A stretch of 64,000 nt of DNA. Origin: a virus. Both the position numbers and the translations under genes were made by a program. Below are positions 1 to 64,000 of this stretch, in pieces. The notes beneath the pieces are model-generated. The model ran no database searches and was not told where the DNA came from. It was given only the letters and a program-made list of their open reading frames with translations. The stretch lies in the IMG/VR virus record IMGVR_UViG_3300045135_002615, positions 124,001 through 188,000 of that record; one strand, written 5' to 3'. Numbering within the stretch: the stretch's first letter is position 1; the number at the start of each line of letters is the position of its first letter.

Positions 1-1
1 C

Positions 2-154
2 GAGCCTGTCGCGGGTACACCTATGGGCGGTGAGGATGTCGCGGGTGTTGAGGCTGACATGATGGCAGGTGAGCCTGTTGAAGCTGACATGGGTGCTGAA
101 GGTGGTATGCCTGTTGAGGCGGACATGGAGATGATTGGTGGTGTCGAAGGTTAA
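2..154 (+). CDS. C-terminal fragment of an acidic repeat protein (5' end outside window)
   Basis: An open frame enters from the left edge and stops with TAA at 152-154. The 50 visible residues are rich in Gly, Glu, Met and Ala and repeat a short unit: GVEADM, then EPVEADM, then MPVEADM. There are no basic residues at all, so the tail is strongly acidic. Low-complexity acidic ends like this occur on phage scaffolding and virion proteins, but nothing here allows a functional call. It runs on the same strand as the next gene, separated by a promoter-like element. Confidence 0.6.
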   Translation, partial: EPVAGTPMGGEDVAGVEADMMAGEPVEADMGAEGGMPVEADMEMIGGVEG

Positions 155-162
155 TGGTTTTT

Positions 163-204
163 CTATAATGGGAGTATGACACACACAAGGAGTACTCCCA
201 TTAT
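163..204 (+). promoter_or_regulatory. Promoter-like TATAAT and stem-loop with the RBS in its loop
   Basis: TATAAT lies at 164-169. It overlaps the 5' arm of a perfect 12-bp inverted repeat (165-176 pairing with 193-204). The 16-base loop ends in AAGGAG (187-192), the ribosome-binding site of the gene starting at 203, and the first two bases of that ATG lie in the stem. This belongs to the recurrent promoter-plus-hairpin layout of this genome. Confidence 0.6.
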
Positions 205-625
205 GATTAACCGATACGCTAATTTCCCTTCAACAGGCATCGCCGTCTACCCTGGACAAGCAGATTTGAAGGGTATGTTGATCAGATTAAAGACAGACCA
301 CATCCATCAGGTCTATCGAAGACTCGATATACCTGGTGGGGGATATGAAGAGAAGCTCGTGACACTCCATCTTAAGAGAGGTACTACCTTAAGGGTCTCC
401 CAACTTAATATATATGGGTTCATCTTTGAGATAGAAGCCGCCAAATACGGTCATCTACATACGGCAGAGGGAGTTACTCGCTTCCGTATAAGCACAACCA
501 TGCGAGATAAGATGGGGAGGGATGCGATTTGGGTTTGGACCCCCTTCAGCATTTTTTATGCTGACGTGAAGATTGACCAACGCTTCATCAAGATCTTAAA
601 AGATCACCATTCACGCCTTCAGTGA
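203..625 (+). CDS. Hypothetical protein, 140 aa
   Basis: The function is not recognised. The start at 203 (MINRYANF) is preferred over the upstream ATG at 176 because AAGGAG lies 10 bases before it, whereas the upstream ATG has no RBS and would lie in the hairpin arm. The product is basic and mixed alpha/beta in composition, with no membrane segment, cysteine cluster or nucleotide-binding motif. A Trp-rich stretch (IWVWTPF) lies near residue 112. It converges with the MazG-like gene, whose stop codon is immediately adjacent (625/626). Confidence 0.75.
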   Translation: MINRYANFPSTGIAVYPGQADLKGMLIRLKTDHIHQVYRRLDIPGGGYEEKLVTLHLKRGTTLRVSQLNIYGFIFEIEAAKYGHLHTAEGVTRFRISTTMRDKMGRDAIWVWTPFSIFYADVKIDQRFIKILKDHHSRLQ

Positions 626-1099
626 TTAGCGGTTATCCCCACTACCGCCAATCACACCACGAGCCTTGCGGTCTAAGAGCTTGTCCATATTGTCCTCTGC
701 GATCTGAGAGAGACTAAGACCAAGCTCATCTGCAAGGCGAGCAAGATACCAAAGCACATCACCCATCTCAGATGCCATCATCTGAACCCACTCCTCAGAT
801 GGATTATTAGGGTCTGCATCTCGGATGAGCTTCTTGAGCTTACCTGCTACCTCACCTGCCTCGGATGTAAGACCGAGAGTGAGGTACTCAACAGCCTTGT
901 CCTTTGGGTACTTGGCAGTTTGAGCTGTTGCCTCTTGATACTCACGAAAGGACTCGTCTGAGTAATGATCCCAACCTTGAGCATTGATGAAGTCCTCAAC
1001 ATTGTCCTCACCGACTAAGTGAATGAGTTCATCATGTGTCACCACTACGAGGACAATGTCACCATTCACCTCTTCGTACCTAGAATACTTCTTACTCAT
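626..1099 (-). CDS. MazG-like nucleotide pyrophosphohydrolase
   Basis: The all-alpha NTP-PPase (MazG) fold hydrolyses (d)NTPs to NMP and pyrophosphate. Phage versions tune nucleotide pools or the host (p)ppGpp response. The key signature is present: an SEAGE stretch followed about 30 residues later by EMGDVLWYL, which supply the ExxE...ExxD metal ligands. The start at 1099 (MSKKYSRYEE) is chosen because TTGGAGT lies 8 bases upstream; in-frame ATGs further up lie inside the preceding small gene. The N-terminal ~60 residues are an extension outside the MazG core. It is the last gene of a minus-strand run 1684 to 626 whose members overlap by a few bases, so translation is probably coupled. Confidence 0.88.
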   Translation of the reverse strand: MSKKYSRYEEVNGDIVLVVVTHDELIHLVGEDNVEDFINAQGWDHYSDESFREYQEATAQTAKYPKDKAVEYLTLGLTSEAGEVAGKLKKLIRDADPNNPSEEWVQMMASEMGDVLWYLARLADELGLSLSQIAEDNMDKLLDRKARGVIGGSGDNR

Positions 1100-1220
1100 C
1101 GTTAGACTCCAAGTATTGAGCTGACCAATCATGGAGGGCATTGCCCCATGCTCTTGGAAGGAAAGGCATGAGGGGATGAGCTACGCAGTTATGCAAGACA
1201 GAGCCGAGCCAAGACTTCAT
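1092..1220 (-). CDS. Small HN..HPLM..W..HDW-motif protein, 42 aa
   Basis: This short gene fits exactly between its neighbours. Its ATG overlaps the TGA of the preceding gene (ATGA at 1217-1220) and its TAA lies 8 bases inside the MazG gene. The protein begins MKSWLGSVLHNCVAHPLMPF and continues with P, W, G and HDW. The spaced pattern HN, HPLM, W, HDW is a familiar signature of very small conserved phage and bacterial proteins of unknown role. The pattern recognition is from memory and not a search result. The gap would otherwise be the only non-coding stretch in this operon. Confidence 0.85.
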   Translation of the reverse strand: MKSWLGSVLHNCVAHPLMPFLPRAWGNALHDWSAQYLESNDE

Positions 1221-1684
1221 AGGTAGTCCGTTTCCGCGATGTCCTTCTTAGCCTCATCCTCTGGGTCAGGCTCAGGAGTGAGGTCAGGTCGCCAAGAACC
1301 GTTACGCTCAACCTCCTCAGAGAAGTAGAAGATGTCGGGTGAGCGGAGGTGATACTTCATCTCTGCGGTCTTCTCATCTTCTGAACCACCGATAAAGCAG
1401 AGCTGATGGTCGAGGAGAGCCTTCTTTTGATCGGGGTCGAGTTGATTCCAACAATCTGCACCAAGCTCGATAACGAACTTGTAATCAGCCTCCCCAAGAA
1501 CAGAGAGGATAGCGGGTGCTTTAGAGGTTTTACCGAGGATGGGGGTGTTACCCTTGCGTGAGCACTTATCTTTGAAAATAACCACAATCTCGTCAGCGAT
1601 ATCTGCAAGATGAGGGTGTGCCTCACCGATGAGTGTGTTGATCATGAGCTGGATCTCGTCCCCAGCCTTCCACTTGTCGCTCAT
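1217..1684 (-). CDS. Phage metallopeptidase-like protein with degenerate active site
   Basis: 155 aa resembling the putative phage metallopeptidase family. It has an N-terminal helix after HPHLADIADEIVVIFKD, a conserved 'ILGK' loop, then KFVIELGADCWNQL, and the region that normally carries a DHELCH-type HExxH zinc motif. Here that stretch reads ALLDHQLCFIGG: the catalytic Glu is Gln and the second His is Phe. The trailing YHLRSPDIFYF and GSW elements fit the family. The fold assignment is therefore likely but peptidase activity is doubtful. AGGAGG precedes the ATG at 1684, and a promoter-like element lies at 1725-1740. First gene of the 1684-626 operon. Confidence 0.65.
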   Translation of the reverse strand: MSDKWKAGDEIQLMINTLIGEAHPHLADIADEIVVIFKDKCSRKGNTPILGKTSKAPAILSVLGEADYKFVIELGADCWNQLDPDQKKALLDHQLCFIGGSEDEKTAEMKYHLRSPDIFYFSEEVERNGSWRPDLTPEPDPEDEAKKDIAETDYL

Positions 1685-1724
1685 AATGAGCCTCCTGTGT
1701 CTTAAAGGTTAAAATCGAACATGA

Positions 1725-1740
1725 CCTTTATACAAGGGCT
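1725..1740 (-). promoter_or_regulatory. Promoter-like element for the 1684-626 operon
   Basis: On the minus strand this reads AGCCCTTGTATAAAGG, 41 bases upstream of the ATG at 1684. The CCCTTGTATAA core is repeated on the plus strand at 2050-2060 ahead of the clamp-loader gene. A 7-bp inverted repeat (TAAAGGT/ACCTTTA) follows. No -35 box is evident. Confidence 0.45.
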
Positions 1741-1750
1741 CAGCGTGGAG

Positions 1751-1993
1751 TCAATCATTTTTAGAGAAGAAGCCCCACAGGTAGTGAAAGAACCCCTCTA
1801 TAAGTAAGACGGATTTAAGCATAAAGCTAGGGTCAGAACAGAGCATCATACGCATACTCATCTCTAATTGCTTAGGGTTCTGAGCAACCTTTTTTTCATT
1901 CATTAAGACGGACACATCACCATCTTCGTGGACGACAACGACGACATTACCTTGTAAGAGTTCATCTAATAGTTCAGGCTCAATAGGATCCAT
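1751..1993 (-). CDS. Hypothetical protein, 80 aa, with hydrophobic C-terminus
   Basis: Starts at MDPIEPELLDELL, preceded by AAGGAGG; the longer open frame upstream has no RBS and would run through the divergent promoter. The N-terminal half is acidic with a Val-rich strand (VVVVVHEDGDVSVL). The C-terminal 25 residues (MLKSVLLIEGFFHYLWGFF) are hydrophobic and could be a membrane anchor or an amphipathic helix. Divergently transcribed from the clamp-loader gene. No family recognised. Confidence 0.7.
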   Translation of the reverse strand: MDPIEPELLDELLQGNVVVVVHEDGDVSVLMNEKKVAQNPKQLEMSMRMMLCSDPSFMLKSVLLIEGFFHYLWGFFSKND

Positions 1994-2022
1994 GTAGCAC
2001 CTCCTTGTGTTATAAAGTGTGG

Positions 2023-2062
2023 GGCTCATAAAGGGCTTACTGATTACATCCCTTGTATAAAC
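2023..2062. promoter_or_regulatory. Divergent pair of promoter-like elements
   Basis: Minus strand 2040-2023 reads GTAAGCCCTTTATGAGCC for the 80-aa gene. Plus strand 2047-2060 reads CATCCCTTGTATAA for the dnaX-like gene. Both match the TTTATA/GTATAA class seen throughout the window. They are separated by only 6 bases, so opposing polymerases would compete. Confidence 0.45.
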
Positions 2063-2092
2063 ACGACAATACAGACAAAGGAGCATATACAT

Positions 2093-3307
2093 ATGTCATT
2101 AGACACAAAATACAGACCTTCCAAGTACAGCGATGTACTCGGTCAACATGAATCAAAGCAGTCTCTTAAGGGCTTCATTAAAGCGGGAGCGGGGTGGAGG
2201 CAATCATATTTATTTGCCGGACCTTACGGATCAGGTAAGACAACGCTTGGTCGCATCCTAGCAAGGGCTCTACTCTGTCAGAACCCACAAGAGGGTGAGC
2301 CTTGTGACGAGTGCCCCTCTTGTAAGTCTATGCTTGAGGGTAGCCATGACTCCTTTGTCGAGGTTGATGCGGCTACTAATAGCGGTAAAGCTGATGTGAA
2401 GAAGCTGTTAGACGAGTTGAGCTATGCTTCATTTAGTGGGAGTAAGAAGCTCTACCTATTCGATGAGAGCCATTCCCTAAGCCCCTCGGCACTTGATGCC
2501 CTTTTAAAACCGATGGAGGAGAATGACAGGGGAAGCTTTGACAAGAGACTAGTCTGTATCTTCGCCACTACTGAACCTGAGAAGATGAGGCAAACCGTTC
2601 TCTCTCGTTGTGCCCCTGCTTTTATTATTAAACCTGTGGATTCAGAAGAGATCGCAGATCGACTTGCTTGGGTCTGTGACCAAGAGGGGTTCAGCTATGA
2701 GAGAGAAGCTCTTGTTCTGATTGCTCAGTTTACAGAGGGTCACATTCGAGACGCATTGAAAGCGATTGAGGGTGTGGCTAGTTCTAATGAGGGTCTAGTT
2801 GGATTAGTCGGAGTTCGCAAGTATCTCCATGTAGACCGCAACGATGTGATTTGTAACATCTTACTAAAAGAAAACACCGAAGCACTTGGTCTAGTAGATG
2901 ACTTGTTACAATCTACTCCTGTAGGCATCGCGTATGATCGGTTATTAGATGCGAGCATGATGGCTGTGTCTCTCGGTATGGGTGCCTCTAATCCACCACC
3001 TTATTGGAACAAGGGTTCACTACAAAGCATTTGGGATAGATATGGTATGAGTCTTCTTACCTTGTCTGATAGCTTAGCGTCACGCCCTTTGAGACCTACG
3101 TCATCTATGTTTAAGTGTGATGTGTTGAAGTGGAAAGTGGGAGGGCTACCCTCTCTAAATGTGACACAATCGGTAACTCCAACAGTGGCGATTGAACACA
3201 CACAGCCTAATGTTTCTATCCCTGAGCCTACACAAAGAGAGCCACAAGCACAGCTTCTCTCGATTTCAGCGTGGAGCAGCATGGTAAAAAGGTACTTAGA
3301 AACATGA
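2093..3307 (+). CDS. dnaX-like: DNA polymerase III gamma/tau-like clamp-loader ATPase
   Basis: 404-aa AAA+ protein of the DnaX family, which with its partners opens and loads the replicative sliding clamp. Visible features in order: KYRPSKYSDVLGQ N-terminus typical of clamp loaders; Walker A GPYGSGKTT (~44-52); a Cys4 zinc module (C-(11 residues)-CDECPSC, ~62-80); Walker B LYLFDESHS (DESH variant of DEAH); sensor 1 FATTEPEK; and the SRC arginine-finger motif (VLSRC). The C-terminal ~70 residues are low complexity and lack a tau-type polymerase-binding domain. AAAGGAG stands 9 bases before the ATG. It leads a plus-strand cluster with NusG-like and sigma-like genes. Confidence 0.93.
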   Translation: MSLDTKYRPSKYSDVLGQHESKQSLKGFIKAGAGWRQSYLFAGPYGSGKTTLGRILARALLCQNPQEGEPCDECPSCKSMLEGSHDSFVEVDAATNSGKADVKKLLDELSYASFSGSKKLYLFDESHSLSPSALDALLKPMEENDRGSFDKRLVCIFATTEPEKMRQTVLSRCAPAFIIKPVDSEEIADRLAWVCDQEGFSYEREALVLIAQFTEGHIRDALKAIEGVASSNEGLVGLVGVRKYLHVDRNDVICNILLKENTEALGLVDDLLQSTPVGIAYDRLLDASMMAVSLGMGASNPPPYWNKGSLQSIWDRYGMSLLTLSDSLASRPLRPTSSMFKCDVLKWKVGGLPSLNVTQSVTPTVAIEHTQPNVSIPEPTQREPQAQLLSISAWSSMVKRYLET

Positions 3308-3324
3308 CGTAGTAAGGAGTACCT

Positions 3325-3837
3325 ATGAGAGAAGACTCTTGGGTGATATTAGAGATTTCATCTAAAGGGGAGAAGGAAGCTCGTGCGGGGACTCTATTGG
3401 ACAGGATAATAGAGTGTTCTTCCTTCAAAAAGGAAGACATATTTGTCCCATTGATTAGAGGAGGGGTGAAGCCCCTATGGTTAATGGAAGGGTATATTTT
3501 CATCAAGTCGGGCTATAGTGCCTCAGATTATTACGACTTGAAGAGGACGTACCTCATTAACAGGGTGTTGAGCCAGGTAGACCCTAAAACGGGATTGATC
3601 TCAAAAGGGGTGATCAAAAACTCAGAGCTTGAGGAGATGATCAAGAAGGCGGATGATCTAGGTGGTAAGTTTGAGTTGGGTACGGAAGTCAGTTTGATAG
3701 ATGGGGCTTTCAAGGGGTTTGATGGGGTCTTGGTTGACTCATGGAAAGAGAACAATCTTAGGTATTATTCAGTTCTCATAAAGATGAGAAGTGTAGAGAT
3801 ACTCACTAAGGTTAGCTGCCTATCAATAGAGGGGTGA
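3325..3837 (+). CDS. NusG/RfaH-like transcription elongation factor
   Basis: 170 aa with the two-domain plan of NusG. An N-terminal NGN-like part (WVILEISSKGEKEA, then DIFVPLIRGGVKPLWLMEGYIFIK) matches the strand order and the 'F.P......L.PGY.FI' signature. A C-terminal KOW motif follows (GTEVSLIDGAFKGFDGVLVD). NusG-family proteins bind the RNA polymerase clamp and raise processivity or act as antiterminators; RfaH-type ones act only on selected operons. A phage copy between the clamp loader and a sigma-like gene suggests control of phage transcription, which is an inference. AAGGAG precedes the ATG. Confidence 0.82.
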   Translation: MREDSWVILEISSKGEKEARAGTLLDRIIECSSFKKEDIFVPLIRGGVKPLWLMEGYIFIKSGYSASDYYDLKRTYLINRVLSQVDPKTGLISKGVIKNSELEEMIKKADDLGGKFELGTEVSLIDGAFKGFDGVLVDSWKENNLRYYSVLIKMRSVEILTKVSCLSIEG

Positions 3838-3840
3838 CAT

Positions 3841-4413
3841 ATGGATTCAAAGCTAATGGAAGAGCTGTTCTCAAATGACCATGTCTTAGGTAACTATGAT
3901 CTTGGTGGTTCCACCTATGTGTCAGACGAAACAAAGAAGGCGGTTCAAGACTCACTTGAGCACATGAGTAGAATCTCTCCTGTTGAAGCTGACATGGTTG
4001 AGCTACATCTTCTTAAAGGTGTAAGCCAAGCTCTGTTAGGGAAGATTTTTGGATACACACAACCTAACATCCACTACAGGATTAACAGGGGGATTCAAAG
4101 ACTGCGTGTGTACTTGACGATCAACATTTACACAGAAGAAGAACTCCGTGAAAGGTTGAGTGGGTTCTTCTCTTGTAAAAAAGACATAGATGTCATGGTG
4201 TACCTGTACATGTACTCTAGTCAGAGTCATGTGGCTAGGATGCTTGGAGATACACAAGGGAAGATCAGGTACCGGTACTTAAAATGCATTAAGTCTTTAT
4301 CACACGCACCTAATTTAAAGGACATCTATGAGTCGATGAAGATCATCGGAGACAATCTAACTCTGCTTAGAGTTGGTCGAGAGGACTTCACCGAGAAGAG
4401 AGCTATCGTATGA
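3841..4413 (+). CDS. Sigma-region-4-like double helix-turn-helix protein
   Basis: 190 aa. Residues ~44-92 (SPVEADMVELHLL, then SQALLGKIFGYTQPNIHYRI, then GIQRLRVYL) have the layout of sigma-70 region 4: a helix, then an HTH with 'Q..LA...G.TQ..I..RI..RI.RLR'. A second, similar unit follows at ~118-152 (VMVYLYMYSSQSHVARMLG, then QGKIRYRYLKCIKSL), so the HTH is duplicated. No region 2 for -10 recognition is evident. It is either a divergent sigma factor with the AT-rich phage promoters as targets, or a DNA-binding regulator. It starts 3 bases after the NusG-like gene and overlaps the next gene by ATGA. Confidence 0.75.
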   Translation: MDSKLMEELFSNDHVLGNYDLGGSTYVSDETKKAVQDSLEHMSRISPVEADMVELHLLKGVSQALLGKIFGYTQPNIHYRINRGIQRLRVYLTINIYTEEELRERLSGFFSCKKDIDVMVYLYMYSSQSHVARMLGDTQGKIRYRYLKCIKSLSHAPNLKDIYESMKIIGDNLTLLRVGREDFTEKRAIV

Positions 4414-4661
4414 CGGATAAAATATTGCCGAAGACTCTCGTGGACAAGTGGATCGAAGAAGTGATGCAATATGAGTACACAATCACAATCCACGCTAAAG
4501 ATCAAGCATTCCCTGAGAAGATGATAAGAGCGTTGCAACGCGAACAATGGTCATTTAAAACCCAAAGTGACTCCAAGATCATTGTGACACATAATGACCC
4601 TGTGGCTCTTGCTGCTTTGAGCATCAAGATTAAGAAACAAGGGTTTCTCGTAGAGGAGTGA
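4410..4661 (+). CDS. Hypothetical protein, 83 aa
   Basis: Function not recognised. Starts within the ATGA overlap of the sigma-like gene, so it is probably translationally coupled to it. Small soluble mixed alpha/beta protein (KWIEEVMQYEYTITIHAKD; ...VALAALSIKIKKQGFLVEE) with no cysteines and no membrane segment. The pattern of strand, long helix, strand and terminal helix could be an ACT- or ferredoxin-like fold, but this is only a shape impression. Confidence 0.7.
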   Translation: MTDKILPKTLVDKWIEEVMQYEYTITIHAKDQAFPEKMIRALQREQWSFKTQSDSKIIVTHNDPVALAALSIKIKKQGFLVEE

Positions 4662-4665
4662 GTAC

Positions 4666-4977
4666 ATGTCTTTCACACACACGAATATGGGGAAGCGTGT
4701 CTGTAGTGACCCTCCCGATGGGGTCGATGAACTCACGTTCATAATCGGCATCATCAAAGAGGCGGGTTTTCTAGAACACGAAGATCGGTACACTTACTAC
4801 CACAAGTATGATGGAGACTTGACGGTAGCTTTGTTTGTCTCAGGTGAGAAGGTGGATTGTGTGGTCGAGTATAAAGACCAGACTGCGGTGATCTCATATT
4901 ATGGGGGTGAGTCACTCAGGGTCTTTGGGGATGACTTGTTTGAGCTAATTAGGGCGGTGTGGCGATCTGTATATTGA
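4666..4977 (+). CDS. Hypothetical protein, 103 aa
   Basis: Last gene of the dnaX-NusG-sigma cluster, 4 bases after the previous stop, with GAGGAG 8 bases before its ATG. Acidic, soluble; the sequence alternates short strands (LTVALFVSGEKVDCVVEYK; TAVISYYGG) and ends in a helix (DDLFELIRAVWRSVY). No conserved family seen. Confidence 0.7.
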   Translation: MSFTHTNMGKRVCSDPPDGVDELTFIIGIIKEAGFLEHEDRYTYYHKYDGDLTVALFVSGEKVDCVVEYKDQTAVISYYGGESLRVFGDDLFELIRAVWRSVY

Positions 4978-4990
4978 CGAGCTTTAGGGC

Positions 4991-5031
4991 TTTCATTATA
5001 TAAGAGGAGCGACCACAGAGTGTGTCTGTGG
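4991..5031 (+). promoter_or_regulatory. Promoter-like element and 5' stem-loop of the recA-like gene
   Basis: TTTCATTATATAAGAGG at 4991-5007 shares TATATAAGAGG with the element ahead of the gene at 21300. It is followed by a perfect 7-bp hairpin, CCACAGA (5013-5019) with TCTGTGG (5025-5031) and a 5-base loop. Here the hairpin does not cover the RBS (AGGAG at 5048-5052). Confidence 0.5.
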
Positions 5032-5058
5032 ATTGTTTAACCATTTAGGAGTACATCA

Positions 5059-6279
5059 ATGGCGAAGTCAAAAGCGTCATCTAAGGTCTCAACCGCTATT
5101 AAGGGTGCAGACCTCCAATCAATTTTAAAAGATGCAGAGAAGGGTCAAAAGGATAGCTCCCTTGTTGAGCTCGACTCTGATTCTCTCAGCCAATCAATGC
5201 CCCACATTTCCACAGGCTCCGTTGCACTCGACTATCTCATCGGTGGTAAGGAGAACGCTCAAGGTGTTCGTCCATGCCCTGGCATCCCTCGTGGTCGCAT
5301 CACGAACATTTATGGTCTTGCTGGTGCAGGTAAAACTACCATCGCACTTCAGACCGCCGCCTCCATCTGTGCAGAGAAGGGTGGTACTTGTGTCTACATC
5401 GACTGGGAGAATGAGGTTGAGCCTCGTTACGCTCAAATGCTCGGTGTCCCTGTGACCGATAAGAGCAAGTTCATGCTCCTCCAACCTGAAACTCTTGAGC
5501 AAGGCTTCAAGCTCATGGTGAAGTTCGCCGCCGCAGGCGTTGACCTCATTGTGGTTGACTCAGTAGGTGCGGGTGTGCCTGAGAAGATGTTTGCAAAAGA
5601 GGCAGGTGATCAAGCGGCTGTCGGTCTTCTTGCTCGTCAGTGGTCTCAGTTCCTCCCCCTCTTCAAGCGTGTCATCGCTGACTCAAATACCGCTGTCATC
5701 GGCATCTCACAGCTCCGTGAGTCAATCGGTGGTATGGGTGGCTTCGGTGGCGGTCCTACTCGTAAGCCTCAAGGCGGTCAAGCATGGACTTACTACTCAA
5801 CCCTTAAGATGATGCTTCGTGTTGTAGGCAAGGATAAGGGTAAAGAGTGGGATGGTCTTCAGAACAAGATGATCGAGAAGGTTCGTGGCAACATCGTCCG
5901 TGCGACACTCGATAAGTGTAAGGTCTCAGACTCTTACAAGCATGAAGCGGACTTCTACCTTATGAATGGTATCGGTGTGGACAATGAGCGTACCGTCCTT
6001 GACCTTGCAATCACCGTAGGTGTCGTCAAGAAGGGTGGTGCATGGTACACATGGACTGACCCTACGAGCGGTCAAGAGTACAAGGGTCAAGGCATGGATG
6101 GGTTCCGCAACTTGCTTCCTGAGACATGGCTCGGTGCTATGTTCAACCAAGTTAAGCCCTTCCTCACCTCTAAGACTAAAGATGGAGCCTCGTTAGAGGA
6201 CATTGCAGAGAGCGATGAGATGAGCGATGATGCCCTCTCCGCTATTGGCGAGCTTGATGCCCTCTTGGGCAACGACTAA
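5059..6279 (+). CDS. recA/uvsX-like: RecA/UvsX-family recombinase
   Basis: 406 aa. ATP-dependent strand-exchange protein for recombination-coupled replication and repair. Walker A GLAGAGKTT at ~94-102, then YIDWENEVEPRYAQMLGV (equivalent of the RecA/UvsX 'ID.E' region). Walker B-like LIVVDSVGAGVP, then the L1/L2 region (GISQLRESIGGMGGFGG, GGQAWTYYSTLKMML), in which Gln and the Gly-rich loop fit DNA-binding loop L2. The C-terminus is acidic, as in RecA. AGGAG 7 bases before the ATG. Codon choice is biased to CTC, CGT and GGT as in the sheath gene, suggesting high expression. Followed by a strong bidirectional terminator. Confidence 0.95.
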   Translation: MAKSKASSKVSTAIKGADLQSILKDAEKGQKDSSLVELDSDSLSQSMPHISTGSVALDYLIGGKENAQGVRPCPGIPRGRITNIYGLAGAGKTTIALQTAASICAEKGGTCVYIDWENEVEPRYAQMLGVPVTDKSKFMLLQPETLEQGFKLMVKFAAAGVDLIVVDSVGAGVPEKMFAKEAGDQAAVGLLARQWSQFLPLFKRVIADSNTAVIGISQLRESIGGMGGFGGGPTRKPQGGQAWTYYSTLKMMLRVVGKDKGKEWDGLQNKMIEKVRGNIVRATLDKCKVSDSYKHEADFYLMNGIGVDNERTVLDLAITVGVVKKGGAWYTWTDPTSGQEYKGQGMDGFRNLLPETWLGAMFNQVKPFLTSKTKDGASLEDIAESDEMSDDALSAIGELDALLGND

Positions 6280-6298
6280 GCCGCACTAATCTGTAGTT

Positions 6299-6343
6299 AA
6301 AAAAGCCCTCATCAGACATCAAGGGTCTGATGAGGGCTTTTTT
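6299..6343. terminator. Bidirectional rho-independent terminator
   Basis: Perfect 17-bp stem (6301-6317 with 6325-6341) with a 7-base loop, flanked by A6 on one side and T7 on the other. It therefore works as a hairpin followed by a U-run in both directions. It separates the convergent recA-like gene and the gene at 6342. Confidence 0.93.
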
Positions 6344-6833
6344 ATCTCATCGCACGGGTGAGGGCTTTGAACTGAATAGGGGAGAGTCTCAGCTTCAAGG
6401 CTTTGTACACCATTGTCAAGGCTTTACCATACTCGCCTGAGAAGTTCCTCCCTATAGGTGGAATCTGATCGACCAAGTCCAAGAGCTTAGGGTCACCAAC
6501 GAAGTTGGCGAGTGCTTCGAGAGCCTCAATATGTTTCCCTCTGTTAGTGAGTTGTCTAACACGCAGAGTTAGAGCATTGACAGCGAGGGTCTCCATCTTT
6601 GTCTCTAGGTACTCAAGGAAGTTCTCGACTTCCCTCTTGGCTGCTCTTGTGGGTGCTAATCTAAGAGCGGCTTGGAAGTCACCACCTTGTAGTGCATCAT
6701 AGAAGGGCATCTCTTCAACATCATCTCCACAGGTGATGAGGAAGTTGGGGAGGTACTCATCAAGTGTGTCTTGAAGGGTGTCTTTAACTTGACCAGCAGT
6801 CTTCCACAGGCTTGCCTTTTTGCGATTACTCAT
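6342..6833 (-). CDS. Hypothetical helical protein, 163 aa
   Basis: No family recognised. The start at 6833 (MSNRKKASLWK) is preferred because GGAGA lies 7 bases upstream; the open frame extends to 6896 but runs through the promoter and hairpin. Nearly all helical, with tandem helix pairs (ALQGGDFQAALRLAPTRAAK; GKHIEALEALANFVGDPKLL) that resemble TPR-like hairpins. 'KKASLWKTAGQ' at the N-terminus resembles the Lys-Ala tags of other putative virion proteins here. Confidence 0.72.
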   Translation of the reverse strand: MSNRKKASLWKTAGQVKDTLQDTLDEYLPNFLITCGDDVEEMPFYDALQGGDFQAALRLAPTRAAKREVENFLEYLETKMETLAVNALTLRVRQLTNRGKHIEALEALANFVGDPKLLDLVDQIPPIGRNFSGEYGKALTMVYKALKLRLSPIQFKALTRAMR

Positions 6834-6838
6834 AGTGG

Positions 6839-6883
6839 GTTCTCCTAATGTATCTTGGAGAACACCTCTTATAAAGGAACTAT
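6839..6883 (-). promoter_or_regulatory. Promoter element and RBS-sequestering hairpin
   Basis: The minus strand reads ATAGTTCCTTTATA (6883-6870), one of the best copies of the phage motif. Then comes a perfect 7-bp stem (6839-6845 with 6857-6863, loop 11) whose 3' arm GGAGAAC is the ribosome-binding site of the 163-aa gene. Confidence 0.6.
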
Positions 6884-6913
6884 AGTATAAGACCATACAG
6901 GAGGTCAGACACC

Positions 6914-8035
6914 ATGCAAGTCACCATTCAGAATTTCCAATCTATCAAAAATGTCAGCTTTGAAGTCAAAGGACTCACCGTCATCACAGGTCCAAACAAC
7001 ACAGGCAAATCTGCGTGTGCAAGAGCACTAGCGGGTGTGTTCTCAAATCCAAGAGGTCACTCATATGTCCGTCAAGGAGAGAAGCATACCTCTGTGGAAG
7101 TCCTATTCGATGACGGCAATAAGGTCAAATGGGAGAAGGGGAAAGGGGTCAACCGATATGAGATTAACGGCAACGCTATTGCTAAGGTAGGTTCTAAAGC
7201 ACCTGATGAGTTGGAAGAGATTGGGGTACTCCCTGTTGATGTAGATGGTAAAGAAGTATGGCCTCAAGTAGCACGTCAGTTTGAACAGGTGTTCTTACTC
7301 GATATGCCACCAAGTGTACTCTCCTCAGCTCTATCCGATGTAGATACGATCCAAGCCTTAGAACAAGCCTCTTCAATGGCTCGATCTGATGTTAAGGCTA
7401 TCAAGAGCAGGATGAAGGTTAAGCATGAAGACCTCGATCACGAGAAGGCTCGTATTCAGTCGTTCTTTGACCTAGAGGATGCCGAGGTACTCACCAACAA
7501 AGTAAAAGCCCTTGAGGACAATATTGAGCAGGTATCTCAAAAGATAGAGTCACTCCAAAAAGTGTCTGCTAAGAGAGATGACCTGCTCAGGCAAGTAGAG
7601 ACACTCTCAAGTGTCTCTAGCGTTGAACTCCCGATGGTTAAAGCGGGCATTGAAGAAGAGATCGAAGAGTTGATTAAGACCTTACGTCAACGGAACAAGC
7701 ATAACATGGAGATTGGCATGATTGGGGTAGGACTTGAGTCTTACCCAACAATGCCTGATATGAGCACTGCCCCTGACCCGACACCTTGGATTAAGGTTTA
7801 TGATAAGAGAGCCTCCTTACTAGAGAGTATATCCCTCTTATCACAGATTGAGGTAGACCTCCCATCGGTAGATGTCTCTCTAGATGAGAACATCAAGCTC
7901 TGTGAGGAAGCCCTTAACCTGAAGGAATCAGTCTCCCATATAGAGAGGGAAGCCAATGAGGTCACGGAGGAGGTTGATCATCTCAAGCAACATATTGGGG
8001 ACTCATGCCCTCTATGTGAGAGTGCCCTCTCTTAA
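6914..8035 (+). CDS. Half-length Rad50/SbcC-like ATPase ending at a zinc hook
   Basis: 373 aa. The N-terminal lobe of an SMC/Rad50-type ABC ATPase: FQSIKNVSFEVKG, Walker A GPNNTGKSA (~26-34), then the Q-loop region. A long coiled coil follows (~155-360, heptad-rich), ending in CPLC at 365-368, the zinc-hook motif, five residues before the stop. The second coiled-coil arm and the C-terminal lobe with signature motif, Walker B and D-loop are absent. The stop is followed directly by a gene on the other strand, so the missing half is not just downstream in another frame. CAGGAGG precedes the ATG. Possible roles: a DNA-end tether, or an ATPase completed by a partner encoded elsewhere. Confidence 0.82.
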   Translation: MQVTIQNFQSIKNVSFEVKGLTVITGPNNTGKSACARALAGVFSNPRGHSYVRQGEKHTSVEVLFDDGNKVKWEKGKGVNRYEINGNAIAKVGSKAPDELEEIGVLPVDVDGKEVWPQVARQFEQVFLLDMPPSVLSSALSDVDTIQALEQASSMARSDVKAIKSRMKVKHEDLDHEKARIQSFFDLEDAEVLTNKVKALEDNIEQVSQKIESLQKVSAKRDDLLRQVETLSSVSSVELPMVKAGIEEEIEELIKTLRQRNKHNMEIGMIGVGLESYPTMPDMSTAPDPTPWIKVYDKRASLLESISLLSQIEVDLPSVDVSLDENIKLCEEALNLKESVSHIEREANEVTEEVDHLKQHIGDSCPLCESALS

Positions 8036-8202
8036 TGGGTCTCCATGTAACCTATGAAGTGCAGGATGTGCAGGACGTAAAGACTCAAGAAGAGCAAGTA
8101 GGCGGAGAAGCCCTTTAGATCTTTATCGTTGTAGAAGAAGGTTGCTTGGAACACGAAGAACCAAGCCGTATGTATGAGAGTGAAAAAGAGTGGAGCCCCC
8201 AT
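8032..8202 (-). CDS. Small two-helix membrane protein, 56 aa
   Basis: A short gene filling the gap between two convergent genes. Its stop overlaps the Rad50-like stop on the other strand and its ATG (8202) comes 7 bases after the nuclease stop, with GAGGAC as the RBS. The protein has two hydrophobic segments (LFFTLIHTAWFFVFQATFF, ~5-23; AYLLFLSLYVLHILHFIGYM, ~34-53) split by a charged NDKDLK turn. That is a hairpin membrane protein with a small cytoplasmic or periplasmic loop. Function unknown; a holin-like or host-membrane role is possible but unsupported. Confidence 0.8.
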   Translation of the reverse strand: MGAPLFFTLIHTAWFFVFQATFFYNDKDLKGFSAYLLFLSLYVLHILHFIGYMETH

Positions 8203-8209
8203 CTTGTCC

Positions 8210-9190
8210 TCACTTGAAGTTTAGGTCTACGAATCCATCTGCACCTTTAACAGGGTCAGGGAGAGATTTGTCTACCTTTACAATGCCCCTTTTTGCGGCG
8301 TTGTGCTTCTTCTGTTCTTGCCTCTCTGGGCAGATGTTCTCGAACTTACAAATCCTACAATGCTTGGGCATAGGATTGGGTTCAAAGACACCTTTGTGAA
8401 TGACACGGTTTGTCTCAATAGCTTCCTTACCTAGACGTTGGATGTCATCTTCTGTGATGGAGACTTCGACAAACCCGTCCCACTCCTTGTTAGGGTCGGC
8501 ATGGTGCGTAGATGGGGGGTTTGAGGTAGGGTATCGGAAGTAGAAGAACCCTAGTCGATCAGGGTTGACTCCATATTGGAGTCTAAAACAAAGAGCATAC
8601 CAACGGAGCTGATCTTCATCTTCGTACTTCATAGGGGTAGAGGCGTTCTTCCCATCAAGGATGTGGACTTTACCTTCTTTGTCTCGATACACGAGGTCCG
8701 CGATACCACAGACCTTGAAGTACTTGTTCATCTCAGGAGTCATACGAAGCTCTGACTTAGCATAGGGGCCGAGGAAGCGGTGTTCCTTCATGATCTCTAG
8801 GAAGTTCCTAGCACCTTGAAGGCAGATGTCGAGTGCTTGGTCGCGGGTCATATATGTCCATAAGACGTAATGACGCTGCTCTGCTTCAGTGAACTCGGTG
8901 CGAGCGATTTCAAGGGCTTTTTCCATTAGCGTTGAAGGCTCTCTATAGAGTTCTAAGTTATAGATGTCTTCAACGACCTTAGAGAGAACAGTACCCATGA
9001 GCTGATGGTGTTCTGATTCTCTCTTCTCTTCAGGTAATGGCATTGGTTTCCCGTAACCTGCACCGAGGTCATGGTCGGGGTGTCCTTTATGCCACAGATA
9101 TTGACGGGGGCAAGCCCTCATCATCTTGAGGTGAGACCAATAGATATTCCGCATTTTATGACTGCCTAGTGTGTTGGTTGATGTCTCCAT
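8210..9190 (-). CDS. PD-(D/E)XK exonuclease with Fe-S cysteines (Cas4/AddB-like)
   Basis: About 326 aa. N-terminal 'YWSHLKMMRACPRQYLW' with the first Cys of the cluster. GTVLSKVVEDIYN matches motif I of RecB-like nucleases. The catalytic core is GIADLVYRDKEGKVHILDGKNA (D...D/E-G-K arrangement) followed by QLRWYALCF (motif QxxxY). The C-terminal CRICKFENIC supplies three more cysteines, so the C...CxxCx5C set fits a 4Fe-4S nuclease domain as in Cas4 and AddB. Likely 5'-3' end resection feeding the RecA-like protein. Start 9190 or 9193 (tandem ATGs); 9190 gives better spacing to GAGAGG. No cas genes nearby. Confidence 0.85.
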   Translation of the reverse strand: METSTNTLGSHKMRNIYWSHLKMMRACPRQYLWHKGHPDHDLGAGYGKPMPLPEEKRESEHHQLMGTVLSKVVEDIYNLELYREPSTLMEKALEIARTEFTEAEQRHYVLWTYMTRDQALDICLQGARNFLEIMKEHRFLGPYAKSELRMTPEMNKYFKVCGIADLVYRDKEGKVHILDGKNASTPMKYEDEDQLRWYALCFRLQYGVNPDRLGFFYFRYPTSNPPSTHHADPNKEWDGFVEVSITEDDIQRLGKEAIETNRVIHKGVFEPNPMPKHCRICKFENICPERQEQKKHNAAKRGIVKVDKSLPDPVKGADGFVDLNFK

Positions 9191-9196
9191 CATACC

Positions 9197-9239
9197 CTCT
9201 CTTTCGTAACTGGTTAATAAGAGAGTTATATGAAGGACT
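9197..9239 (-). promoter_or_regulatory. Promoter-like element and RBS-sequestering hairpin
   Basis: The minus strand has AGTCCTTCATATAACTCTC (9239-9221). A perfect 7-bp stem (9197-9203 with 9219-9225, loop 15) follows at once. The 3' arm AAGAGAG overlaps the RBS of the nuclease gene. Confidence 0.5.
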
Positions 9240-9254
9240 AGGCGGTCATAATCT

Positions 9255-10568
9255 TTAGCGGTTGATGTCCCTCTTGAGGCTCTCGATCTCGTCTTGTAGT
9301 TCATTGACTAGGAGGCGAGCTTCCTTGAGTCTTGCCTTTTTACCTAGACCGAAGAAGCTCTTGATACGACCCATGAAAGAGGTTCTATCTTTAGCGTCTT
9401 CAACCACCTTATCAAGAGACTTTGTTTCAGACTTTAGGTTGGCTATGGCTTCAGGTGGGGTTTCTCTTTGAACCTTCTCGATCACGGGAGTGAGTTTGAC
9501 GAGGTCTTCTTCAGTCTTAACGGCTTTGAGTTTAGTCTCAAGAGCCTTGAGTTTAGCTTTAGCCTCGGCTTCTGCTTTAGCTTTAGCCTCGGCTTCTGCT
9601 TTAGCTCTAGCCTCGGCTTCTGCTTTAGCCTCGGCTTCTGCTTTAGCTCTTGCCTCGGCTTCTGCTTTAGCTCTAGCCTCGGCTTCTGCTTTAGCTCTAG
9701 CCTTTATCATGGCATTATAGTCTTTACCACCAACGAATAGCTTAGTCGTATCATCATGGATTGACTCATTATAGTTAGCCGGTAGCGTGCTGTACGCAAT
9801 ATCATTATCAGTCACTACTGTTATGGTCCGACCAAACCTAACTTCAGCACCCCTGAGATCAGCACCCGTGAGGTCGTCCTTCTCCCCACCATAGATATAG
9901 AGGGTACTCCCCTTTAGTGAGCTTCCTTTAAGCACGCAAATATCCGTAGAAATCACGGAGTCATGGAGAATGCTGTTATAAACAAAAACACGACACTCCC
10001 TAAAGTTACACTTTTTAAAGGTGTTGCGGTTGTTCCCATTGATTACCATCCCCTTCAGAAAATTACAATCCTCAAGAGTACAACCCTTGACCCATAAGTA
10101 GCCACTTCTACCCCCATCAAGGTCAAAGGTGCAGTTCTTGAAAGTCGCGGACTCCACTGCTTCCTCATCCATACTTGGTTGTCTGAATGTGACATTTGTG
10201 AGTGTTGCACCTTTAAAAGACCCACTGGCGTAACTCCATATTAGGTTTTTGAAAGTGGCCCCATCAAAGTTTGCCCCTCTCAAGTCCTCTGGTCTGAGGT
10301 TGAAGATACTACCCCCACTGAAGGTTGCGTTACTGAAATCAGTTTCAGGTGATACATAACATTGTCTCAGGTTTGCGTTATTAAACTTACACCCCTTAAA
10401 GCTCGTTTTCATAACCCAGCAGCCATCAAGGGATGCACCTGAGAAGTCAATACCACTCAGGTCAAGACCTCTCAGGTCTGCCTTTTGGATGACCTTTGTC
10501 CCCTTGAGGACCTCTTTGACCTCATCGACAGTGAGGATTGTATGTGAACTTGCTTTTCTTTGACGCAT
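9255..10568 (-). CDS. Pentapeptide-repeat protein with KAEAEA coiled coil
   Basis: 437 aa in three parts. Residues ~25-265 are pentapeptide repeats (units such as ADLRG, LDLSG, ANFDG, ATFKN), which fold as a right-handed quadrilateral beta-helix. Residues ~290-345 are a near-perfect Ala-Lys-Glu repeat forming a charged helix. The C-terminus (~346-437) is helical with a short FMGRIKSFFGLGKK patch and ends VNELQDEIESLKRDIN. Some pentapeptide-repeat proteins mimic DNA and inhibit gyrase; others are structural, and neither is shown here. A paralogue of the same architecture is at 21300. Start ATG lies at the base of a 14-bp hairpin. Confidence 0.85.
   Translation of the reverse strand: MRQRKASSHTILTVDEVKEVLKGTKVIQKADLRGLDLSGIDFSGASLDGCWVMKTSFKGCKFNNANLRQCYVSPETDFSNATFSGGSIFNLRPEDLRGANFDGATFKNLIWSYASGSFKGATLTNVTFRQPSMDEEAVESATFKNCTFDLDGGRSGYLWVKGCTLEDCNFLKGMVINGNNRNTFKKCNFRECRVFVYNSILHDSVISTDICVLKGSSLKGSTLYIYGGEKDDLTGADLRGAEVRFGRTITVVTDNDIAYSTLPANYNESIHDDTTKLFVGGKDYNAMIKARAKAEAEARAKAEAEARAKAEAEAKAEAEARAKAEAEAKAKAEAEAKAKLKALETKLKAVKTEEDLVKLTPVIEKVQRETPPEAIANLKSETKSLDKVVEDAKDRTSFMGRIKSFFGLGKKARLKEARLLVNELQDEIESLKRDINR
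9551..9703. repeat. Coding 24-bp tandem repeat (KAEAE)
   Basis: Six to seven near-identical copies of GCTTTAGCTCTAGCCTCGGC plus TTCT, with CTC/CTT/TTT variants and one copy shortened by 6 bases. All length changes are multiples of 3, so the frame of the surrounding gene is kept. This is the type of array that expands and contracts by slippage. Confidence 0.9.
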
Positions 10569-10621
10569 GGTAGTCTCCTACGTTTAGTGATTGTAGGAGA
10601 CTACCACGATCAAAAAACTAT
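10568..10621 (-). promoter_or_regulatory. 14-bp hairpin covering RBS and start codon
   Basis: A perfect 14-bp inverted repeat (10568-10581 with 10593-10606, loop 11). On the transcript the 3' arm is GTAGGAGACTACCA, containing the GGAG ribosome-binding site and ending on the A of the ATG at 10568. A weak promoter-like TAATAGTTTTTTGATC lies at the 5' base. The gene could not initiate unless this stem opens. Confidence 0.7.
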
Positions 10622-11910
10622 TAAAGGAGGTCAGCCGCGATGTCAGAGAGACTTGACCTCTCAGACTTATGGAGTGACATACACCCGAAGATTGATTGAC
10701 CCATCATCCTTTCAATGACGTAGACAAGACCATTAGACCTCTCATTTAAGTACGGATGATCAATCTGATATGGGTCACCAAGCAAGACTACCTTAGTCCC
10801 CTCCGCCGCACGAGTGATGATGCTCTTGATCTCATGCTTCGTGAGGTTCTGAGCCTCGTCAATGATCATAAAAGACTGCTTAAGAGAGCGACCTCGGATT
10901 GAGTGGATAGGCTGTATCTCAATGTTGTTCTTCTCAAGGAATATCTCTTGAGCTCCCTGGTCAGCACCCATAGGGGAAACATCCCACATAGGGTTGAGCT
11001 GATCAAGGTTATCGAAGAAGGACTGCATCCATGGCTCCATCTTCTCTGCCATTGACCCAGGTAGGAAACCGATACCATTACCGACATCGACCACAGGCTT
11101 ACTGAGCAAGATTTTGTGGTATGAGGAGGCTTGCTCAAGAGCAGCGGCGAGAGCAAGGAAGGTCTTACCCGTGCCTGCTTTACCGAGCAGGCATACGAGT
11201 TCAACATCGGGATCGAGGAGAAGGTCAAGAGCAGCACGTTGTTCAAAGTTTCGGGGCTTAGCCTTCTCGGTATAGACCTTGTCTACAGGGAAGAGGGTAT
11301 TCTCTTTGTGTTGGAACAGGTGTCTCTTTTGGTTACTGTCCATGAACCAAACGTATTGGTTCTCATTAATGGGTGTCTCAAAGGATACGGGTAGGCGAGC
11401 AGGACCCCTCCAGTAAGACTCGATAAGTTCAGTAGTGAATGCGTGGTCAGGGACGATCTCTTTAAGACCTACGTCTTCATAGGCTTTATTCTCAGTGCCT
11501 GTGAGGAGTTCTTTAGCTGGGATACCTGCTGTCTCTGTGATGATGCGGAGGTTAACATCATTAGAGTAGAGGGTGAGTGAGTACATCTCTTTGTAGAAGA
11601 TAGCGGTCTGCAAGATGAGCAGGTCAACGTATCTGATTTGGGCGGCTCTATCGAGAGCCTTAATGTTGACCGCCCCTTCATGGGAGACAACTTCAAGAGT
11701 CCCCGCTTGTTGCATCTCAAGGATGAGCTTTGATGCTTGACGGGCGAGGTGAGATACATGGCTCTTATCTCGGTTCTTTGAGTCCTTAAGGACATCCAAC
11801 TCCATGATCACGAAGATCGGGATGAGTACCTTAATGTCATCTTCAAAAGAGGAGATGGACATAGGGTCATGGATGAGGACACTGGTGTCTAGGATTACTG
11901 CCTGCTGCAT
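10621..11910 (-). CDS. PhoH-like ATPase with N-terminal PIN domain
   Basis: 429 aa. PIN nuclease domain first (VILDTSVLIHDP with metal-binding Asp8, later ELDVLKD and SNDVNLR). Then a PhoH ATPase: Walker A LLGKAGTGKTF (~241-251), Walker B SFMIIDEAQN, and a sensor GDPYQID. This fusion matches the bacterial YlaK/PhoH2-type architecture, a putative RNA helicase/ribonuclease. Phages commonly carry phoH, but its job in infection is unknown. RBS GGGAGT before the ATG; part of the leader (GACT..CCC / GGGAGTC) could also pair over the RBS. Divergent from the dCMP deaminase gene. Confidence 0.9.
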   Translation of the reverse strand: MQQAVILDTSVLIHDPMSISSFEDDIKVLIPIFVIMELDVLKDSKNRDKSHVSHLARQASKLILEMQQAGTLEVVSHEGAVNIKALDRAAQIRYVDLLILQTAIFYKEMYSLTLYSNDVNLRIITETAGIPAKELLTGTENKAYEDVGLKEIVPDHAFTTELIESYWRGPARLPVSFETPINENQYVWFMDSNQKRHLFQHKENTLFPVDKVYTEKAKPRNFEQRAALDLLLDPDVELVCLLGKAGTGKTFLALAAALEQASSYHKILLSKPVVDVGNGIGFLPGSMAEKMEPWMQSFFDNLDQLNPMWDVSPMGADQGAQEIFLEKNNIEIQPIHSIRGRSLKQSFMIIDEAQNLTKHEIKSIITRAAEGTKVVLLGDPYQIDHPYLNERSNGLVYVIERMMGQSIFGCMSLHKSERSSLSDIAADLL

Positions 11911-11932
11911 AGGTGTGACTCCCTGTGGTAAT

Positions 11933-11996
11933 ATGGGGGAAGTCCTCCTCCCCCATCTACATGGGGTTCTCTATCTAACCTTTATTAAGGAGCCCC
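11933..11996. promoter_or_regulatory. Divergent phoH/dCMP-deaminase control region with hairpins
   Basis: A perfect 8-bp inverted repeat (11933-11940 with 11949-11956) has a GGAGG/CCTCC loop. On the plus strand GGGG..CTC (11963-11971) can pair with GAGCCCC (11990-11996), covering the AAGGAG of the gene at 12003. TAACCTTTATTAAGG within this loop resembles the phage promoter class. Confidence 0.4.
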
Positions 11997-12002
11997 TCTG
12001 CC

Positions 12003-12452
12003 ATGAAGCCAAAACATCTCGAACTCAGAAAAAAACAATGTGACCTCATAGCGGAAGCGAGTTCATGTTGTAGGCGGAAGGTTGGTGCTTTGATCATTGA
12101 CCCAAGCACGAATGCACTTATTAGTGAGGGGTATAACGGACCACCACGAGGTGCGGTTGGTAGTTTATGTGGAGGTCAGGTATGTCATAGAACTGAGAAG
12201 AATGTAGAGAGTGGGACTCAGAATGATGTGGGTTGCCACCATGCTGAGATCAATGCGATTTTGAACGCATCAAGAGTGGGTCAGGCAACAGACAACAAGT
12301 GGATGTTCTCAAGCTGTGACCCATGTCTGATGTGTGCAAAGGCTATCCATCATGCGGGTATTGTTAAGGTTTATTGCCCGATGACTTCTAAGGAGCATAG
12401 GGAGGGGGTTCTGTACTTGATGGGCAACTCGGTTCTCATAGAGCGTATGTGA
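12003..12452 (+). CDS. dCMP deaminase
   Basis: 149-aa zinc-dependent deoxycytidylate deaminase, converting dCMP to dUMP for dTTP synthesis. The zinc site is visible: HHAEINAIL (His and catalytic Glu) and CDPCLMCAKAIHHAGI (PCxxC pair). CSRRKVGA-type N-terminal motif (SSCCRRKVGALI). The extra Cys and His in the GGQVCHRTEKNVESG...GCHHAE segment match the second structural zinc of phage T4-type dCMP deaminases. AAGGAG is 9-10 bases before the ATG. Together with NrdB and MazG it forms the phage nucleotide-supply set. Confidence 0.92.
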   Translation: MKPKHLELRKKQCDLIAEASSCCRRKVGALIIDPSTNALISEGYNGPPRGAVGSLCGGQVCHRTEKNVESGTQNDVGCHHAEINAILNASRVGQATDNKWMFSSCDPCLMCAKAIHHAGIVKVYCPMTSKEHREGVLYLMGNSVLIERM

Positions 12453-12501
12453 TAGTTCATTTATGCTCCTTGTAAGTATCTAACAACCTACAAGGAGCAT
12501 A
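12452..12501 (+). promoter_or_regulatory. Promoter element and 13-bp RBS-sequestering hairpin
   Basis: ATAGTTCATTTATG (12452-12465) is a good copy of the phage motif. TATGCTCCTTGTA (12462-12474) pairs perfectly with TACAAGGAGCATA (12489-12501), loop 14. The 3' arm contains AAGGAG, the RBS for the gene at 12506; the 5' arm carries a matching anti-Shine-Dalgarno CTCCTT. Confidence 0.7.
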
Positions 12502-12505
12502 TGAC

Positions 12506-13474
12506 ATGAACAAGTCAGCCGCCTTTACTTCCGATGCCGCTGCTTTTGCAGTGTGGGCTAAACTCAGCAATCCAAGTGGCATGACCGCTAATGAGATTCA
12601 AACCTTCCTCACCTCAAATGGTGTGACCGTATTCACTGATTCTTCTAGCAAGCCATCTTCTAAGAGAGGTCCTCTTCAGAAGGGTGAGATTGTCTATGTG
12701 GATGCGAGCAAGTGTCTCGCACCTGAGAACGTGCAGAACTGCAAGAAGCTCACACTTGACCCGAACAATGAGATCTTCTGTGTTGTGTCAGACATCATCT
12801 GCCCTCAAGACCTTGCGGAGATGTGTACGATCCGCCTCTCTGCGATCAATCCTGTGACGGGTCGAGTGGGGAATAAGAAGTATGACTTCAAGGCTGTATA
12901 CCCCACCCGCATTGCAGGTCTTACTAAGAAGCTCAATAAGGCTGAGGCTAAGGGTGATGATGCAACGAAGAATAAGGTACTCCAAGAGCTTCGTGATAAA
13001 TCACTAGCACCCCATAATGGGGTTGGTATCTACCGCAGTCGCTATTCAAGTCTCAAGGCTTACAAGGAAGCTCTAGTTGCTGAGCCCCCCTCAGAGACAT
13101 TTGTAGTTGTCTATGAGAGGGGTGGTAATACACCTACCCCTGAGATCCGTAAGATGTATGCGGAGAAGAAGAACGCGGAGCTTGCTTTGAAGTCTCTCAT
13201 GGAAGATGATTTCGCGGATCTTGTAGATGAGGACTTTGAGAAGCAGGCTTCAACCTACTATGAGGGTGAGATCCATTGGGGGGCATTTAACAAGAAGGGT
13301 GAGTTCTACTTCAAGATGCTTGCTCATGGTGTGGATACATATGTGAACCCAAGTGTGGGTAGGATTTACTACATTGCTAGTGTTAGGAATCTACCTTCAA
13401 TAAGTGCTTGGACTGATGATCTCAAGGCTCGTTTGAAGGCTCAGGTTGAGGCTAATATTGGAGAGAAGATTTAA
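12506..13474 (+). CDS. Putative virion protein, 322 aa
   Basis: No family recognised. First of a plus-strand run leading to terminase, so a head or packaging-associated role is inferred from position only. Soluble, moderately acidic; N-terminal Ala-rich helix (SAAFTSDAAAFAVWAKL), then an alpha/beta middle with KKLTLDPNNEIFCVVSDIIC. A helical Lys-rich stretch (~140-160) and an acidic segment (LMEDDFADLVDEDFEK) precede a C-terminal domain. Uses frequent CTC and GGT codons, suggesting abundant expression. Preceded by the 13-bp RBS hairpin. Confidence 0.75.
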   Translation: MNKSAAFTSDAAAFAVWAKLSNPSGMTANEIQTFLTSNGVTVFTDSSSKPSSKRGPLQKGEIVYVDASKCLAPENVQNCKKLTLDPNNEIFCVVSDIICPQDLAEMCTIRLSAINPVTGRVGNKKYDFKAVYPTRIAGLTKKLNKAEAKGDDATKNKVLQELRDKSLAPHNGVGIYRSRYSSLKAYKEALVAEPPSETFVVVYERGGNTPTPEIRKMYAEKKNAELALKSLMEDDFADLVDEDFEKQASTYYEGEIHWGAFNKKGEFYFKMLAHGVDTYVNPSVGRIYYIASVRNLPSISAWTDDLKARLKAQVEANIGEKI

Positions 13475-13522
13475 TAGCTTATTTATCAGCCCATCTTTCC
13501 CATGATGTGGATAGAGAGGGCT
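13474..13522 (+). promoter_or_regulatory. Promoter element and weaker RBS hairpin
   Basis: ATAGCTTATTTATC (13474-13487) fits the motif. AGCCC (13488-13492) pairs with GGGCT (13518-13522), extended imperfectly inside by ATC/GGAT. The RBS GAGAGGG lies in the 3' side. Confidence 0.45.
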
Positions 13523-13526
13523 ACAG

Positions 13527-14129
13527 ATGAGTATTGCTAACCCAAAGAAGGTCGCACAGAGGTATATGACAGCCTCTGATAAACCTAGTGGTCGAGTTAA
13601 GACCGCAGGTGAAGTCCGTTTCATTAAGGATCACGGAGATGATTCTTCTGCATGGGCTTGGGGTCAACACCCTCCAGCAGCTAGACAGATGGACCCCAAT
13701 CATGTGCTCAATAAGAAGATGACTAAGACTATGGGTCAAGTCCTTAAGTCCACACTATCTTCTTTGGGTCATGCCATGAGTGCCTATAGTACCTTCGCTA
13801 AGATGAAGTCTCGTGACATGTCTCCCGATGGCAATCTAGGTGGTCGAGGGTACATCATGGAGATCAAAGCAATGAGACGTCAGTACATGAACATCGTAGA
13901 AGCTCTCTCGGCTCTGTCCGATACCCTCTATGATGAGCTCACCGCTGATCATTGGAAAGAGGTTCAAGAGAAGGTTATGAAGAACATGATGGAGGACATC
14001 GAAGAGATCAAAGATGACCCTGAAGCATGGGCGATTGAGAAAGAGGAAGAGGACGAGAAAGACTCTGAAGGGAAGGTCATCCCTAAGAGGGACTTACTAA
14101 CTAAGCGTGATCGTGAGATAGAGAAATGA
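13527..14129 (+). CDS. Putative virion-associated helical protein, 200 aa
   Basis: Function not recognised. N-terminus MSIANPKKVAQRYMTA resembles the basic 'KVA.RY' starts of other head-region proteins in large myoviruses. Mostly helical (KKMTKTMGQVLKSTLSSLG; AMRRQYMNIVEALSALS) with a Met-rich centre and an acidic, Lys-Glu-rich tail (KEEEDEKDSEG). Overlaps the next gene by 4 bases (ATGA), which implies coupled expression and perhaps a shared complex. Confidence 0.72.
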   Translation: MSIANPKKVAQRYMTASDKPSGRVKTAGEVRFIKDHGDDSSAWAWGQHPPAARQMDPNHVLNKKMTKTMGQVLKSTLSSLGHAMSAYSTFAKMKSRDMSPDGNLGGRGYIMEIKAMRRQYMNIVEALSALSDTLYDELTADHWKEVQEKVMKNMMEDIEEIKDDPEAWAIEKEEEDEKDSEGKVIPKRDLLTKRDREIEK

Positions 14130-16471
14130 GCAAAAGCAATCTACCTAACGGAGGGTACACCCTCACACAAGGCTCTAACTATATGCTTGACGGCTTTCAC
14201 TTTGATACCGAATACAATGGAGGTGTTGAAGATAGAGCCCGTCTCCCTGAAGCCAAGGGGCTCTCCTCTCTACCTTCAGGCATGATCCCTATGGATAGCG
14301 AAGGTCACACCTCACTCCCTGATGGTGTTGAGATGGAGCATGATCTCAATCTAGGTGAACTAACCAAAGATGCCTCACAAGATATCAATCTAGTCGATCA
14401 CTCTTGGTTAGCCTCAGAGCCTAAACCAAACCTCGAAGGCGAGAAGCGAATGGAGGCTATCTATGCTGACCTCGAAAGAGGTCAATCAGAGAGCCCTGAG
14501 TCTCAAATGGTAATCGAGCTTCAAGACGCATGGGGGTCTACGAGCACGGATGGTATCAGTATCGTCCCTAATAGTGCTCGTGATCAAAAGCCTGTTAAAC
14601 AAGATAAGAGCCTCTCAAGTCTACCCACAGGGGACAAGAAGGCACTCTATCGTAAGTTGGCTTATGGAGAGCCTCTTAAGGACGTACTTATGTCTTCAGG
14701 TCTAGAGGGTGATGCCCTCTTGAACATGAAGTCTAAGATGGCGACTGAGTATGGTTTGCATGGCAGGGTCTATATCAAAGAGGAGTACTTCCCAGGACTC
14801 TTCAATGGTCGTTGGGATGAGGTGATCAACAAGAGATGTGCTACAGCTATGTATATCATTCCTAAGAGTCCTGACTGTGCCTACGACAGGTTCTTGGGTA
14901 TGCAAGTAGTCAACAAAGTCCCTTACAAGAAAGCGGCTAAAGCATTACTCCCTAAGCTCGACTCTTATGGTGTGAAGGTCGCATCTGATCTTGACTCTAA
15001 AGGTAAGCTAAAGAAGGCTTTCATTGACCTCATCGAGGGTCGTGTACAAAGAGCGAGTTCAACATCTACATGGTTTCAGACCCACACCGACAACTCCGAT
15101 CTCATCTCATTAGACCATGCTCGTAGGGTCTTAGAAGCAAGTGAGCAAGAACTAGAGGTAGTTCCTTCTTGCGAGGAAATTGAAGCTGCTAAGGGTGAAA
15201 AGAAGCTCGCAAGGATTGCAAGCAAGCTCATCAAAGGTGGCTTCCTAGAGGCTGAGCAAGTAGATGCTGTGGTGACACTTAATACTCCTGTAGAGGCTCG
15301 TATTGAGAGGTTACATAAACTTGCTACGATGCCTAAAGAAAAGGCTCAGTTTAGCACCTTTGGTAAGGAAGCCTCTCTACACAATATGACTCAGTATGGA
15401 GGTGATGTTGACCCACATGCTAAGTTTGATTCTAAGGCTCAAAGGCTTAACGCGATTGAGGCTAAGAGAGCACAAGATAAGGTGGCTAATCTTGTGAAGG
15501 CAGGACTAGTCACTATCACAGAAATAGAGAAGGTGGCTAAAGGTAAAACCGCCGCTGAGAAGGCCCAAGCGGTTCTGAAATACGCCTCTAAGAAGAGTAG
15601 CGGGTGCAAAGTAGCTCAGTATCAAGGTCAAGTTGATATGTTTGAGCATAGGTCTTCTTCTGAAGATTTAGCACAGCAACAACAAGCCCACTTTGAGGCA
15701 CTTGAAGCACAGAGTAAGAAGGCATACCAAAAAGAGGTGCTTACAGAGATCAACCGCATGGTTCAATTAGGTGTCGTTTCAATGGAGCAGTTTGAGGGGA
15801 TTGTGAAGAAGCACGCATCACTTGATGCGAGACTTAATGCCATAACCCAACTCATTAACAAGCCACTTCACACTAAGAAGGCTTCGGGACATGTTGCTCA
15901 CGTCTTAGGTAATAACAAGCAAGCGGATGCCTTGAACGAGACAGAAATAAAGGTCGCTACTTGGGTTCGCCAGAAGATGTCGGAAGGTGAGGTGGGTGAG
16001 AGCCTTGATGCCCTAATCAGCTTGAGGTTCAACGCTAATGTGAGACAGGCTAATCAAGACAGGATTGCTTCTTTAAGGGAAGCCCATGAAGGTCTCTCAG
16101 GTCATGCTTATGTGGACTCAGAAGCGTACCCTAACTGTGAGAAGGGTGCTTTGATTCACCGTGCTAATACTATCCCTTCAGTGTTGAAGTCTGCTAAGTG
16201 TCAATCATGTGTGTTCAACTCTCAAGGGACTTGTCAGAAGTACGCAAAGGTACTTGTCGCATCACCTGAAGAGATCGTTGAAGATGTGGGTGAGTACAAG
16301 AAGAAGATGATATGGGCGAGTAAAGCAAACGATGCTGAGCTTACCGCAGACATGTTCAATAACTATGACCCTCAAGAGTTCAGCCTAACCTCATCCGAAG
16401 AGATTTCATTAGAAGAAGCTCCTAGCACGGAGACACTCGGTGAAGTTTTATTCGGTGGATTTGAAGTGTAA
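14126..16471 (+). CDS. Putative virion or packaging protein, 781 aa
   Basis: Not recognised. The N-terminal third is low complexity and carries repeated LSSLPSG / SLSSLPTGD-like elements. The middle holds several helical segments built on KEKAQFSTFGKEAS and KSKKAYQKEVLTEINRMVQ-type sequences. Short repeats of a form 'KKVA.LVKAGLVT..E.E.VAK' (~440-560) look like a duplicated three-helix unit. Near the C-terminus a Cys-x2-Cys..Cys module (CQSCVFNSQGTCQKYAK) could bind zinc or Fe-S. Sits two genes before terminase, so capsid or portal-vertex association is possible. ATGA-coupled to the upstream gene. Confidence 0.75.
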   Translation: MSKSNLPNGGYTLTQGSNYMLDGFHFDTEYNGGVEDRARLPEAKGLSSLPSGMIPMDSEGHTSLPDGVEMEHDLNLGELTKDASQDINLVDHSWLASEPKPNLEGEKRMEAIYADLERGQSESPESQMVIELQDAWGSTSTDGISIVPNSARDQKPVKQDKSLSSLPTGDKKALYRKLAYGEPLKDVLMSSGLEGDALLNMKSKMATEYGLHGRVYIKEEYFPGLFNGRWDEVINKRCATAMYIIPKSPDCAYDRFLGMQVVNKVPYKKAAKALLPKLDSYGVKVASDLDSKGKLKKAFIDLIEGRVQRASSTSTWFQTHTDNSDLISLDHARRVLEASEQELEVVPSCEEIEAAKGEKKLARIASKLIKGGFLEAEQVDAVVTLNTPVEARIERLHKLATMPKEKAQFSTFGKEASLHNMTQYGGDVDPHAKFDSKAQRLNAIEAKRAQDKVANLVKAGLVTITEIEKVAKGKTAAEKAQAVLKYASKKSSGCKVAQYQGQVDMFEHRSSSEDLAQQQQAHFEALEAQSKKAYQKEVLTEINRMVQLGVVSMEQFEGIVKKHASLDARLNAITQLINKPLHTKKASGHVAHVLGNNKQADALNETEIKVATWVRQKMSEGEVGESLDALISLRFNANVRQANQDRIASLREAHEGLSGHAYVDSEAYPNCEKGALIHRANTIPSVLKSAKCQSCVFNSQGTCQKYAKVLVASPEEIVEDVGEYKKKMIWASKANDAELTADMFNNYDPQEFSLTSSEEISLEEAPSTETLGEVLFGGFEV

Positions 16472-16479
16472 GGAGCGTT

Positions 16480-17151
16480 ATGTTTTCAAGTCAAACTCAT
16501 AGAGTGGTGACCTCACCTAAGTTCAAGATGCTGGTGGCTCACCCACGCAGACCTTCTGACCCATCTAAGGGTGAGGTGGGTAACCCTGAACCCGTCCGTC
16601 AAGTGTTTGAGACTCAAGTTATCACCACAAATACAGGTGTTGGGAAGATGGGCGTAGCCTCTTCAAGACCTACCGTGTTAAGGATCATCGTCAACAGCAC
16701 TGACTTCGCGGATCGAAACGTCAACCCACAGCCTGCACTCCCTCATAAGATACAAGACCATCTTCAAGTTCTAGGACATGGGTTCCTCGATGTAGATCAA
16801 ATCGTATCTCTAAGGGCGGGGACCCACTTTGCAGGAGGAGAGGGCGAAGGGGGTGGCGATGAGGCTACTGTTGCGTCTGAGCTTGCGTCTATTTTAAATG
16901 ACCTTAAAGCGGGTTTGAAGGCTGAAATAGACCCCTTGAATAATACACATGTCCTAGTACAAGCAGAGGCTATCCTAGACACCTTATTCATTCGGGTTTA
17001 CTCTTACGCATATCTTCTTTTGGGTGGAGACCCGCCCTTCATCATTGAAGATGGTGATGGTAATACTATCTATGACCCTACTCTTACGGGTGAGGCTTCA
17101 AAGGTAGCACTGATAAGAGCTAATGGGTTGTTGCCAATGCAAGAAAACTAA
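16480..17151 (+). CDS. Hypothetical protein, 223 aa
   Basis: No family recognised. AAGGAG 5 bases before the ATG, 8 bases after the previous stop. The N-terminal half is basic and strand-rich. A Gly-Glu stretch (FAGGEGEGGGDEATV, ~119-133) acts as a linker to a helical domain (ELASILNDLKAGLKAE...AEAILDTLFIRVYSYAYLLL). Part of the cluster that ends in TerL, so a packaging or head-completion role is a positional guess. Confidence 0.72.
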   Translation: MFSSQTHRVVTSPKFKMLVAHPRRPSDPSKGEVGNPEPVRQVFETQVITTNTGVGKMGVASSRPTVLRIIVNSTDFADRNVNPQPALPHKIQDHLQVLGHGFLDVDQIVSLRAGTHFAGGEGEGGGDEATVASELASILNDLKAGLKAEIDPLNNTHVLVQAEAILDTLFIRVYSYAYLLLGGDPPFIIEDGDGNTIYDPTLTGEASKVALIRANGLLPMQEN

Positions 17152-17161
17152 GGAGTAAGAC

Positions 17162-17839
17162 ATGAGTAATATCCCAATCCCCGCAGGTGCAACTAGAGTT
17201 CAAGTCGAAGATGACATGGGGAAATTGATATGGAGACGACCCAGTGATGTGCGACCTACAGACACCGTCCAAATCAACACCAAAACGGGAGAACCTTATG
17301 TCATGTATGGGTCACCTGGCTCGCCCTCCTCAAACCCCAAAAACTCACCTCCCCCTCCACCACCTTCTCAAAACAACACGTTCAACAACTTGAACCAACT
17401 CCAACAGAGGAGGGTTAGTAAAGTAGGGTCTGATGAGGTTCTTGATTCAACTAAGAAGAACCCTGACTCAGAGAACGTGTTAACTAAAGTCCTAGTAGGT
17501 CTAGCTGAGGAGTCCGCTTCTTTAGCTTTTGAGCGTGAAGAAGCGGAACGTAGGGGGGAACCCACTAGTCAGATCTCAGTCCGTAGGGTTAATGCTCTCA
17601 AAGCTGTGGGTGATACATGGATCAAGAAGAAGGAGATGCTGTCATCTAAGTCCCTTGATCTTGAGTCAAAGGCTTTTAAGCGGGTCTTTGGCTTCATTGC
17701 CGAAACCTTCCGCAAAGCCTGTGATGAAGCGGGTGTTCGACCCGAACAGGCTGAGAGTGTATTCGCATCTTTCGGTAAGATGGTTGATGAACCTGATTGG
17801 TTAGCTGACGCTAAAAAGTCAATGGAGGAGGATAAGTGA
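17162..17839 (+). CDS. Terminase small-subunit candidate
   Basis: 225 aa immediately upstream of TerL, overlapping its GTG start. A proline-rich linker (SPPPPPPS, ~63-70) joins a small N-terminal strand domain to a helical C-terminal domain with an Arg/Glu-rich region (REEAERRGEPTSQISVRRVN) and a coiled stretch (SSKSLDLESKAFKRVFGF). Helical DNA-binding followed by an oligomerisation region is the usual plan of TerS, and TerS usually lies directly before TerL. No sequence signature proves it, so the call rests on position and general architecture. Confidence 0.5.
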   Translation: MSNIPIPAGATRVQVEDDMGKLIWRRPSDVRPTDTVQINTKTGEPYVMYGSPGSPSSNPKNSPPPPPPSQNNTFNNLNQLQQRRVSKVGSDEVLDSTKKNPDSENVLTKVLVGLAEESASLAFEREEAERRGEPTSQISVRRVNALKAVGDTWIKKKEMLSSKSLDLESKAFKRVFGFIAETFRKACDEAGVRPEQAESVFASFGKMVDEPDWLADAKKSMEEDK

Positions 17840-19695
17840 GCTTCTCCTCTGTTGCCATCAGTGCGTCAGCACGAGCAGGTAAGCAATCGGACAAAGACGT
17901 AGACATCATCGAATTCGTTGAGGCACCATGGGGTCTTAAGATGACCTTGTTTCCTGTACAGAGGGTTATCTTAAAAGCCCACTACGGACTAGAGCTCGAT
18001 GATGAAAAAACCTTCACGGTGTCTGATTGGACTCGTACAAAGGTTGAGACGCATACAGAGAAGTCATACCTCAAGAAGTTATACGACGAGGGTAGATGTA
18101 ACGTAGGTGAGGTGATACCAGGTAAGCAAAGACGAGAGATGATCCTCTCCATTGGTCGCCGTTCAGGTAAGACCACCATCTCTGCTTGTATCGCCGCTTA
18201 TGAGACATACAAGCTGATCAAGAAGGGCGACCCTCAGAAGTACTACGGGCTACCTGCTTCCAATAATATCCAAATCATCTCGGTAGCTACAGATAAAGAT
18301 CAGGCGGGGTTGTTGTATCAAGAGGTATCAGGACACTATCGCTCTTGTGCATTCTTTGGACCATACACCGCTAATAACACACTCAGCTATGCACGCTTCC
18401 AAACACCTAAAGATGTCGAGAAATATGGTAGGTATATAGAAGACCCCTCCGCTAAGGCAACCCTTAAAATCACGTTCCGATCTTGTGTTGCTAAGGGGCT
18501 TCGTGGTGCGGGTAACATTTGTGTTATTCTTGACGAGGTTGCTCACTTTACAGAGAGTGGGCAATCGGGTGCTGAAGAAGTCTACAATGCGGTTGTACCT
18601 TCGACATCAGCCTATTCTCCAAAAGACCCTGATAATCCTACAGTCCCTATAGGTGAGGTGGAAGGTCGTGTTATCCTTATCTCGTCACCATTAGGTAGAC
18701 AGGGTCTCTTCTATAACCTTTTCCAAATCGGTATGGGTGGTGGCAAGGCGGGTGATAACATCCTAGCCGTACAAGCCCCGACATGGGAAGTGAATCCAAC
18801 CGTACCTGCTCAAGAGTTTGAAAAGCATTACCTGAAGAACCCTGCGGTGTTCTACACAGAGTATGGTGGCGAGTTCACGGACCGTACAAGAGGTTGGATC
18901 GAGAGTGAAGAAGACCTACTTGCTTGTGTAGACCCTAAGCTAAGACCTAAGCAGTCAGCTCCTGCTCGTCAACCGCACTTCATTGGAATAGACTTAGCGT
19001 TGGTAGGTGACGGTACGGCTATCGCTATTGGACACTTAGAAGATGAAGAGATCGTGGTTGATCTAGTAGAACAGATCAAAGCGGGTGAGGGTAAGTATGC
19101 CGATAAAGAGCGTCTTGAGTTTGATGACGTAGCCGATTGGGTGTTGTCCTTCACTAAGAGGTTCTACATTGTAGAGGGTATCTTTGACCAATGGGCAGGA
19201 ATCCCCTTCCAACAAGCTCTTGAGAAGAGAGGACTCAAACAGCTCACTTCTGTGAACATGACTAAGCAGATCACATCGCAGATGTTCCAGAACTTCAAGG
19301 ACATGATGTGGGACAAGAAGCTGAGACTCTACAATAGCTCGAACCCTGTTGAAGAAGGGCATGAGCCATATATTATGGAGCTATTGGAGCTTCAGCAGAC
19401 CGTACACTCCAAGCACTTGATTACGGTAGAAGCACCTCAGACACAAGGGAAGCATGATGACATGTCAGATGCCTTAGTGCGTATGGTATGGCTTGCTTCT
19501 AACAATGTGGGTAAGACAAGGTACTTCGCATCAGGTAAAGGTAAGGGTAGTGGTAGACATCCATTAGCGGGGAAAGTGTTTGCGGGTGAGGGTCGCTATA
19601 TGGGTAGAGGTGGAAGTGACCCTAAGCGTATTGCACCAAAGCCTTCAAGAACTAGTTTGAGAGATGCGATTAACAGCAGATATGGTAAAGGATGA
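17836..19695 (+). CDS. terL: Terminase large subunit
   Basis: 619 aa DNA-packaging motor. ATPase: Walker A SIGRRSGKTTISA (~109-121), Walker B CVILDEVAHF, and a coupling SSP motif (ILISSPLGRQG). Nuclease domain of RNase H fold: FIGIDLALVGDGTAIAIG (first Asp), EGIFDQWAG, and HDDMSDALVRMVW (third acidic site). The start is GTG at 17836, with GGAGGA upstream and a 4-base overlap (GTGA) with the previous gene's stop. The C-terminus ends in a basic Gly-Arg-rich tail. Full length for the family. Confidence 0.96.
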   Translation: MSFSSVAISASARAGKQSDKDVDIIEFVEAPWGLKMTLFPVQRVILKAHYGLELDDEKTFTVSDWTRTKVETHTEKSYLKKLYDEGRCNVGEVIPGKQRREMILSIGRRSGKTTISACIAAYETYKLIKKGDPQKYYGLPASNNIQIISVATDKDQAGLLYQEVSGHYRSCAFFGPYTANNTLSYARFQTPKDVEKYGRYIEDPSAKATLKITFRSCVAKGLRGAGNICVILDEVAHFTESGQSGAEEVYNAVVPSTSAYSPKDPDNPTVPIGEVEGRVILISSPLGRQGLFYNLFQIGMGGGKAGDNILAVQAPTWEVNPTVPAQEFEKHYLKNPAVFYTEYGGEFTDRTRGWIESEEDLLACVDPKLRPKQSAPARQPHFIGIDLALVGDGTAIAIGHLEDEEIVVDLVEQIKAGEGKYADKERLEFDDVADWVLSFTKRFYIVEGIFDQWAGIPFQQALEKRGLKQLTSVNMTKQITSQMFQNFKDMMWDKKLRLYNSSNPVEEGHEPYIMELLELQQTVHSKHLITVEAPQTQGKHDDMSDALVRMVWLASNNVGKTRYFASGKGKGSGRHPLAGKVFAGEGRYMGRGGSDPKRIAPKPSRTSLRDAINSRYGKG

Positions 19696-19738
19696 TGTCC
19701 CCCTTCACATAAGGTGAGTATGTTCAAAGGAGGAACAC

Positions 19739-19954
19739 ATGAATAACAAACAAGCAAAGAAAATCCTTGTGGACCTTGCATACGCGAGGGTCACGAACAC
19801 CACCCGCAACCTTGAGGGTCTTAATCAAAGAGCTCGCATAACCATTGACGAGTGTGCAACACCTTCTCAAAAGAAGGACATGAAGTACCTCTTTCAGGAA
19901 GATGAGTACGAGAACAAGCTCTCTTACATCTTGGGTATCTTCTCCCCCGTTTAA
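19739..19954 (+). CDS. Hypothetical protein, 71 aa
   Basis: Strong AAAGGAGG RBS 8 bases before the ATG. Small, helical, basic at the start (MNNKQAKKILVDLAYARV) and acidic in the middle (FQEDEYENKL). The leader has a CCCCCTT that could pair imperfectly with the RBS. No family recognised. Confidence 0.7.
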   Translation: MNNKQAKKILVDLAYARVTNTTRNLEGLNQRARITIDECATPSQKKDMKYLFQEDEYENKLSYILGIFSPV

Positions 19955-19971
19955 CTCACCCTATGGGTGGT

Positions 19972-19984
19972 ATTGATATAAGTA
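19972..19984 (+). promoter_or_regulatory. ATTGATATAAGTA promoter-like element (ligase)
   Basis: ATTGATATAAGTA occurs 31 bases upstream of the ligase ATG. Exactly the same 13 bases lie at 45675-45687, 36 bases before the SNF2 helicase ATG. Both genes are replication/repair functions, so this may mark a distinct temporal class. No hairpin follows. Confidence 0.5.
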
Positions 19985-20014
19985 CTTAGAAACAATAACT
20001 AAAGAGATTACAAG

Positions 20015-20950
20015 ATGCCTCAGAAGATCGTTAAAAGCTACAAGTCCTTCAACTTCCTCCGCCCTCAGCTCGCTAAAACCGCCACAGACAAGGTGATCAC
20101 CTCTGCCGAGGGATCCACTAAGTGGGTAGCGGAGATGAAGCTCGATGGGCACCGCCTCCTGCTCGGAGACGGTGTTGCGTGGAGTCGCATCGGTAAAGAT
20201 GTGGCGAACATGGGGTCATTAGGCTCCGTGATCCCAGAGGGTGTATTGCTCGATGGTGAGCTTCTCCCTCTTGATGGGGAAGAGGGTAGCCACTTGGTAT
20301 CAACCCTCCGTGCGGATGACCCAGAGGCGTTGAAGTTTGTCGCTTTCGACATTCTCTACAACGAGGGTGTCTATGTAGGCGACAAGACTTGGACTGAGAG
20401 GCGTGAGCTTCTAAAGAGCGTAGTAGAGTCAGTTGAGAGCCCTCGCCTTCAGCTGAGTGTAATCTACTCACTCAATGAGACCTCAGTAGAGGATTTGATG
20501 AACCTCGCCGCTGAGAGGGGTCACGAGGGCATTATGCTCAAGAAGGTGGATGCCCCGTACAAGGAGAACAGCCGTTCTGCATGGGTTAAACACAAGTTCA
20601 CAGACACGCACGATGTCGTGATCGTGGACTGTGACGCTAAGCCCTCTGAGTGGCGAGTCCGACCTGGCGAGGTCGGTACTGATGGTGTCCTTTACCCAAA
20701 TGGTCTCCACACCGACCCTTGGGCAAAGGGTTATGTGGGGCTCAACTACGGGTTCTACGACAAGCAAGGAAACCTTCGGATTGTCGGTTCACTTGGAGAG
20801 ACGGGTCCCCGTGAGGAGATGGAGCAACACGTTGGGAAGGTAGCGGAGATCAAGGGGTATGGTCAGTACCCAACGGGTGCGATTCGCCACCCTGTCCTCC
20901 TCTGTTGGCGTGAGGACAAGTTGCCCGAGGATTGTGTATTTGACTTCTGA
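20015..20950 (+). CDS. ATP-dependent DNA ligase
   Basis: 311 aa. Nucleotidyltransferase motif I EMKLDGHR with the adenylated Lys at 42, motif III VAFDILYNEGV, motif IV EGIMLKK, and motif V WVKHKF. A C-terminal OB-like domain follows (VDCDAKPSEWRV...GSLGE). Seals nicks using ATP. Compact, like T7-type and other viral ligases. The RBS is weak (AAAGAGA). Its codon use (CTC, CGC, GGT) matches the recA-like and helicase genes. Ends before a UUCG-loop terminator. Confidence 0.94.
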   Translation: MPQKIVKSYKSFNFLRPQLAKTATDKVITSAEGSTKWVAEMKLDGHRLLLGDGVAWSRIGKDVANMGSLGSVIPEGVLLDGELLPLDGEEGSHLVSTLRADDPEALKFVAFDILYNEGVYVGDKTWTERRELLKSVVESVESPRLQLSVIYSLNETSVEDLMNLAAERGHEGIMLKKVDAPYKENSRSAWVKHKFTDTHDVVIVDCDAKPSEWRVRPGEVGTDGVLYPNGLHTDPWAKGYVGLNYGFYDKQGNLRIVGSLGETGPREEMEQHVGKVAEIKGYGQYPTGAIRHPVLLCWREDKLPEDCVFDF

Positions 20951-20960
20951 GACTTAACTC

Positions 20961-21104
20961 TCAGACCCTATAGAGGGAGAGATGGCTTCGGCTATCTCTC
21001 CCTTTTTTTTTGCTTTCGACTCTATAGTGTTTGACCGCTGCACCAATGATCGTTAGGTAGGTGGCGGCGGTGGCTGAACCCATTAAAACTGCTAGTAAAT
21101 CCAT
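20961..21104 (-). CDS. Small single-pass membrane protein, 47 aa
   Basis: Begins MDLLAVLMGSATAATYLTII with AGGAGT 8 bases upstream. One hydrophobic helix (~2-24) is followed by a strongly basic tail (KHYRVESKKKGRDSRSH). The 3' part reads through the inverted repeat of the ligase terminator, so codons there may be constrained by the hairpin. A TCATATAG promoter-like element lies at 21173-21184 on the same strand. The good RBS supports it, but the overlap with a terminator lowers confidence. The rest of this gap (21105-21299) holds only promoter-like sequence. Confidence 0.55.
   Translation of the reverse strand: MDLLAVLMGSATAATYLTIIGAAVKHYRVESKKKGRDSRSHLSLYRV
20974..21010 (+). terminator. UUCG-tetraloop terminator after ligase
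   Basis: AGGGAGAGAT pairs with ATCTCTCCCT (10 bp), extended by G-U, G-C and C-G to a TTCG tetraloop, followed by T8. A very stable rho-independent terminator. Confidence 0.93.
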
Positions 21105-21250
21105 GACTTGTACTCCTGACTCTAGTATGTATCGTGGGCGGGTCTTACACACAGAGTATGGTGGAGTCAAGTCTATATGAGGAAGATGCTTTAAATTGTG
21201 ACTAGTGGACACAGAGTGCCGCTCGCTCAAGATACCCACCCTCCTCTCAA

Positions 21251-21267
21251 TAGACGTTTTATATAAG
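21251..21267 (+). promoter_or_regulatory. Promoter-like element
   Basis: TAGACGTTTTATATAAGAGG (21251-21270) contains the TTTATA core and shares TATATAAGAGG with the recA-like leader. It lies ~33 bases before the ATG at 21300. An imperfect GGCTTA/TATGCC pairing would place the RBS in a loop. Confidence 0.5.
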
Positions 21268-21299
21268 AGGCTTAGTCAACGACAACGAAGGAGTATGCC

Positions 21300-22364
21300 A
21301 TGCTAATCAAAGATAATATCAAAGATAGAGACCTTTCGGGGCAGAGTTTTGATACAATGGGCGGGGGGTTTTCAAACTGTAGCTTGGAAGGTTGTACTAT
21401 CACCTTGAAAGGTCGTAGTAATGTATTCGAGAACTGCAATCTTAAGGGGGCTAAGTTTAGTGGCAAGGGTTTAATGGTTTTAACCAATTCTGTAGCGGAC
21501 AACATCATTGTAGAATCTTCCTCACTAGAGTCTATCCATGTCACATGTTACAGTGGGTCTATAGTTAAAGGTCGCTTCGTAGATGTATTGGTCAAAGATA
21601 GAATTATAGGTGATGCTAGCGATTCTATTTGGACTAACTGTGATTTCAACAAGGCATATACATCTGCCGCTAAGTGGGACGGGGCGGACTTAACCACATG
21701 TCGAAACATACGAGATAAGAACAATATGAGTGGGGCTCTCTTTACTTGGAACCCTAGAGGTTTTGATCCTTTCAAAGCCACTCCTGAAGAGTACGCTAAG
21801 TGGAAGGTCGAGATGAAAGAAAAAAGGGAGAAGCGTATAGAAGAACTCCGCCTACAAAAAGAGAGGGAGGAAGAAGAACTCCGCCTACAAAAAGAGAGGG
21901 AGGAAGAAGAGCGTAGGAATATCGCTCGGAAGATTGAAGAAGAGCGTGAGCGTGAAGCTCAGCGTCTTGAAAGAGAGGGGATGGGTCTTGTCTATAGCAC
22001 CTTGAAGGAGCTAGTCCGTGAGAGTAAAAAAGACCTCACCACAAAAGAAGTAACTCAACTTCTAACAAGGGCTTACGAGCTATCCACTATACTTGAAACA
22101 TTAACTAACCACCCTCAATACACACAAATGGTCAGGGCTCAAAATAAAGTTATCCGTCACATCCGTAGTCAATATAGTTGGTTCGCAAAAGCTCAGATGC
22201 CTAGAACAATTTGGAATGACTTTAAAGTAGAAGTGAAGGACTACCTGAAAGAGGTAGGCTTGATGAAGAAGGGTTCTCTTTCAAGATCAAGTAAAATCAA
22301 GATAGCAAGGGCATTATGCGATGAGCTGCATGAAGAGATAAAGAGCTTGAAAGACGACCTCTAA
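21300..22364 (+). CDS. Pentapeptide-like repeat protein with coiled coil (paralogue of 9255-10568)
   Basis: 354 aa. N-terminal beta-helix-like repeats (DRDLSGQSF, CSLEGCTITLKG, CNLKGAKFSG, WDGADLTTCRNI) are more degenerate than in the paralogue. Then a Glu/Arg/Lys-rich coiled coil (~173-222) includes a 33-base DNA duplication, and the C-terminal helical domain ends in ARALCDELHEEIKSLKDDL. This tail aligns with LVNELQDEIESLKRDIN of the minus-strand paralogue. The shared order of domains points to an old duplication. GAAGGAG precedes the ATG. Confidence 0.8.
   Translation: MLIKDNIKDRDLSGQSFDTMGGGFSNCSLEGCTITLKGRSNVFENCNLKGAKFSGKGLMVLTNSVADNIIVESSSLESIHVTCYSGSIVKGRFVDVLVKDRIIGDASDSIWTNCDFNKAYTSAAKWDGADLTTCRNIRDKNNMSGALFTWNPRGFDPFKATPEEYAKWKVEMKEKREKRIEELRLQKEREEEELRLQKEREEEERRNIARKIEEEREREAQRLEREGMGLVYSTLKELVRESKKDLTTKEVTQLLTRAYELSTILETLTNHPQYTQMVRAQNKVIRHIRSQYSWFAKAQMPRTIWNDFKVEVKDYLKEVGLMKKGSLSRSSKIKIARALCDELHEEIKSLKDDL
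21840..21905. repeat. 33-bp perfect tandem duplication inside a coding region
   Basis: Two identical 33-base units (21840-21872 and 21873-21905), adding 11 residues (EELRLQKEREE) to the coiled coil in frame. Perfect identity suggests a recent duplication. Confidence 0.93.
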
Positions 22365-22383
22365 GTCTGTCCCTATGACCCCC

Positions 22384-22412
22384 TTGACAGGAGAAAACGT
22401 ATTTATTACCAT
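22384..22412 (+). promoter_or_regulatory. Sigma70-like promoter of the methyltransferase
   Basis: TTGACA at 22384-22389, a 17-base spacer, then TACCAT at 22407-22412. This is the only convincing -35/-10 pair of host type I noticed in the window, and it stands before a gene that looks recently acquired. Confidence 0.5.
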
Positions 22413-22438
22413 CTTGAGGATGATACAAGGAGACTATA

Positions 22439-23209
22439 TTGAAAACTTTAATAAGTTTGTTTTCAGGGGCGGGGGGCATGGATATTGGATTTCATTCAGC
22501 AGGCTTTCAGACTCTTGTAGCTGTAGAAATAGATCACTCTTGTTGTGAAACACTAAGGCTGAATATGCCAAATGTGCCTGTTATAGAAGGAGATATATCA
22601 AAGATCACGACTGAAGAGATTTTAAAGACAGCAGGAGTAAAGCCTCTCGAAATAGACGTAGTTATAGGTGGTCCTCCCTGCCAAAGCTTTAGCTTAGCAG
22701 GAAAACGAATGGGAATGGATGATCCTAGGGGACTTCTTGTATTAGAGTATATTCGAGTGGTTAGAGAAGCTTTACCAAAGGTGTTTGTAATGGAGAATGT
22801 TAAAGGAATGATGAATTGGTCAAAAGGTAGAGCAATGAACGCAATCTTAAGTGAGATAAGCGAGCCAATATTGCATGATGGCATTGAGTATAGTTATGAC
22901 CTGTGTTTCCAAGTTTTAAACTCCGCACATTTTGGGGCACCACAGTTCCGTGAAAGAATTTTTATTGTTGGCAATAGGATAAATCAGGCTTTTGAGTTCC
23001 CAAAGGCTACACATGGTATTGTAGAATCGTGTGAAATGACGAAACCTGAGCAAATGGCACTTTTTAAGGATGAAACAAAAAGTGACCTTTTACCCTATGT
23101 GACAGTAGGGAGTGTTCTTGACCCCTTGCCTGCTGCTAACCCTCCCTCTGACAAGGCATTGAGGGTTTCTAAGACGATCAAAGATAGGATTAAAAAACAT
23201 GGATACTAA
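22439..23209 (+). CDS. Cytosine-C5 DNA methyltransferase, N-terminal part (split gene)
   Basis: 256 aa with the catalytic half of an m5C methyltransferase, which transfers a methyl from S-adenosylmethionine to cytosine. Motif I LFSGAGGMDIGFHSAGF, motif IV GGPPCQSFSLAG with the catalytic Cys, motif VI VMENVKGM, and motif VIII region AHFGAPQFRERIFIVG. Start codon TTG at 22439 with AAGGAGA upstream. The frame ends at 23209, after an A6 run; the remaining motifs are in the +1 frame, overlapping by 11 bases. The sequence is visibly richer in A+T and uses AGA, TTA and ATA codons more than its neighbours, suggesting transfer. Role likely self-protection or epigenetic; the cognate site is unknown. 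Confidence 0.9.
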   Translation: MKTLISLFSGAGGMDIGFHSAGFQTLVAVEIDHSCCETLRLNMPNVPVIEGDISKITTEEILKTAGVKPLEIDVVIGGPPCQSFSLAGKRMGMDDPRGLLVLEYIRVVREALPKVFVMENVKGMMNWSKGRAMNAILSEISEPILHDGIEYSYDLCFQVLNSAHFGAPQFRERIFIVGNRINQAFEFPKATHGIVESCEMTKPEQMALFKDETKSDLLPYVTVGSVLDPLPAANPPSDKALRVSKTIKDRIKKHGY

Positions 23210-23642
23210 GCTCAAAAACCACGAGCAGACCGCTCACGCCCCTAGTACGATAAAAAAGATCAAACTTGTAGAGCAAGGGAAAAAGCTTTCAGAAATTACA
23301 AAATCTTTCGGGTCTACATATAGACGATTAGATCCAGAGAAGCCTTCTCCTACTGTCACTAGAAGTGGATACAGAGACTTCATCCATCCTCACTACGATA
23401 GGATGCTTACAGTCCGCGAGTTGGCTTGTTTACAAACATTCCCATTGGACTGGGAGTTTACAGGAACACGCCTAGACTCATATAGTAGCAAAAGACAAAT
23501 TTCGATGACTCAATTTGGGCAAGTTGGTAACGCAGTACCTCCTATCCTTGCTCATGCCGTTGCAAGATCTGTCCTAGATATTTTAACTAAGGACGATGAA
23601 ATTCAAGTCCAGCACTCATCTCCACCTAAAGATTTACGATAG
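23199..23642 (+). CDS. Cytosine-C5 DNA methyltransferase, C-terminal part
   Basis: 147 aa completing the enzyme: TYRRLDPEKPSPTVTRSGYRDF (target-recognition/motif IX border), LTVRELACLQTFP, and motif X QVGNAVPPILAHAVARSVL. Continuous with the preceding frame if one base is skipped near AAAAAAC (23193-23199). Three explanations: a true inactivating frameshift, a programmed +1 slip, or two polypeptides that associate, as known for naturally split m5C enzymes such as M.AquI. The ATG at 23199 has no clear RBS, which argues against simple independent initiation unless coupled. Confidence 0.85.
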   Translation: MDTKLKNHEQTAHAPSTIKKIKLVEQGKKLSEITKSFGSTYRRLDPEKPSPTVTRSGYRDFIHPHYDRMLTVRELACLQTFPLDWEFTGTRLDSYSSKRQISMTQFGQVGNAVPPILAHAVARSVLDILTKDDEIQVQHSSPPKDLR

Positions 23643-23666
23643 AGAGAAGACTCTGTGAAGGCAGCC

Positions 23667-23720
23667 TAATAACCCGTTTATACCCTAACTCCTTCAACGT
23701 GTTTAACCGAAGGAGTTATG
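23667..23720 (+). promoter_or_regulatory. 54-bp leader, copy 1: promoter and RBS hairpin
   Basis: AACCCGTTTATACC (promoter-like) is followed by TAACTCCTTC (23686-23695) pairing with GAAGGAGTTA (23709-23718), a 10-bp stem with AAGGAG in the 3' arm. The entire 54 bases recur unchanged at 25642-25695. Confidence 0.7.
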
Positions 23721-23724
23721 AGCT

Positions 23725-24663
23725 ATGAACAGACACACTAAAGTAACCCATCAGAGGAAGATCGCCCATCTTGAAGCTCGATTTGCTCGCCTAGAGAGGC
23801 AGGCGGGGCTCATGAGTGTGGTGAAGGGTCTTGGAGATCTAATCAAGAAGGCTATTAATGTCCCTGTTAATTTCATTAAGAACCTAGCTATGGCGATGAA
23901 GGACATCTCAACCTCATTTAAGGCGGAGACTGACAAGATATTAGCAGAAAGAGTAAATAAGGTGGGGTTACTATTGGGTACCCGTATATGGAGAGCCTTG
24001 GTAGGACCTTCAGGTGTCTCAACCTCAAGCATCCCTCAGATTGTGAGTTTTAATACCAAGAAGCCCATAGACTCTATTTTCACAGGCGGTTTGGCTGACG
24101 ACCGTAAAATGCCTTTGAGTAAACTAGTGACTCTATACAGCTCTGAAGAACAGAAGAAGATTAAGGGAGCTTTCCTGTCATGGTATGCGGATTGGAAGTA
24201 TGTTGTCCACCCTGAGAAGTTTTCACCTTCAAAGTTCAAAGAGCTTTTGAACAAGATTAAGAGGTGGTCGAAGCTCCTATATAGAGTTTTCTCTGTTGTG
24301 GCTGCGATGCTCGCAGTTCAGAATCTATTGTTCTTCCCTAGTATCGAAGCCTTGTGGCAGAGATTTTGGTTGATCTTTGCCGTAGGTGAGGGGATGCAAC
24401 CTATCATCAAGGGGGCAATAGAAGCAGGCAAAATGGGTGCAGATATTACATTCAGTGACCCAGGCCTCTTGACTGAGCTCAGAGCGTATTCGTTAGAAGG
24501 TGTTGCAGTAACTACAGCCTTGACCTTCATTGAACGTGCCTTCTACAAGTGGGGTGTTAATGAAGAAGAGTTTAATGAGATGGCTAAGGGTAAGACCGCT
24601 TCTCTAGGGAAGAACCCAAGAGCGAAGTTCTTTGTAAATCACTTTGAAGCAACCTACGCATAA
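23725..24663 (+). CDS. Paralogous virion/ejected protein candidate A, 312 aa
   Basis: First of three tandem paralogues. N-terminal basic helix (RKIAHLEARFARLERQAG, ~12-29), then a helical domain with a conserved FLSWYADWKYV stretch. A hydrophobic central region follows (FSVVAAMLAVQNLLFFPSIEALW, ~190-215), and a second domain ends in ERAFYKWGVNEEEF and a Lys-Ala-rich tail. The tag resembles capsid-targeting peptides removed by prohead proteases, so packaging inside the head and ejection is plausible; this is inference. The hydrophobic centre could insert into the host membrane. Confidence 0.75.
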   Translation: MNRHTKVTHQRKIAHLEARFARLERQAGLMSVVKGLGDLIKKAINVPVNFIKNLAMAMKDISTSFKAETDKILAERVNKVGLLLGTRIWRALVGPSGVSTSSIPQIVSFNTKKPIDSIFTGGLADDRKMPLSKLVTLYSSEEQKKIKGAFLSWYADWKYVVHPEKFSPSKFKELLNKIKRWSKLLYRVFSVVAAMLAVQNLLFFPSIEALWQRFWLIFAVGEGMQPIIKGAIEAGKMGADITFSDPGLLTELRAYSLEGVAVTTALTFIERAFYKWGVNEEEFNEMAKGKTASLGKNPRAKFFVNHFEATYA

Positions 24664-24675
24664 GGAGACTGAACC

Positions 24676-25644
24676 ATGAACAGACACGCAAGAGTAATCC
24701 AACAGAGGAAAATTGCCCACCTTGAAGCTCGCCTTGCACGCTTAGAGCGTGAGGCAGGTGCTCTAGACACCTTCATTACAATCTCAAAGAACATTGGCAA
24801 GGCCGTCATCAACATCCCAAAGAACATCTTCCATAAAATCATGGACGCTTTTAAGGACGCTCACTCATTCTCAAGGTTTAACTTTAGTAAGGCAAGGGAA
24901 GTCCAACTTGATGCTGCGGCGATGGCTCTATCAGGACGCATCCATAGAGCTCGTATGGGTGTTATGGGAGTTAGCACGGTAGGCTATCTCAAGATGGTAA
25001 AGTTTGATGAGAAGAACCCAATCAAATCCCTCTTTACAGGTGATCTACTTGGGGACAAGAAGTCTACACTTGGTGATGCGATGTACCTTTATGGGGCAGA
25101 AGAGCAAAAGAAGATCAAGGTTGCGTTTCAGTCATGGTACTCAGATTACAAGAGTCTCTTTTCAACCAAGCTCAATCAAAGTGGGTTCAAAAAGTTCTTG
25201 GGCTTCTTGAAGAGGTCTTTCAAGTTTTTGTACCGCCTCATTACGGCTCTCCTACCTTTCTTCACTCTTGGTACCCTCCTGACCGCTCCGTGGGCGTTTT
25301 TAATGCACGAGCTCGCTCTTTATTATTTGAGGAACTCTAAAGTAGGGATCATGTTTAATGAGGACGTGATGTATGCGGTTAGAGGGGTACAAGAACCTGT
25401 GTATCTGACGAACACAAAAGAAGACGTAATCGCAATCTTCAAAGATGATCTAGGTTTGGGGGGTATCATCCTCCCTGCACTTGCTCTTCTTGAGAAGGCT
25501 TTCTACAAGTGGGGTGTCAATACAGACATGTTTGATGAGATGGAAGCTCAAGGTAAAACCGCTTCTTATCACAGAAGGGTCGCTTCTACGAGCTACCCTC
25601 GTACCGCCTCTATCATCAACTATCTAGAGGCTCAAGCTGTTTAA
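24676..25644 (+). CDS. Paralogous virion/ejected protein candidate B, 322 aa
   Basis: Second tandem copy, 12 bases after copy A, with AAGGAGA as RBS but without the hairpin leader, so it is probably co-transcribed with A. Shares the N-terminal tag (RKIAHLEARLARLEREAG), the FQSWYSDYKSLF motif, a hydrophobic centre (ITALLPFFTLGTLLTAPWAF) and the C-terminal end LEKAFYKWGVNTDMFDEM plus the basic ASYHRRVAS tail. The last ~160 bases are almost identical to copy C at the DNA level although the middles have diverged, suggesting gene conversion or selection on the tail. Confidence 0.75.
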   Translation: MNRHARVIQQRKIAHLEARLARLEREAGALDTFITISKNIGKAVINIPKNIFHKIMDAFKDAHSFSRFNFSKAREVQLDAAAMALSGRIHRARMGVMGVSTVGYLKMVKFDEKNPIKSLFTGDLLGDKKSTLGDAMYLYGAEEQKKIKVAFQSWYSDYKSLFSTKLNQSGFKKFLGFLKRSFKFLYRLITALLPFFTLGTLLTAPWAFLMHELALYYLRNSKVGIMFNEDVMYAVRGVQEPVYLTNTKEDVIAIFKDDLGLGGIILPALALLEKAFYKWGVNTDMFDEMEAQGKTASYHRRVASTSYPRTASIINYLEAQAV

Positions 25645-25695
25645 TAACCCGTTTATACCCTAACTCCTTCAACGTGTTTAACCGAAGGAGTTATG
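25642..25695 (+). promoter_or_regulatory. 54-bp leader, copy 2: promoter and RBS hairpin
   Basis: Identical to 23667-23720, with the 10-bp stem at 25661-25670/25684-25693 and the RBS in the 3' arm. The first bases overlap the stop region of copy B. Confidence 0.7.
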
Positions 25696-25699
25696 GACT

Positions 25700-26665
25700 A
25701 TGAACAGACACGCAAGAGTAATCCAGCAGAGGAAGATTGCCCACCTTGAAGCTCGCCTTGCACGCCTAGAGCGTGAGGCAGGGCTCATTGATGACTTTGT
25801 TGGTGGTGTGAAGAGTTTGGGTCGTAAGATTATCAACATCCCTAAGAACTATGTTTTGAGCTTGGGTCATGCACTCAACGACGCCCTACAGACAGTTGCG
25901 GTTGATATGGAGAAAGATGCAAATACCCGTAAGGAATCTGCGGGTATGCTACTGGCAGCTCGTATTCATAGAGCTATGGTTGGCGTTATGGGGGTGTCTA
26001 CGGCAGACATCCCCACCATCTATAAGTTTGATAAAGCCAACCCCATCAAGTCTCTCTTTGTAGGGGGACCTGCGGGAAGCAAACCAACCCCCTTGAGTGT
26101 ACTTGCGAATATGTACGAAGGTGAAGAGCAAAAGAGGATCAAGGGAGCTTTCCAATCATGGTTCGCTGACTACAAGAGCGTATTCGGGGCTCCGAAGTCT
26201 AACGGGTTTAAGCTATTCCTTGAGTATGTCAAGAAGTACAGCAAGACCCTCTATCGCCTCTTTACAGCACTCTTGAAGGTTGCTTTACCTGTTGAGATTA
26301 TGAACCTCCCATGGCGTATGGCGGCTAGTTCTATTGGGTCTATTTTTTCGGACTACACAGAGTATGTAGACCTCTTCGGTTCCGATCTCACCTATGCGAA
26401 TAAACTCGACTTCATTGGTGGGGTTGGCGGGGCGACCTTAAAGGAGACCTTAGTCTCCTTGAGCCCTAGTTACCTAACTTCTTACATCCAAATGGCTCTT
26501 GCTCTTCTTGAGAAGGCTTTCTACAAGTGGGGTGTCAAGACTGACATGTTTGATGAGATGGAAGCTCAAGGTAAAACCGCTTCTTATCACAGAAGGGTCG
26601 CTTCTACGAGCTACCCCCGCATCGCTTCTGTTATCAACTACCTAGAGGCTCAAGCAGTCCAATAA
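25700..26665 (+). CDS. Paralogous virion/ejected protein candidate C, 321 aa
   Basis: Third tandem copy with its own duplicated leader. N-terminal tag identical to copy B for the first 28 residues. Then FQSWFADYKSVF, a hydrophobic central part (LFTALLKVALPVEIMNLPW) and the shared end LEKAFYKWGVKTDMFDEM, followed by the basic tail and INYLEAQAVQ. Having a separate promoter and RBS hairpin, it can be expressed independently of A and B. Function unknown beyond the head-content hypothesis. Confidence 0.75.
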   Translation: MNRHARVIQQRKIAHLEARLARLEREAGLIDDFVGGVKSLGRKIINIPKNYVLSLGHALNDALQTVAVDMEKDANTRKESAGMLLAARIHRAMVGVMGVSTADIPTIYKFDKANPIKSLFVGGPAGSKPTPLSVLANMYEGEEQKRIKGAFQSWFADYKSVFGAPKSNGFKLFLEYVKKYSKTLYRLFTALLKVALPVEIMNLPWRMAASSIGSIFSDYTEYVDLFGSDLTYANKLDFIGGVGGATLKETLVSLSPSYLTSYIQMALALLEKAFYKWGVKTDMFDEMEAQGKTASYHRRVASTSYPRIASVINYLEAQAVQ

Positions 26666-26723
26666 GTCGGGAGGGCTTGGAGCCTATTCGGGGAAGCCTC
26701 ATCAAGAAGATCACCTTTTGAGT

Positions 26724-26897
26724 TTATCGGATCGTGCTCCAACCTGAGTCCACATCAAGAGACTTATAGGCGACCCTAAAGTCTCTAGGGTTCTTGAGCT
26801 GGGCACGAGCTTGACGGGCATCCTCACGAGTAAGGTACACCTTCTTAGTGAGAATCTGACCCTCTTTATTTACAAGTGTGTAGACACGAACAGACAT
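26724..26897 (-). CDS. Small conserved-type protein, 57 aa
   Basis: Too short for routine calling but well supported. It has an AGGAG RBS 8 bases before the ATG, a hairpin leader, and a balanced amphipathic sequence MSVRVYTLVNKEGQILTKKV followed by a helix (TREDARQARAQLKNP) and ending at TAA. Strand-strand-helix-strand order suggests a compact alpha/beta domain. It occupies the gap between the plus-strand paralogues and the intein-containing gene. No function recognised. Confidence 0.82.
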   Translation of the reverse strand: MSVRVYTLVNKEGQILTKKVYLTREDARQARAQLKNPRDFRVAYKSLDVDSGWSTIR

Positions 26898-26943
26898 GGT
26901 AGGTCTCCTTTTAAGAGCTAAAGGTTTAGACCTACCATTATAC
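26896..26943 (-). promoter_or_regulatory. Promoter-like element and 11-bp RBS-sequestering hairpin
   Basis: Minus strand GAGTATAATGGT, then ATGGTAGGTCT pairing perfectly with AGACCTACCAT (26896-26906 with 26928-26938). An inner CCTTT/AAAGG pair extends the stem. The 3' arm holds the RBS (AGGAG) and the first bases of the start codon. Confidence 0.65.
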
Positions 26944-29937
26944 TCAACTACAGGCTTGCCTCAACAAGTAAATGTTAGTGTCATGGGCACTCGCCATACT
27001 CATGATGAAGTCATCCATACCTAGTGACATAGACCCGCTCTTCTTAAGGACATCATAAGCAACCTTAAATACCTTCTGCAAGACCTCCTCTACAGCTAAC
27101 GCTCTTTGAAGAGGGCTCAGCGAAGGGTCTATAACAGGTAAGAGCTTATTAGCCATAAGTTGGGCTTGCTCAACAGGTTGGATAGCTTCAGACCCATAAG
27201 TTCCGATGATCTTCTCCGCAAGAGTATCAATCTCATCAACCATGCCCTCATATACCCTTTGTAAGAGAAGGTGGTTGCCATAGAAGTTGGAACCCTTGAC
27301 TTGCCAATGCGAATTCCAATGGAACCAATGAGCACCTCTAAGGATAGCGAGCAAGAGCTGTAGGACATTCAAGGGTGTGACTTGAATGCCGTGTGCTTTA
27401 CGATAGCGACCCGTGTTGTTAGTACGGGCGAGTGTCCTAAGTATCTGATTGATCATGGTTGACCCTTTCTTCTTATTGCGAGTCTCTCGGTCTCGCTTTG
27501 TTTTCTGTTTGGTTGTACTGACCCCTCCACCATCAAGTCGCTTAAAGCGAGAAGGGTTTTTGCGATAGATAGCCTGATACTTGCGAGCTCTAGATTTAAC
27601 ACCTCCTTTGTTTGAGGCGTACTCCATCTTCTTCTTGCGAAGATAAGCTCTATACTTAGGTCCTTGGTCCACCTTCCATCTTTGGTACTTCCTCTTTTGA
27701 CCACCTTGTTGTTTACGCTGATGCTTCCTCGGAGCTCGGACAGGTTTAAAGGCAACTTTTACAAGTTCCCCGTCCTCATCGAGATCCCAATGTGTGCTGA
27801 TAACAGGGGATACCATCTCCTTGTACATAGCGGCTTGAGGCTCATGCTTAGCATCCACCCTCCTCTTCAAACCTGTAGAGGTGGACTGATCTATGTACGG
27901 ATGACCATATTCATCACCTGGTATGCCACTAGAACGGGGTCTCTCATGAAGTGCTTTGCCATCGGGGTGGTCACTGAGAGCGGAGGGGTCTTTTGGCTTT
28001 CTTGAGACACCACCTTGACCGCTTGAATCTGGTGGGCTATTGACTACTGGAGGACCCGCTCGATATTCTGTACGACCTTCAGGATGCCCACTAGGTAGAG
28101 GGAGTACCCTATCACGTTGTGGCTTACCATCATCAGAATCAGCCCTTGAGGGTTCAGGTGCCGACTTGTCCTTTTGTATCTGATCTTGGTTGTTCTTATC
28201 GACCCATGTCTTCACACCTGCAAGATCTTGTGCAGGTTGAGCGTGACCTGCCCTCTTAACTACCTCCTTTGCATCCTCTGAGAAGGTAGGTGTCATCACA
28301 GGCTTCTTACCTCTACTACCCTTCTCTTGCCTCCTCTTATTTTTAGCGAGTTGGGCTCTCTCCTTTTTGGGCATATCCCATGCCTTCTCTCTAGGCATAC
28401 ACTTTAATGGGTTCTTTCCATTAGAGGTGATCTCTGCCCACTCAGGTTCTTTAGAGATGCCACATGGACCTACAATGTCCCCTGCTTCATACTCTTTAGT
28501 TGAGCCATCTTGTCTTTTTACTTTGTTCTTCACAGGAGTCACGGCGACCCAATCACCCCATGTAGACCTATCATCAGGATCACCTCCACCATGACCCGCG
28601 AACCATGTATCAAGACCGCCCTTACCTGTGTTCTTCATCTTAGGGTCATCTCGCTTAGCACTATAACGCTCAGCAACCCTCATGGCAGATTTACTATAGC
28701 AGTTCTTATATGGACGGCATGATGCCTTCTCGGAGAAGCCCATATCATCACAGGATTTAGACTCGCAGTGTTCTTTGTCCCATTTGCGGGGCATCTTGTA
28801 GTCCTCAGAGGCTTCTTTTTTCCATTTGCCCCCTAGTCTCTTGTACTGAGCGAGAGCCCACCCGTTACTATTTCCAGTAATGGTGATGTGCCCGTTTTGT
28901 CTCATGACCCATGTACCTTCTGTAGTCTCAGGACACCACACGGGCATATCACCAACATGTTCAATTGAAGTTCCGTTTGTGGGGAAGTAGTTTTTACTAT
29001 TTACAGTAAAAACTGAAAGCTCTTGCTTACACCCATAAGAAGGTGTCCCATACTCTCTTAATGCTCTGCGAACCCTCCTCCCCGTCAAGAAGGCGGCAAG
29101 CTCAAAAGCATCCGCATGGTGTTTGTCTTTTTGAGAAAAACCATATGTCAACTTACCCTTGTTCTGCCAACCATCACACATAACACAGCCCGCAAAGAAG
29201 GACTCTAGTTGGTCTAAGTCCATACTTAAAATATCAATTATCCAGCTACCCTTGTTCTTGTCAGAGAAATTGAAATCTCCTTCTATAGGTTCAAGGTATG
29301 GGGCACTCGCTAAGATTTTCCCCCTGCCCGATTTTAGATACAAGCTGTCCGTAGGACAGAGATGCCACCCCTTCTTGTATTTTACCTTGTCAAGCATTTC
29401 ATCATAAGTGGATGATTGTTTGAACTTATCCCACCAATGCTGAAAAGATTTAAGGTCGTTTTTAATCACAGCAGATAGCTTGGATGACCCACATTTAACG
29501 CTCTGTATAAGACTCCAAATGTGTTCCATTTTGGAATGGTCTAGCTGATCTTCTTCAAAGCCTGTTTTTGTATGGACCCATTTATGATTCATGGTACACT
29601 CAAGATTTAAAGACTGCTTGTGTAAACGAACTACACTCGAAGACTCAAAAAAATGAATGTCCAGCACAGACCCCCAAACTAAGCCTTTTCGTTCAAACGA
29701 GTAGGTGAGGATATTGTCACCAACATTTAACTTGTCATAAGTCACCCAACCTCTTTGTGTGAGGGCTTCTGAATGTAAAGGCACACAATAAGCAGAGGGG
29801 TATTTTTGAAATCCCTTACCATCCCTAACAGGGTTCACAACCTCTCCATTACGACTAACGGGCTTAGATGACTTCCCTCTAGCAAGGTCGAGTATCTCTT
29901 CCCATAGCTTTGGGTTAGTAGGTATATTCTTACTCAT
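26944..29937 (-). CDS. Intein-containing protein with C-terminal Dps/ferritin domain
   Basis: 997 aa. Residues 1-50 and 357-375 join to read GFQKYPSAY-SNGWALAQYK, a short motif family (PSAY-x-N-x-WA..YK..GG.W) common in viral proteins. Residues 51-356 are an intein. Residues ~376-520 are Cys-rich (CESKSCDDMGFSEKASC, CRPYKNCYSKSA). ~520-740 is hydrophilic linker with PLPSGHPEGR- and YGHPYIDQSTSTGLKRR-type pieces known from phage structural proteins. ~740-827 is highly basic. 828-997 is Dps-like: HWNSHW, FYGNHLLLQRVYEGMVDEID and LAEKI keep the His/Asp/Glu ferroxidase ligands. An internal ATG at 27456 could give free Dps. May be a virion DNA-binding or iron-handling protein. Confidence 0.85.
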   Translation of the reverse strand: MSKNIPTNPKLWEEILDLARGKSSKPVSRNGEVVNPVRDGKGFQKYPSAYCVPLHSEALTQRGWVTYDKLNVGDNILTYSFERKGLVWGSVLDIHFFESSSVVRLHKQSLNLECTMNHKWVHTKTGFEEDQLDHSKMEHIWSLIQSVKCGSSKLSAVIKNDLKSFQHWWDKFKQSSTYDEMLDKVKYKKGWHLCPTDSLYLKSGRGKILASAPYLEPIEGDFNFSDKNKGSWIIDILSMDLDQLESFFAGCVMCDGWQNKGKLTYGFSQKDKHHADAFELAAFLTGRRVRRALREYGTPSYGCKQELSVFTVNSKNYFPTNGTSIEHVGDMPVWCPETTEGTWVMRQNGHITITGNSNGWALAQYKRLGGKWKKEASEDYKMPRKWDKEHCESKSCDDMGFSEKASCRPYKNCYSKSAMRVAERYSAKRDDPKMKNTGKGGLDTWFAGHGGGDPDDRSTWGDWVAVTPVKNKVKRQDGSTKEYEAGDIVGPCGISKEPEWAEITSNGKNPLKCMPREKAWDMPKKERAQLAKNKRRQEKGSRGKKPVMTPTFSEDAKEVVKRAGHAQPAQDLAGVKTWVDKNNQDQIQKDKSAPEPSRADSDDGKPQRDRVLPLPSGHPEGRTEYRAGPPVVNSPPDSSGQGGVSRKPKDPSALSDHPDGKALHERPRSSGIPGDEYGHPYIDQSTSTGLKRRVDAKHEPQAAMYKEMVSPVISTHWDLDEDGELVKVAFKPVRAPRKHQRKQQGGQKRKYQRWKVDQGPKYRAYLRKKKMEYASNKGGVKSRARKYQAIYRKNPSRFKRLDGGGVSTTKQKTKRDRETRNKKKGSTMINQILRTLARTNNTGRYRKAHGIQVTPLNVLQLLLAILRGAHWFHWNSHWQVKGSNFYGNHLLLQRVYEGMVDEIDTLAEKIIGTYGSEAIQPVEQAQLMANKLLPVIDPSLSPLQRALAVEEVLQKVFKVAYDVLKKSGSMSLGMDDFIMSMASAHDTNIYLLRQACS
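28870..29787 (-). mobile_element. Intein with LAGLIDADG-type endonuclease
   Basis: 306 residues inserted between Tyr50 and Ser357. Block A starts CVPLHSEALTQRGWVTYDKL (nucleophile Cys51). Block B NLECTMNHKWV has the TxxH. The endonuclease core has FFAGCVMCDGW, a LAGxxxxDG-like dodecapeptide. Blocks F/G read MPVWCPETTEGTWVMRQNGH and ITITGN, ending at Asn356 before Ser+1. The usual penultimate His is Gly, a variant found in active inteins. The insert is A+T-richer than its exteins. Only one clear dodecapeptide motif is seen, so nuclease activity is uncertain. Confidence 0.85.
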
Positions 29938-29994
29938 AGGGCTGTTAGCCTTTCGTTGAACCTTTTGGCGTGATAAGCTCCTCCTTTAACGCAA

Positions 29995-30008
29995 CATAAA
30001 AGAACTAA
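29995..30008 (-). promoter_or_regulatory. Promoter element before the intein/Dps gene
   Basis: TTAGTTCTTTTATG on the minus strand, matching the AGTTCYTTTATA motif at nearly every position, ~58 bases before the ATG at 29937. The 128-base gap 29938-30065 contains nothing else convincing; AAAGGAGG at its centre has no start codon after it. Confidence 0.6.
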
Positions 30009-30065
30009 CACCACCCAAGAACAGCAGTTCAAGACCTTGTGGGGACAACTCAACAAATGACTAGC

Positions 30066-31310
30066 TTATAGCTCGCTCTCCGCCTTCTCTAAATCATACA
30101 TGATATAGAAGTCGTCCCCGTAATCACCACCCTTTAAAGGTCTCTTAAAGAGTGCGGAGTTGAACATGCTGAACGGAAGTATCTTCCCTGAATTGATCTT
30201 CACAGGAGTGTTCCACTTCACCTCTTCCTTCCACCCCGCTGTAGGCTTAGTGCTTGTCTTAAATACGAGGAGTACTTTGTCATCCCTCATCTTCATGTGT
30301 CTATTGACTTGCGTGCGGGGTACAAATGACCCCCATTTCAAAGAGATTGCATAAGCCCCTTTAACGGATAACTCACTGTGGTGGTTAGGGTATAGGACAC
30401 CATCTCTTAAGATAGACTCAGCTCTGTCTCTGCTCGTAATATGCACGAAAACATCATTCTCTACAGACATGATGAACATCTGCATATATTGGGGATCTTG
30501 AAGAGGGTAAGGATAAGTCAAATGTCTCATGAGAGAGCCTTGCTTCAAATGGTTAGGTATGACACGAGCACTACCAGAGCCACTATTGTCAACATAACCA
30601 AAGTCCTGTTGCTCCGCAGGAGCTCTACCATACGACTCCGCTCTATCAAGGTTCTTACTTTTTAATGAGGGTGAGTCTACACTTGGTCTCCCGTAGTCTT
30701 GTGCCACATCTCCCGTTGGTAAAGATGAACCACCTTGACCTCTTGTGTTAGTGTCTTTTGTCACAGAACCATTAGAGTAAGAGCTGAGTGAGTCAGGGGG
30801 AGTGACTTCACGGAAGAACTCAGCTAGTTTGAGTCGGGCAACCCTCTCTACCGAGGGGATGTATCTTCCGTGTTCATCTCGATCATTTCTAAAGAACACC
30901 GCATTGGAATAATGTTCATACAAGGGTGGGGTACGCACCCCGTGCCACCCCGTGTAGTTACCTCTATGTAAAATCTGAGAGATGTCCTCTGCTAAATTTC
31001 TCCAACCATTTGGATTGTGCATAACGTACCCATCCCATCCCACGAGTTCATCGGGGACATAGATAGTGAGTATCTTCTTTCCTTGGGGTCCTTCAAGGGC
31101 GACCCTTCTACTAGTTGCGATCTTGTGAGCGATTCTATTCTGAGAGAGATAATCTACGAGAAGGCTATATACACGCAAAACATCCTCTACGGTTTTGCCT
31201 TGTATAGAGAGTTTCATACCATTCCGATGACTACGACCTGGTGATGGAATGTCATATCGAGAGGTACCACCTCTTATGAGTTGTTCAAAGAAGCTAGGTA
31301 TTTTGGACAT
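30066..31310 (-). CDS. Hypothetical protein, 414 aa, possible ADP-ribosyltransferase-like C-terminus
   Basis: Not firmly recognised. N-terminal ~150 residues are alpha/beta with SIQGKTVEDVLRVYSLLVDY and a KKILTIYVPDELVGWDGYV strand. The middle (~180-270) is Ser/Gly/Asp-rich low complexity with 'SSLPTGD' and YGRPSVDSPS, similar to linkers in the neighbouring virion genes. The C-terminal ~140 residues contain FVHITSRDRAESILRDGVLY, which resembles the 'H.T.....I...GL' start of DarT/PARP-like folds. A downstream GAYAISLKWGSF strand fits loosely. AGGAGG precedes the ATG. The enzymatic idea is weak; a virion role is equally likely. Confidence 0.6.
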   Translation of the reverse strand: MSKIPSFFEQLIRGGTSRYDIPSPGRSHRNGMKLSIQGKTVEDVLRVYSLLVDYLSQNRIAHKIATSRRVALEGPQGKKILTIYVPDELVGWDGYVMHNPNGWRNLAEDISQILHRGNYTGWHGVRTPPLYEHYSNAVFFRNDRDEHGRYIPSVERVARLKLAEFFREVTPPDSLSSYSNGSVTKDTNTRGQGGSSLPTGDVAQDYGRPSVDSPSLKSKNLDRAESYGRAPAEQQDFGYVDNSGSGSARVIPNHLKQGSLMRHLTYPYPLQDPQYMQMFIMSVENDVFVHITSRDRAESILRDGVLYPNHHSELSVKGAYAISLKWGSFVPRTQVNRHMKMRDDKVLLVFKTSTKPTAGWKEEVKWNTPVKINSGKILPFSMFNSALFKRPLKGGDYGDDFYIMYDLEKAESEL

Positions 31311-31316
31311 AGATAC

Positions 31317-31354
31317 ACCTCCTGTGCGATAGAGGTTTACTATAAAGGAGCTAT
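31317..31354 (-). promoter_or_regulatory. Promoter element and small RBS hairpin
   Basis: Minus strand ATAGCTCCTTTATAGT (31354-31339) followed by ACCTC/GAGGT pairing (31332-31336 with 31317-31321), which covers the GGAGG of the 414-aa gene. On the plus strand the same bases contain TTTACTATAAAGGAG ahead of the gene at 31362. Confidence 0.45.
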
Positions 31355-31361
31355 GACAAAC

Positions 31362-31598
31362 ATGAATAGAGTAGCATTAATCATTGCCCTGCTTATGGCG
31401 GGCATCTTTTTTTCAAACTACCCCAAGACGATTGACGTAGTGCTATGCAGTAAGGACAAGAAAGTCACCTATATCCAAGACACTAGGTACTTTGACCCTA
31501 ATAAGGTGAAGGGTACTTGTAGGGTTATTGAAGGCGTAGACCGAGATAAGTACAACAATGCAATCAGGAGCGTACTAGGTGAGCAAAAGAGCAGATAG
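31362..31598 (+). CDS. Small membrane-anchored or secreted protein, 78 aa
   Basis: Starts MNRVALIIALLMAGIFFSNY: a basic N-terminus and a hydrophobic helix, i.e. a signal anchor or uncleaved signal. The rest is a soluble ~50-residue domain with two Cys (VVLCSKDKK, GTCRVIEG) that could form a disulfide in the periplasm. An alternative ATG at 31353 would sit only 2 bases from GGAG, so 31362 is favoured. Overlaps the next gene by 20 bases. Function unknown. Confidence 0.68.
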   Translation: MNRVALIIALLMAGIFFSNYPKTIDVVLCSKDKKVTYIQDTRYFDPNKVKGTCRVIEGVDRDKYNNAIRSVLGEQKSR

Positions 31599-32088
31599 GA
31601 TCAAGGAGCGGGTTCCAATCCTTGATGTACTCTCAAAGTATGGTTATGACGTACATAGCTATAATAGAGAGCAACAGTTCAAGTGTGACTTACATGGTGA
31701 CGGGTCCGACAATGCCCCTTCAGCCCGTGTCTACCCTGAGACAGGTTCTTGGTTCTGCTTTGCTTGCGGTAAAGCGAGGGACGTGATCTCTACTGTGATG
31801 GAGAAGGAGGGGCTTGATTTTTCATCCGCCTGTCGAGCGATAGAGTTGAAGTATGGGTTAGAAGAGTGGAAGGTCACACCTAAGAAAGACATCTTTGCCG
31901 ATGCCCCTGTAGAGCAAGTTGGGGATGTTGAGGCAATGCAAAGGAGGGTGCGGGTTAGGTTGGAAGACAGGTTAAGGGAGAGGGTTTCGTTAGAGGAGTC
32001 TTTGAAGTATTGGGAGGCGTATAATATGCTATCAAGCATAGATGCTACTGCGGCACAATGGCTCAAGTTATATCGGATGGTTCAATAG
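31579..32088 (+). CDS. CHC2-type primase zinc-finger protein without catalytic domain
   Basis: 169 aa. GTG start with AGGAG upstream. N-terminal KERVPILDVLSKYGYDV and FKCDLHGDGSDNAPSARVYP, then WFCFACGKARDVI form the CxxH...CxxC zinc-binding domain of DnaG-type primases (template recognition). EKEGLDFSSACRAIELKYG is the conserved helix that follows. No RNA polymerase/TOPRIM domain follows; the C-terminal 70 residues are a charged helix (RRVRVRLEDRLRERVSLEES). It may act with a catalytic subunit encoded outside the window, or regulate host primase. Confidence 0.82.
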   Translation: MSKRADRIKERVPILDVLSKYGYDVHSYNREQQFKCDLHGDGSDNAPSARVYPETGSWFCFACGKARDVISTVMEKEGLDFSSACRAIELKYGLEEWKVTPKKDIFADAPVEQVGDVEAMQRRVRVRLEDRLRERVSLEESLKYWEAYNMLSSIDATAAQWLKLYRMVQ

Positions 32089-32127
32089 TACTTATATCTC
32101 TTGGTAGCGTATAGGAGGAATAGCCCT

Positions 32128-32394
32128 ATGATGCCTAGAGAACATAAGCAAGCTGATCATCGTGTGATCGCTCGTATTCTTCAGTTGAGCCATGGACAGA
32201 ACACACCTCACGAGTCTTTACTTGAGAGGATTTCAAAGATATATTCTGCGAGGGGTGGGTCATGGGTACTATTCTTTGAAGGTCACCCTGACCATAACAA
32301 GCTCTTAAAAAGAGTGATCAAAGCGGTTGTTAACAAGAAGAGGAAGCTACATGAGCAACGAAGAAGACGATCTGAAGGGAAGACCCGTCGCTAA
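32128..32394 (+). CDS. Hypothetical basic protein, 88 aa
   Basis: The start at 32128 (MMPREHKQADH) has AGGAGG 9 bases upstream; the frame extends to a TTG at 32101 without support. Helical, strongly basic C-terminus (VVNKKRKLHEQRRRRSEGKTRR), so nucleic-acid or portal-vertex contact is possible. Its last 44 bases overlap the portal gene in another frame. No family recognised. Confidence 0.7.
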   Translation: MMPREHKQADHRVIARILQLSHGQNTPHESLLERISKIYSARGGSWVLFFEGHPDHNKLLKRVIKAVVNKKRKLHEQRRRRSEGKTRR

Positions 32395-34036
32395 GGTGAA
32401 GCCCCGGTCTAAGGCTCAGACACGACCCCTCAACCCGAACCAAATGAAGTCTAGGGTGAAGGTCGCTATGACAACAGGTGGGACAGCACTAGGAAGTGGT
32501 GGTAACTTCTACTCACCTGAGTTGAGTACTGACTTCCTTGAGCTACCCCAAAGCCAAGACGAACAAAGGAACTATTTTAGGTTCTTCTACCGCACTGACC
32601 CCTTTGTCGGACAAGCGGTAGACCTACACACAGAGCTCCCATTGTCGAAGATCAGACTCGGTTTACCTAAAGCTCGAAACCGAGACATGGCATATGAAGC
32701 ACTTAGGTTCTGTGAGAAGTGGGCTAAAAGGGTAGGTCTCCTCCATAGGCTCATAGAGATACTACATGAGTACAATCTACTCGGTGAGGTTTTTGTGTTC
32801 TGTGAAGATGCAAACCCTGACATGCCTAAAGAGGTTACACACTCTAAGAAGAACGTCTTAAATGAAGGTGGGGAGGCGGTCACTGAATGGGAGGAATATG
32901 AGGATGCTTATGACCGTGCGTACAAGTGGTTGAAGAAGAACTACAAGGGGTGGACAGGTATTCGTATATTACCCCCTGAGCAAGTTCACATGGAGAGCTT
33001 CCCGTTCACTTCAGAGAAGATCATCCAACTCATCCCTGATAGCAAGACGAAGGACGTGATTGAGAGGGCTTCGATGCTCGACCCTTCCGCCATGAGAATT
33101 GTAGACACCATGCCAGATGATGTGGTGGAGTCAATCAGAGAGGGTCGAAACATCGACTTGAACACCGATCCTGATGCGGGTTCGTTCTGCTATTATATGG
33201 CTCGTAAGAAGTCTCAATATGAGCCTCGTGGTCACTCTATGTTAGAGAGATGTCTTCGTATCTTGGTTTATCGAGACAAGCTGCGTCAGGCACAGACCTC
33301 TATTGCTTCTAGGCACATGACCCCTATTCGTCTTGTCTATGCAGAGGATATGGATGCAGCGGACACTGAGGCGTTGAGAGATCAAGTTGATCTAGCTCTC
33401 CAAGACCCTGATTACTCAATCATCGCCAATTTCCAAGTCTCTTGGGAGGAGATGGGTGCAGATCAACGTCTGTTGGACTTGAGTAGCGAATACGACATGA
33501 CAGACCGTCAGATGTATGCGGGGCTTGGGGTCACGGAGTCTTTGTTGAGTGGTGAGTCAAGTTATAGTGGAGATAGGATCAACCTTGAGGTGATCAACAC
33601 ACGCTATATGCTCATGCGTGAGGTTTTGCAAGACATGGTAGAGGAGCATATCTTGAAGCCTATGTGTAAGCGTATGGGCTTTGTGGAGGAAGATGAAGAT
33701 GGTGAGGAGGTTGTTGTCCATCCCACCCTCAGCTTCACCCGTCTTGGTTTGAGAGACAACCAAGACACCTTTGATGCACTCTTCAATCTCTACCAAAAGG
33801 GATCACTTGACATTGATGTCATCCTTGAGCTTCTCAACGTAGACCCACAAACCACTAAGGCTAAGTTGGAGAGGGACTTATGGTCTTTGAATGACTCTCA
33901 GTTCAATGAGGTCTTGAGAGGTATCTATGGTGAGGCGGGTAGAGCACTCGCTGAGAACTCAGATGTACTCGAAAAGATCGCTAAGAATCTAGACCTCAAG
34001 TATGAGAAGTCTGAAGAGGAGGGTGGTCGTTTCTAA
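32351..34036 (+). CDS. Portal protein
   Basis: 561 aa. Dodecameric portal at the unique capsid vertex. Evidence: the initial disordered basic region; QRNYFRFFYRTDPFVGQAVDLHTELP, a typical portal N-terminal helix pair; a wing/clip region; and the stem/crown part IIANFQVSWEEMG and GVTESLLSGESSYSGDRINL, then TRYMLMREVLQDMVEEHIL. The start at 32351 (MSNEEDDLKG) follows GAGGAAG; upstream start codons lack an RBS. The C-terminal tail is acidic (KSEEEGGRF). Length fits the larger myovirus portals. Confidence 0.88.
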   Translation: MSNEEDDLKGRPVAKVKPRSKAQTRPLNPNQMKSRVKVAMTTGGTALGSGGNFYSPELSTDFLELPQSQDEQRNYFRFFYRTDPFVGQAVDLHTELPLSKIRLGLPKARNRDMAYEALRFCEKWAKRVGLLHRLIEILHEYNLLGEVFVFCEDANPDMPKEVTHSKKNVLNEGGEAVTEWEEYEDAYDRAYKWLKKNYKGWTGIRILPPEQVHMESFPFTSEKIIQLIPDSKTKDVIERASMLDPSAMRIVDTMPDDVVESIREGRNIDLNTDPDAGSFCYYMARKKSQYEPRGHSMLERCLRILVYRDKLRQAQTSIASRHMTPIRLVYAEDMDAADTEALRDQVDLALQDPDYSIIANFQVSWEEMGADQRLLDLSSEYDMTDRQMYAGLGVTESLLSGESSYSGDRINLEVINTRYMLMREVLQDMVEEHILKPMCKRMGFVEEDEDGEEVVVHPTLSFTRLGLRDNQDTFDALFNLYQKGSLDIDVILELLNVDPQTTKAKLERDLWSLNDSQFNEVLRGIYGEAGRALAENSDVLEKIAKNLDLKYEKSEEEGGRF

Positions 34037-34075
34037 TCCTTTTATAATGTCTCTTGCATAAATAGGAGGCATTAT
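34035..34075 (+). promoter_or_regulatory. Promoter element and RBS-sequestering hairpin
   Basis: AATCCTTTTATA (34035-34046), then ATAATGTCTC (34044-34053) pairing with GAGGCATTAT (34066-34075), 10 bp with one G-U. The 3' arm includes the GGAGG RBS and the first two bases of the ATG at 34074. Confidence 0.6.
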
Positions 34076-34898
34076 GAAACGACATGCGTCTAGAGAAGAC
34101 TTACTAGCTCTCTCCTCTGAGATACCGTTAGAATATGGCATCACAGGGAGGCTAAAGATCATACCATTGGACAGAGTACCTGGTTGGACGGGGTTCCCTG
34201 AAAAGAGGGGGTATGGTTGGTTCTTAGTCTTCAAGACATACAAGCATTTAAAGTTAGCGATACGTTTGTCGGTTGCGAAGAGGCTTCAAGAATATCTTGG
34301 TGGTGGAGCATTCAAGCCTAATGGGAAACAGAGGACTATGCTCCTCAAGTATTCTAAAGTTAGAGCCCCTCGGAAGATCATAGCGTACTTAGACAAGAAA
34401 TACGACTTGAAAAAGCCCCCTCATGGTTTTGAGGTACTCTCAGCTACAGGTCGCATCTCTACCTACAAAGAGATCGTGAAACAAGCGAACAGGCTTAAAG
34501 AGAAGTATTGGGTTCAATCACTGAGGGATCTCAAGGGTAAACCTGACTTTGAAAAACATAGGGCGTGGGTGGCAAGTGAGATTAGAGCGGCTAGGGTTGA
34601 GTATAACCGAGAGGTGAGAGCCGACATTCTTGAGGCTTTAATGGAAGGATATTCACCTAGGATGCTTGAGGTCACGGAAGAGATTTTGAGGTATGAGGTC
34701 TCTCACTTCTATCGGCAAGGGTGGATGAGTATAGAAATAAAGAAGGCACTTGAGGTGCTAAGTAAAGATGCCCATATGTACCTTGGTACACCCAAGAGAG
34801 TCCGTGGATATTTTGTTTATCACTATCGACCCTCTACCCTTAGAGGTGATGACCTACTAAAAAACTTACCCCTAGTGGTAGCCAATGAGATGAGGTGA
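34074..34898 (+). CDS. Hypothetical head-region protein, 274 aa
   Basis: Not recognised. Basic N-terminus (MKRHASREDLLAL), then an alpha/beta domain with WFLVFKTYKHLKLAIRLSVA, a Lys/Arg-rich middle (~95-180) and an all-helical C-terminal part (YNREVRADILEALMEGYSP; MSIEIKKALEVLSKDA). Directly after portal, so it may act in head assembly or be packaged. Followed 3 bases later by the next gene. Confidence 0.72.
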   Translation: MKRHASREDLLALSSEIPLEYGITGRLKIIPLDRVPGWTGFPEKRGYGWFLVFKTYKHLKLAIRLSVAKRLQEYLGGGAFKPNGKQRTMLLKYSKVRAPRKIIAYLDKKYDLKKPPHGFEVLSATGRISTYKEIVKQANRLKEKYWVQSLRDLKGKPDFEKHRAWVASEIRAARVEYNREVRADILEALMEGYSPRMLEVTEEILRYEVSHFYRQGWMSIEIKKALEVLSKDAHMYLGTPKRVRGYFVYHYRPSTLRGDDLLKNLPLVVANEMR

Positions 34899-34901
34899 GA
34901 G

Positions 34902-36095
34902 ATGAAGAAAAGAAGAGTACCAAGCCCACTTGAGAGATTAGCTTTTAGGGCTAGAAGATCACTCCGTATCGAAAAGGGTCTCACAGACCTTGATCTTGAT
35001 AACATGAAGAGACTCACACCCGCCCCCTCATCACCTAATGCTATGGTGTCTCAGCTCAGGTTTTATGAGATGGATAGTCGTCTACCGGGACCTATCTTTG
35101 TCTTGAACCAGATTGAGAAGTTAGGTCACCCCAAGAACAAAGTAAGGGCATTCCTGGAAGGCTCTAAGGGTTCTGACTTTTATGATTACTCAAGGGCGTT
35201 CTTGATGTACATGTCATCAGGATTGGGTGATGAGACAGCTGAGTTTAAGAAGTTAGTCTTGAAGCAAGAAGAACCCTCTGTGAGCTTCAAGGAGAAGATA
35301 CTTGTGCTGTATCTCCTATTGAGAGAGATCAGCCTAGATCACTTCGTAGAGACACTCAAGTTGCTTCAATATGCTGAAGCAGAGATCAAGAAGAAAGCGG
35401 GCTTTGAGACTCTTAAGGCACTAGGATACTTCTTCAGTGGTAATTCGGATCTTGTTAAAAGGTTCGTCAAAGACCTTACTAACCATGCTGACCTTCTATT
35501 GGCGAGTGAGAGTGATAGAATATATAGAGCACTTAGGGACAAGTTTGAGCTTACTATCTCAGATGTGTTGTTTGAGATAGAGGTCTCGTATGCAGAAGGA
35601 ATAGTCGAGCTATCTCGTGCGAAACTAGTTGAGTTCAATGCTAATGAGCCCATACACTCCACCTTTAAAGCAGAGGGTAGCACTATGAGCTTAGTTCAAA
35701 TAATGAAGGCTACAAAAGAGTACCCAAGCGTCCATCGTCGCCTCTTGAGTGCGTTTAACCATTGGATGGAAGAATACTACCCTCTTATCCGTGTCGTGAG
35801 AGGGGAGAAACCTGAGAAGGTAGGTAAGGGTTGGAGTGGTGTTCAGAATAAGGCGTTCTTCATTATTAAGAACATTGTCGGAGATGGCATCGCTCGTGCT
35901 CTGATAAGCTTCTTAGGTAAGGCAGGGGCGTTGATAGGGTTCTCTGTTATCGTGGTAGCGTTGAGCCTCATTCGTGATGTACGCAGTCTAATAAAATGGG
36001 TCATCTCTAAAGTAGAATCCCTCTTATCTAGAGGGAAAAAAGCAAGTAGACCAGGTCAAGTACTCCTAGCATGGCATAGGAGTCAGATAGCATGA
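34902..36095 (+). CDS. Hypothetical protein with C-terminal membrane segment, 397 aa
   Basis: Mainly helical (KILVLYLLLREISLDHFVETLKLLQ trimmed region ~120-150). A single strong hydrophobic segment near the end (ALIGFSVIVVALSLIRDV, ~345-362) follows an amphipathic helix. The tail GKKASRPGQVLLAWHRS is basic. Helical body, late membrane segment and Lys-Ala tail recall the tandem paralogues at 23.7-26.7 kb, so it could be another ejected protein. Overlaps the next gene by 4 bases (ATGA). Function unknown. Confidence 0.72.
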   Translation: MKKRRVPSPLERLAFRARRSLRIEKGLTDLDLDNMKRLTPAPSSPNAMVSQLRFYEMDSRLPGPIFVLNQIEKLGHPKNKVRAFLEGSKGSDFYDYSRAFLMYMSSGLGDETAEFKKLVLKQEEPSVSFKEKILVLYLLLREISLDHFVETLKLLQYAEAEIKKKAGFETLKALGYFFSGNSDLVKRFVKDLTNHADLLLASESDRIYRALRDKFELTISDVLFEIEVSYAEGIVELSRAKLVEFNANEPIHSTFKAEGSTMSLVQIMKATKEYPSVHRRLLSAFNHWMEEYYPLIRVVRGEKPEKVGKGWSGVQNKAFFIIKNIVGDGIARALISFLGKAGALIGFSVIVVALSLIRDVRSLIKWVISKVESLLSRGKKASRPGQVLLAWHRSQIA

Positions 36096-36562
36096 AACGC
36101 GAAGCACTATTCTTCCGTAAGAAGAAAAATGAGCCTAAAATGACTTCGATCATTATCGAGTACCCCTTAGCAATCGACATGATCCAATCGGGGGTTTCCC
36201 TCTACGAGATGAAATCGGCTTTGAAAATGAGGGGGGTCGTTAAAGACATGAAGTTCATGGGTGTTGATTTCAGAACTATGATAGATATGGACTATAACAA
36301 GAAGACCATATCCTTTAAGATTAGCTATGACCCTATGACCTCTTCAGAGAGAGATATAGACAGGGTCATAAAAGAGTTCAAAAAAAGGATTGCCCAAGAG
36401 AGTGGCTATCAAGGTATGCGTAAAAATGCAAACCAAGCTGCCGCTCTCATTAAAGACATGAAGGCAATAGGGGCATCTGATCGAAGGATTATTGTGACCC
36501 TTGTAGACAAAATGGACATAGACCCCCTAAATGCTAGAAGTCTCCTCCTCCGATATAAATGA
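36092..36562 (+). CDS. Hypothetical protein, 156 aa
   Basis: Starts in an ATGA overlap. Basic N-terminus (MKREALFFRKKKNEPK), alpha/beta middle (KKTISFKISYDPMTSSERDI) and a C-terminal helical bundle (ANQAAALIKDMKAIGASDRR; IIVTLVDKMDIDPL) that looks like a small helix-turn-helix or UBA-sized unit. Converges on, and overlaps by 36 bases, the minus-strand gene at 36527. Confidence 0.7.
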   Translation: MKREALFFRKKKNEPKMTSIIIEYPLAIDMIQSGVSLYEMKSALKMRGVVKDMKFMGVDFRTMIDMDYNKKTISFKISYDPMTSSERDIDRVIKEFKKRIAQESGYQGMRKNANQAAALIKDMKAIGASDRRIIVTLVDKMDIDPLNARSLLLRYK

Positions 36563-36832
36563 GGATAGGGTACAAGCCATCGAGATCATACCTTTGGTTG
36601 CGGCAGTAGCCCCCTCTGCTTCTACTCGCATCTTACCATCTCGTAAATAGATGCGTGTGATGTAGAAGGGCTCAACAACAGTCTTTTCTTGTAGATGATA
36701 TGATATCTCCGAAAGGAGCAAGTCAATCAAGAGCAAGTAGGTGGTTGGTGCTTCTATGTATGCACATGTTGAGACACCTTGATCGTCACTAAAAAGATCC
36801 TTGTGCTTAGCCATCATCTGCTCATGGTTCAT
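36527..36832 (-). CDS. Hypothetical protein, 101 aa
   Basis: RBS AGGAGTG 5 bases before the ATG; ATGA-like overlap with the upstream gene at 36829. A helical segment (TTYLLLIDLLLSEISYHLQ) is followed by strands (FYITRIYLRDGKMRVEAEG). Acidic terminus. No family recognised. Its 3' end lies inside the convergent gene. Confidence 0.68.
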   Translation of the reverse strand: MNHEQMMAKHKDLFSDDQGVSTCAYIEAPTTYLLLIDLLLSEISYHLQEKTVVEPFYITRIYLRDGKMRVEAEGATAATKGMISMACTLSSFISEEETSSI

Positions 36833-37320
36833 TTGACACTCCTATAGTGAACTTGAAGCCCTTGTCCATTAAGGATGATTTCCTCTACAAAGGGATACTT
36901 ATCCTTGACCTCTTGCAGATGTGAAAGGTGTATAGAAGGACTATAGACGGGGTTGAATTTCAAGACACTATCACCCATATGATCTAGGGTCCACCTTTCC
37001 CCTGTATGTAGAGCGTCTTCATGTGTACCAACATGGTAAGTCACATGTTCGATGAGACTATCTAAGTCGGCTTCTACTTGTGGTTTCTGAAGATCGAGGG
37101 TTCTTTTGAAGGAGTCCCATGACCACCCGTGTACAACCTCGCCTCTTAAGATGGCGATGAAGTACTCCATGTATGACGCCGCGAAGCGATCAAGGTCTTT
37201 GAAGTCCTGTTCTGACCCTTCAAAAGAGAACCGCTGAGCCAACATGAAGTATTCATTGATTGCTTTCTCAAGCTCTTCGAGGATTGCTTTTTTGTGTCTC
37301 TCTTGAATTGGGAAGATCAT
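36829..37320 (-). CDS. Hypothetical protein, 163 aa
   Basis: AAGGAGA 8 bases before the ATG. N-terminal helices (RHKKAILEELEKAINEYFMLAQ; DLDRFAASYMEYFIAIL) precede a strand-rich end (VEEIILNGQGLQVHYRS). Several His and Trp residues (HGWSWD, YHVGTHEDALHTGERW) are clustered around ~82-125 and could form a metal site, though no known motif fits. Pairs with the 101-aa gene as a small operon. Confidence 0.68.
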   Translation of the reverse strand: MIFPIQERHKKAILEELEKAINEYFMLAQRFSFEGSEQDFKDLDRFAASYMEYFIAILRGEVVHGWSWDSFKRTLDLQKPQVEADLDSLIEHVTYHVGTHEDALHTGERWTLDHMGDSVLKFNPVYSPSIHLSHLQEVKDKYPFVEEIILNGQGLQVHYRSVK

Positions 37321-37338
37321 TGACCATCTCTCCTTGTA

Positions 37339-37362
37339 ACAGCTTTATACTTTATACTCACA
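37339..37362. promoter_or_regulatory. Divergent promoter-like elements
   Basis: ACAGCTTTATAC and CTTTATACTC on the plus strand, GAGTATAAAGTATAAAGC on the minus strand. This overlapping pair could serve both the gene at 37385 and the operon starting at 37320. Confidence 0.4.
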
Positions 37363-37384
37363 TAGAGCCAAACAGGAGCATACC

Positions 37385-38479
37385 ATGTTTCATAATCTGA
37401 CCCTTGCCGTTCGTGATCGGATGATCCGAGAACTAAAAGACTATTGGGCTGACCACCCTCGTTATGAAGATCTCTCGTCATTCATACAAGGGAAGTATTC
37501 ATTTGAAGAGCGACCCCAGTTCGGCATGGTAGTTAAAACATCAGGTGCGACTAATGTCGTACTTTCACCTGATAACTTCATAGGAACGCTCAAGGGGTAT
37601 GTCTCTCTAGCAAAGGTTGTCGGGAAGAAGGGGGTTTCATTTGAGTGGGTTAAGGAGAACCCTTCAACCAAACCTGAGCCAGGTGTGTATCACTTCCAAG
37701 TTCAAGATAACCCCTTCGACCCTGACCCTAACTCTTTCCAAGTGGTTTATCAAAGGTATGTCCGAAGGGACGAACCGAGTCTCCTATTCACGGATGACAC
37801 ACACATAGAGCTCAGTTATGAACCTGTTGAAAACTCATTAAGGATAGTGGAGGCACCAAGTGGGAGGTCTCTCACGTTAGATGAGTATTCAATAGAGGGG
37901 TCTACAATCACGCTCACAGAAGCACTACCTAAAGGTTTAAGTTTAAGTGCCTACTACACAAGCAAAGATGAGTTCCTTGTCGGACCCTTTGTCGTCAAAC
38001 CTGATACCGCATACCATGAGATCATACCCGGTGTAGTAATAGCGGTAGGAAGATGGATCGAGGTCGGTGACGAACTCGTCATCATTGTTGAAGACACACA
38101 GCAAGTGGTGGCACATGAATATGGTGGTAGATGGGATGTCTCTGTAGACATTGAGCTGATAGCAAGAGATGCTCATTCTCAAGCGGACATAGCGGACAGG
38201 ACTGTGGTGTGGATGTGGGCTCAACTGAGACCACGACTTGCTAATCTCGGCATGTCCTTGAACGATGTCTCTTTAGGTGGTGAGAGTGAGGAAGTCTACG
38301 ATGAGAATGGAGATGACTACTTTTATATGGCGAGCATATCTGCGACTATCCAAACAGATTGGTTTATCCACTTCCCATTAGTGAGCCCCATTAAGGGTAT
38401 TGGTCTTGACATCAAAGAGATTGAAGGTCCTGTTGTGGGGATAGGCTCATCGCCTAGCTTCATACAGAGGCTACTATAA
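37385..38479 (+). CDS. Neck or tail-completion protein candidate, 364 aa
   Basis: Virion protein by context (between portal region and sheath). N-terminal helix, then strand-rich domains. Residues ~155-200 (LTLDEYSIEGSTITLTEALP, then LSLSAYYTSKDEF) match the Ig-like unit repeated three times in the sheath. The C-terminal half (HEYGGRWDVSVDIELIARDA, RTVVWMWAQLRPRLANLG) has the feel of tail-terminator/neck proteins that cap myovirus tails. The specific role is inferred from position and composition, not from a named signature. AGGAG precedes the ATG. Confidence 0.6.
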   Translation: MFHNLTLAVRDRMIRELKDYWADHPRYEDLSSFIQGKYSFEERPQFGMVVKTSGATNVVLSPDNFIGTLKGYVSLAKVVGKKGVSFEWVKENPSTKPEPGVYHFQVQDNPFDPDPNSFQVVYQRYVRRDEPSLLFTDDTHIELSYEPVENSLRIVEAPSGRSLTLDEYSIEGSTITLTEALPKGLSLSAYYTSKDEFLVGPFVVKPDTAYHEIIPGVVIAVGRWIEVGDELVIIVEDTQQVVAHEYGGRWDVSVDIELIARDAHSQADIADRTVVWMWAQLRPRLANLGMSLNDVSLGGESEEVYDENGDDYFYMASISATIQTDWFIHFPLVSPIKGIGLDIKEIEGPVVGIGSSPSFIQRLL

Positions 38480-38525
38480 TAGTTCTTTTATCTGAGAAGC
38501 TACATAGACTCACTATGAGAGGTAG
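38479..38525 (+). promoter_or_regulatory. Promoter element and imperfect leader hairpin
   Basis: ATAGTTCTTTTATC at 38479-38492 is a near-consensus phage promoter. Downstream GCTACATAG can pair with CTATG and GTAGC across a 4-base bulge, bringing the AGAGG RBS next to the stem. Confidence 0.5.
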
Positions 38526-38527
38526 CG

Positions 38528-38959
38528 ATGCCAATACTAAAGTTTCAATGTCACGAGTGTGGGCTCTCTCAAAGGAAGAGGGTAAACAAGGGTGTTGAGA
38601 ACATCACTTGTACTTGTGGGTCGGAAGCATTAGTCGAAGGGTCAACACCTTCATCTTCTATCGGCTTCACAGCTCCGATCAAGAACTCAATGAAAGTCCA
38701 AGACACAGGTGCTGAGTCACTTGATTTAGACTTTGATCGAGTGATTGGGGAGGATGCTAAGAAGAAGTGGGACACCATCTACCGAAGACATAGGGACAAA
38801 GTCTCTTTGCTTGAGGACAGTAATGGCACCAAAGGTGATGACATTATGAGACTACCTGACGGGACTTATCATATGACCCCTACAACAGCTAGAGCATATA
38901 GAGAAGACCGTGAGGACGGAAATAATCTACTCAGATCACAACGAGCCAAGGAGAAATAA
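38528..38959 (+). CDS. Zinc-ribbon protein upstream of the sheath, 143 aa
   Basis: N-terminal zinc ribbon FQCHECGLSQRKR...NITCTCGSEA (two CxxC/CxC pairs), as in FmdB-type small phage proteins. The remainder is charged and helical with a conserved-looking KWDTIYRRHRDK and a C-terminal RAKEK tail. A second protein of the same layout lies at 57631-58017. Such ribbons frequently accompany structural genes, perhaps as assembly factors. Two bases separate it from the sheath gene. Confidence 0.75.
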   Translation: MPILKFQCHECGLSQRKRVNKGVENITCTCGSEALVEGSTPSSSIGFTAPIKNSMKVQDTGAESLDLDFDRVIGEDAKKKWDTIYRRHRDKVSLLEDSNGTKGDDIMRLPDGTYHMTPTTARAYREDREDGNNLLRSQRAKEK

Positions 38960-38961
38960 CT

Positions 38962-41900
38962 ATGGCAATTCAAGGCGGATACGCACCACCTGGTGTCTAC
39001 ACAAGCACTACGCTTGAGACCCTTAATCAAACACAACCCACCATTCGTGGTAGGGTTCCAACTCTTATTGGTACTGGACGACAGACCGTAGAGAATAAGG
39101 GCGTTGCCCTTGTCAGAGGTTCTTCTGCTACCATTGACCAACGTATCGTGGGTGAAGACCCCACAGGTCGTATGGTATCAGGTCAAAACCCAGATGGGTC
39201 TTACAATCTAGCTGACTTTGATGGTGCTCTCAACCAACTAAAAGTGAGACACCTCCCCGTTGTCAGTGGTGATGGCTCAGGCACGATCACCAATAACCCA
39301 TCAAGCGTAGTGGCTACCATTAATGGAAATGCCGTTGTCGTACTTGCTGTAAATGGCACTGATGGGATCATCACCCTCGCTGAAGCACCCACTCAAGGTG
39401 ATGATGTTCGTGTCTCTTACTACTTCAACCGTATGGACACCCTCGTAGAGAACGAAGACGTATCCGCTCAGGTAAGTTCAAATGTTAGTGAACTGTACGC
39501 CTCTAGCGGTACGTTTGTTATCTCCTCTACTACTAACACTCTGTCAATCTCCGCAGATGGTGTCAGTGGTGTGATCACCCTCCCCCAAGCTACCGCTGCT
39601 GAGAGAGCAGTTTCTATTCAGAGAGTTGTAGCTCAAATCAATGACGCGGGCATTGGTTCACTTGAAGCGGACACCTATGTTGATAGCAATGGGGAAGAAA
39701 ACCTCTACCTCACAGCTAATGGATCAATCACCATCGGCAACGGGTCTGCTAATCAAGCTCTCGGTCTTTTCCAAGGTATGACAGGTACTGTTCGCACCCG
39801 TACCTTCTTCACTACTAATGGACCTATCGTAGATGGCTCTAATAGTGGTGTGGTCACGACTGACGTGAACCTTGTTAGCGTTCGTGTTAATGGCAATCTC
39901 GTCACACCTGTTGCTGTTGATGGTGCTAATAACTCGGTGACACTCTCAGAAGCTCCCGTTGTTGGTTCTTCTGTGACAATCACCTATTACCACAACACCT
40001 TCCGCAATCAGTTCGACTACCTGCCTGGTTCAAACATTCGCTCTATTGATCGCGTGGCTCTTACTTATGGTTCAGGTGGCCTAAGCGGTACCTATACTCA
40101 AGGTGTTGACTTCATCCTTCAAGATGACAAGATCATTTGGGGTACAGCGGCTTCTTCATCTGCGGGACTCGTACAAAATGGAGAGGTGTCCTTCGGGTCA
40201 AATCAAGTTGCTGTAGGTCTCCGTGATGAGAGAGCGTACAACATTGAGTGTACTCGTGTACTCAACACTAATGCTTCTGTGGTCACAAATAAGGCTCAGC
40301 TCCCCTTTGTAGCTGTAGATGGCACAGGTACCGGCACAGCTACAACTAACCCTGCTATGGTGACGGCTATCTCAGGTGTGTCTCTTGCTGACGCACTTGA
40401 GAGCAACTCTCCTCTGACCATCACCCGTGTAGAGACTAATGGTCAGATTACGTTCGCTGAGAGCGTACCTAGTAACCATAAGGTTTTTGCTAGTTTCTAC
40501 TACAGCAACATTCAAGATAACTTCAATGACAATGCGTATACCCTTGAGGTGCTCAGTGTCGGTGCTTCAGGTGCAGGTACTTATTCAGTAAGTACCCCTG
40601 CTCGATCCCTCTACAATGTGTCCTATGAAGGCAAGGGTACTGATCTCACTGAGATCGCAATCTCTTTCCCAAGTGGTTCTGAGGCTAACCCTGAAGTTCG
40701 TGTCAGTGGTGGGTCTCCTGTAGAGGAGAACGTCACCCTTCAGATTGAGAACTTTGCAGAGACCCCTGCTGTTCTCTTTGCGGAAGGTTCGGAGAGTTAC
40801 TTCCCTGTGGCAGGGTCTTCCTCTGACCTCCAAGCTACGATTGACAATCAGGCTATTACGGTGGACTTTGATGCTCCTATGGGAGCGGGTCGCATCTCTG
40901 CAATTGCCAACCTTGTTGGTGATGTAATCCCTTATGATTCACTCACTAACGGGACTAACTACGGAAACACCGCTACCACACGCTCAATGAACCTCACCGT
41001 AGATGGTGTCGCTTTCAACCCTGTGCTGATCAACCAAGTTGGTGATGATGTTGACTCATGGGTCAGTGAGATCAATGCAGAGGCGAGTGTTAACGTACCT
41101 ACTTACACCTCGATGGGTCAGTTCTCTTCTTGGGAGGCAATGAACAACACCTATAAGAGCTTCAAGTTCTCATACAAGGGTGATGTCAATGGTCGCAGTA
41201 TCGTAGCCACAGCTACCTTGACTGAGGCAGTCTACCTAACCCCCTCCAACCTCGCCTCTGAGGTGACAGATAGACTTGCTGACGCAGTTGCTACGATTGT
41301 GGCTGCCGATGCTGATATGAATGGTCTTGCTATTAGCTGTGAGGCTGACAACGATGGTCGTCTTGTGTTCTCCCTTGACAGCCTCCCTGTTGCTAATGAT
41401 GCATACGGCTTCATTGAGTTCATTGCTGACGATGACACGTCCTTCTTGACCCTTGCGGGTGTTGACTACGACTCAGAGGCACGCACTCTTGTAGACAATG
41501 GCGATCAGACTAAGTGGGGTTATCTACCCGTTGCCGCTAAGTCACGCACCACACTCTCTACGGGTGAACTTCGTGATCGCCTCATCCTCAAGAACAGAAC
41601 CCTCATGGGTAATAACTACTACGCTCCTGTGGATCTCGGTGTTGAGATTAATAGTGGTGTGCTCCTCAGTGACGCAGGGTTCGCGGCGGGTGATGTTGCA
41701 CACGCCCTCCGTACCTCTGTCATTGACGCCCCTACTCTTGTTCTTACTCTCGGTTGGACAGAGGTAGACGCTAGCGGTATCCCCGCTAAGACTCTTTATG
41801 ATGGGACTGGTGCTGAGGATGCAAACGATACCCTTGTGTTTGAGGTTGATGGTACTACCGTTAACATCCCCTTGACATCTAGCACCAATGGTACTCTCGT

Positions 41901-43782
41901 GCCTATCACCGGTATCCTGTCAGACATCAACTTCGCCCTTACAAATGCAGGGCTTGTTGCAGAGGGTCACATTGAAGGTGCTACCATCCGTATTGTGGTC
42001 AGTAGTGCTAACCTATCTTCATACATCAAGGTAGGAGCAGGGCTCGCTAATGACACCTTCCAAATCGTTGAGGGTACAACTTCTTCAGCACAGGGTGTCT
42101 CTGCTCAAGCGATGGTTTCAGCACTGATGAGCCACAGCGTAGACGGTGGTTCATTTGATACGACACTCTTCTCAGAGCAACCTGCTTCAATCTCGGCGGC
42201 AGGGTTCTTCACAGAGAAGGCGGTTGCCTTTGTCGCAACGGAAGTGGAGACAGGTAAGAACTATCTCGGTATGGAGTCTCTCTCAGCAGGTAACGCATCA
42301 GTGATTAACATCACAGGTGGCGACATCTTGCGTAGGGGTGTGGGTCTACGTCTTACTACAGACAGCATCGCTACAGGTGAGGCAGCATACCAAGGCTTCT
42401 TCGTGACTTCGGATAGCCTCAATGGTTCAGGTTCTGCTAACACCTCTGTCTTGAATGATGGGCTCGGTGCGGATGGTGTGATTGGACAAACGTATGTAGA
42501 TGAGGTGACAGGTCTTACAATCAACCTCCTCCCTCGCACCAATGGTCTTGGATATCCTACGGGGGCCAACTCAACCTTGAGCTTCAAGGTGAGCACCACC
42601 TTCACATCAGATGCAAACATCCCTGTTGTTTCGATTCCAGGTGTGTCAATGGTTGTCTCAAACACTACGGGTACCGCTGTAGGTGACACCGCTGTTGTGG
42701 AGACCTTCCTCTCTAACGATCAAGAGAAGGAGCCTACTCTAGGTCAGACATACTATGTTGACTACACCATTGATCGCAACTTGTACAACACCCGTGTGTT
42801 TACTAACCTCAGTGATGTCATCAAGACTTATGGTCCCATCAGCCCTGAGAACAGCTTGAGTCTTGGAGCGTACCTTGCCTTCATCAATGGAGCTGTCAGC
42901 GTGGCTTGTAAGCAAGTTCAGTTGGCGGATGGTCAGACTACTTTGACCGAGGAGCAGGTCCTCCAAGCTATCCAAGACATTGAAGGTGAGATCCAACCTG
43001 GTCTCTCACCTTCTGTGATCACACCTCTCGTACCAATGACCTCCACTATCATTGCTGAGCTCAGCAACCATTGCGACCTTCAGTCAAGCCTCCGCTATCG
43101 TTCGGAGCGTAGGGCGGTGGTCGGTGTCGCATCAGGTACGCAACCCCGCGAGGTTCAGAATCTAGCTCGTGCTGTGGGTAACTCTCGTGTATGCATTGTC
43201 TACCCTGACCTTGCTTATGTGTCTTTCACTGACGATGTGGGAGTTAATCAGAGGTATCTCGTAGGTGGTGAGTTTGTAGCGGTTGCTGTTGCTAACGCTA
43301 CGTCTAACACTTCTCTAGATGCAGCTACTCCTTGGACGGGTCGTACCATCAACGGGTTCTCCGGACTTGCCCGTAACCTTGACGAGGTGGACGCTAACGC
43401 AACCGCAAACGCGGGTGTTACGGTGCTCCATCAGAGTGTTGACGGCATCAAGGTACGTCATGGTCTTACAACTAACATGACCTCTGTCCTTACCAAGACA
43501 CCTACTGTGGTTCAGATTGCTGACCATGTGCAGGTTCGTGCTAGGGCTCTCCTTGAGAGGTACATCGGTGTCAAGTATGTCCCACAGACTATTCAGCAGA
43601 TTGAGGGTCGTGTAAACGCTTTCTTCAAGCAACTCGTTCGTGATCAGATCATCTCTACATACACGGGGCTTAACGTGAGTCGTGATGCCAACGACCCCAC
43701 ACAACTCAACATCGAGGTCTTCTACAAGCCTGTGTACCCACTCCTCTACATCCAATTCAGCTTCACCATTCAAGGTGGCTAA
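38962..43782 (+). CDS. Contractile tail sheath protein, 1606 aa (very long)
   Basis: The N-terminus GGYAPPGVYTSTT and the C-terminal ~150 residues (ALLERYIGVKYVPQTIQQIE, NAFFKQLVRDQI, LNIEVFYKPVYPLLYIQFSF) match the conserved ends of sheath proteins. These form the inter-subunit beta-augmentation mesh. Most sheaths are 400-900 residues, so much of the ~1000-residue middle is insertion. Three Ig-like units lie at ~98-156, ~288-345 and ~448-517, each of the form 'DGSG..TTNP...V..NG..ITLAEAP..G..V..SYYYN'. The inserts probably face the sheath exterior. Strong codon bias (GGT, CTC, ACC) fits an abundant virion protein. A terminator follows. Confidence 0.92.
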   Translation: MAIQGGYAPPGVYTSTTLETLNQTQPTIRGRVPTLIGTGRQTVENKGVALVRGSSATIDQRIVGEDPTGRMVSGQNPDGSYNLADFDGALNQLKVRHLPVVSGDGSGTITNNPSSVVATINGNAVVVLAVNGTDGIITLAEAPTQGDDVRVSYYFNRMDTLVENEDVSAQVSSNVSELYASSGTFVISSTTNTLSISADGVSGVITLPQATAAERAVSIQRVVAQINDAGIGSLEADTYVDSNGEENLYLTANGSITIGNGSANQALGLFQGMTGTVRTRTFFTTNGPIVDGSNSGVVTTDVNLVSVRVNGNLVTPVAVDGANNSVTLSEAPVVGSSVTITYYHNTFRNQFDYLPGSNIRSIDRVALTYGSGGLSGTYTQGVDFILQDDKIIWGTAASSSAGLVQNGEVSFGSNQVAVGLRDERAYNIECTRVLNTNASVVTNKAQLPFVAVDGTGTGTATTNPAMVTAISGVSLADALESNSPLTITRVETNGQITFAESVPSNHKVFASFYYSNIQDNFNDNAYTLEVLSVGASGAGTYSVSTPARSLYNVSYEGKGTDLTEIAISFPSGSEANPEVRVSGGSPVEENVTLQIENFAETPAVLFAEGSESYFPVAGSSSDLQATIDNQAITVDFDAPMGAGRISAIANLVGDVIPYDSLTNGTNYGNTATTRSMNLTVDGVAFNPVLINQVGDDVDSWVSEINAEASVNVPTYTSMGQFSSWEAMNNTYKSFKFSYKGDVNGRSIVATATLTEAVYLTPSNLASEVTDRLADAVATIVAADADMNGLAISCEADNDGRLVFSLDSLPVANDAYGFIEFIADDDTSFLTLAGVDYDSEARTLVDNGDQTKWGYLPVAAKSRTTLSTGELRDRLILKNRTLMGNNYYAPVDLGVEINSGVLLSDAGFAAGDVAHALRTSVIDAPTLVLTLGWTEVDASGIPAKTLYDGTGAEDANDTLVFEVDGTTVNIPLTSSTNGTLVPITGILSDINFALTNAGLVAEGHIEGATIRIVVSSANLSSYIKVGAGLANDTFQIVEGTTSSAQGVSAQAMVSALMSHSVDGGSFDTTLFSEQPASISAAGFFTEKAVAFVATEVETGKNYLGMESLSAGNASVINITGGDILRRGVGLRLTTDSIATGEAAYQGFFVTSDSLNGSGSANTSVLNDGLGADGVIGQTYVDEVTGLTINLLPRTNGLGYPTGANSTLSFKVSTTFTSDANIPVVSIPGVSMVVSNTTGTAVGDTAVVETFLSNDQEKEPTLGQTYYVDYTIDRNLYNTRVFTNLSDVIKTYGPISPENSLSLGAYLAFINGAVSVACKQVQLADGQTTLTEEQVLQAIQDIEGEIQPGLSPSVITPLVPMTSTIIAELSNHCDLQSSLRYRSERRAVVGVASGTQPREVQNLARAVGNSRVCIVYPDLAYVSFTDDVGVNQRYLVGGEFVAVAVANATSNTSLDAATPWTGRTINGFSGLARNLDEVDANATANAGVTVLHQSVDGIKVRHGLTTNMTSVLTKTPTVVQIADHVQVRARALLERYIGVKYVPQTIQQIEGRVNAFFKQLVRDQIISTYTGLNVSRDANDPTQLNIEVFYKPVYPLLYIQFSFTIQGG

Positions 43783-43807
43783 TCTAGACGTTTAGGACAT
43801 AGCACCT

Positions 43808-43846
43808 AAAGCCCTTGAGTGACCCATGTTGCTCAAGGGCTTTTTT
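43808..43846 (+). terminator. Rho-independent terminator after the sheath gene
   Basis: AAAGCCCTTGAG (43808-43819) pairs with CTCAAGGGCTTT (43832-43843), 12-base loop, then T6. It directly precedes the leader of the next gene. Confidence 0.92.
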
Positions 43847-43899
43847 GTTTTTAAATGTCTCAACTGATGAAGACCATGTCTCATCAAAGGAGGTCGTTG

Positions 43900-44367
43900 A
43901 TGAACCTAAGATATAGGATAGCCCATCTTGAGCGTAGACTCGCTCAACTAGAGGGATCGGGAGCACCCCATGAGGAGGGGAGGTTCTTTGACAACCCCAC
44001 CAAAAAGAGTGTTCGTGAGTTTGCAGAGTCGAAAGCCATATCTAATGATCTTGAGGTAGCTAAAGAGTCTCCATGTACTCAGATGGAAGCTCCACAGGTA
44101 GCACTAGCAGCCCCACCCACACCTAAAGAGATTGAGCAAAAGCCTGGTGGTAAAGAGTTCAAAACTCTTAATCAGTTCGTTGTAGATACAGAGGAACCCG
44201 TAAGAGGAGTACCTCAAGGATATGACGAGATAGAGAAGTCTAAGTGCATAGAGACCCCCGAAGAATCTATGGTAAAGAATCTCAAAGAGAGAGTCGCACC
44301 TAAGTCTGAGAAGGTGAAGGCTGTCAAAGAAGTGATGCAGAGAAAGGGATATAGATATGTCTACTAA
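43900..44367 (+). CDS. Tail or virion protein with helix tag, 155 aa
   Basis: The start at 43900 (MNLRYRIAHLERRLAQLEGS) is chosen for AAAGGAGG 7 bases upstream; the open frame upstream begins in the terminator. The first 18 residues are the same kind of basic helix as in the three paralogues at 23.7-26.7 kb (RIAHLE.RLA.LE) and end in LEG, a possible prohead-protease cleavage point. The rest is hydrophilic and unstructured-looking (Pro/Glu/Lys-rich). CATCAA/TTGATG flank the RBS, putting it in a loop. Overlaps the next gene by 11 bases. Confidence 0.72.
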   Translation: MNLRYRIAHLERRLAQLEGSGAPHEEGRFFDNPTKKSVREFAESKAISNDLEVAKESPCTQMEAPQVALAAPPTPKEIEQKPGGKEFKTLNQFVVDTEEPVRGVPQGYDEIEKSKCIETPEESMVKNLKERVAPKSEKVKAVKEVMQRKGYRYVY

Positions 44368-44917
44368 GCTAAACGAAGCGTATGCAGATGACCTAGTAAT
44401 CATGATCAAGGGGGACAGGTTCCCTGTCACCGCAGGACCTGTATTAAGGAGACAGAAGTGGGTAGCGGGTCAATGGGTCAAGTATGTCCCTAATGAAAAC
44501 TCTGCCTCCGAGTTTACGGTAGAGAAGTCAGAGGGTGTCTACGCCACTGGCTTCTTATTTGAGAGTAGCGAAGATTACCGACTCAACTCTAACTACAGGA
44601 ACTACACCTCTTACCAAAACGCAACACCGCTTGGTGGGGCTTCAGGTGCTTCTGTTATCACTATGATAGCAGGCGGTGGTCGCTTCCTGTTTGCCAACTA
44701 CGAGACAACCGCATTAGATGCAGGTGGTGTCCGTCAAGGTGGTGCGACGACATATAACCTTAACGAGTCTCTATACATTAGTGAAAATGGACTACTCTGT
44801 AATGACCCGCCCGCAAGACTATTGCTCGCAACGGGCGGAGCTAGAGCTCTTGAAGTAGGTGTCTGCTGTAAAACACCTGAAGATGATGGGAAGATTGGAC
44901 TCGATCTGAAGTACTAA
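44357..44917 (+). CDS. Putative virion protein, 186 aa
   Basis: Strand-rich, Gly/Thr/Asn-rich protein (TAGPVLRRQKWVAGQWVKYV; GGASGASVITMIAGGGRFLF) with a C-terminal Cys pair (VGVCCKTPED). The composition resembles small tail-tube, fibre or decoration proteins; no family recognised. Converges with, and overlaps by 4 bases, the secreted-protein gene on the other strand. Confidence 0.7.
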   Translation: MSTKLNEAYADDLVIMIKGDRFPVTAGPVLRRQKWVAGQWVKYVPNENSASEFTVEKSEGVYATGFLFESSEDYRLNSNYRNYTSYQNATPLGGASGASVITMIAGGGRFLFANYETTALDAGGVRQGGATTYNLNESLYISENGLLCNDPPARLLLATGGARALEVGVCCKTPEDDGKIGLDLKY

Positions 44918-45621
44918 GGAGATTGCTTCACATGAAGCAAAAAGGAAGAAGAACCTGAGCCGTCTAGCTTCGTGCAAGACTCCTCGTTATCTATCTCCAC
45001 TTGCCCTTCTTCTGTGAACTGCGTCTCACCTAAGATCCACAAGAACCTTGTGTACTCATATCTGATCTTACCTCCTTTTTTCAGAGGCGGAAGTAGACGG
45101 AAGAATGCAAACTTTGAGCTCGCCATCCCGTCCCATTCCTCAACATCAACAGCTTGTCTTTCTGGGACTTTGACCACGTTCCTCTTCTCATACATGTTAA
45201 GCCGTGAGCTGAGTAGTGTGTCATACGGGAACCTGAAGGATTGATCTTTCAAGCTGTAAATCCACATGGTCTCCATACGAGCACAGAACTCTGTTCCGAT
45301 GGCATCCTTGTAGTCCTCCATCATCTTATCCGTAGCTGCGTGGACGATTTTAGGGTTCATCTTCGTGAACCTCTTTTGCTTGAGGGGTGTGTAGTTGTCC
45401 CGTCTCAAGTCTTCTCGATAACCAAAGAGGTCTTGTCTCAGAAGGGAATAGAGATATAGGGATAAGCATGTTCCATCACCACCCTTACAATAAGGAGTGA
45501 ACCTGTAGTACGCATCCCCACAAGACTCAAGGAGATCAACAACCTCCTCCTCTACCTTGCAAGTCTGTGCCGTAGCTACTAAGGGGGAAATCATTAGACT
45601 AATGAAAATTAGTGGCTTCAT
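44914..45621 (-). CDS. Secreted Cys-containing protein, 235 aa
   Basis: A clear signal peptide, MKPLIFISLMISPLVATAQT, with Ala-x-Ala near the cleavage site. Cleavage after ATA or AQT leaves a mature protein with an early Cys. Six cysteines in the mature part (C-KVEEEV, LESCGDA, PYCKGGDGTC, EFCARM, ESCTKL) suggest disulfides and a periplasmic location. No enzymatic motif recognised. It could act on the host envelope (superinfection exclusion, lysis) or be shed. RBS AGGAGGTG sits in a small CACC/GGTG hairpin. Divergent from the helicase gene. Confidence 0.75.
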   Translation of the reverse strand: MKPLIFISLMISPLVATAQTCKVEEEVVDLLESCGDAYYRFTPYCKGGDGTCLSLYLYSLLRQDLFGYREDLRRDNYTPLKQKRFTKMNPKIVHAATDKMMEDYKDAIGTEFCARMETMWIYSLKDQSFRFPYDTLLSSRLNMYEKRNVVKVPERQAVDVEEWDGMASSKFAFFRLLPPLKKGGKIRYEYTRFLWILGETQFTEEGQVEIDNEESCTKLDGSGSSSFLLHVKQSP

Positions 45622-45674
45622 TGAGCACCTCCTGGGTGATTTATTATACCCTTTAGAACCCCCCCTCGTCTATC

Positions 45675-45687
45675 ATTGATATAAGTA
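45675..45687 (+). promoter_or_regulatory. ATTGATATAAGTA promoter-like element (helicase)
   Basis: Identical 13 bases to 19972-19984 ahead of the ligase gene; ATG 36 bases downstream. A TATAATAA on the minus strand at ~45642-45650 may serve the divergent secreted-protein gene. Confidence 0.5.
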
Positions 45688-45722
45688 GTTGAAGTTAGAG
45701 GTATTTTAGAAACGAGGAAAAA

Positions 45723-47747
45723 ATGAAGTATTTTGCAAACAAGTTCGCTAAGCGTTGTGGTGGTTGCGGGGTTCGAGTTGAGGTGGGTCAAGGATACTCC
45801 TTCAACGATGGGGCATGGAAGACTACTTGTAAGTCTTCCCTGTGCCTCGACAAGGTGGGATTGGTGATTGACACCAAGAAGTACATCACTGCGGAAGGTG
45901 AGATTTATATGCCTTATGACCCATCAGCACTCCCCATTTTAAGGGGTATGCCAGGAGCACGATTTGATCGTGCAAAGAAGAGTTGGGTCGTGAGCATTGA
46001 GCCTAAAGACCGAACTCGTGTCCTTGAAGGGGCACGCAGATTAGGGCTCACCATCCCAAAGGGCTTCGATGTCCTTGAGATGAGCGAGGGAGTTAAGAAG
46101 GCGGTGAGTAGGGCTAAGTCAGCAGGTGCTTACGATTATCAGCTTGAGGGCGTTAAGTTCCTCTCAGAGAGAGATCGTGCCCTGCTTGCCGATGACATGG
46201 GTCTCGGTAAGACTTTCCAATCGCTCAACGCAGTTGAGGGTCGTGCCATTGTCCTCTGCCCTGCATCTCTTAAGAGCAACTGGGCAAGTGAGGTCAAGAA
46301 GTGGCGTTCAGACCTGACCCCTGTGATCTGTAAGGGTCGTAAGGGGTTCAAGCTCCCCGCTGATGGTGAGGTGGTGATCATCAACTACGACATCATCCCA
46401 CAGGAGTTCAAGAGCGAGGAGGATGTCCCTGACTCTTGGAAGCCCGCACTCTCTGAGACTACGCTCATCAGCGATGAGGCACATCTCTGCAAGAGCTACA
46501 AGGCGGCACGCTCTCAGCGTACTGCGGTGCTCTCACGCATGTGCGGTAAGTCTTGGGCGATGACGGGTACACCCCTCCTCTCAAAGGGCTTCGATCTTTG
46601 GGGTGTGGTGGAGACCTTCGGCATGGGCTATGAAATCTTCGGTGGCTTCAAGGGCTTCCTCCGTAGCATGAACGCTTACCGCGATACATGGGGTGGTTGG
46701 AAGTTCGACACTCCCGATTCTTCTGTCCCTGAGAAGCTCCGCCGTGTGATGCTCCGCCGTCTTAAGACTGAGGTACTCACTGAGTTGCCTCCAAAGACCT
46801 ATCAAGACATCTTGGTGGATATCAGCTCCAAGAAGCTCATCAAACTTGCTGACGAGGCTCTTGTGGCTCTCGGAGGAGACGGGGCTTCAGACCTCCCCCC
46901 ATTTGAGCAGTTCAGCGAGATTCGTGCTAAACTCGCAGAGGATCGTATCCCTGCCCTCCTTGAGCTTGTTGAGAGCTTTGAGGAGAGCGGGGAGCCTGTG
47001 GTGGTGTTCTCGGCATATCGTAAGCCTATCGACACCTTCCTCGACCGCAATGATTGGGGTGTCATCACAGGTGAGACCTCTGTTGAGGAGCGTCAGATGT
47101 ACGTTGATCTGTTCCAAGCGGGTCAACTGAAGGGTATCGCTTGCACTATCAAAGCAGGTGGTGTTGGTTTGACTCTTACTAAGGCAAGCAAGATGATCTT
47201 CTGTGACTTGGAGTGGAACCCTGCTCTTAACGCACAGGCTGAAGACCGCATCTGCCGTATCGGTCAGACTGCACAGAGCCTTCAGTACATCCGCCTTGTG
47301 AGCGATTGTGCGATGGATCGCCGTGTCCTTCAAATCCTTGACGAAAAGGCTCGCCTCATCACCTCTGCGGTTGAAGCTGAGGTCGCAAGCCTAGAGGGTG
47401 CAACTCTTGTTGTCCAAGAGACTGAGGAGGAGCAACAAGCCCGTATCGCTGAAGAGGCAACCAAAGAGATCAACGCATCTGCTCGTGTCTGCCAAGCTCC
47501 TTCTATCCCCTTGACTGAGGAGCAGAAGGGTGCTGTGAAGGGTGCTCTTAACAGCCTCCTCAGCCTTTGTGATGGTGCGAGGTCAGAGGATGATATGGGT
47601 TTCAACGCTACCGATGCATACCTCGCTCGCCTGATCGCCCGCTCAGGCTTGATTGACAAAGACATCCAAGTCCAAAACGCGACTTGGGATATGCTCAAGA
47701 AGTACAAGGGTCAGATCGGTCAGATGTACCCCATTCTCTTCAAGTAA
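45723..47747 (+). CDS. SNF2-family helicase with HARP-like domain (SMARCAL1-type)
   Basis: 674 aa. N-terminal Cys4 module (CGGCGVRVEVGQGYSF ... CKSSLC), then a HARP-like segment (YDPSALPILRGMPGARFDRA, KKSWVVSIEP) as in annealing helicases that remodel stalled forks. SNF2 core: motif I DDMGLGKTFQSL, Ia CPASLKSNWASEVKKW, II SDEAHLCKS (DEAH), III MTGTPLLSKG, V KAGGVGLTLTKA, VI QAEDRICRIGQT. The C-terminal ~100 residues are extra. It likely plays the branch-migration or fork-reversal role that UvsW has in T4. Codon bias as in the recA-like gene. Confidence 0.93.
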   Translation: MKYFANKFAKRCGGCGVRVEVGQGYSFNDGAWKTTCKSSLCLDKVGLVIDTKKYITAEGEIYMPYDPSALPILRGMPGARFDRAKKSWVVSIEPKDRTRVLEGARRLGLTIPKGFDVLEMSEGVKKAVSRAKSAGAYDYQLEGVKFLSERDRALLADDMGLGKTFQSLNAVEGRAIVLCPASLKSNWASEVKKWRSDLTPVICKGRKGFKLPADGEVVIINYDIIPQEFKSEEDVPDSWKPALSETTLISDEAHLCKSYKAARSQRTAVLSRMCGKSWAMTGTPLLSKGFDLWGVVETFGMGYEIFGGFKGFLRSMNAYRDTWGGWKFDTPDSSVPEKLRRVMLRRLKTEVLTELPPKTYQDILVDISSKKLIKLADEALVALGGDGASDLPPFEQFSEIRAKLAEDRIPALLELVESFEESGEPVVVFSAYRKPIDTFLDRNDWGVITGETSVEERQMYVDLFQAGQLKGIACTIKAGGVGLTLTKASKMIFCDLEWNPALNAQAEDRICRIGQTAQSLQYIRLVSDCAMDRRVLQILDEKARLITSAVEAEVASLEGATLVVQETEEEQQARIAEEATKEINASARVCQAPSIPLTEEQKGAVKGALNSLLSLCDGARSEDDMGFNATDAYLARLIARSGLIDKDIQVQNATWDMLKKYKGQIGQMYPILFK

Positions 47748-47770
47748 GAGAACCCCCCGCAACCCCACCA

Positions 47771-47812
47771 AAGGGCGTATATGTCTACGAGGCATATACG
47801 CCCTTTTTTTTA
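47771..47812. terminator. Terminator between helicase and 47810 gene
   Basis: AAGGGCGTATATG (47771-47783) pairs with CATATACGCCCTT (47793-47805), 13 bp, 9-base loop, then T8 on the plus strand. On the minus strand only TTT follows the stem, so termination that way is weaker. Confidence 0.9.
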
Positions 47813-48385
47813 CTTCAAGTTCTTGATCTTCTGTAAGTCATAGCTCTTAAGTGCTTGCTCGTTTTGTTGGAGCTTACGAGCTTTGTTGACGAGATCAGAG
47901 TTGAGCTTCATGTTGCCTGTTAAGGTGACTTCTTTGGAGTCCTTATCAATCAAGCGACTTGTCAAGCCTGACACAGATGGCATGAGGGCTTTGATGAGGT
48001 TGGGGTCAATGTTCTTGATAGCGATATCCCATACCATGTCAAGGGTCACATCATTAGATACGAGGATAGGTTCACCTCCGTATGTGGTGGGCATAGTTTG
48101 TCTAAAGAGAGAGTGTCCTGCTTGTGTTGTCAGCTCCATATCAAAGAAGCTAACCGAGACACCTGGAGCGGGTGGTGCTTTATCGAAGGTGAAGGAGATA
48201 TGTGCATGAAGCACCTTATCACCAAAGGTGACGGTAGGTTGCACGGCTCCCCAACCATGAAGGATTACAATGATTTCACCCATCTCAACGAGTCTTGAGA
48301 TGAACTCTTGCTCTATTTCAGAGATAGGGACATAGAGGGAGTTCTTGTTACCCCCTCCGAAGTCGTTTTTGCCTTTGTCGGTCAT
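47810..48385 (-). CDS. Hypothetical protein, 191 aa
   Basis: Not recognised. Contains strand-rich central region (EIIVILHGWGAVQPTVTFGD; HAHISFTFDKAPP; GVSVSFFDMELTTQ) resembling a beta-sandwich, and a charged C-terminal helix (LVNKARKLQQNEQALKSYDL). Lies 9 bases after the topoisomerase gene and is probably co-transcribed with it. Confidence 0.7.
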   Translation of the reverse strand: MTDKGKNDFGGGNKNSLYVPISEIEQEFISRLVEMGEIIVILHGWGAVQPTVTFGDKVLHAHISFTFDKAPPAPGVSVSFFDMELTTQAGHSLFRQTMPTTYGGEPILVSNDVTLDMVWDIAIKNIDPNLIKALMPSVSGLTSRLIDKDSKEVTLTGNMKLNSDLVNKARKLQQNEQALKSYDLQKIKNLK

Positions 48386-48394
48386 ATGGACACC

Positions 48395-49816
48395 TCAGTG
48401 GAAAATACCATTGAGCCATTCTACCATATCCCCTAGAGAGAGACTTGTAGAAGGGTGAGATGCATACACATAAGAACCTGCAATCTTCTTCGACTCCCGT
48501 ACAAAGACCATAGGGTCAAAGTGGAGCTTAGTTTTACCCTCAAGCAAGCATTGTCTGAGTGAGGTATTGAGTCGAGATGAGCTTAGGAAGTTCAAGATCA
48601 CCTCTGGGTTGATGTAAGCTTTATTAGTTGTAGATGAGTCCTCATGTGAGAGAGCCACTTGTGCTCTCTCATGTGCTGCTGTGAGAGTCTTAACAATCTC
48701 TTTTACGACCTTTTCCTTCAGAGCCTCACCCTCCTCCTCTGAGAACGCTTTAATCCTCTTTAAGAGTGCTTTTCGTTCTTCTTTGAGTGTATCATACACT
48801 TCTTGAGTGGCTCTTAGTTTCCTGAAATCAGTGACTTTGAAGTCTTTGAAATTCTTTTTGAAGTACTCACGGAGGTGTCTATAGTCATAGGGTCTACCTG
48901 AGCAGTCAACAAACAAGTATTTACTACCTTCACTCAGAGCCTTGTCCGTATATTCTCGAACAATAGAGACAAGGGTGGAGTCTTTAAGAGTAGCGACATT
49001 CTCAGTGCCCTTCTTCCCTCTGAATTTTAGTTCTGCAAAGTTGTCTTTAATGAACTCAATGTGCTTAGGGGTGAGGGTCACAGCTCCAAAGGTTTCGACC
49101 TTTTCTTCAGAGCTATCATCTTTCTTAATAACTCGGTTGCCCATACGACCTGGTCGTATTCCTGTTTCCATGATGATAGAGAGAATGATAGCCGAGAGCT
49201 TTATACGTTCGTCTTGGGACGTGAGATCCTTCTTTACTTTTTTAGCAATGGCATTGTACCTACGAACGAGCTTCCTTTGAGCTTTGACCTTTGCGGAGAG
49301 ATCATAGACCCTATTCTCAAAGAGGTCTGATATCTCTTTGATATTTCCATTAGGGTCTACATCGACAACGATAGAAGGTGGCAGGAATGATCTGAGTTCT
49401 TCAGGGAGGATGCTCTTAATAGGTCCTTGCTTCTCGTGTAGGAGGATATCCTTAAATGAGGGCAACGTCATCGTGCGATAAGTCTCAGTGACCTCTCTTA
49501 ATGGGATGTTGCCAAGTAAGTAATCTACGACAATACGGAGGGTCTTGTTACGCCTTGATTTGGACGACTTAGAGATACCTTCCTCGCCAACGAACTTGTC
49601 TAGGTGTTCTAATAGGAGAGGGTTGTTTTTAAGGGATTTTTTAAGTTTGCGGGTGCGTTTCCCCGCCATGTCTTTACTACGCCCTTTCATCTCCTTTTTG
49701 ACACGGTTAGCTTCAGGACGTAGTTCTCTGAGGACTGACCTTAGACTTTTGAGAGACCTCTCTTGGAAGGCATTGTGTCTACGCCTCTGAGCGGGAGTAA
49801 CTTTTAAATCTTCCAT
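48395..49816 (-). CDS. DNA topoisomerase IB (poxvirus/eukaryote-type)
   Basis: 473 aa. Type IB enzymes relax DNA of both signs through a 3'-phosphotyrosine. The catalytic set is recognisable in order: METGIRPGRMGN (first Arg), TFGAVTLTPKHIEF, LKFRGKKGTEN (Lys), VTDFRKLRAT (second Arg), and VALSHEDSSTTNKAYINP (His and nucleophile Tyr). The N-terminal ~70 residues are a basic extension. About 65 residues after the Tyr are unusual, because cellular enzymes end soon after it. The motif spacing excludes an ordinary tyrosine integrase (the TFGAVTL..HI..L.F.GKKG block is TopIB-specific). Promoter motif at 49849-49862. Confidence 0.85.
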   Translation of the reverse strand: MEDLKVTPAQRRRHNAFQERSLKSLRSVLRELRPEANRVKKEMKGRSKDMAGKRTRKLKKSLKNNPLLLEHLDKFVGEEGISKSSKSRRNKTLRIVVDYLLGNIPLREVTETYRTMTLPSFKDILLHEKQGPIKSILPEELRSFLPPSIVVDVDPNGNIKEISDLFENRVYDLSAKVKAQRKLVRRYNAIAKKVKKDLTSQDERIKLSAIILSIIMETGIRPGRMGNRVIKKDDSSEEKVETFGAVTLTPKHIEFIKDNFAELKFRGKKGTENVATLKDSTLVSIVREYTDKALSEGSKYLFVDCSGRPYDYRHLREYFKKNFKDFKVTDFRKLRATQEVYDTLKEERKALLKRIKAFSEEEGEALKEKVVKEIVKTLTAAHERAQVALSHEDSSTTNKAYINPEVILNFLSSSRLNTSLRQCLLEGKTKLHFDPMVFVRESKKIAGSYVYASHPSTSLSLGDMVEWLNGIFH

Positions 49817-49848
49817 ATCTCTACACTCCTATGTTGAAGGGATGTAAA

Positions 49849-49862
49849 TATAAAGGAACTAT
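49849..49862 (-). promoter_or_regulatory. Promoter element for topoisomerase IB
   Basis: Minus strand ATAGTTCCTTTATA, identical to the element at 6883-6870 for the unrelated 163-aa gene. Lies ~35 bases before the ATG at 49816. Confidence 0.65.
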
Positions 49863-49999
49863 CAAGTGTGTGGTTTTCGGTGTTCTCTAGGCAGGAAGAC
49901 CTCCTCAAATGATTTGTATCGGAGGCTACCTTTACACTCTAAAGTAAGACATGAGATCAAGATAAGGGTTGTAAGAAGTTCAGTCTTTTTTCTTGTCAT
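49862..49999 (-). CDS. Small lipoprotein (outer-membrane spanin candidate), 45 aa
   Basis: A frame hidden behind the 3' end of the holin-like gene: ATG at 49999 overlaps its last 20 bases in the +1 register. MTRKKTELLTTLILISC is a lipoprotein signal with lipobox LIS-C (Cys17), leaving a 29-residue mature peptide (CLTLECKGSLRYKSFEEVFL then PREHRKPHT). Very short lipoproteins overlapping another lysis gene are the hallmark of Rz1-type o-spanins. The RBS is weak, so coupling to the upstream gene is likely. The promoter motif of the topoisomerase gene follows immediately. Confidence 0.72.
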   Translation of the reverse strand: MTRKKTELLTTLILISCLTLECKGSLRYKSFEEVFLPREHRKPHT

Positions 50000-50234
50000 C
50001 TGAGTCAATCGCCGCCAACGCTATCTGTGTATATTTATCTATGTATGCCTGACCCAATATGTATCCGATCTGAATGAACCCACTCGTCACAATCATTGAG
50101 ACAATCACGAGGAAGGCATAGTGATCAATCTTGCTACCATATTGAAGTAGCATGACGAGGATGAGTGCCTTCCACCCAAACTCTGAGATGATGTAGGCGA
50201 TGAACTTCTTGCTCTTTAGAGGTAGCTTATCCAT
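49980..50234 (-). CDS. Small membrane protein, holin candidate, 84 aa
   Basis: Two hydrophobic segments (FGWKALILVMLLQYGS, ~18-33; FLVIVSMIVTSGFIQIGYIL, ~40-60) lie between a basic N-terminus (MDKLPLKSKK) and a charged C-terminus (AIDSDDKKKD). Size, topology and charge fit a class II holin, and a lipoprotein gene overlaps its end. No sequence family recognised. Last-but-one gene of the minus-strand cassette 52868-49862. Confidence 0.65.
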   Translation of the reverse strand: MDKLPLKSKKFIAYIISEFGWKALILVMLLQYGSKIDHYAFLVIVSMIVTSGFIQIGYILGQAYIDKYTQIALAAIDSDDKKKD

Positions 50235-50245
50235 GAGAGGACTCC

Positions 50246-50608
50246 TTACTTGATACGGACAACCAATGCTGACCTGGCATTAGATGAGTTGTTGGTAGCT
50301 TGAGAAGGGAGCCTCCTCATGCTTGGGTTATTGACACGGAGGGTGTTCATGGAGGTTTGGAAGTCGTCCTCAAGTACGGACTGATACTTGTCTGGCTTAC
50401 GGCTATATGCCCATAAAAGATTGAGCCTCTCTTGCTCCAACTCATTCATCGTAGGCAAAAGAGCTTGGAAGTCATCTCTCGCTTTTTGATTGCCGTCAGA
50501 CAAGAACTCAAGTATCAGTTCATCTGGGAGTTGAGGTTGATTGTCAGGGTCCTCAAAGACACCTGACAAGGTGTTTACCCCATTTGGCAATACCCAATAG
50601 TTACTCAT
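50246..50608 (-). CDS. Hypothetical protein, 120 aa
   Basis: ATGA overlap with the preceding membrane/coiled-coil gene. Soluble, acidic in the first half (GVFEDPDNQPQLPDELILEF) and helical (MNELEQERLNLLWAYSRKPD); Ser/Asn-rich end. No signal peptide and no catalytic motif for a lysozyme. Its place between two membrane proteins suggests the same process but its role is unknown. Confidence 0.68.
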   Translation of the reverse strand: MSNYWVLPNGVNTLSGVFEDPDNQPQLPDELILEFLSDGNQKARDDFQALLPTMNELEQERLNLLWAYSRKPDKYQSVLEDDFQTSMNTLRVNNPSMRRLPSQATNNSSNARSALVVRIK

Positions 50609-51105
50609 GTGTCACTCTCCTCCTCTTGTGATGGCGTGTCATCAGCTTCCTTAGTGCTCGGAGTCCACTTAGCCACAACACCTTTGAGTTTCACTTGATC
50701 CTCAGACTTAGTCTTGATGGGTTCCTCACCATGAAAGATAGAGAGCTTGTTGATGACCGCAGTTTGTAGCTCAAATATCTGCTCCCTTAAGAGTTGCATC
50801 TGTATTTGAGCATCTCTTAAGCGGGCTATCAGAGCTTCTCTATCTGCGTTAGCAGAAGAGAGCTTATCTTTTAGTTCCTCTACTTCTGAAGGGTCTCTAC
50901 CCGAAGCAATAGAGAGCATTGAGCTAATCGAGCCCGTAAGCATACCTACAATGCCGATCAAAATGTCTCTGTTCTTCTCAACAATCTCATGGGTCGATAA
51001 GAAGTAGATCAAAGCTACAATCAAGAACATGAAGACAACGGAAGCCCACCAACCCCGCTTTGCCTTCTCTGTTTGTGAGAGCTGTGTGTTAGATTTATCA
51101 GGCAT
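50605..51105 (-). CDS. Membrane protein with coiled coil (inner spanin-like), 166 aa
   Basis: A basic start, a transmembrane helix (WWASVVFMFLIVALIYFL, ~19-36), a second hydrophobic stretch (ILIGIVGMLTGSISSMLSIA, ~48-67), then a long heptad region (VEELKDKLSSANADREALIA through LLREQIFELQTAV, ~75-118) and an acidic tail. One or two membrane passes followed by a coiled coil is the i-spanin plan, and two small lipoproteins are encoded nearby. The second hydrophobic segment is unusual for a spanin, so a holin or a signalling membrane protein is an alternative. Confidence 0.65.
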   Translation of the reverse strand: MPDKSNTQLSQTEKAKRGWWASVVFMFLIVALIYFLSTHEIVEKNRDILIGIVGMLTGSISSMLSIASGRDPSEVEELKDKLSSANADREALIARLRDAQIQMQLLREQIFELQTAVINKLSIFHGEEPIKTKSEDQVKLKGVVAKWTPSTKEADDTPSQEEESDT

Positions 51106-51137
51106 GGCTCACCTCACTCTATGACATAAGGTGTTAG

Positions 51138-51968
51138 CTATAAATCACTTATGACATAAGTGATGAACTTTATGACCTCATCTAGGACAGGTATGTAGTA
51201 GGGTAAGCCTAGCCAATATCTCTTGCTTGGGTAAATGATAAAGGGGTACAAGAAGTACAGGTAGATGGCGAGCGTGATGAACCCCATTCTCCAAAAGAAC
51301 CACTCAATCCACTCCTTGAGCTTTCTGTCCCGTGCTCTTGATTTGATGTACTTAGGTCCACCAAGCCTCTTTACTTTCTCTGACCCCATAGGAGGTTGTA
51401 TGGACTCTATAGTTGTCCCGATTGCGTAAATCTCTTGAGGCTTTGAGACACCTTTGAACTTGTAGAGACCTACACACACCAACCTAGCGTCTTTAGGTAT
51501 ATTCGTATCGAGCCTTGAGTTCAGATGAAGCACCGCCTCTTTAGTGAGGAGTACTTGACCTGGACCGCATAAGCTCATGGTTCTTGCGGCGATGTTTTTT
51601 GCTAGACCTTCTAGTTCTACTCTCTTAGCCCCCGCTCCCACGAACTTAGCATCTTGTTCGACTTCAATGATCTTGCCCCAATGGACACCTATACGACACT
51701 TGAGCTTAGTCTTAGGGGGGATGGTTTCTTGATACCTCAATGAGAACAAGACTGCATCACTGAGCTTGTCGAAAGAGAGTAAGAACCCATCAGATCTGTC
51801 AATCTCTCTTCCATTGTGTTTGTAGCAAAGCGATCTGGCTAATCTATCATGGTATTGAAACCACGCCGCAGCTTTAGCCCCACCATGTCTCTGTACGAAC
51901 TTAGTAGAGCCAATGATGTCTAGCAGTACGATGGCGAGATACTTCTCTCTCATTGTTAAAGGTGCCAT
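51138..51968 (-). CDS. Class III nucleotidyl cyclase with membrane tail
   Basis: 276 aa. The cyclase homology domain spans ~8-190. LAIVLLDIIGSTKF carries metal Asp17. GREIDRSDGFLLSF has the second metal Asp60. IGVHWGKIIEV follows, and GLAKNIAARTMSL has the transition-state Asn and Arg. The final AGPGQ-like element is LCGPGQVLLT. The base-specifying Lys of adenylyl cyclases is not evident near GREID, so the product could be cAMP or another cyclic nucleotide. A basic linker (KSRARDRKLK) leads to hydrophobic segments (~222-245, GFITLAIYLYFLYPFIIY), placing the enzyme at the membrane. Lies between a lipoprotein and a membrane coiled-coil gene. RBS GGAGGTGA. Confidence 0.88.
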   Translation of the reverse strand: MAPLTMREKYLAIVLLDIIGSTKFVQRHGGAKAAAWFQYHDRLARSLCYKHNGREIDRSDGFLLSFDKLSDAVLFSLRYQETIPPKTKLKCRIGVHWGKIIEVEQDAKFVGAGAKRVELEGLAKNIAARTMSLCGPGQVLLTKEAVLHLNSRLDTNIPKDARLVCVGLYKFKGVSKPQEIYAIGTTIESIQPPMGSEKVKRLGGPKYIKSRARDRKLKEWIEWFFWRMGFITLAIYLYFLYPFIIYPSKRYWLGLPYYIPVLDEVIKFITYVISDL

Positions 51969-51971
51969 TTG

Positions 51972-52184
51972 TCACCTCCATAATTTAGGTATCTCACCAC
52001 AAGAGAGGCTTAGGATATAAGCACCCATCTCATCATCACACCCTTGAATGAAAGGTCGGAGACCTGTGCAAATGTCTATATGATCAACAGCACGTTCACA
52101 GAGAGGTCTGTTATCCTCGTGCCCGACTTGATCAGGACAACTAATTAGTAAAGCAGTAGATATACATAGTGCGAGTATCCTCAT
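51972..52184 (-). CDS. Lipoprotein, 70 aa
   Basis: MRILALCISTALLISC is a typical lipoprotein signal (lipobox LIS-C, Cys16). The mature ~54 residues hold five more Cys (RPLCERAVDHIDICTG, FIQGCDDEM, LSLSCGEIP), so a disulfide-linked periplasmic or outer-membrane domain is likely. Four bases separate it from the cyclase gene, whose RBS lies in its last codons, which suggests coupled expression. Could be an o-spanin, a surface-exclusion factor or a partner of the membrane cyclase. Confidence 0.72.
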   Translation of the reverse strand: MRILALCISTALLISCPDQVGHEDNRPLCERAVDHIDICTGLRPFIQGCDDEMGAYILSLSCGEIPKLWR

Positions 52185-52507
52185 CAGCTTGACCCCATAT
52201 ACGCAAACTCTTGTTTCTTGATCACCTCAAGAGGGCTTGTCTCATCTCTTCTCATAATCCATTGGATGTAGTAGTTACCTGGCAGGAACGCAGTAGATAG
52301 CTTTTCAGAGACGTAGTACACACCTGGTTCTTCTTGATGGGGGACACGGTATCCAACACCAACTCTCCACTCACCTTGAATATGGTCTACCCCATAAAAC
52401 TCATAATATATCTGATAAGGGTCATAGGGGTTACCATAGCCGTCAAAGAGGATCACTTTGAGGTCATTGGGTCCGAGCGTAGTACCTGGTAAGTATGCAA
52501 CAGACAT
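52184..52507 (-). CDS. Putative virion protein, 107 aa
   Basis: Strand-rich with GPNDLKVILFDGYGNPYDPY and EEPGVYYVSEKLSTAFLPGNYYIQW. This reads like an Ig-like or carbohydrate-binding beta-sandwich, of the kind seen in small phage tail and decoration proteins ('PGVYY...A..PG.Y.I.W'). Overlaps the lipoprotein start by one base. No enzymatic motif. Confidence 0.68.
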   Translation of the reverse strand: MSVAYLPGTTLGPNDLKVILFDGYGNPYDPYQIYYEFYGVDHIQGEWRVGVGYRVPHQEEPGVYYVSEKLSTAFLPGNYYIQWIMRRDETSPLEVIKKQEFAYMGSS

Positions 52508-52508
52508 C

Positions 52509-52868
52509 TTAAACCACCGAGATGATGTTAGAGGGGTCTGTACTGCCCGCTACAGTAACAGGATCTACCGATATGGTCTGCTCACCATATACAAAACTAT
52601 CATCAGCGGTGAGCTGTGCCTTATACTCGACATATAGGGTGAGACCGACTGCGTCATTGGGGATGACATACCTTGAGACATATCGGTGGGTCTGATCCGT
52701 CTGTTGCATGGCGACATCACCACTCAGGATAGACCTGACGACACCTGAGTACTTAAAAATAGTCATGGTGACGTTCTTCACAGAGATTGGTTTGTTGTCA
52801 GAACCAACCCATGCTATCTGACAGACCACGGAGTCTTGTATCTTGGCTCTCGTATGGTAATAGATCAT
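52509..52868 (-). CDS. Putative virion protein, 119 aa
   Basis: Beta-rich (CQIAWVGSDNKPISVKNVTM; VTMTIFKYSGVVRSIL; RYVSRYVIPNDAVGLTLYVE), resembling the next gene's fold and typical small tail or fibre-associated modules. First gene of the minus-strand cassette, led by an 8-bp RBS hairpin. Function not recognised. Confidence 0.68.
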   Translation of the reverse strand: MIYYHTRAKIQDSVVCQIAWVGSDNKPISVKNVTMTIFKYSGVVRSILSGDVAMQQTDQTHRYVSRYVIPNDAVGLTLYVEYKAQLTADDSFVYGEQTISVDPVTVAGSTDPSNIISVV

Positions 52869-52869
52869 G

Positions 52870-52910
52870 TATCACCTCCATGTAAGAAGGTGATAATAAA
52901 ACACTTATTG
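52870..52910 (-). promoter_or_regulatory. Promoter-like element and RBS-sequestering hairpin
   Basis: Minus strand AAGTGTTTTATTATC, then TATCACCT pairing perfectly with AGGTGATA (52888-52895 with 52870-52877, loop 10). The 3' arm is the GGAGGTGAT ribosome-binding site of the gene at 52868. Confidence 0.6.
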
Positions 52911-52921
52911 GCGAGAAGCAC

Positions 52922-53245
52922 ATGAAGTCATACATATTCCCCGTATCTGCGTTATTAGTAGCGAGCATCATATTTTGGTACAAGGGCAATGCCAAGCAAG
53001 TGTACGGGCTAGATTGGTCACCGCTAAGATGGTGGTTATTCACAAGCCTCTTTACGAACTACTTGACACTCCACGCATGGTGGAAACTCATAGAGTTAGG
53101 TGACATTTGGAAAGCTGGTGTTATTTGGGGGGTCACAAGCCTTCTTGTAGATGTCACGATGAACAGCATCTATATCGGATTTAATTGGAAAGGGATTGTA
53201 GCTCTAGCCATGTGTGGCTTAGCCGCAGCTCTTATCCATAGTTAA
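52922..53245 (+). CDS. Multi-pass membrane protein, 107 aa
   Basis: Lone plus-strand gene inside a minus-strand block. Four probable membrane helices: IFPVSALLVASIIFWY, WWLFTSLFTNYLTLHAWW, IWKAGVIWGVTSLLVDVTMN and IVALAMCGLAAALIHS. Many Trp at the interfaces. No family recognised; small polytopic phage proteins of this kind often alter the host membrane (superinfection exclusion), but that is not shown. Its 3' end overlaps the GIY-YIG gene by 4 bases. Confidence 0.65.
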   Translation: MKSYIFPVSALLVASIIFWYKGNAKQVYGLDWSPLRWWLFTSLFTNYLTLHAWWKLIELGDIWKAGVIWGVTSLLVDVTMNSIYIGFNWKGIVALAMCGLAAALIHS

Positions 53246-53622
53246 GGCTTCCAACCTGTAGGGTTGGATACCCATGGGTGATTAAGACCCTCTCCCTTGC
53301 AGTAAGGTGAATCTTCAGGTGTCCATAAGCACCTGTTATACCCCCTCTTGCCCTTCTTGAGGGCGTGTTCCGCTCTTAAAGCCTCTGATCGTGTATCATA
53401 AGGTCCGAAGCACGCACGAGCTTCCCATGGTCTATGCTTAGAAGTGAACTTAGAACCTTTAGGGTTTCCTTCTTTGCCATTAGCATAGAGCCCATTGTGC
53501 TCTCTTAGCCTACGAGTTGGGTCTGTAGTCATACCGACATAAAAGAAGCCAGGTAAGGGGGTGCCTTTACGACTCGTTCGTTGTAGAACACTCTGAATAA
53601 CATAGACCCAATATACTTTCAC
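53242..53622 (-). CDS. GIY-YIG family endonuclease
   Basis: 126 aa. VYWVYVIQS (GIY-like) and GFFYVGMTTDPTRRLREHN (YIG, with the catalytic Arg) followed by KFTSKHRPWEA and a Glu in RSEALRAEHALKK match the UvrC/Slx1-type single-domain nuclease. GTG at 53622 is chosen because it forms a GTGA overlap with the upstream gene; an ATG at 53643 would overlap by 25 bases. A Trp/Pro-rich tail follows. It could be a free-standing homing nuclease or a repair/host-DNA degradation enzyme; no intron is visible next to it. Confidence 0.88.
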   Translation of the reverse strand: MKVYWVYVIQSVLQRTSRKGTPLPGFFYVGMTTDPTRRLREHNGLYANGKEGNPKGSKFTSKHRPWEARACFGPYDTRSEALRAEHALKKGKRGYNRCLWTPEDSPYCKGEGLNHPWVSNPTGWKP

Positions 53623-53939
53623 AGAAGCCCCCAAAGTGAACAAAGAGATTCGACCATCACCTCACCTAAGTGAGCACCGCTCATGTGAGGGGTCACATAG
53701 AGACTACCATCAAAACTGACCGCACCACCTTCTGACAAATAGATCGAAAGAAGATAAGCTGCGGTCAAAGGGTCATCAAGCACGGGTACCCATGAAGCGT
53801 CAGGGCTCTTAAGCCTTACTTTCTGCTTTTCATTGTAGAAGGGATGCATGAGCAATCCATCTACAGGCTTCCACTTTTTATGGAGTACGATCTTCTCTAA
53901 AAGGGTTTTAGTGAGAGAGGAGTTCTTGGTCATAGTCAT
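53619..53939 (-). CDS. Hypothetical protein, 106 aa
   Basis: Overlaps the previous gene by 32 bases and the GIY-YIG gene by 4. Helical and strand mix (LTKTLLEKIVLHKKWKPVDG; DDPLTAAYLLSIYLSEGGAV). No family recognised. The weak RBS suggests translational coupling. Confidence 0.6.
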   Translation of the reverse strand: MTMTKNSSLTKTLLEKIVLHKKWKPVDGLLMHPFYNEKQKVRLKSPDASWVPVLDDPLTAAYLLSIYLSEGGAVSFDGSLYVTPHMSGAHLGEVMVESLCSLWGLL

Positions 53940-54357
53940 ATCTCAAGAAGTCAAAATCAGCAGTCATGGGGATTATCTTTAAACCTTCAAATTTAACGGT
54001 GGACTTGGTGATGAGAGGTTCTTCCATGCCTTTCTCATAAAAACAGACATATAGATCATCTCCTTCAACGCCCTCACCTCCACTATTTGCTTCTTCTGAA
54101 GCAATGAACCATAAGACAAAGCCTTCGGCTTCGTTAGTAGACATCCCTTCATGTACATGGAGACCCCACAAGTCAACAGGCACATTACCTATGACCTCTG
54201 GTTCCTTTAGCAACAAGTAGTCCTCGTTTTTCTTGAGGTAGGCTACAAGGGGGGGTGTGCTCAGTAAACTAACCTCTTTTGATTCAAGGAAGTTTAGGTG
54301 GATTTGGATGAAGCTCAGAGCTTCTTTTAAGTCTTCTATGATTGTGTCTGTCTGCAT
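53908..54357 (-). CDS. Hypothetical protein, 149 aa
   Basis: Acidic soluble protein. N-terminal helix (IIEDLKEALSFIQIHLNFLE), then an alternating strand region (DLWGLHVHEGMSTNEAEGFV; DDLYVCFYEKGME). No motif recognised. A possible promoter (54408-54386, minus) precedes it. Confidence 0.68.
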   Translation of the reverse strand: MQTDTIIEDLKEALSFIQIHLNFLESKEVSLLSTPPLVAYLKKNEDYLLLKEPEVIGNVPVDLWGLHVHEGMSTNEAEGFVLWFIASEEANSGGEGVEGDDLYVCFYEKGMEEPLITKSTVKFEGLKIIPMTADFDFLRYDYDQELLSH

Positions 54358-54385
54358 TTGAGTTCTCTCTATTGTTGGATTTGAC

Positions 54386-54408
54386 TTCCTTATATTAGGG
54401 GTCTACTC
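54386..54408 (-). promoter_or_regulatory. Weak promoter-like element
   Basis: Minus strand GACCCCTAATATAAGGAAG, ~30 bases before the ATG at 54357. It matches the AT-rich core class only loosely. Confidence 0.3.
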
Positions 54409-54657
54409 ATCCCTTGCCATGAAGGTCATGTTTTTAAGAGAACGTATCTCATCGACAAACGTCAACGCAGGTACACGGGAAGTACGGTTGAAGTACTCTC
54501 TCTTCAAGTCCTTGAAAGATGAAGGCTTCTCAAAAACGAACATGACCTTCCTGCCAACGAGTTCGGTTTTGAGAAGCTCCATACCTGATGTCTTCAAGTA
54601 TGCCGCAAAGTACAAGTCCGAGGTCTTGTACATTGGCTCAGGTTTGATGTCTTCCAT
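54403..54657 (-). CDS. Hypothetical protein, 84 aa
   Basis: Small soluble protein (MYKTSDLYFAAYLKTSGMEL; VGRKVMFVFEKPSSFKDLKR) with the strand-helix pattern of the small 'FYFAAYLK..G..' proteins found in many phages, which are usually near-tail genes of unknown role. RBS GGAGAC lies inside a two-part hairpin. No further call. Confidence 0.68.
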   Translation of the reverse strand: MEDIKPEPMYKTSDLYFAAYLKTSGMELLKTELVGRKVMFVFEKPSSFKDLKREYFNRTSRVPALTFVDEIRSLKNMTFMARDE

Positions 54658-54701
54658 TAGGTGTCTCCATGTCCGTGTTGCTCATGGACATGATACCTAA
54701 T
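54656..54701 (-). promoter_or_regulatory. RBS hairpin, two-part stem
   Basis: ATTAGGT/ACCTAAT (54656-54662 with 54695-54701) plus CATGTCC/GGACATG (54668-54674 with 54686-54692), 7+7 bp with an asymmetric internal loop. The GGAGAC ribosome-binding site spans the internal loop and 3' arm, and the start codon begins in the outer stem. Confidence 0.55.
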
Positions 54702-54710
54702 GTTTAATCC

Positions 54711-55370
54711 TTAGAGAACAGTCCCATCTACATCGTAGACCACTACGAGAGGGTCAAGAGTCTCACCGCGAAGAGTGCGGTTCTCCTTCATGCCCTTAAG
54801 GTTGCCCTGTGCAACGCTGATCCAGAAGCTAGAGTCCTCGTTAAGGATAGGTGCATACACACCCTCGTTAAAGAGAGCCTCTTGCTGAGCCTCTGTGAGG
54901 AAAGTGCCATTAACAGTCTGTCCTGCGGCTACGGTGAAACGAGCACCGCCGAGGATCGCAAGGATGTTGCCGAGTGTAGCAGTTGAGAAACCTGCACCTG
55001 CGATGCCTGTACCAACCACCACACCTGCGAGGACACCATTCACGTCAGCCACCTCCATCTTAGCACCTGTACGCATACGGGTGATGAGGGCGGTTGCCAT
55101 CTCAAAGGCTTGAGCCGCTGATGGGTTAGCCACAAGACCGCCTGCGTCAATGGTCATGAGAAGGTAAGCCGCAAGACCGCTCACTTCACGAGAGACTGCT
55201 AGGTTAGCAACTACGGGGAGTACGTTCTCAGGCTGACGAAGATAGCGAGGACCTTGAGGGGCGGGATCTACTACAGGGTTAGCTTGTGAGCGGTTAGGCC
55301 ACATGTCCTTAACCATGAGTGAGCCATTCTCTACGGACGCATCACGGATACAAATTACGGGGTTATTCAT
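54711..55370 (-). CDS. Structural paralogue 1, 219 aa
   Basis: One of three adjacent related genes. Shared plan: an N-terminal segment ending 'V.DM.PN.SQ.NPV.DP..QGP.Y', an Ala/Gly-rich helical middle (~60-150), and a C-terminal end 'SFWIS...G.LKG......G....PLVVVYDVDGTVL'. Composition and tandem copies fit a major virion or decoration protein. No named family recognised. Ala/Gly-rich codons suggest high expression. Confidence 0.75.
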   Translation of the reverse strand: MNNPVICIRDASVENGSLMVKDMWPNRSQANPVVDPAPQGPRYLRQPENVLPVVANLAVSREVSGLAAYLLMTIDAGGLVANPSAAQAFEMATALITRMRTGAKMEVADVNGVLAGVVVGTGIAGAGFSTATLGNILAILGGARFTVAAGQTVNGTFLTEAQQEALFNEGVYAPILNEDSSFWISVAQGNLKGMKENRTLRGETLDPLVVVYDVDGTVL

Positions 55371-55384
55371 GTCTTAAACCTTCC

Positions 55385-56110
55385 TTAGTTAATGAGTGTT
55401 CCATCATCGTTGTAAACAACGAGGAGGGGGGCACTGACACCATTCACGGTGCGGGTTGTAGCCTTCTTGATCTGACCACTACGAGCTGAGATGTAGAAGG
55501 TGTTAGAGAACTCACTGTACATGCTTGCAAGATCAGCAGGGTCTGCATATGCCGCAACTACGATACCTGCGAGAGCAACCTCATTAAAGTCACCACCCGC
55601 TAGGTCGATCACCGTACCCGCAGGTAGAGTGAACTGCTTGTAGCCTGAGACAATGTTAAGGACTTCAGAAGCATCGGTAAGGGTGTTGCCCTCTCCGATG
55701 CCATTGTTAGCACCAACCTCAGCTACGATAACTGCATTGATGTCAGACTCTGTTAGGCTAAGACCTGACTCCATACGAGCTACAAGAGCAGTACCAATAG
55801 CGTTAGCATTAGCCGCTGACACGGCTTCGCCACCACCACCTGCACCATCATCGGTGAGCTCAAGGGTTGCAAGGATATATGCGGAGATACCCTCGTATTC
55901 AGCAGAGGTGATCTGGTCACCACCAACATTAGCCTCAGTTGCCACTGTCTCGTTGATGTTACGAGAGTGAGCATAAATATACTGAGGACCCTTAGCTACG
56001 GGTGTGAGCGTAGGGTTAGACTGAGTCTTGTGAGGGAAGAGGTCAGTGATCTGAAGAGGGATCACATTCTCGCTAGGAGAGGTTACTCTAGGTGTGCAAA
56101 GAAAAGGCAT
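55385..56110 (-). CDS. Structural paralogue 2, 241 aa
   Basis: Middle member of the triplet. LQITDLFPHKTQSNPTLTP and KGPQYIYA match the N-terminal signature; the end NTFYISARSGQIKKATTRTV and PLLVVYNDDGTLIN matches the C-terminal signature. A Gly-rich stretch (TDDGAGGGGEAV, ~87-98) is unique to this copy. Separated from paralogue 1 by only 14 bases. Confidence 0.75.
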   Translation of the reverse strand: MPFLCTPRVTSPSENVIPLQITDLFPHKTQSNPTLTPVAKGPQYIYAHSRNINETVATEANVGGDQITSAEYEGISAYILATLELTDDGAGGGGEAVSAANANAIGTALVARMESGLSLTESDINAVIVAEVGANNGIGEGNTLTDASEVLNIVSGYKQFTLPAGTVIDLAGGDFNEVALAGIVVAAYADPADLASMYSEFSNTFYISARSGQIKKATTRTVNGVSAPLLVVYNDDGTLIN

Positions 56111-56122
56111 TATGTACTCCTA

Positions 56123-56845
56123 TCAGCCCTGGTAGACAGAGCCATCATTGTTGTAGATGGTCAGTAGGGGGATAGTAGAACGAACACCTGCAAAGAGGTC
56201 ACCGTTCACCTGGTCCCTAACTGAAGTGAGCCCACTCAAGACACCCTCAGAGAAAGAGATCTTCCATGAAGCGTCATTAGGGACGAGGGTACGCATACTA
56301 GATGAGAGCGTACCAGGTGCGATCACTACAGAGAATGCACTATTTAGGTCTTGGATCTCACGACCTGCGGGGACAACGTATTCCTCACCTGAGAGGATAG
56401 CGAGGAGTTCAGCGAGTGAACCAGTTGAGTTGCTTCCAAACTCAACGCCATCGAGATCGGTATCCCCACCAACCGCCGCTGATAGATCATCATTGATGAG
56501 GTCAATTGTGAGTGCGGTACCCGCATAAACGCGATCCATAATAAGACCTACGGCATCACGAGCCTCTTGGAGGGTGAGAGCCGCACCACCATTAGCCTCC
56601 ACATTAGCAAGGAGATATACGAGGAGACCCTTAGACTGACGGCTAGTTACGATTGAGTTGTCAGCAAGGGTAGTAAGGGTAGGTGCGTCAATCCCTGAGA
56701 GACCCGTATTAGGCACACGGACATAGAAAGGACCCTGACCCACAGGGTCATTAACAAGGTTCCTCTGAGAAGCGTTAGGGAACAGGTCAGTGACCTGAAC
56801 TGAACCATTCTGAATCTCTGGGCGAGTAGCAATGATGTATGGCAT
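56123..56845 (-). CDS. Structural paralogue 3, 240 aa
   Basis: First-transcribed member of the triplet. VQVTDLFPNASQRNLVNDPV and GQGPFYVR, then a helical middle with VEANGGAALTLQEARDAVGL, and a closing ASWKISFSEGVLSGLTS and IPLLTIYNNDGSVYQ. Preceded by a promoter element and AAGGAGG. Likely a virion component. Confidence 0.75.
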   Translation of the reverse strand: MPYIIATRPEIQNGSVQVTDLFPNASQRNLVNDPVGQGPFYVRVPNTGLSGIDAPTLTTLADNSIVTSRQSKGLLVYLLANVEANGGAALTLQEARDAVGLIMDRVYAGTALTIDLINDDLSAAVGGDTDLDGVEFGSNSTGSLAELLAILSGEEYVVPAGREIQDLNSAFSVVIAPGTLSSSMRTLVPNDASWKISFSEGVLSGLTSVRDQVNGDLFAGVRSTIPLLTIYNNDGSVYQG

Positions 56846-56886
56846 GTTTGCCTCCTTAAAAGCTGTTGTTCAAAGGAACACCCTCT

Positions 56887-56900
56887 GATAAAACAACTAT
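56887..56900 (-). promoter_or_regulatory. Promoter element of the structural triplet
   Basis: Minus strand ATAGTTGTTTTATC, close to the AGTTCYTTTATA motif. A TCCTT/AAGGA pairing further down could partly cover the RBS of the gene at 56845. Confidence 0.55.
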
Positions 56901-56914
56901 TAAGGTAGGCTACC

Positions 56915-57631
56915 TTACCCTCGATTAACTACAGAACACCTAATCGTGAACTGAGGTGTCCCATCGAGCCCCCCAATGAAAAACTCAGGAACGGCAGAAC
57001 CTGTCAATGCTACTTGTTTACCAGGCTTGACCACTGTCGGGGACATACCTGGAGCAAAGCTCACAAGCAAGTCATCTGCGGCATCGAGATTTTCAATGCT
57101 CACTGTCTGACTGAAGTGTGGAAGATGTAGGTTCACGGCATCTTGACTTAGGTAATCAGGGAGAGAGGTACCCATGTTTACAGAGTTGCCTGTACAAGAG
57201 AACACGGGTGATGTCACACCGAAGAAGTCATGGGGGACTACTGCAACAATAGGACCTAAGTCGGTGAACTGAGCAATGCCCTTCATCTTCCCTCGTATAC
57301 GAATAAAGCAGATTTGATCATCTGTGGGGATGCGGGCTACTGCGGGGTTGACAGGAGCTTGTGCATATTCATCTAGGTCGAAGATAAACCTAGTCTGATT
57401 GCGATGGCTCTCTTCTACATGCCTCCCTGACCTTACAATGAAGTTAGACCTGAAGGTGTAGTCATATCGAACCTCAAACATCTTAACGGGTCCTGATATG
57501 GCATGGTTGATATTAGAAGCGGCGTACACCTCAATATATTCCATACCTCTCAAGTTCTCATTAGGGAGGCTCATATCAATGAGTCCTTTTGACCTGTAGT
57601 TCAGGCTAGGTATTAGTCTTCCTCTAGACAT
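56915..57631 (-). CDS. Putative virion protein, 238 aa
   Basis: Beta-rich protein with a conserved-looking start (MSRGRLIPSLNYRSKGLIDM). FEVRYDYTFRSNFIVRSGRH and TRFIFDLDEYAQAPVN are followed by DQICFIRIRGKMKG and a C-terminal sandwich (VALTGSAVPEFFIGG, TPQFTIRCSVVN). The series of short strands and exposed loops fits a tail, baseplate or decoration protein. Starts within a TAATG overlap of the upstream gene. Confidence 0.7.
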   Translation of the reverse strand: MSRGRLIPSLNYRSKGLIDMSLPNENLRGMEYIEVYAASNINHAISGPVKMFEVRYDYTFRSNFIVRSGRHVEESHRNQTRFIFDLDEYAQAPVNPAVARIPTDDQICFIRIRGKMKGIAQFTDLGPIVAVVPHDFFGVTSPVFSCTGNSVNMGTSLPDYLSQDAVNLHLPHFSQTVSIENLDAADDLLVSFAPGMSPTVVKPGKQVALTGSAVPEFFIGGLDGTPQFTIRCSVVNRG

Positions 57632-58017
57632 TACTTACTCGCTTTCTCTTTGGCTACCATAGCGTCATACGATTGGGTGTTCTTGCCCTTAGAGGCAGCT
57701 AGTGATCTAGCCTCTGACCATGAATCCACTCTCTCACCGTCTACGTTAGGGGCTAGAGTTACGTTGGGCTGATCTCGCTTCATCTCATTTTGGCGAGCAT
57801 CTAGCCTTTCGTTCTTCTTCTTCATCTGATTTTTGATACGCTCATTCTTACCCGCCCAACCATCTCCCTTAAGGATGAAGTTGGTTGTGGGCTTCCACAC
57901 ACGATCATTTAGGGCAGAACAACTAGTACAAGGCTTTTGTTTATCATATTCTGACATTGGCACATTGAGCTGATAATCAAGGTCGCAGTTGCTACAATGG
58001 TATGAGTAGAAAGGCAT
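57631..58017 (-). CDS. FmdB-like zinc-ribbon protein, 128 aa
   Basis: MPFYSYHCSNCDLDYQLNVP and KPCTSCSALNDRVWKP form an FmdB-type zinc ribbon (CxxC...CxxC). The remainder is a charged helix (KNERIKNQMKKKNERLDARQ) and a basic tail. Start at 58017 (TTGGAGCC upstream); the frame extends five codons further. Same architecture as the protein at 38528, which also sits beside structural genes. Confidence 0.8.
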   Translation of the reverse strand: MPFYSYHCSNCDLDYQLNVPMSEYDKQKPCTSCSALNDRVWKPTTNFILKGDGWAGKNERIKNQMKKKNERLDARQNEMKRDQPNVTLAPNVDGERVDSWSEARSLAASKGKNTQSYDAMVAKEKASK

Positions 58018-58021
58018 GGTC

Positions 58022-58396
58022 TTAGGCTCCAAAGAAATCTCTCAGTACAGCATAGGCGTGTTTACACACCTTATGCGTACCTTCGGGGTCTTTCGTTTCA
58101 GGTTTTTGTGCAGTCCCCTGCATCTTACCAAATAGGTAATCACCTTGTACCGCGTGATACTCAGGACCTTGATACACCCAATACTTACAAGTGCATGATA
58201 GATGGAGATCAGGGTCTTTCTTATCACCTTGAGCTTGGATGGTAACCTCATAGTCCCCAACTTTGAAGGTCAACGGCTCTTCATACGCTTTGTGGTAAAA
58301 GTCGTTGACCACAGTTTCTATGGACTTCGCCTTCTCAGGAATGTCCTTATCAAGAGACTTGAGTATCTCTTTTAGAATCGCGGCTCTTCTGTCCAT
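58022..58396 (-). CDS. SWIM-type zinc-finger protein, 124 aa
   Basis: LSCTCKYWVYQGPEYHA ... THKVCKHAYAVLRDFF gives CxC...CxH, the SWIM zinc signature, with an insertion between the halves. Such modules bind nucleic acid or protein, and SWIM fingers occur in several phage head/tail-region proteins of unknown role. The N-terminal ~50 residues are helical. RBS GAGGGC is in the 3' arm of a 6-bp hairpin. Confidence 0.75.
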   Translation of the reverse strand: MDRRAAILKEILKSLDKDIPEKAKSIETVVNDFYHKAYEEPLTFKVGDYEVTIQAQGDKKDPDLHLSCTCKYWVYQGPEYHAVQGDYLFGKMQGTAQKPETKDPEGTHKVCKHAYAVLRDFFGA

Positions 58397-58404
58397 GTGT
58401 TACA

Positions 58405-58449
58405 GCCCTCACGTTCGTTGTCCGAGGGCGGAGCACTATAAACAGAGTA
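58405..58449 (-). promoter_or_regulatory. Promoter element and RBS hairpin
   Basis: Minus strand TACTCTGTTTATAGT (58449-58435), then GCCCTC/GAGGGC pairing (58424-58429 with 58405-58410, loop 13). The 3' arm carries the RBS of the gene at 58396. Confidence 0.5.
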
Positions 58450-59055
58450 TTAGTCTTGGGGCTCTGAGTCGAGAACTAGATTATCCCAGTTCACTCGGAG
58501 TACATACTCTAGAACCAACTCTTGACGGTTCTTTATGTCTAACCGAACACCCGTGAACTTGATCTCAAAATCCTCGATGATCTCAAAATCCTCGATGTCT
58601 TCGCGTATGAAGAAACCTTCGGGGAGAGACTCTTCCTCGATCCAAAAAACAGGATCCGTAATCTGAGTGATCTCCATAACACCTAAAGAGCTCCGATTGA
58701 CCGCACGAGTAAGCATCTCCATGAAGCTCTTGCGGAAAGTACTCATGTTCTTAGGCAATAAGAAGCTGTTTTGCAACTCCATACTAGGGTGAACTCTACG
58801 GAGATCTGAAAAGAAACCCCTGCCAAGAACTACTCGACCTTTGAACAACATACCCACAGGAGCGGGGATAGTATTTAAAGGCGTGCCCTCCATGCCCCAC
58901 ACTCGAAGGTGCCCGTCAATGTCACGGATATGGTCAAGGGGGTCTGACATGGCGATCTCTTCTTTGACAGTTTCTACGAGTAAGTTGAATACGGACTTGC
59001 TCGCTCTCCCCTCGCTCCCCGGAAAGGATAGGGATAAAATCGTGTTGTCGTTCAT
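58450..59055 (-). CDS. Virion paralogue pair, member A, 201 aa
   Basis: Related to the adjacent upstream gene: both have a 'FKG.V.L...FFSDL' region, a run of basic helix and 'ITDPVFWIEEESLPEGFFI' (IIDPEDWVYLPRGYYL in the other), then a strand ladder ending in a VLRVNWDNL-type segment. An 18-base tandem duplication near 58561-58597 (IEDFEI twice) lengthens the strand region. No family recognised; the structural setting suggests a tail or baseplate role. Confidence 0.72.
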   Translation of the reverse strand: MNDNTILSLSFPGSEGRASKSVFNLLVETVKEEIAMSDPLDHIRDIDGHLRVWGMEGTPLNTIPAPVGMLFKGRVVLGRGFFSDLRRVHPSMELQNSFLLPKNMSTFRKSFMEMLTRAVNRSSLGVMEITQITDPVFWIEEESLPEGFFIREDIEDFEIIEDFEIKFTGVRLDIKNRQELVLEYVLRVNWDNLVLDSEPQD

Positions 59056-59056
59056 A

Positions 59057-59629
59057 TTAACCTCTGATTGGGAGATCTCTCCACATTGAAGAGATAGTAA
59101 GGTGAACAGTCAGTTGACCATCCTCTGAGACCATAAGATCATTAATAAATAAATCAAACTCTGTGGTCAGGTCAAAACGGGCTGCCATAGGGTCAAGATA
59201 GTATCCTCTAGGGAGGTACACCCAATCTTCGGGGTCAATAATCTCAGGTGTTGTGGTCAAAGGAAAGTAGTCCTCCTTCAGCACTTGATCATTGAGTCGG
59301 TCAATCAGGTTCTTCTTAAAGTTCTCAGACCTCTTAACACCCCGAAGGACAAAGAGCACCGCTAACTTCTTTAACCATGTTGGCTTGAAACTATCAAATA
59401 TGTCTGCGTCCAGAGTCACAGAACCCTGTAAACGAACACCCGTGGTGATCGGAAGCACCTCACCCTCAATGCTGACGGGTTCCGTCAACCTAGAAGTACA
59501 CTTGAACTGCTCTTTGTTCTCTACGATAGCACCCCTCAACCCTTGAAAGAAAAGTCGTGAGAGGATGGTCGATGTCTTGTTGATTGGTTTTGTATAGGTC
59601 TTGGTTCTTGGTTGAGCCATAGTAGTCAT
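59057..59629 (-). CDS. Virion paralogue pair, member B, 190 aa
   Basis: Partner of member A, separated by one base. Basic start (MTTMAQPRTKTYTKPINKTS), SVTLDADIFDSFKPTWLKKL, LIDRLNDQVLKEDYFP, and DPEDWVYLPRGYYLDP, then LTVHLTISSMWRDL. AAAAGGAG precedes the ATG; a 10-bp GTGTGTTTTT/AAAAACACAC hairpin lies just upstream (59650-59678). Confidence 0.72.
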   Translation of the reverse strand: MTTMAQPRTKTYTKPINKTSTILSRLFFQGLRGAIVENKEQFKCTSRLTEPVSIEGEVLPITTGVRLQGSVTLDADIFDSFKPTWLKKLAVLFVLRGVKRSENFKKNLIDRLNDQVLKEDYFPLTTTPEIIDPEDWVYLPRGYYLDPMAARFDLTTEFDLFINDLMVSEDGQLTVHLTISSMWRDLPIRG

Positions 59630-59649
59630 ATGTAAGTTCTCCTTTTTTT

Positions 59650-59705
59650 GTGTGTTTTTATTATAGAAAAAAACACACCCCCCACGGACATTTATTTATA
59701 TAACC
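59650..59705. promoter_or_regulatory. Divergent control region with hairpin and promoter-like element
   Basis: GTGTGTTTTT (59650-59659) pairs with AAAAACACAC (59669-59678). Plus-strand CATTTATTTATATAACC (59689-59705) resembles the phage promoter core ahead of the gene at 59736. Confidence 0.4.
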
Positions 59706-59735
59706 ATAAGGCTGTAGTAGATAAGGAGAAAGAAT

Positions 59736-60017
59736 ATGAGACTACAAGATGTTATGTTAGTAAAGGTGAATGAGCCCCGCTGGTGGGGGCTTGGGGTGAT
59801 CGGCAAAGAGAAACTCTCCCATAAGGGGAATTACATCGCTCAGGTCGTAACACACGACAATGGCGATGTATATTTCGCACCAGAGCCAGGTAAGGGCGAG
59901 GGGTTCAACCTCGCCATGGCTAATTTGGAGAGACAAGCAAAGGAGGTCACGGGTAAGAAAGCCCGGGCTCTCCAGTATCTGATTGCCCAAGTGGGTTATG
60001 ATAAGCCCCTCGCATAA
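59736..60017 (+). CDS. Hypothetical protein, 93 aa
   Basis: AAGGAGA 8 bases before the ATG. Small alpha/beta protein (RLQDVMLVKVNEPRWWGLGV; YIAQVVTHDNGDVYFAPEPG; helical end NLERQAKEVTGKKARALQYL). No family recognised. Ends just before a strong terminator; converges with nrdB. Confidence 0.7.
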   Translation: MRLQDVMLVKVNEPRWWGLGVIGKEKLSHKGNYIAQVVTHDNGDVYFAPEPGKGEGFNLAMANLERQAKEVTGKKARALQYLIAQVGYDKPLA

Positions 60018-60022
60018 ACGAC

Positions 60023-60068
60023 AAAGGGGAGGGGATCACGCTCTGTGATCCCCTCCCCTTTTTTTTTT
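60023..60068. terminator. Strong terminator between 59736 gene and nrdB
   Basis: A perfect 17-bp stem (60023-60039 with 60045-60061, loop 5) followed by a T run. Best in the plus direction; also separates the convergent nrdB gene. Confidence 0.94.
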
Positions 60069-60084
60069 GCCCGAAAATCAGAGA

Positions 60085-61077
60085 TTAGGCGAGTTCTTCA
60101 GATTTGGAGTCGATCTTAGACCAATCAAGATCGCCAACTAGACCCTTTGCATTGTAGTCAACCACCACGCCTTCAAAGAAGTTTTTGAAAGAGTCACCTG
60201 AGACAATCCAATCCAACCAAGGAAGTGGGTTGGTCTTCTGTTTGAAGATAGGCTTGAGACCTAATTGGAGGAGTCGGCGGTCAGCTAAGTAACGGATATA
60301 GGTCTTGACCTCATCTTCGGTCAACCCTTCCATGTCACCTTGCTCAAACATGAGAGACACAAGGGCATCCTCAAGCTCTACAGCCTTTGTATAGTTTTCA
60401 TAGATATAGCTCTTGAGCTTATCGGTCACTACACGAGGGTGCTCTTCACAATAGGTACGGAATAGCTTGGTCATCCCGTCAACGTGACTGCTCTCATCTT
60501 TGATTGACCATTCAACGATCTCGCACATACCCTTCATCTTACCAAAGCGTTGGAAGTTGAGGAGCATAACGAAAGCGGAGAATAAACTCATCCCCTCGTT
60601 GCACACGGAACGAGCAAGCTCAAACGCTAGATGTGTTGTACGACCTAAGCCTTCGGGGGCATTGGTCATAAACTCAATCTTCTCACGCATCTCGTTGTAG
60701 TCAAGGAATGACGAATATTCCTTCTCAGGAAGTCCGAGCGTATCATTGAGAAGTGCATATGCTCGCTGATGTGTACCTTCACGATTGGCGAAGGAGAGGA
60801 GCATATTGCGTATCTCATTGTTCTTGAACGCGGGGATGAATACATCACAATAGTTCCCTCCTACGGCGACATCAGATTGGGTAAAGATGCGGAGAATTTG
60901 AGTTACAAAGTCCTTCTCCTTTTGAGTCATGGCTCCACCCTTCCACTGACTCACATCTTCTTGTAGCTTAGCCTCCCATGTACCCCAATGGATCTTCTCG
61001 TGATCCTCCGCAGCGTTCATTGCCCAAGGGTATTGGAAAGGCTTATAGGTTGTGCTTGGATTCAACAGTCCCGACAT
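60085..61077 (-). CDS. nrdB-like: Ribonucleotide reductase class I small (beta) subunit
   Basis: 330 aa. Supplies the tyrosyl radical for reduction of ribonucleotides to deoxyribonucleotides. Diiron ligands visible: Asp69 (IFTQSD), Glu100 and His103 (REGTH), Glu in CNEGM, and Glu and His in KDESSH. Radical Tyr107 in EGTHQRAY keeps the canonical E-x6-Y spacing. The large subunit is not in this window. TGAGGT RBS; the leader contains a GACCCGC/GCGGGTC hairpin (61101-61121) upstream of the RBS. Confidence 0.95.
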   Translation of the reverse strand: MSGLLNPSTTYKPFQYPWAMNAAEDHEKIHWGTWEAKLQEDVSQWKGGAMTQKEKDFVTQILRIFTQSDVAVGGNYCDVFIPAFKNNEIRNMLLSFANREGTHQRAYALLNDTLGLPEKEYSSFLDYNEMREKIEFMTNAPEGLGRTTHLAFELARSVCNEGMSLFSAFVMLLNFQRFGKMKGMCEIVEWSIKDESSHVDGMTKLFRTYCEEHPRVVTDKLKSYIYENYTKAVELEDALVSLMFEQGDMEGLTEDEVKTYIRYLADRRLLQLGLKPIFKQKTNPLPWLDWIVSGDSFKNFFEGVVVDYNAKGLVGDLDWSKIDSKSEELA

Positions 61078-61135
61078 GATATGTACCTCATTAAATGCTA
61101 GACCCGCACAAGAAGCGGGTCGTTATTTGGAAGAT

Positions 61136-61153
61136 AAAAACCCCTCAAGGGGT
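61136..61153 (-). terminator. Terminator after the 61154 gene
   Basis: On the minus strand AACCCC TTGA GGGG followed by T5. The hairpin begins at the stop codon of the 147-aa gene and separates it from the nrdB leader. Confidence 0.75.
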
Positions 61154-61597
61154 TCAGTGTGTCTTTGATAAAAGACCTATATGGTTCATGAGCTTCTTTA
61201 CAGAATTTTCTACGTTACCAAGATCAACCTCTCCCTCTGTGGCTATAACCTTCTCTTTGCCTAAAGCCATGATGGTTCTGGTTGTGGGGTCAAACTTCAA
61301 ACGATACCCCTGCGAGGGAATGCTGACCGTGAAATCCTCTTTTAGCTCAACTTCAAGACCATAAGCATCTTTCAAGACCCTCACTGACCTTAAGGCAAAA
61401 GAGCGGGTTACAAAAGCCATCACTTTGAAGTCTGATAGGGCACCTTCAACACCTTGAGCGTACTCTACCATCACATCTTTTGAGACCTCTAACCTTCTAG
61501 AGTACTCGTCCAAGGTGATCCGACCCTCTCTAAAAGCACCCCATGTCTCTTCAATCTCTTTTAAAGTCAGCTTGACTAACTCATCATATGGTTTCAT
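61154..61597 (-). CDS. Hypothetical protein, 147 aa
   Basis: Not recognised. Helical N-terminal half (LVKLTLKEIEETWGAFREGR; EYSRRLEVSKDVMVEYAQGV), then strands (VELKEDFTVSIPSQGYRLKF, ...TIMALGKEKVIA). Monocistronic: own hairpin leader and own terminator. Its RBS is buried in the longest inverted repeat of the window. Confidence 0.72.
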   Translation of the reverse strand: MKPYDELVKLTLKEIEETWGAFREGRITLDEYSRRLEVSKDVMVEYAQGVEGALSDFKVMAFVTRSFALRSVRVLKDAYGLEVELKEDFTVSIPSQGYRLKFDPTTRTIMALGKEKVIATEGEVDLGNVENSVKKLMNHIGLLSKTH

Positions 61598-61604
61598 TCT
61601 TTAT

Positions 61605-61655
61605 TCTCCTATCTGTGGTTCCACTCACATTATGTGAAGAACCACAGATAGGAGA
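61605..61655 (-). promoter_or_regulatory. 17-bp inverted repeat burying the RBS
   Basis: TCTCCTATCTGTGGTTC (61605-61621) pairs perfectly with 61639-61655. The 17-base loop contains a further TCACA/TGTGA hairpin. In the transcript the 3' arm ends GATAGGAGA, the ribosome-binding site of the gene starting at 61597. Minus-strand GGGTATAGC lies at the 5' base. Confidence 0.7.
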
Positions 61656-61666
61656 GAAGCTATACC

Positions 61667-62545
61667 CTACCCTCTATTGTAATTGTAAAGAGGGCTCTCT
61701 TGTTCTGAATGAACCTCACGCAAATCGCTTCTGAGTTCAGCCAAGAGTCCCCTGATGTTCTTACTCCGTATATCACTGAATAAGTCACCCTCATAGGTTG
61801 CTTGTAAGGCGAAACTTAGATCGTGATAGACATAGAAAGTATATTGACCATCAGCAGCATCACTGAAGAGGAGCTTTGTACTACCGTGACTATGCTCAAC
61901 ATCTAGAATGACGGGGTGCTTGTCATATGTGCGTACATTGAACTCATTAAACACGTCATTGATCTGCGAACGCCATGCATCAAACTCTTTTGAACCTCTT
62001 CCGAAGGCGGAGAAGGTTTGATCTAATCTCTTATTACCCCATAGAGACATCCTCCATGAAGCTAACCACCATAACAACATAGTTATCACGGGCAACCACT
62101 CCCACCAAGGTCCACCTGCGGTCTTTCCTTTTGAGAATGGGAGGAGAATGACCTTAAGGGGGTACGACAATACCTTTAGCACCAATTTGATGAGATAATA
62201 GGTAACAATGATGGGGGTCGGGAGGACAAAAGGATTAGCGGTCTTACCCATAACTTCTGAAGGCAAGACTCCCTTCTTATATGCATCTAGACAGATGTCC
62301 ACTTGCTCCTTATATCCATACTTCTCCATGTACATCTCAAACTTCATGAAGTAGGGTGTGTTAGAGACCCTCTTATATTGAGAGGCTGCCCTCACAGCGT
62401 CATCGTAGCTCTTGAGAGACACCTCTTTTAGGATGACATCGGACACCTCTTTTGACCTGTAGATCTTAGGCACATACTTGTCTAAGAGTTCCTCAACTTT
62501 ACGAGAGATCATACTCTTCTCTGCGGCTGTCAGTCTTCTGCTCAT
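61667..62545 (-). CDS. Membrane-associated protein, 292 aa
   Basis: Helical soluble N-terminal third (RKVEELLDKYVPKIYRSKEV), then two hydrophobic stretches (TPIIVTYYLIKLVLKVLSYP and LKVILLPF, ~109-138; WLPVITMLLWWLASWRMSLW, ~149-168). A soluble C-terminal domain has a His cluster (VEHSHGSTKLLFSD) and VYHDLSFALQ. 'GKTANPF' and 'KGKTAGG' echo the Lys-Thr-Ala tags of the paralogues at 23.7-26.7 kb. Could be another ejected or membrane-acting protein. GGAGGAG RBS. Confidence 0.7.
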   Translation of the reverse strand: MSRRLTAAEKSMISRKVEELLDKYVPKIYRSKEVSDVILKEVSLKSYDDAVRAASQYKRVSNTPYFMKFEMYMEKYGYKEQVDICLDAYKKGVLPSEVMGKTANPFVLPTPIIVTYYLIKLVLKVLSYPLKVILLPFSKGKTAGGPWWEWLPVITMLLWWLASWRMSLWGNKRLDQTFSAFGRGSKEFDAWRSQINDVFNEFNVRTYDKHPVILDVEHSHGSTKLLFSDAADGQYTFYVYHDLSFALQATYEGDLFSDIRSKNIRGLLAELRSDLREVHSEQESPLYNYNRG

Positions 62546-62584
62546 AACTACTCCTCCATAAATGTTTTTTATTTCGAGAGAGTA

Positions 62585-62605
62585 GCCTAATAAAAGCTTT
62601 ATTAT
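62585..62605 (-). promoter_or_regulatory. Promoter-like element for the 292-aa gene
   Basis: Minus strand GATAATAAAGCTTTTATTAG contains a TTTTATTA core ~50 bases before the ATG at 62545. The rest of the 94-base divergent gap is A+T-rich. Confidence 0.4.
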
Positions 62606-62639
62606 CTTTTTTTTAGCGAACCACTACCGAGGAGCGTCT

Positions 62640-63494
62640 ATGTACAGACAATCAGAAATATGGGAGGACTTGAAGTCCACATTGAGAGATAAAAAAGAGT
62701 CTTGGCTTCAGATGAGACTTGAACCCGCACTCAATAAGTTTATGGGTGAGAACTACACCCTCAAGGATAAAGGGTACTACCTCATATCCTGTAGGTTCGC
62801 TCAGTTGTTCTTAAGTCATCCAAATGCTGTGAGGGCAGGGCTCTCCATAACAGGTAGTCACATCTTCTACTTTAAAGGTGATAAGTACGTCTTGGCTTCA
62901 CCTGGATATGGGAGCTTCATCCCCCATAAAGAGATATGGAGCACTCAGACGGGGTTGGACATCTTGATCTTTATGAAGAAGTACGGCATCATCGTAGACC
63001 CACCTAATCAACGAGACCATATGGAGATCTCTAGGGTCTTCAATAGACGACTCGGTATCTACGGAGCTGAGCTCTTAAAGAAGGGTCTCTATAAAAATGC
63101 CTACTATGGTCAGGTATATGGCAATACCTATGTCGATGCTCTTAAGAAGATGAGCCGTGTGAAGGATGTAAGGTCTGGGCTCTATTTAGTCCCTTTATCC
63201 ACGTCCAAGTATAGTCTAAGAGAGGCGAAACTTGAATATGGGGATAGGAATATCTTCTACTACAAACTTCAAAAGTACGTCATATTGGTTGAGCACTCCC
63301 GTTACGAGCCTCACTTCCTTGCCGACCATCAAGATATTTATGACAGTGGTCGCCACAACCCTCTCCTTGACTTCATGTTAGATCATAAAATCAAGGTCAA
63401 GCCTAAAGGACGAGATTGGAGGGAGATCGAGCATATGATCATTCACACTAGACGTGGTCACCTCAGAGGGGTGGAGTTGATCCACTTCTTTTAA
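62640..63494 (+). CDS. Internally duplicated hypothetical protein, 284 aa
   Basis: Two related halves of ~115 residues. First: YYLISCRFAQLFLSHPNAVR, then SHIFYFKGDKYVL and SFIPHKEIW, then DILIFMKKYGIIVDPPNQRD and RRLGIYGAEL. Second: LYLVPLSTSKYSLREAKLEY, then RNIFYYKLQKYVIL and HFLADHQDIY, then LDFMLDHKIKVKPKGRD and RRGHLRGVEL. Each half ends with a basic 'R.G...G.EL' turn. No known family recognised. GAGGAGCG RBS 5 bases before the ATG. The divergent neighbour is a membrane protein. Confidence 0.75.
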   Translation: MYRQSEIWEDLKSTLRDKKESWLQMRLEPALNKFMGENYTLKDKGYYLISCRFAQLFLSHPNAVRAGLSITGSHIFYFKGDKYVLASPGYGSFIPHKEIWSTQTGLDILIFMKKYGIIVDPPNQRDHMEISRVFNRRLGIYGAELLKKGLYKNAYYGQVYGNTYVDALKKMSRVKDVRSGLYLVPLSTSKYSLREAKLEYGDRNIFYYKLQKYVILVEHSRYEPHFLADHQDIYDSGRHNPLLDFMLDHKIKVKPKGRDWREIEHMIIHTRRGHLRGVELIHFF

Positions 63495-64000
63495 GTCCCA
63501 AACTGACTGAACAGGTCATCAAGGTCAAGATCATCTACGTCTGTGTTGACCTCTTGAAGAGGGGTCTTCTCAAACTGAGTGATCACGTTGTTGACGCCCT
63601 CAATGGTATCCGTAAGGACATCCGTCTTAACAGGGGGTCTGTTAAGTGCCGCCTCAAGCTCTTTAGAAGCGGCATCATTCAACTGAGTCTCTACTGACTC
63701 ACGCTCTCGTGTAAAGTCCTCTACTAAGGACTCTGTAGTCACGCTAGGGTTAGATACCGTTGTACCCTCAAAGGTGTTCGCAGTATATGTCCTTGAACCC
63801 CAACGCTGACCTAAAGCAATCTGCTCCTGGCAAAGCTTGAGTTGATCCCTCAATCGACCTTGCAGGTCTTTGAGGTCAGTACGCTTCGCCTTGATCACAC
63901 TCATAAGGTCTTCAAGATCATGGACACTCAAGGTGAACTCATTGATCTTCCTTTGAATGTGAATCAAGCGGGTAGCCGCTAAAGCCTCTCTCTCCTTTTG
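63491..64000 (-). CDS. Coiled-coil protein, C-terminal part (5' end outside window)
   Basis: The frame is open to the right edge; visible residues begin QKEREALAATRLIHIQRKIN. No convincing start with an RBS is seen, so the gene is partial. The first ~70 residues are a heptad-rich helix (VIKAKRTDLKDLQGRLRDQL), then a Thr/Ser/Asn-rich stretch and another helix (SKELEAALNRPPVKTDVLTD). It ends with an acidic tail (DVDDLDLDDLFSQFGT). Overlaps the convergent 284-aa gene by 4 bases. Possibly virion-associated. Confidence 0.7.
   Translation of the reverse strand, partial: QKEREALAATRLIHIQRKINEFTLSVHDLEDLMSVIKAKRTDLKDLQGRLRDQLKLCQEQIALGQRWGSRTYTANTFEGTTVSNPSVTTESLVEDFTRERESVETQLNDAASKELEAALNRPPVKTDVLTDTIEGVNNVITQFEKTPLQEVNTDVDDLDLDDLFSQFGT

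Follow-up and report, generated by a model that had tools for sequence, protein, structure and literature searches.

In phage biology, cyclic nucleotides are known mainly as alarm signals of the host, which phages destroy or soak up. The described system closest by sequence to the locus reported here is the bacterial family TIGR04510 (mod_pep_cyc, "putative peptide modification system cyclase"). The closest folds are those of the mycobacterial class III cyclases Rv1900c (LipJ) and Ma1120, and we know of no partner protein with two transmembrane helices for either of them. In its gene layout the locus recalls Pycsar, where a class III cyclase lies beside an effector-like gene and one variant (PycTM) has transmembrane helices (PMC11224242), and Panoptes, a minimal two-gene unit of a nucleotide cyclase and a protein with two transmembrane helices (PMC12657230). 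In the openly licensed literature we found nothing relevant on phage-encoded cyclases or on TIGR04510, and a description elsewhere is possible. Here, we describe a class III nucleotidyl cyclase and the membrane protein encoded directly downstream of it, referred to below as its partner, in a window of 64,000 nucleotides (the whole stretch of DNA that was analysed), which is part of a 296,642-base (296.6 kb) virus record. Their sequences point to a signalling device of phages that has so far gone undescribed.

The cyclase gene (51138..51968, minus strand, 276 aa) starts with ATG behind a strong ribosome-binding site (GGAGGTGACAA) and encodes a catalytic domain (residues about 5-205) followed by a C-terminal membrane helix (about 217-245). 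Residues 11-183 match Pfam Guanylate_cyc (E = 1.1e-7, 32.1 bits against a curated cut-off of 21.9), and the NCBIfam model TIGR04510 is matched as a domain, at positions 7-203 only (1.5e-41, 142.8 bits). An AlphaFold2 model built from the viral family alignment shows the cyclase fold (pLDDT 88.9). The best-superposed solved structure is the cyclase domain of Rv1900c (1ybu, TM 0.91 over the target, rmsd 1.8 A), and most chains of Rv1900c and Ma1120, together the closest structures, superpose at TM 0.85-0.91 over the target, so that the fold matches that of active cyclases. The membrane segment is apparent both in hydropathy (residues about 228-246, 51231..51287, minus strand, Kyte-Doolittle 1.77) and as helix 217-245 of the model, and by hydropathy it is present in 64 of the 67 full-length family members among the matches listed. 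A preceding sequence-only reading had proposed a membrane-tethered class III cyclase with a C-terminal membrane segment at exactly this open reading frame, and the Pfam match above cut-off, the TIGR04510 domain, the modelled fold and the conserved segment agree with it. Structure prediction, which that reading had put forward as a check, gave a confident cyclase fold, and the sequence shows no sign of the active-site disruption that would have spoken against the proposal.

The same reading had taken the enzyme for a rare and isolated case, a view that was not supported, and the partner gene had escaped it. Searching IMG/VR with a degenerate DNA motif built around residues D57-D60 returned at least 119 contigs, and 79 of the 80 loci examined among these listed contigs encode the cyclase family; an exact-peptide scan of the same database gave no match. 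By these counts and those of the partner search described below, the cyclase belongs to a conserved pair carried by hundreds of uncultivated phages. Identity to the cyclase studied here ranges from 37 to 67% across its 41 relatives in a 42-member alignment (among the matches listed), and the median dN/dS of the gene is 0.07, which rules out a chance match or a pseudo-domain. Neither the isolate-phage collection nor PHROGs yielded the family, and no close relative turned up in BFVD. The sole match in the isolate collection, MT838110, was rejected as a phage relative: its 14 kb carry long high-GC genes of bacterial type, and its cyclase forms the N-terminus of an 892-aa protein. Although labelled "Bacteriophage sp.", MT838110.1 looks like a bacterial contig of high GC content. 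A second phage cyclase lineage was observed at loci L036 and L061, whose cyclases have P at the position of N125, group with bacterial relatives and lack the partner. They sit among baseplate-like genes (L036:7064-8193 and L061:250-1370, both on the minus strand; read from the sequences by eye), and just upstream of each lies a conserved gene for a transmembrane and coiled-coil protein of 101-103 aa, 52% identical between the two loci and unlike the partner.

Profile alignment to solved cyclases identifies D17 (codon 51918..51920, minus strand) and D60 as the metal-ligand aspartates, and N125 and R129 (codons N125-R129, 51582..51596, minus strand) as the transition-state pair. Among the full-length relatives found with the motif (n = 67, among the matches listed), none deviates at D17, D60 or R129, and 65 keep N125. 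Part of the conservation of residues 53-63 in this set follows from the search motif itself, and because the motif covers D57-D60, the catalytic residues were counted again in relatives to which only the partner gene had led. There, D17 (55/55), D60 (55/55) and R129 (57/57) are likewise invariant and N125 occurs in 54 of 57, while D57 (55/55) and K124 are also without exception. Judged from two differently ascertained sets of relatives, the catalytic set is under selection. Both metal aspartates and the Asn/Arg pair are kept, as the sequence-only reading had stated, and a catalytically competent cyclase is the best reading of these residues. This conservation bears on a non-enzymatic use, in which a degenerate cyclase fold would serve as a structural or packaging accessory. 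We consider such a use highly improbable: it would suit the location of the pair, which most carriers have between the terminase and portal genes, and the nearest bacterial relatives have indeed lost the transition-state Asn, but the phage clade keeps both Asp residues and the Arg without exception and the Asn in nearly all members, and the pair is also found away from packaging genes in other phages. Moreover, cyclases lacking the Asn can be active, as exemplified by Ma1120 (PMC4215837).

The residues expected to select the base are less conventional. Using the residue numbering of Ma1120 (K101 and D157; PMC4215837), profile alignment to Ma1120 and Rv1900c places D57, on a hairpin one residue shorter, at the slot of the adenine-specifying K101 (codons of D57, R58, S59 and the metal ligand D60, 51789..51800, minus strand), and E118 at the D157 slot of adenylyl cyclases. 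The canonical adenine-specifying Lys, already noted as missing from the sequence alone, is thus replaced by D57. The base set of adenylyl cyclases (Lys plus Asp, or Thr/Ser) is absent, with D57 and E118 found instead, and in comparison with the guanylyl set an acidic D57 stands in the Glu slot and E118 (N in some members) replaces Cys/Gly. The pocket does not clearly follow either of these two sets. R58 shares its slot (metal Asp minus 2) with K104 of the uridylate cyclase AnPycC (PMC11224242); the remaining base residues of PycC are not common to both. Among the cyclases found through the partner (loci L164-L242), about a fifth differ at three positions, R58 (A or N), F62 (H) and E118 (N), and these variants may constitute a second specificity group. 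The combination of fixed catalytic residues and variable pocket residues suggests that the enzymes are active and may accept more than one substrate.

The partner gene (50605..51105, minus strand) encodes a 166-aa membrane protein with two transmembrane helices (residues about 18-36 and 48-66) and a long C-terminal helix or coiled coil (72-123). It was modelled with moderate confidence (pLDDT 68.7); the model shows no globular ligand-binding domain, and Pfam recognises no cyclic-nucleotide-binding domain (CNBD) in it. Of the 68 loci with room for it (among the matches listed), 64 have a partner homologue directly downstream of the cyclase and in the same orientation, mostly with a short overlap or a tiny gap at the gene junction. 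Two further, divergent loci (L073 and L091) have it on the opposite strand, in the neighbourhood but at a distance from the cyclase. A reverse search of IMG/VR with the partner alone recovered 297 contigs. The cyclase is present in 79 of the best 80 of these, a selection that leans to close relatives, so that more distant partners without a cyclase may exist; in the other contig, the sequence breaks off about 95 bases from the partner. The linkage of the two genes is thus near-obligate in both search directions. Partner and cyclase distances correlate more strongly (r 0.84-0.86) than those of the cyclase with terL (0.74) or portal (0.72), and conservation is higher in the partner than in the enzyme, both in the family alignments and by median dN/dS (0.034 versus 0.07), values by which the pair is under purifying selection. 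None of 369 sampled bacterial genomes of one class had a partner homologue, a draw made without a positive control that therefore shows little.

As possible roles of the enzyme, the sequence-only reading had named the timing of lysis, a decoy for a defence effector and the reprogramming of the host. The conservation of the partner is relevant to the idea that the phage reprograms its host by raising cAMP or cGMP, with CRP-like regulators shifting host physiology and the partner just anchoring or stabilising the enzyme. The intact catalytic residues would allow this, the 23 carrier records searched yielded no CNBD receptor of the phage's own, and CNBD proteins were matched in most control bacterial genomes. 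Still, we regard host reprogramming of this kind as unlikely, as a partner conserved above its enzyme is more than a passive anchor needs, the cyclase has a membrane helix of its own, the canonical Lys and Asp of adenylyl cyclases are both absent and the base pocket varies among members.

We instead favour, at a probability of roughly 45%, that the two genes form one membrane signalling unit, a receptor-type cyclase split over two chains in which the partner controls the cyclase. This mechanism is preferred because the cyclase has no N-terminal sensor domain, both proteins are anchored in the same membrane and the genes are practically inseparable; in the models, it is the partner that brings transmembrane helices and a coiled coil. 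The catalytic domain would face the cytoplasm and homodimerise. Both termini of the partner would also lie in the cytoplasm, where its conserved coiled coil could contact the cyclase dimer and switch or hold it, with the membrane as the sensed or the anchoring element. From this topology we infer that the partner regulates the cyclase rather than being regulated by it. In infected cells, the pair would make a cyclic mononucleotide, and either a host component or the partner would be its target. No CNBD protein (PF00027) was found in the 23 carrier records, and therefore no dedicated phage receptor of a known type is apparent; as most carrier records are fragments, however, the absence of an effector is weak evidence. 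The pair would be expressed late in infection, which is probable because it lies between the terminase and portal genes in most phages.

The strongest rival to this split signalling unit, possible in our view but doubtful, is a phage-owned conflict module of the Pycsar, CBASS or Panoptes type. Here, the partner would be a membrane-damaging effector that the messenger of the cyclase switches on or holds off, directed against superinfecting phages or standing guard against nucleotide-degrading counter-defences. It would act on the inner membrane as a new effector type without a known ligand domain, possibly answering to different messenger bases in different members. The combination of a cyclase and a protein with two transmembrane helices is comparable to the layouts of Pycsar PycTM (PMC11224242) and Panoptes (PMC12657230), and the Pfam family matched by most partner members (19/35, best 5.5e-5) is that of the SLATT effectors, which also have two transmembrane helices; in 6 of the 7 carrier records tested, the only SLATT_fungal match sits at the partner's place. 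However, the SLATT scores shown are all under the cut-off (at most 20.5 bits in the ten proteins shown versus 26.5), an unrelated AbrB profile matches 16 of 35 partner members almost equally well, and the SLATT profile also gives sub-threshold matches in 7 of 14 control genomes. Aligned by hhalign with one true SLATT_5 protein (a single sequence), the partner reaches a probability of 0.2%. Given the Pfam cut-off, the matching controls and the hhalign result, the partner was rejected as a SLATT member. The lack of a globular ligand-binding domain in the partner model speaks against an effector as well, as does PADLOC, which returned no match for either protein (E<=1). With neither a PADLOC match nor a CNBD in the partner or the 23 carrier records, the pair was also rejected as a recognised Pycsar system.

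Variability is also found in the genomic setting of the pair. The carrier is a tailed phage, since the window contains the large terminase, the portal and a tail sheath akin to those of jumbo and other myophages, and no near DNA relative was found among isolates for the 25 kb tested. In most carriers, the pair lies between the genes for the terminase large subunit and the portal, followed by those for the head protease, the scaffold and the major head protein. In this phage, its jumbo relatives and several other lineages, it is positioned elsewhere. The cyclase tree requires at least three changes of context, by which the pair travels between genomic settings. Carrier records reach 375,691 bases (about 376 kb), and the two ends of the largest (L084/L166) carry almost identical copies of the cyclase region, suggesting a nearly complete circular map. 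Several other genes of the window were noted. Downstream of the module, a 473-aa protein (48395-49816, minus strand) matches a eukaryotic-type topoisomerase IB catalytic core (PF01028, 3.4e-12). The plus strand encodes a 674-aa DNA helicase (45723-47747; phrog_62, 2e-92) and the tail sheath of 1606 aa (38962-43782), whose match to known sheaths is limited in most phages to the C-terminal part, with longer matches only in LR745208 and Tunturi_5. A GIY-YIG endonuclease look-alike was judged by eye at 53242-53643 (minus strand).

The surroundings of the cyclase also bear on whether the pair governs lysis timing or inner-membrane remodelling, with a holin- or spanin-like partner and the cyclase setting the time. 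Directly upstream of the cyclase lies a gene for a small, 70-aa lipobox-bearing protein (51972..52184, minus strand), this phage encodes an 84-aa protein with two transmembrane helices, the partner itself is a small protein of that type, and many carriers have the pair at a late-gene location. We nevertheless find such a role very unlikely. Neither a holin nor a spanin family is matched above noise, two transmembrane helices would place the coiled coil in the cytoplasm, unlike in a spanin, and no lysis gene was recognised beside the cyclase. Conservation of the lipobox neighbour is confined to the 7 loci of the jumbo-phage subgroup, and no association with the module was seen beyond them. Together with genes for proteins of 107 and 119 aa, it forms a row of three small genes (51972-52868, minus strand) whose order is kept in the 7 loci of the jumbo subgroup.

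Compared with cellular enzymes, the phage cyclases are closest to TIGR04510-type proteins of Rubrivivax, Lysobacter and Xanthomonadaceae (32-41% identical). All 42 aligned family members match the TIGR04510 model, whereas class III cyclases of bacteria in general reach much lower scores on it, so the relationship is a specific one. Both groups share an EID-R/K-S/T-DGF motif and the substrate-loop insert GAKxxExxGxxK, and several TIGR04510 members likewise have a hydrophobic stretch after the cyclase domain. Unlike the phage cyclase, however, the bacterial proteins measure about 840-1100 aa or more, owing to a large C-terminal part, and mostly have P or A in place of N125; they and the main phage family form separate clades with moderate support. 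Membership in TIGR04510 was rejected, as the 142.8 bits compare with a curated whole-protein threshold of 400 bits over 814 positions. Rv1900c and Ma1120 share the fold, the metal ligands and the Arg with the phage cyclase, but the base-site residues of Ma1120 (K101/D157) are unlike those of the phage enzyme. Cyclase folds also occur in viral proteins of BFVD, from uncultured Caudovirales (A0A6J5RWB7 and A0A6J5KRX6), Harvfovirus and Pandoravirus, which are at most 20% identical, mostly multi-domain and outside the phage cyclase family. If the proposed function is true, the cyclase-partner pair of these uncultivated contigs would mean that phages also make cyclic-nucleotide signals. In being carried by phages, the pair differs from Pycsar, which bacteria use against them. 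It differs from Panoptes in both components, as mCpol is a Cas10-like enzyme and 2TM-beta has a beta-barrel ligand domain where the partner has a coiled coil only.
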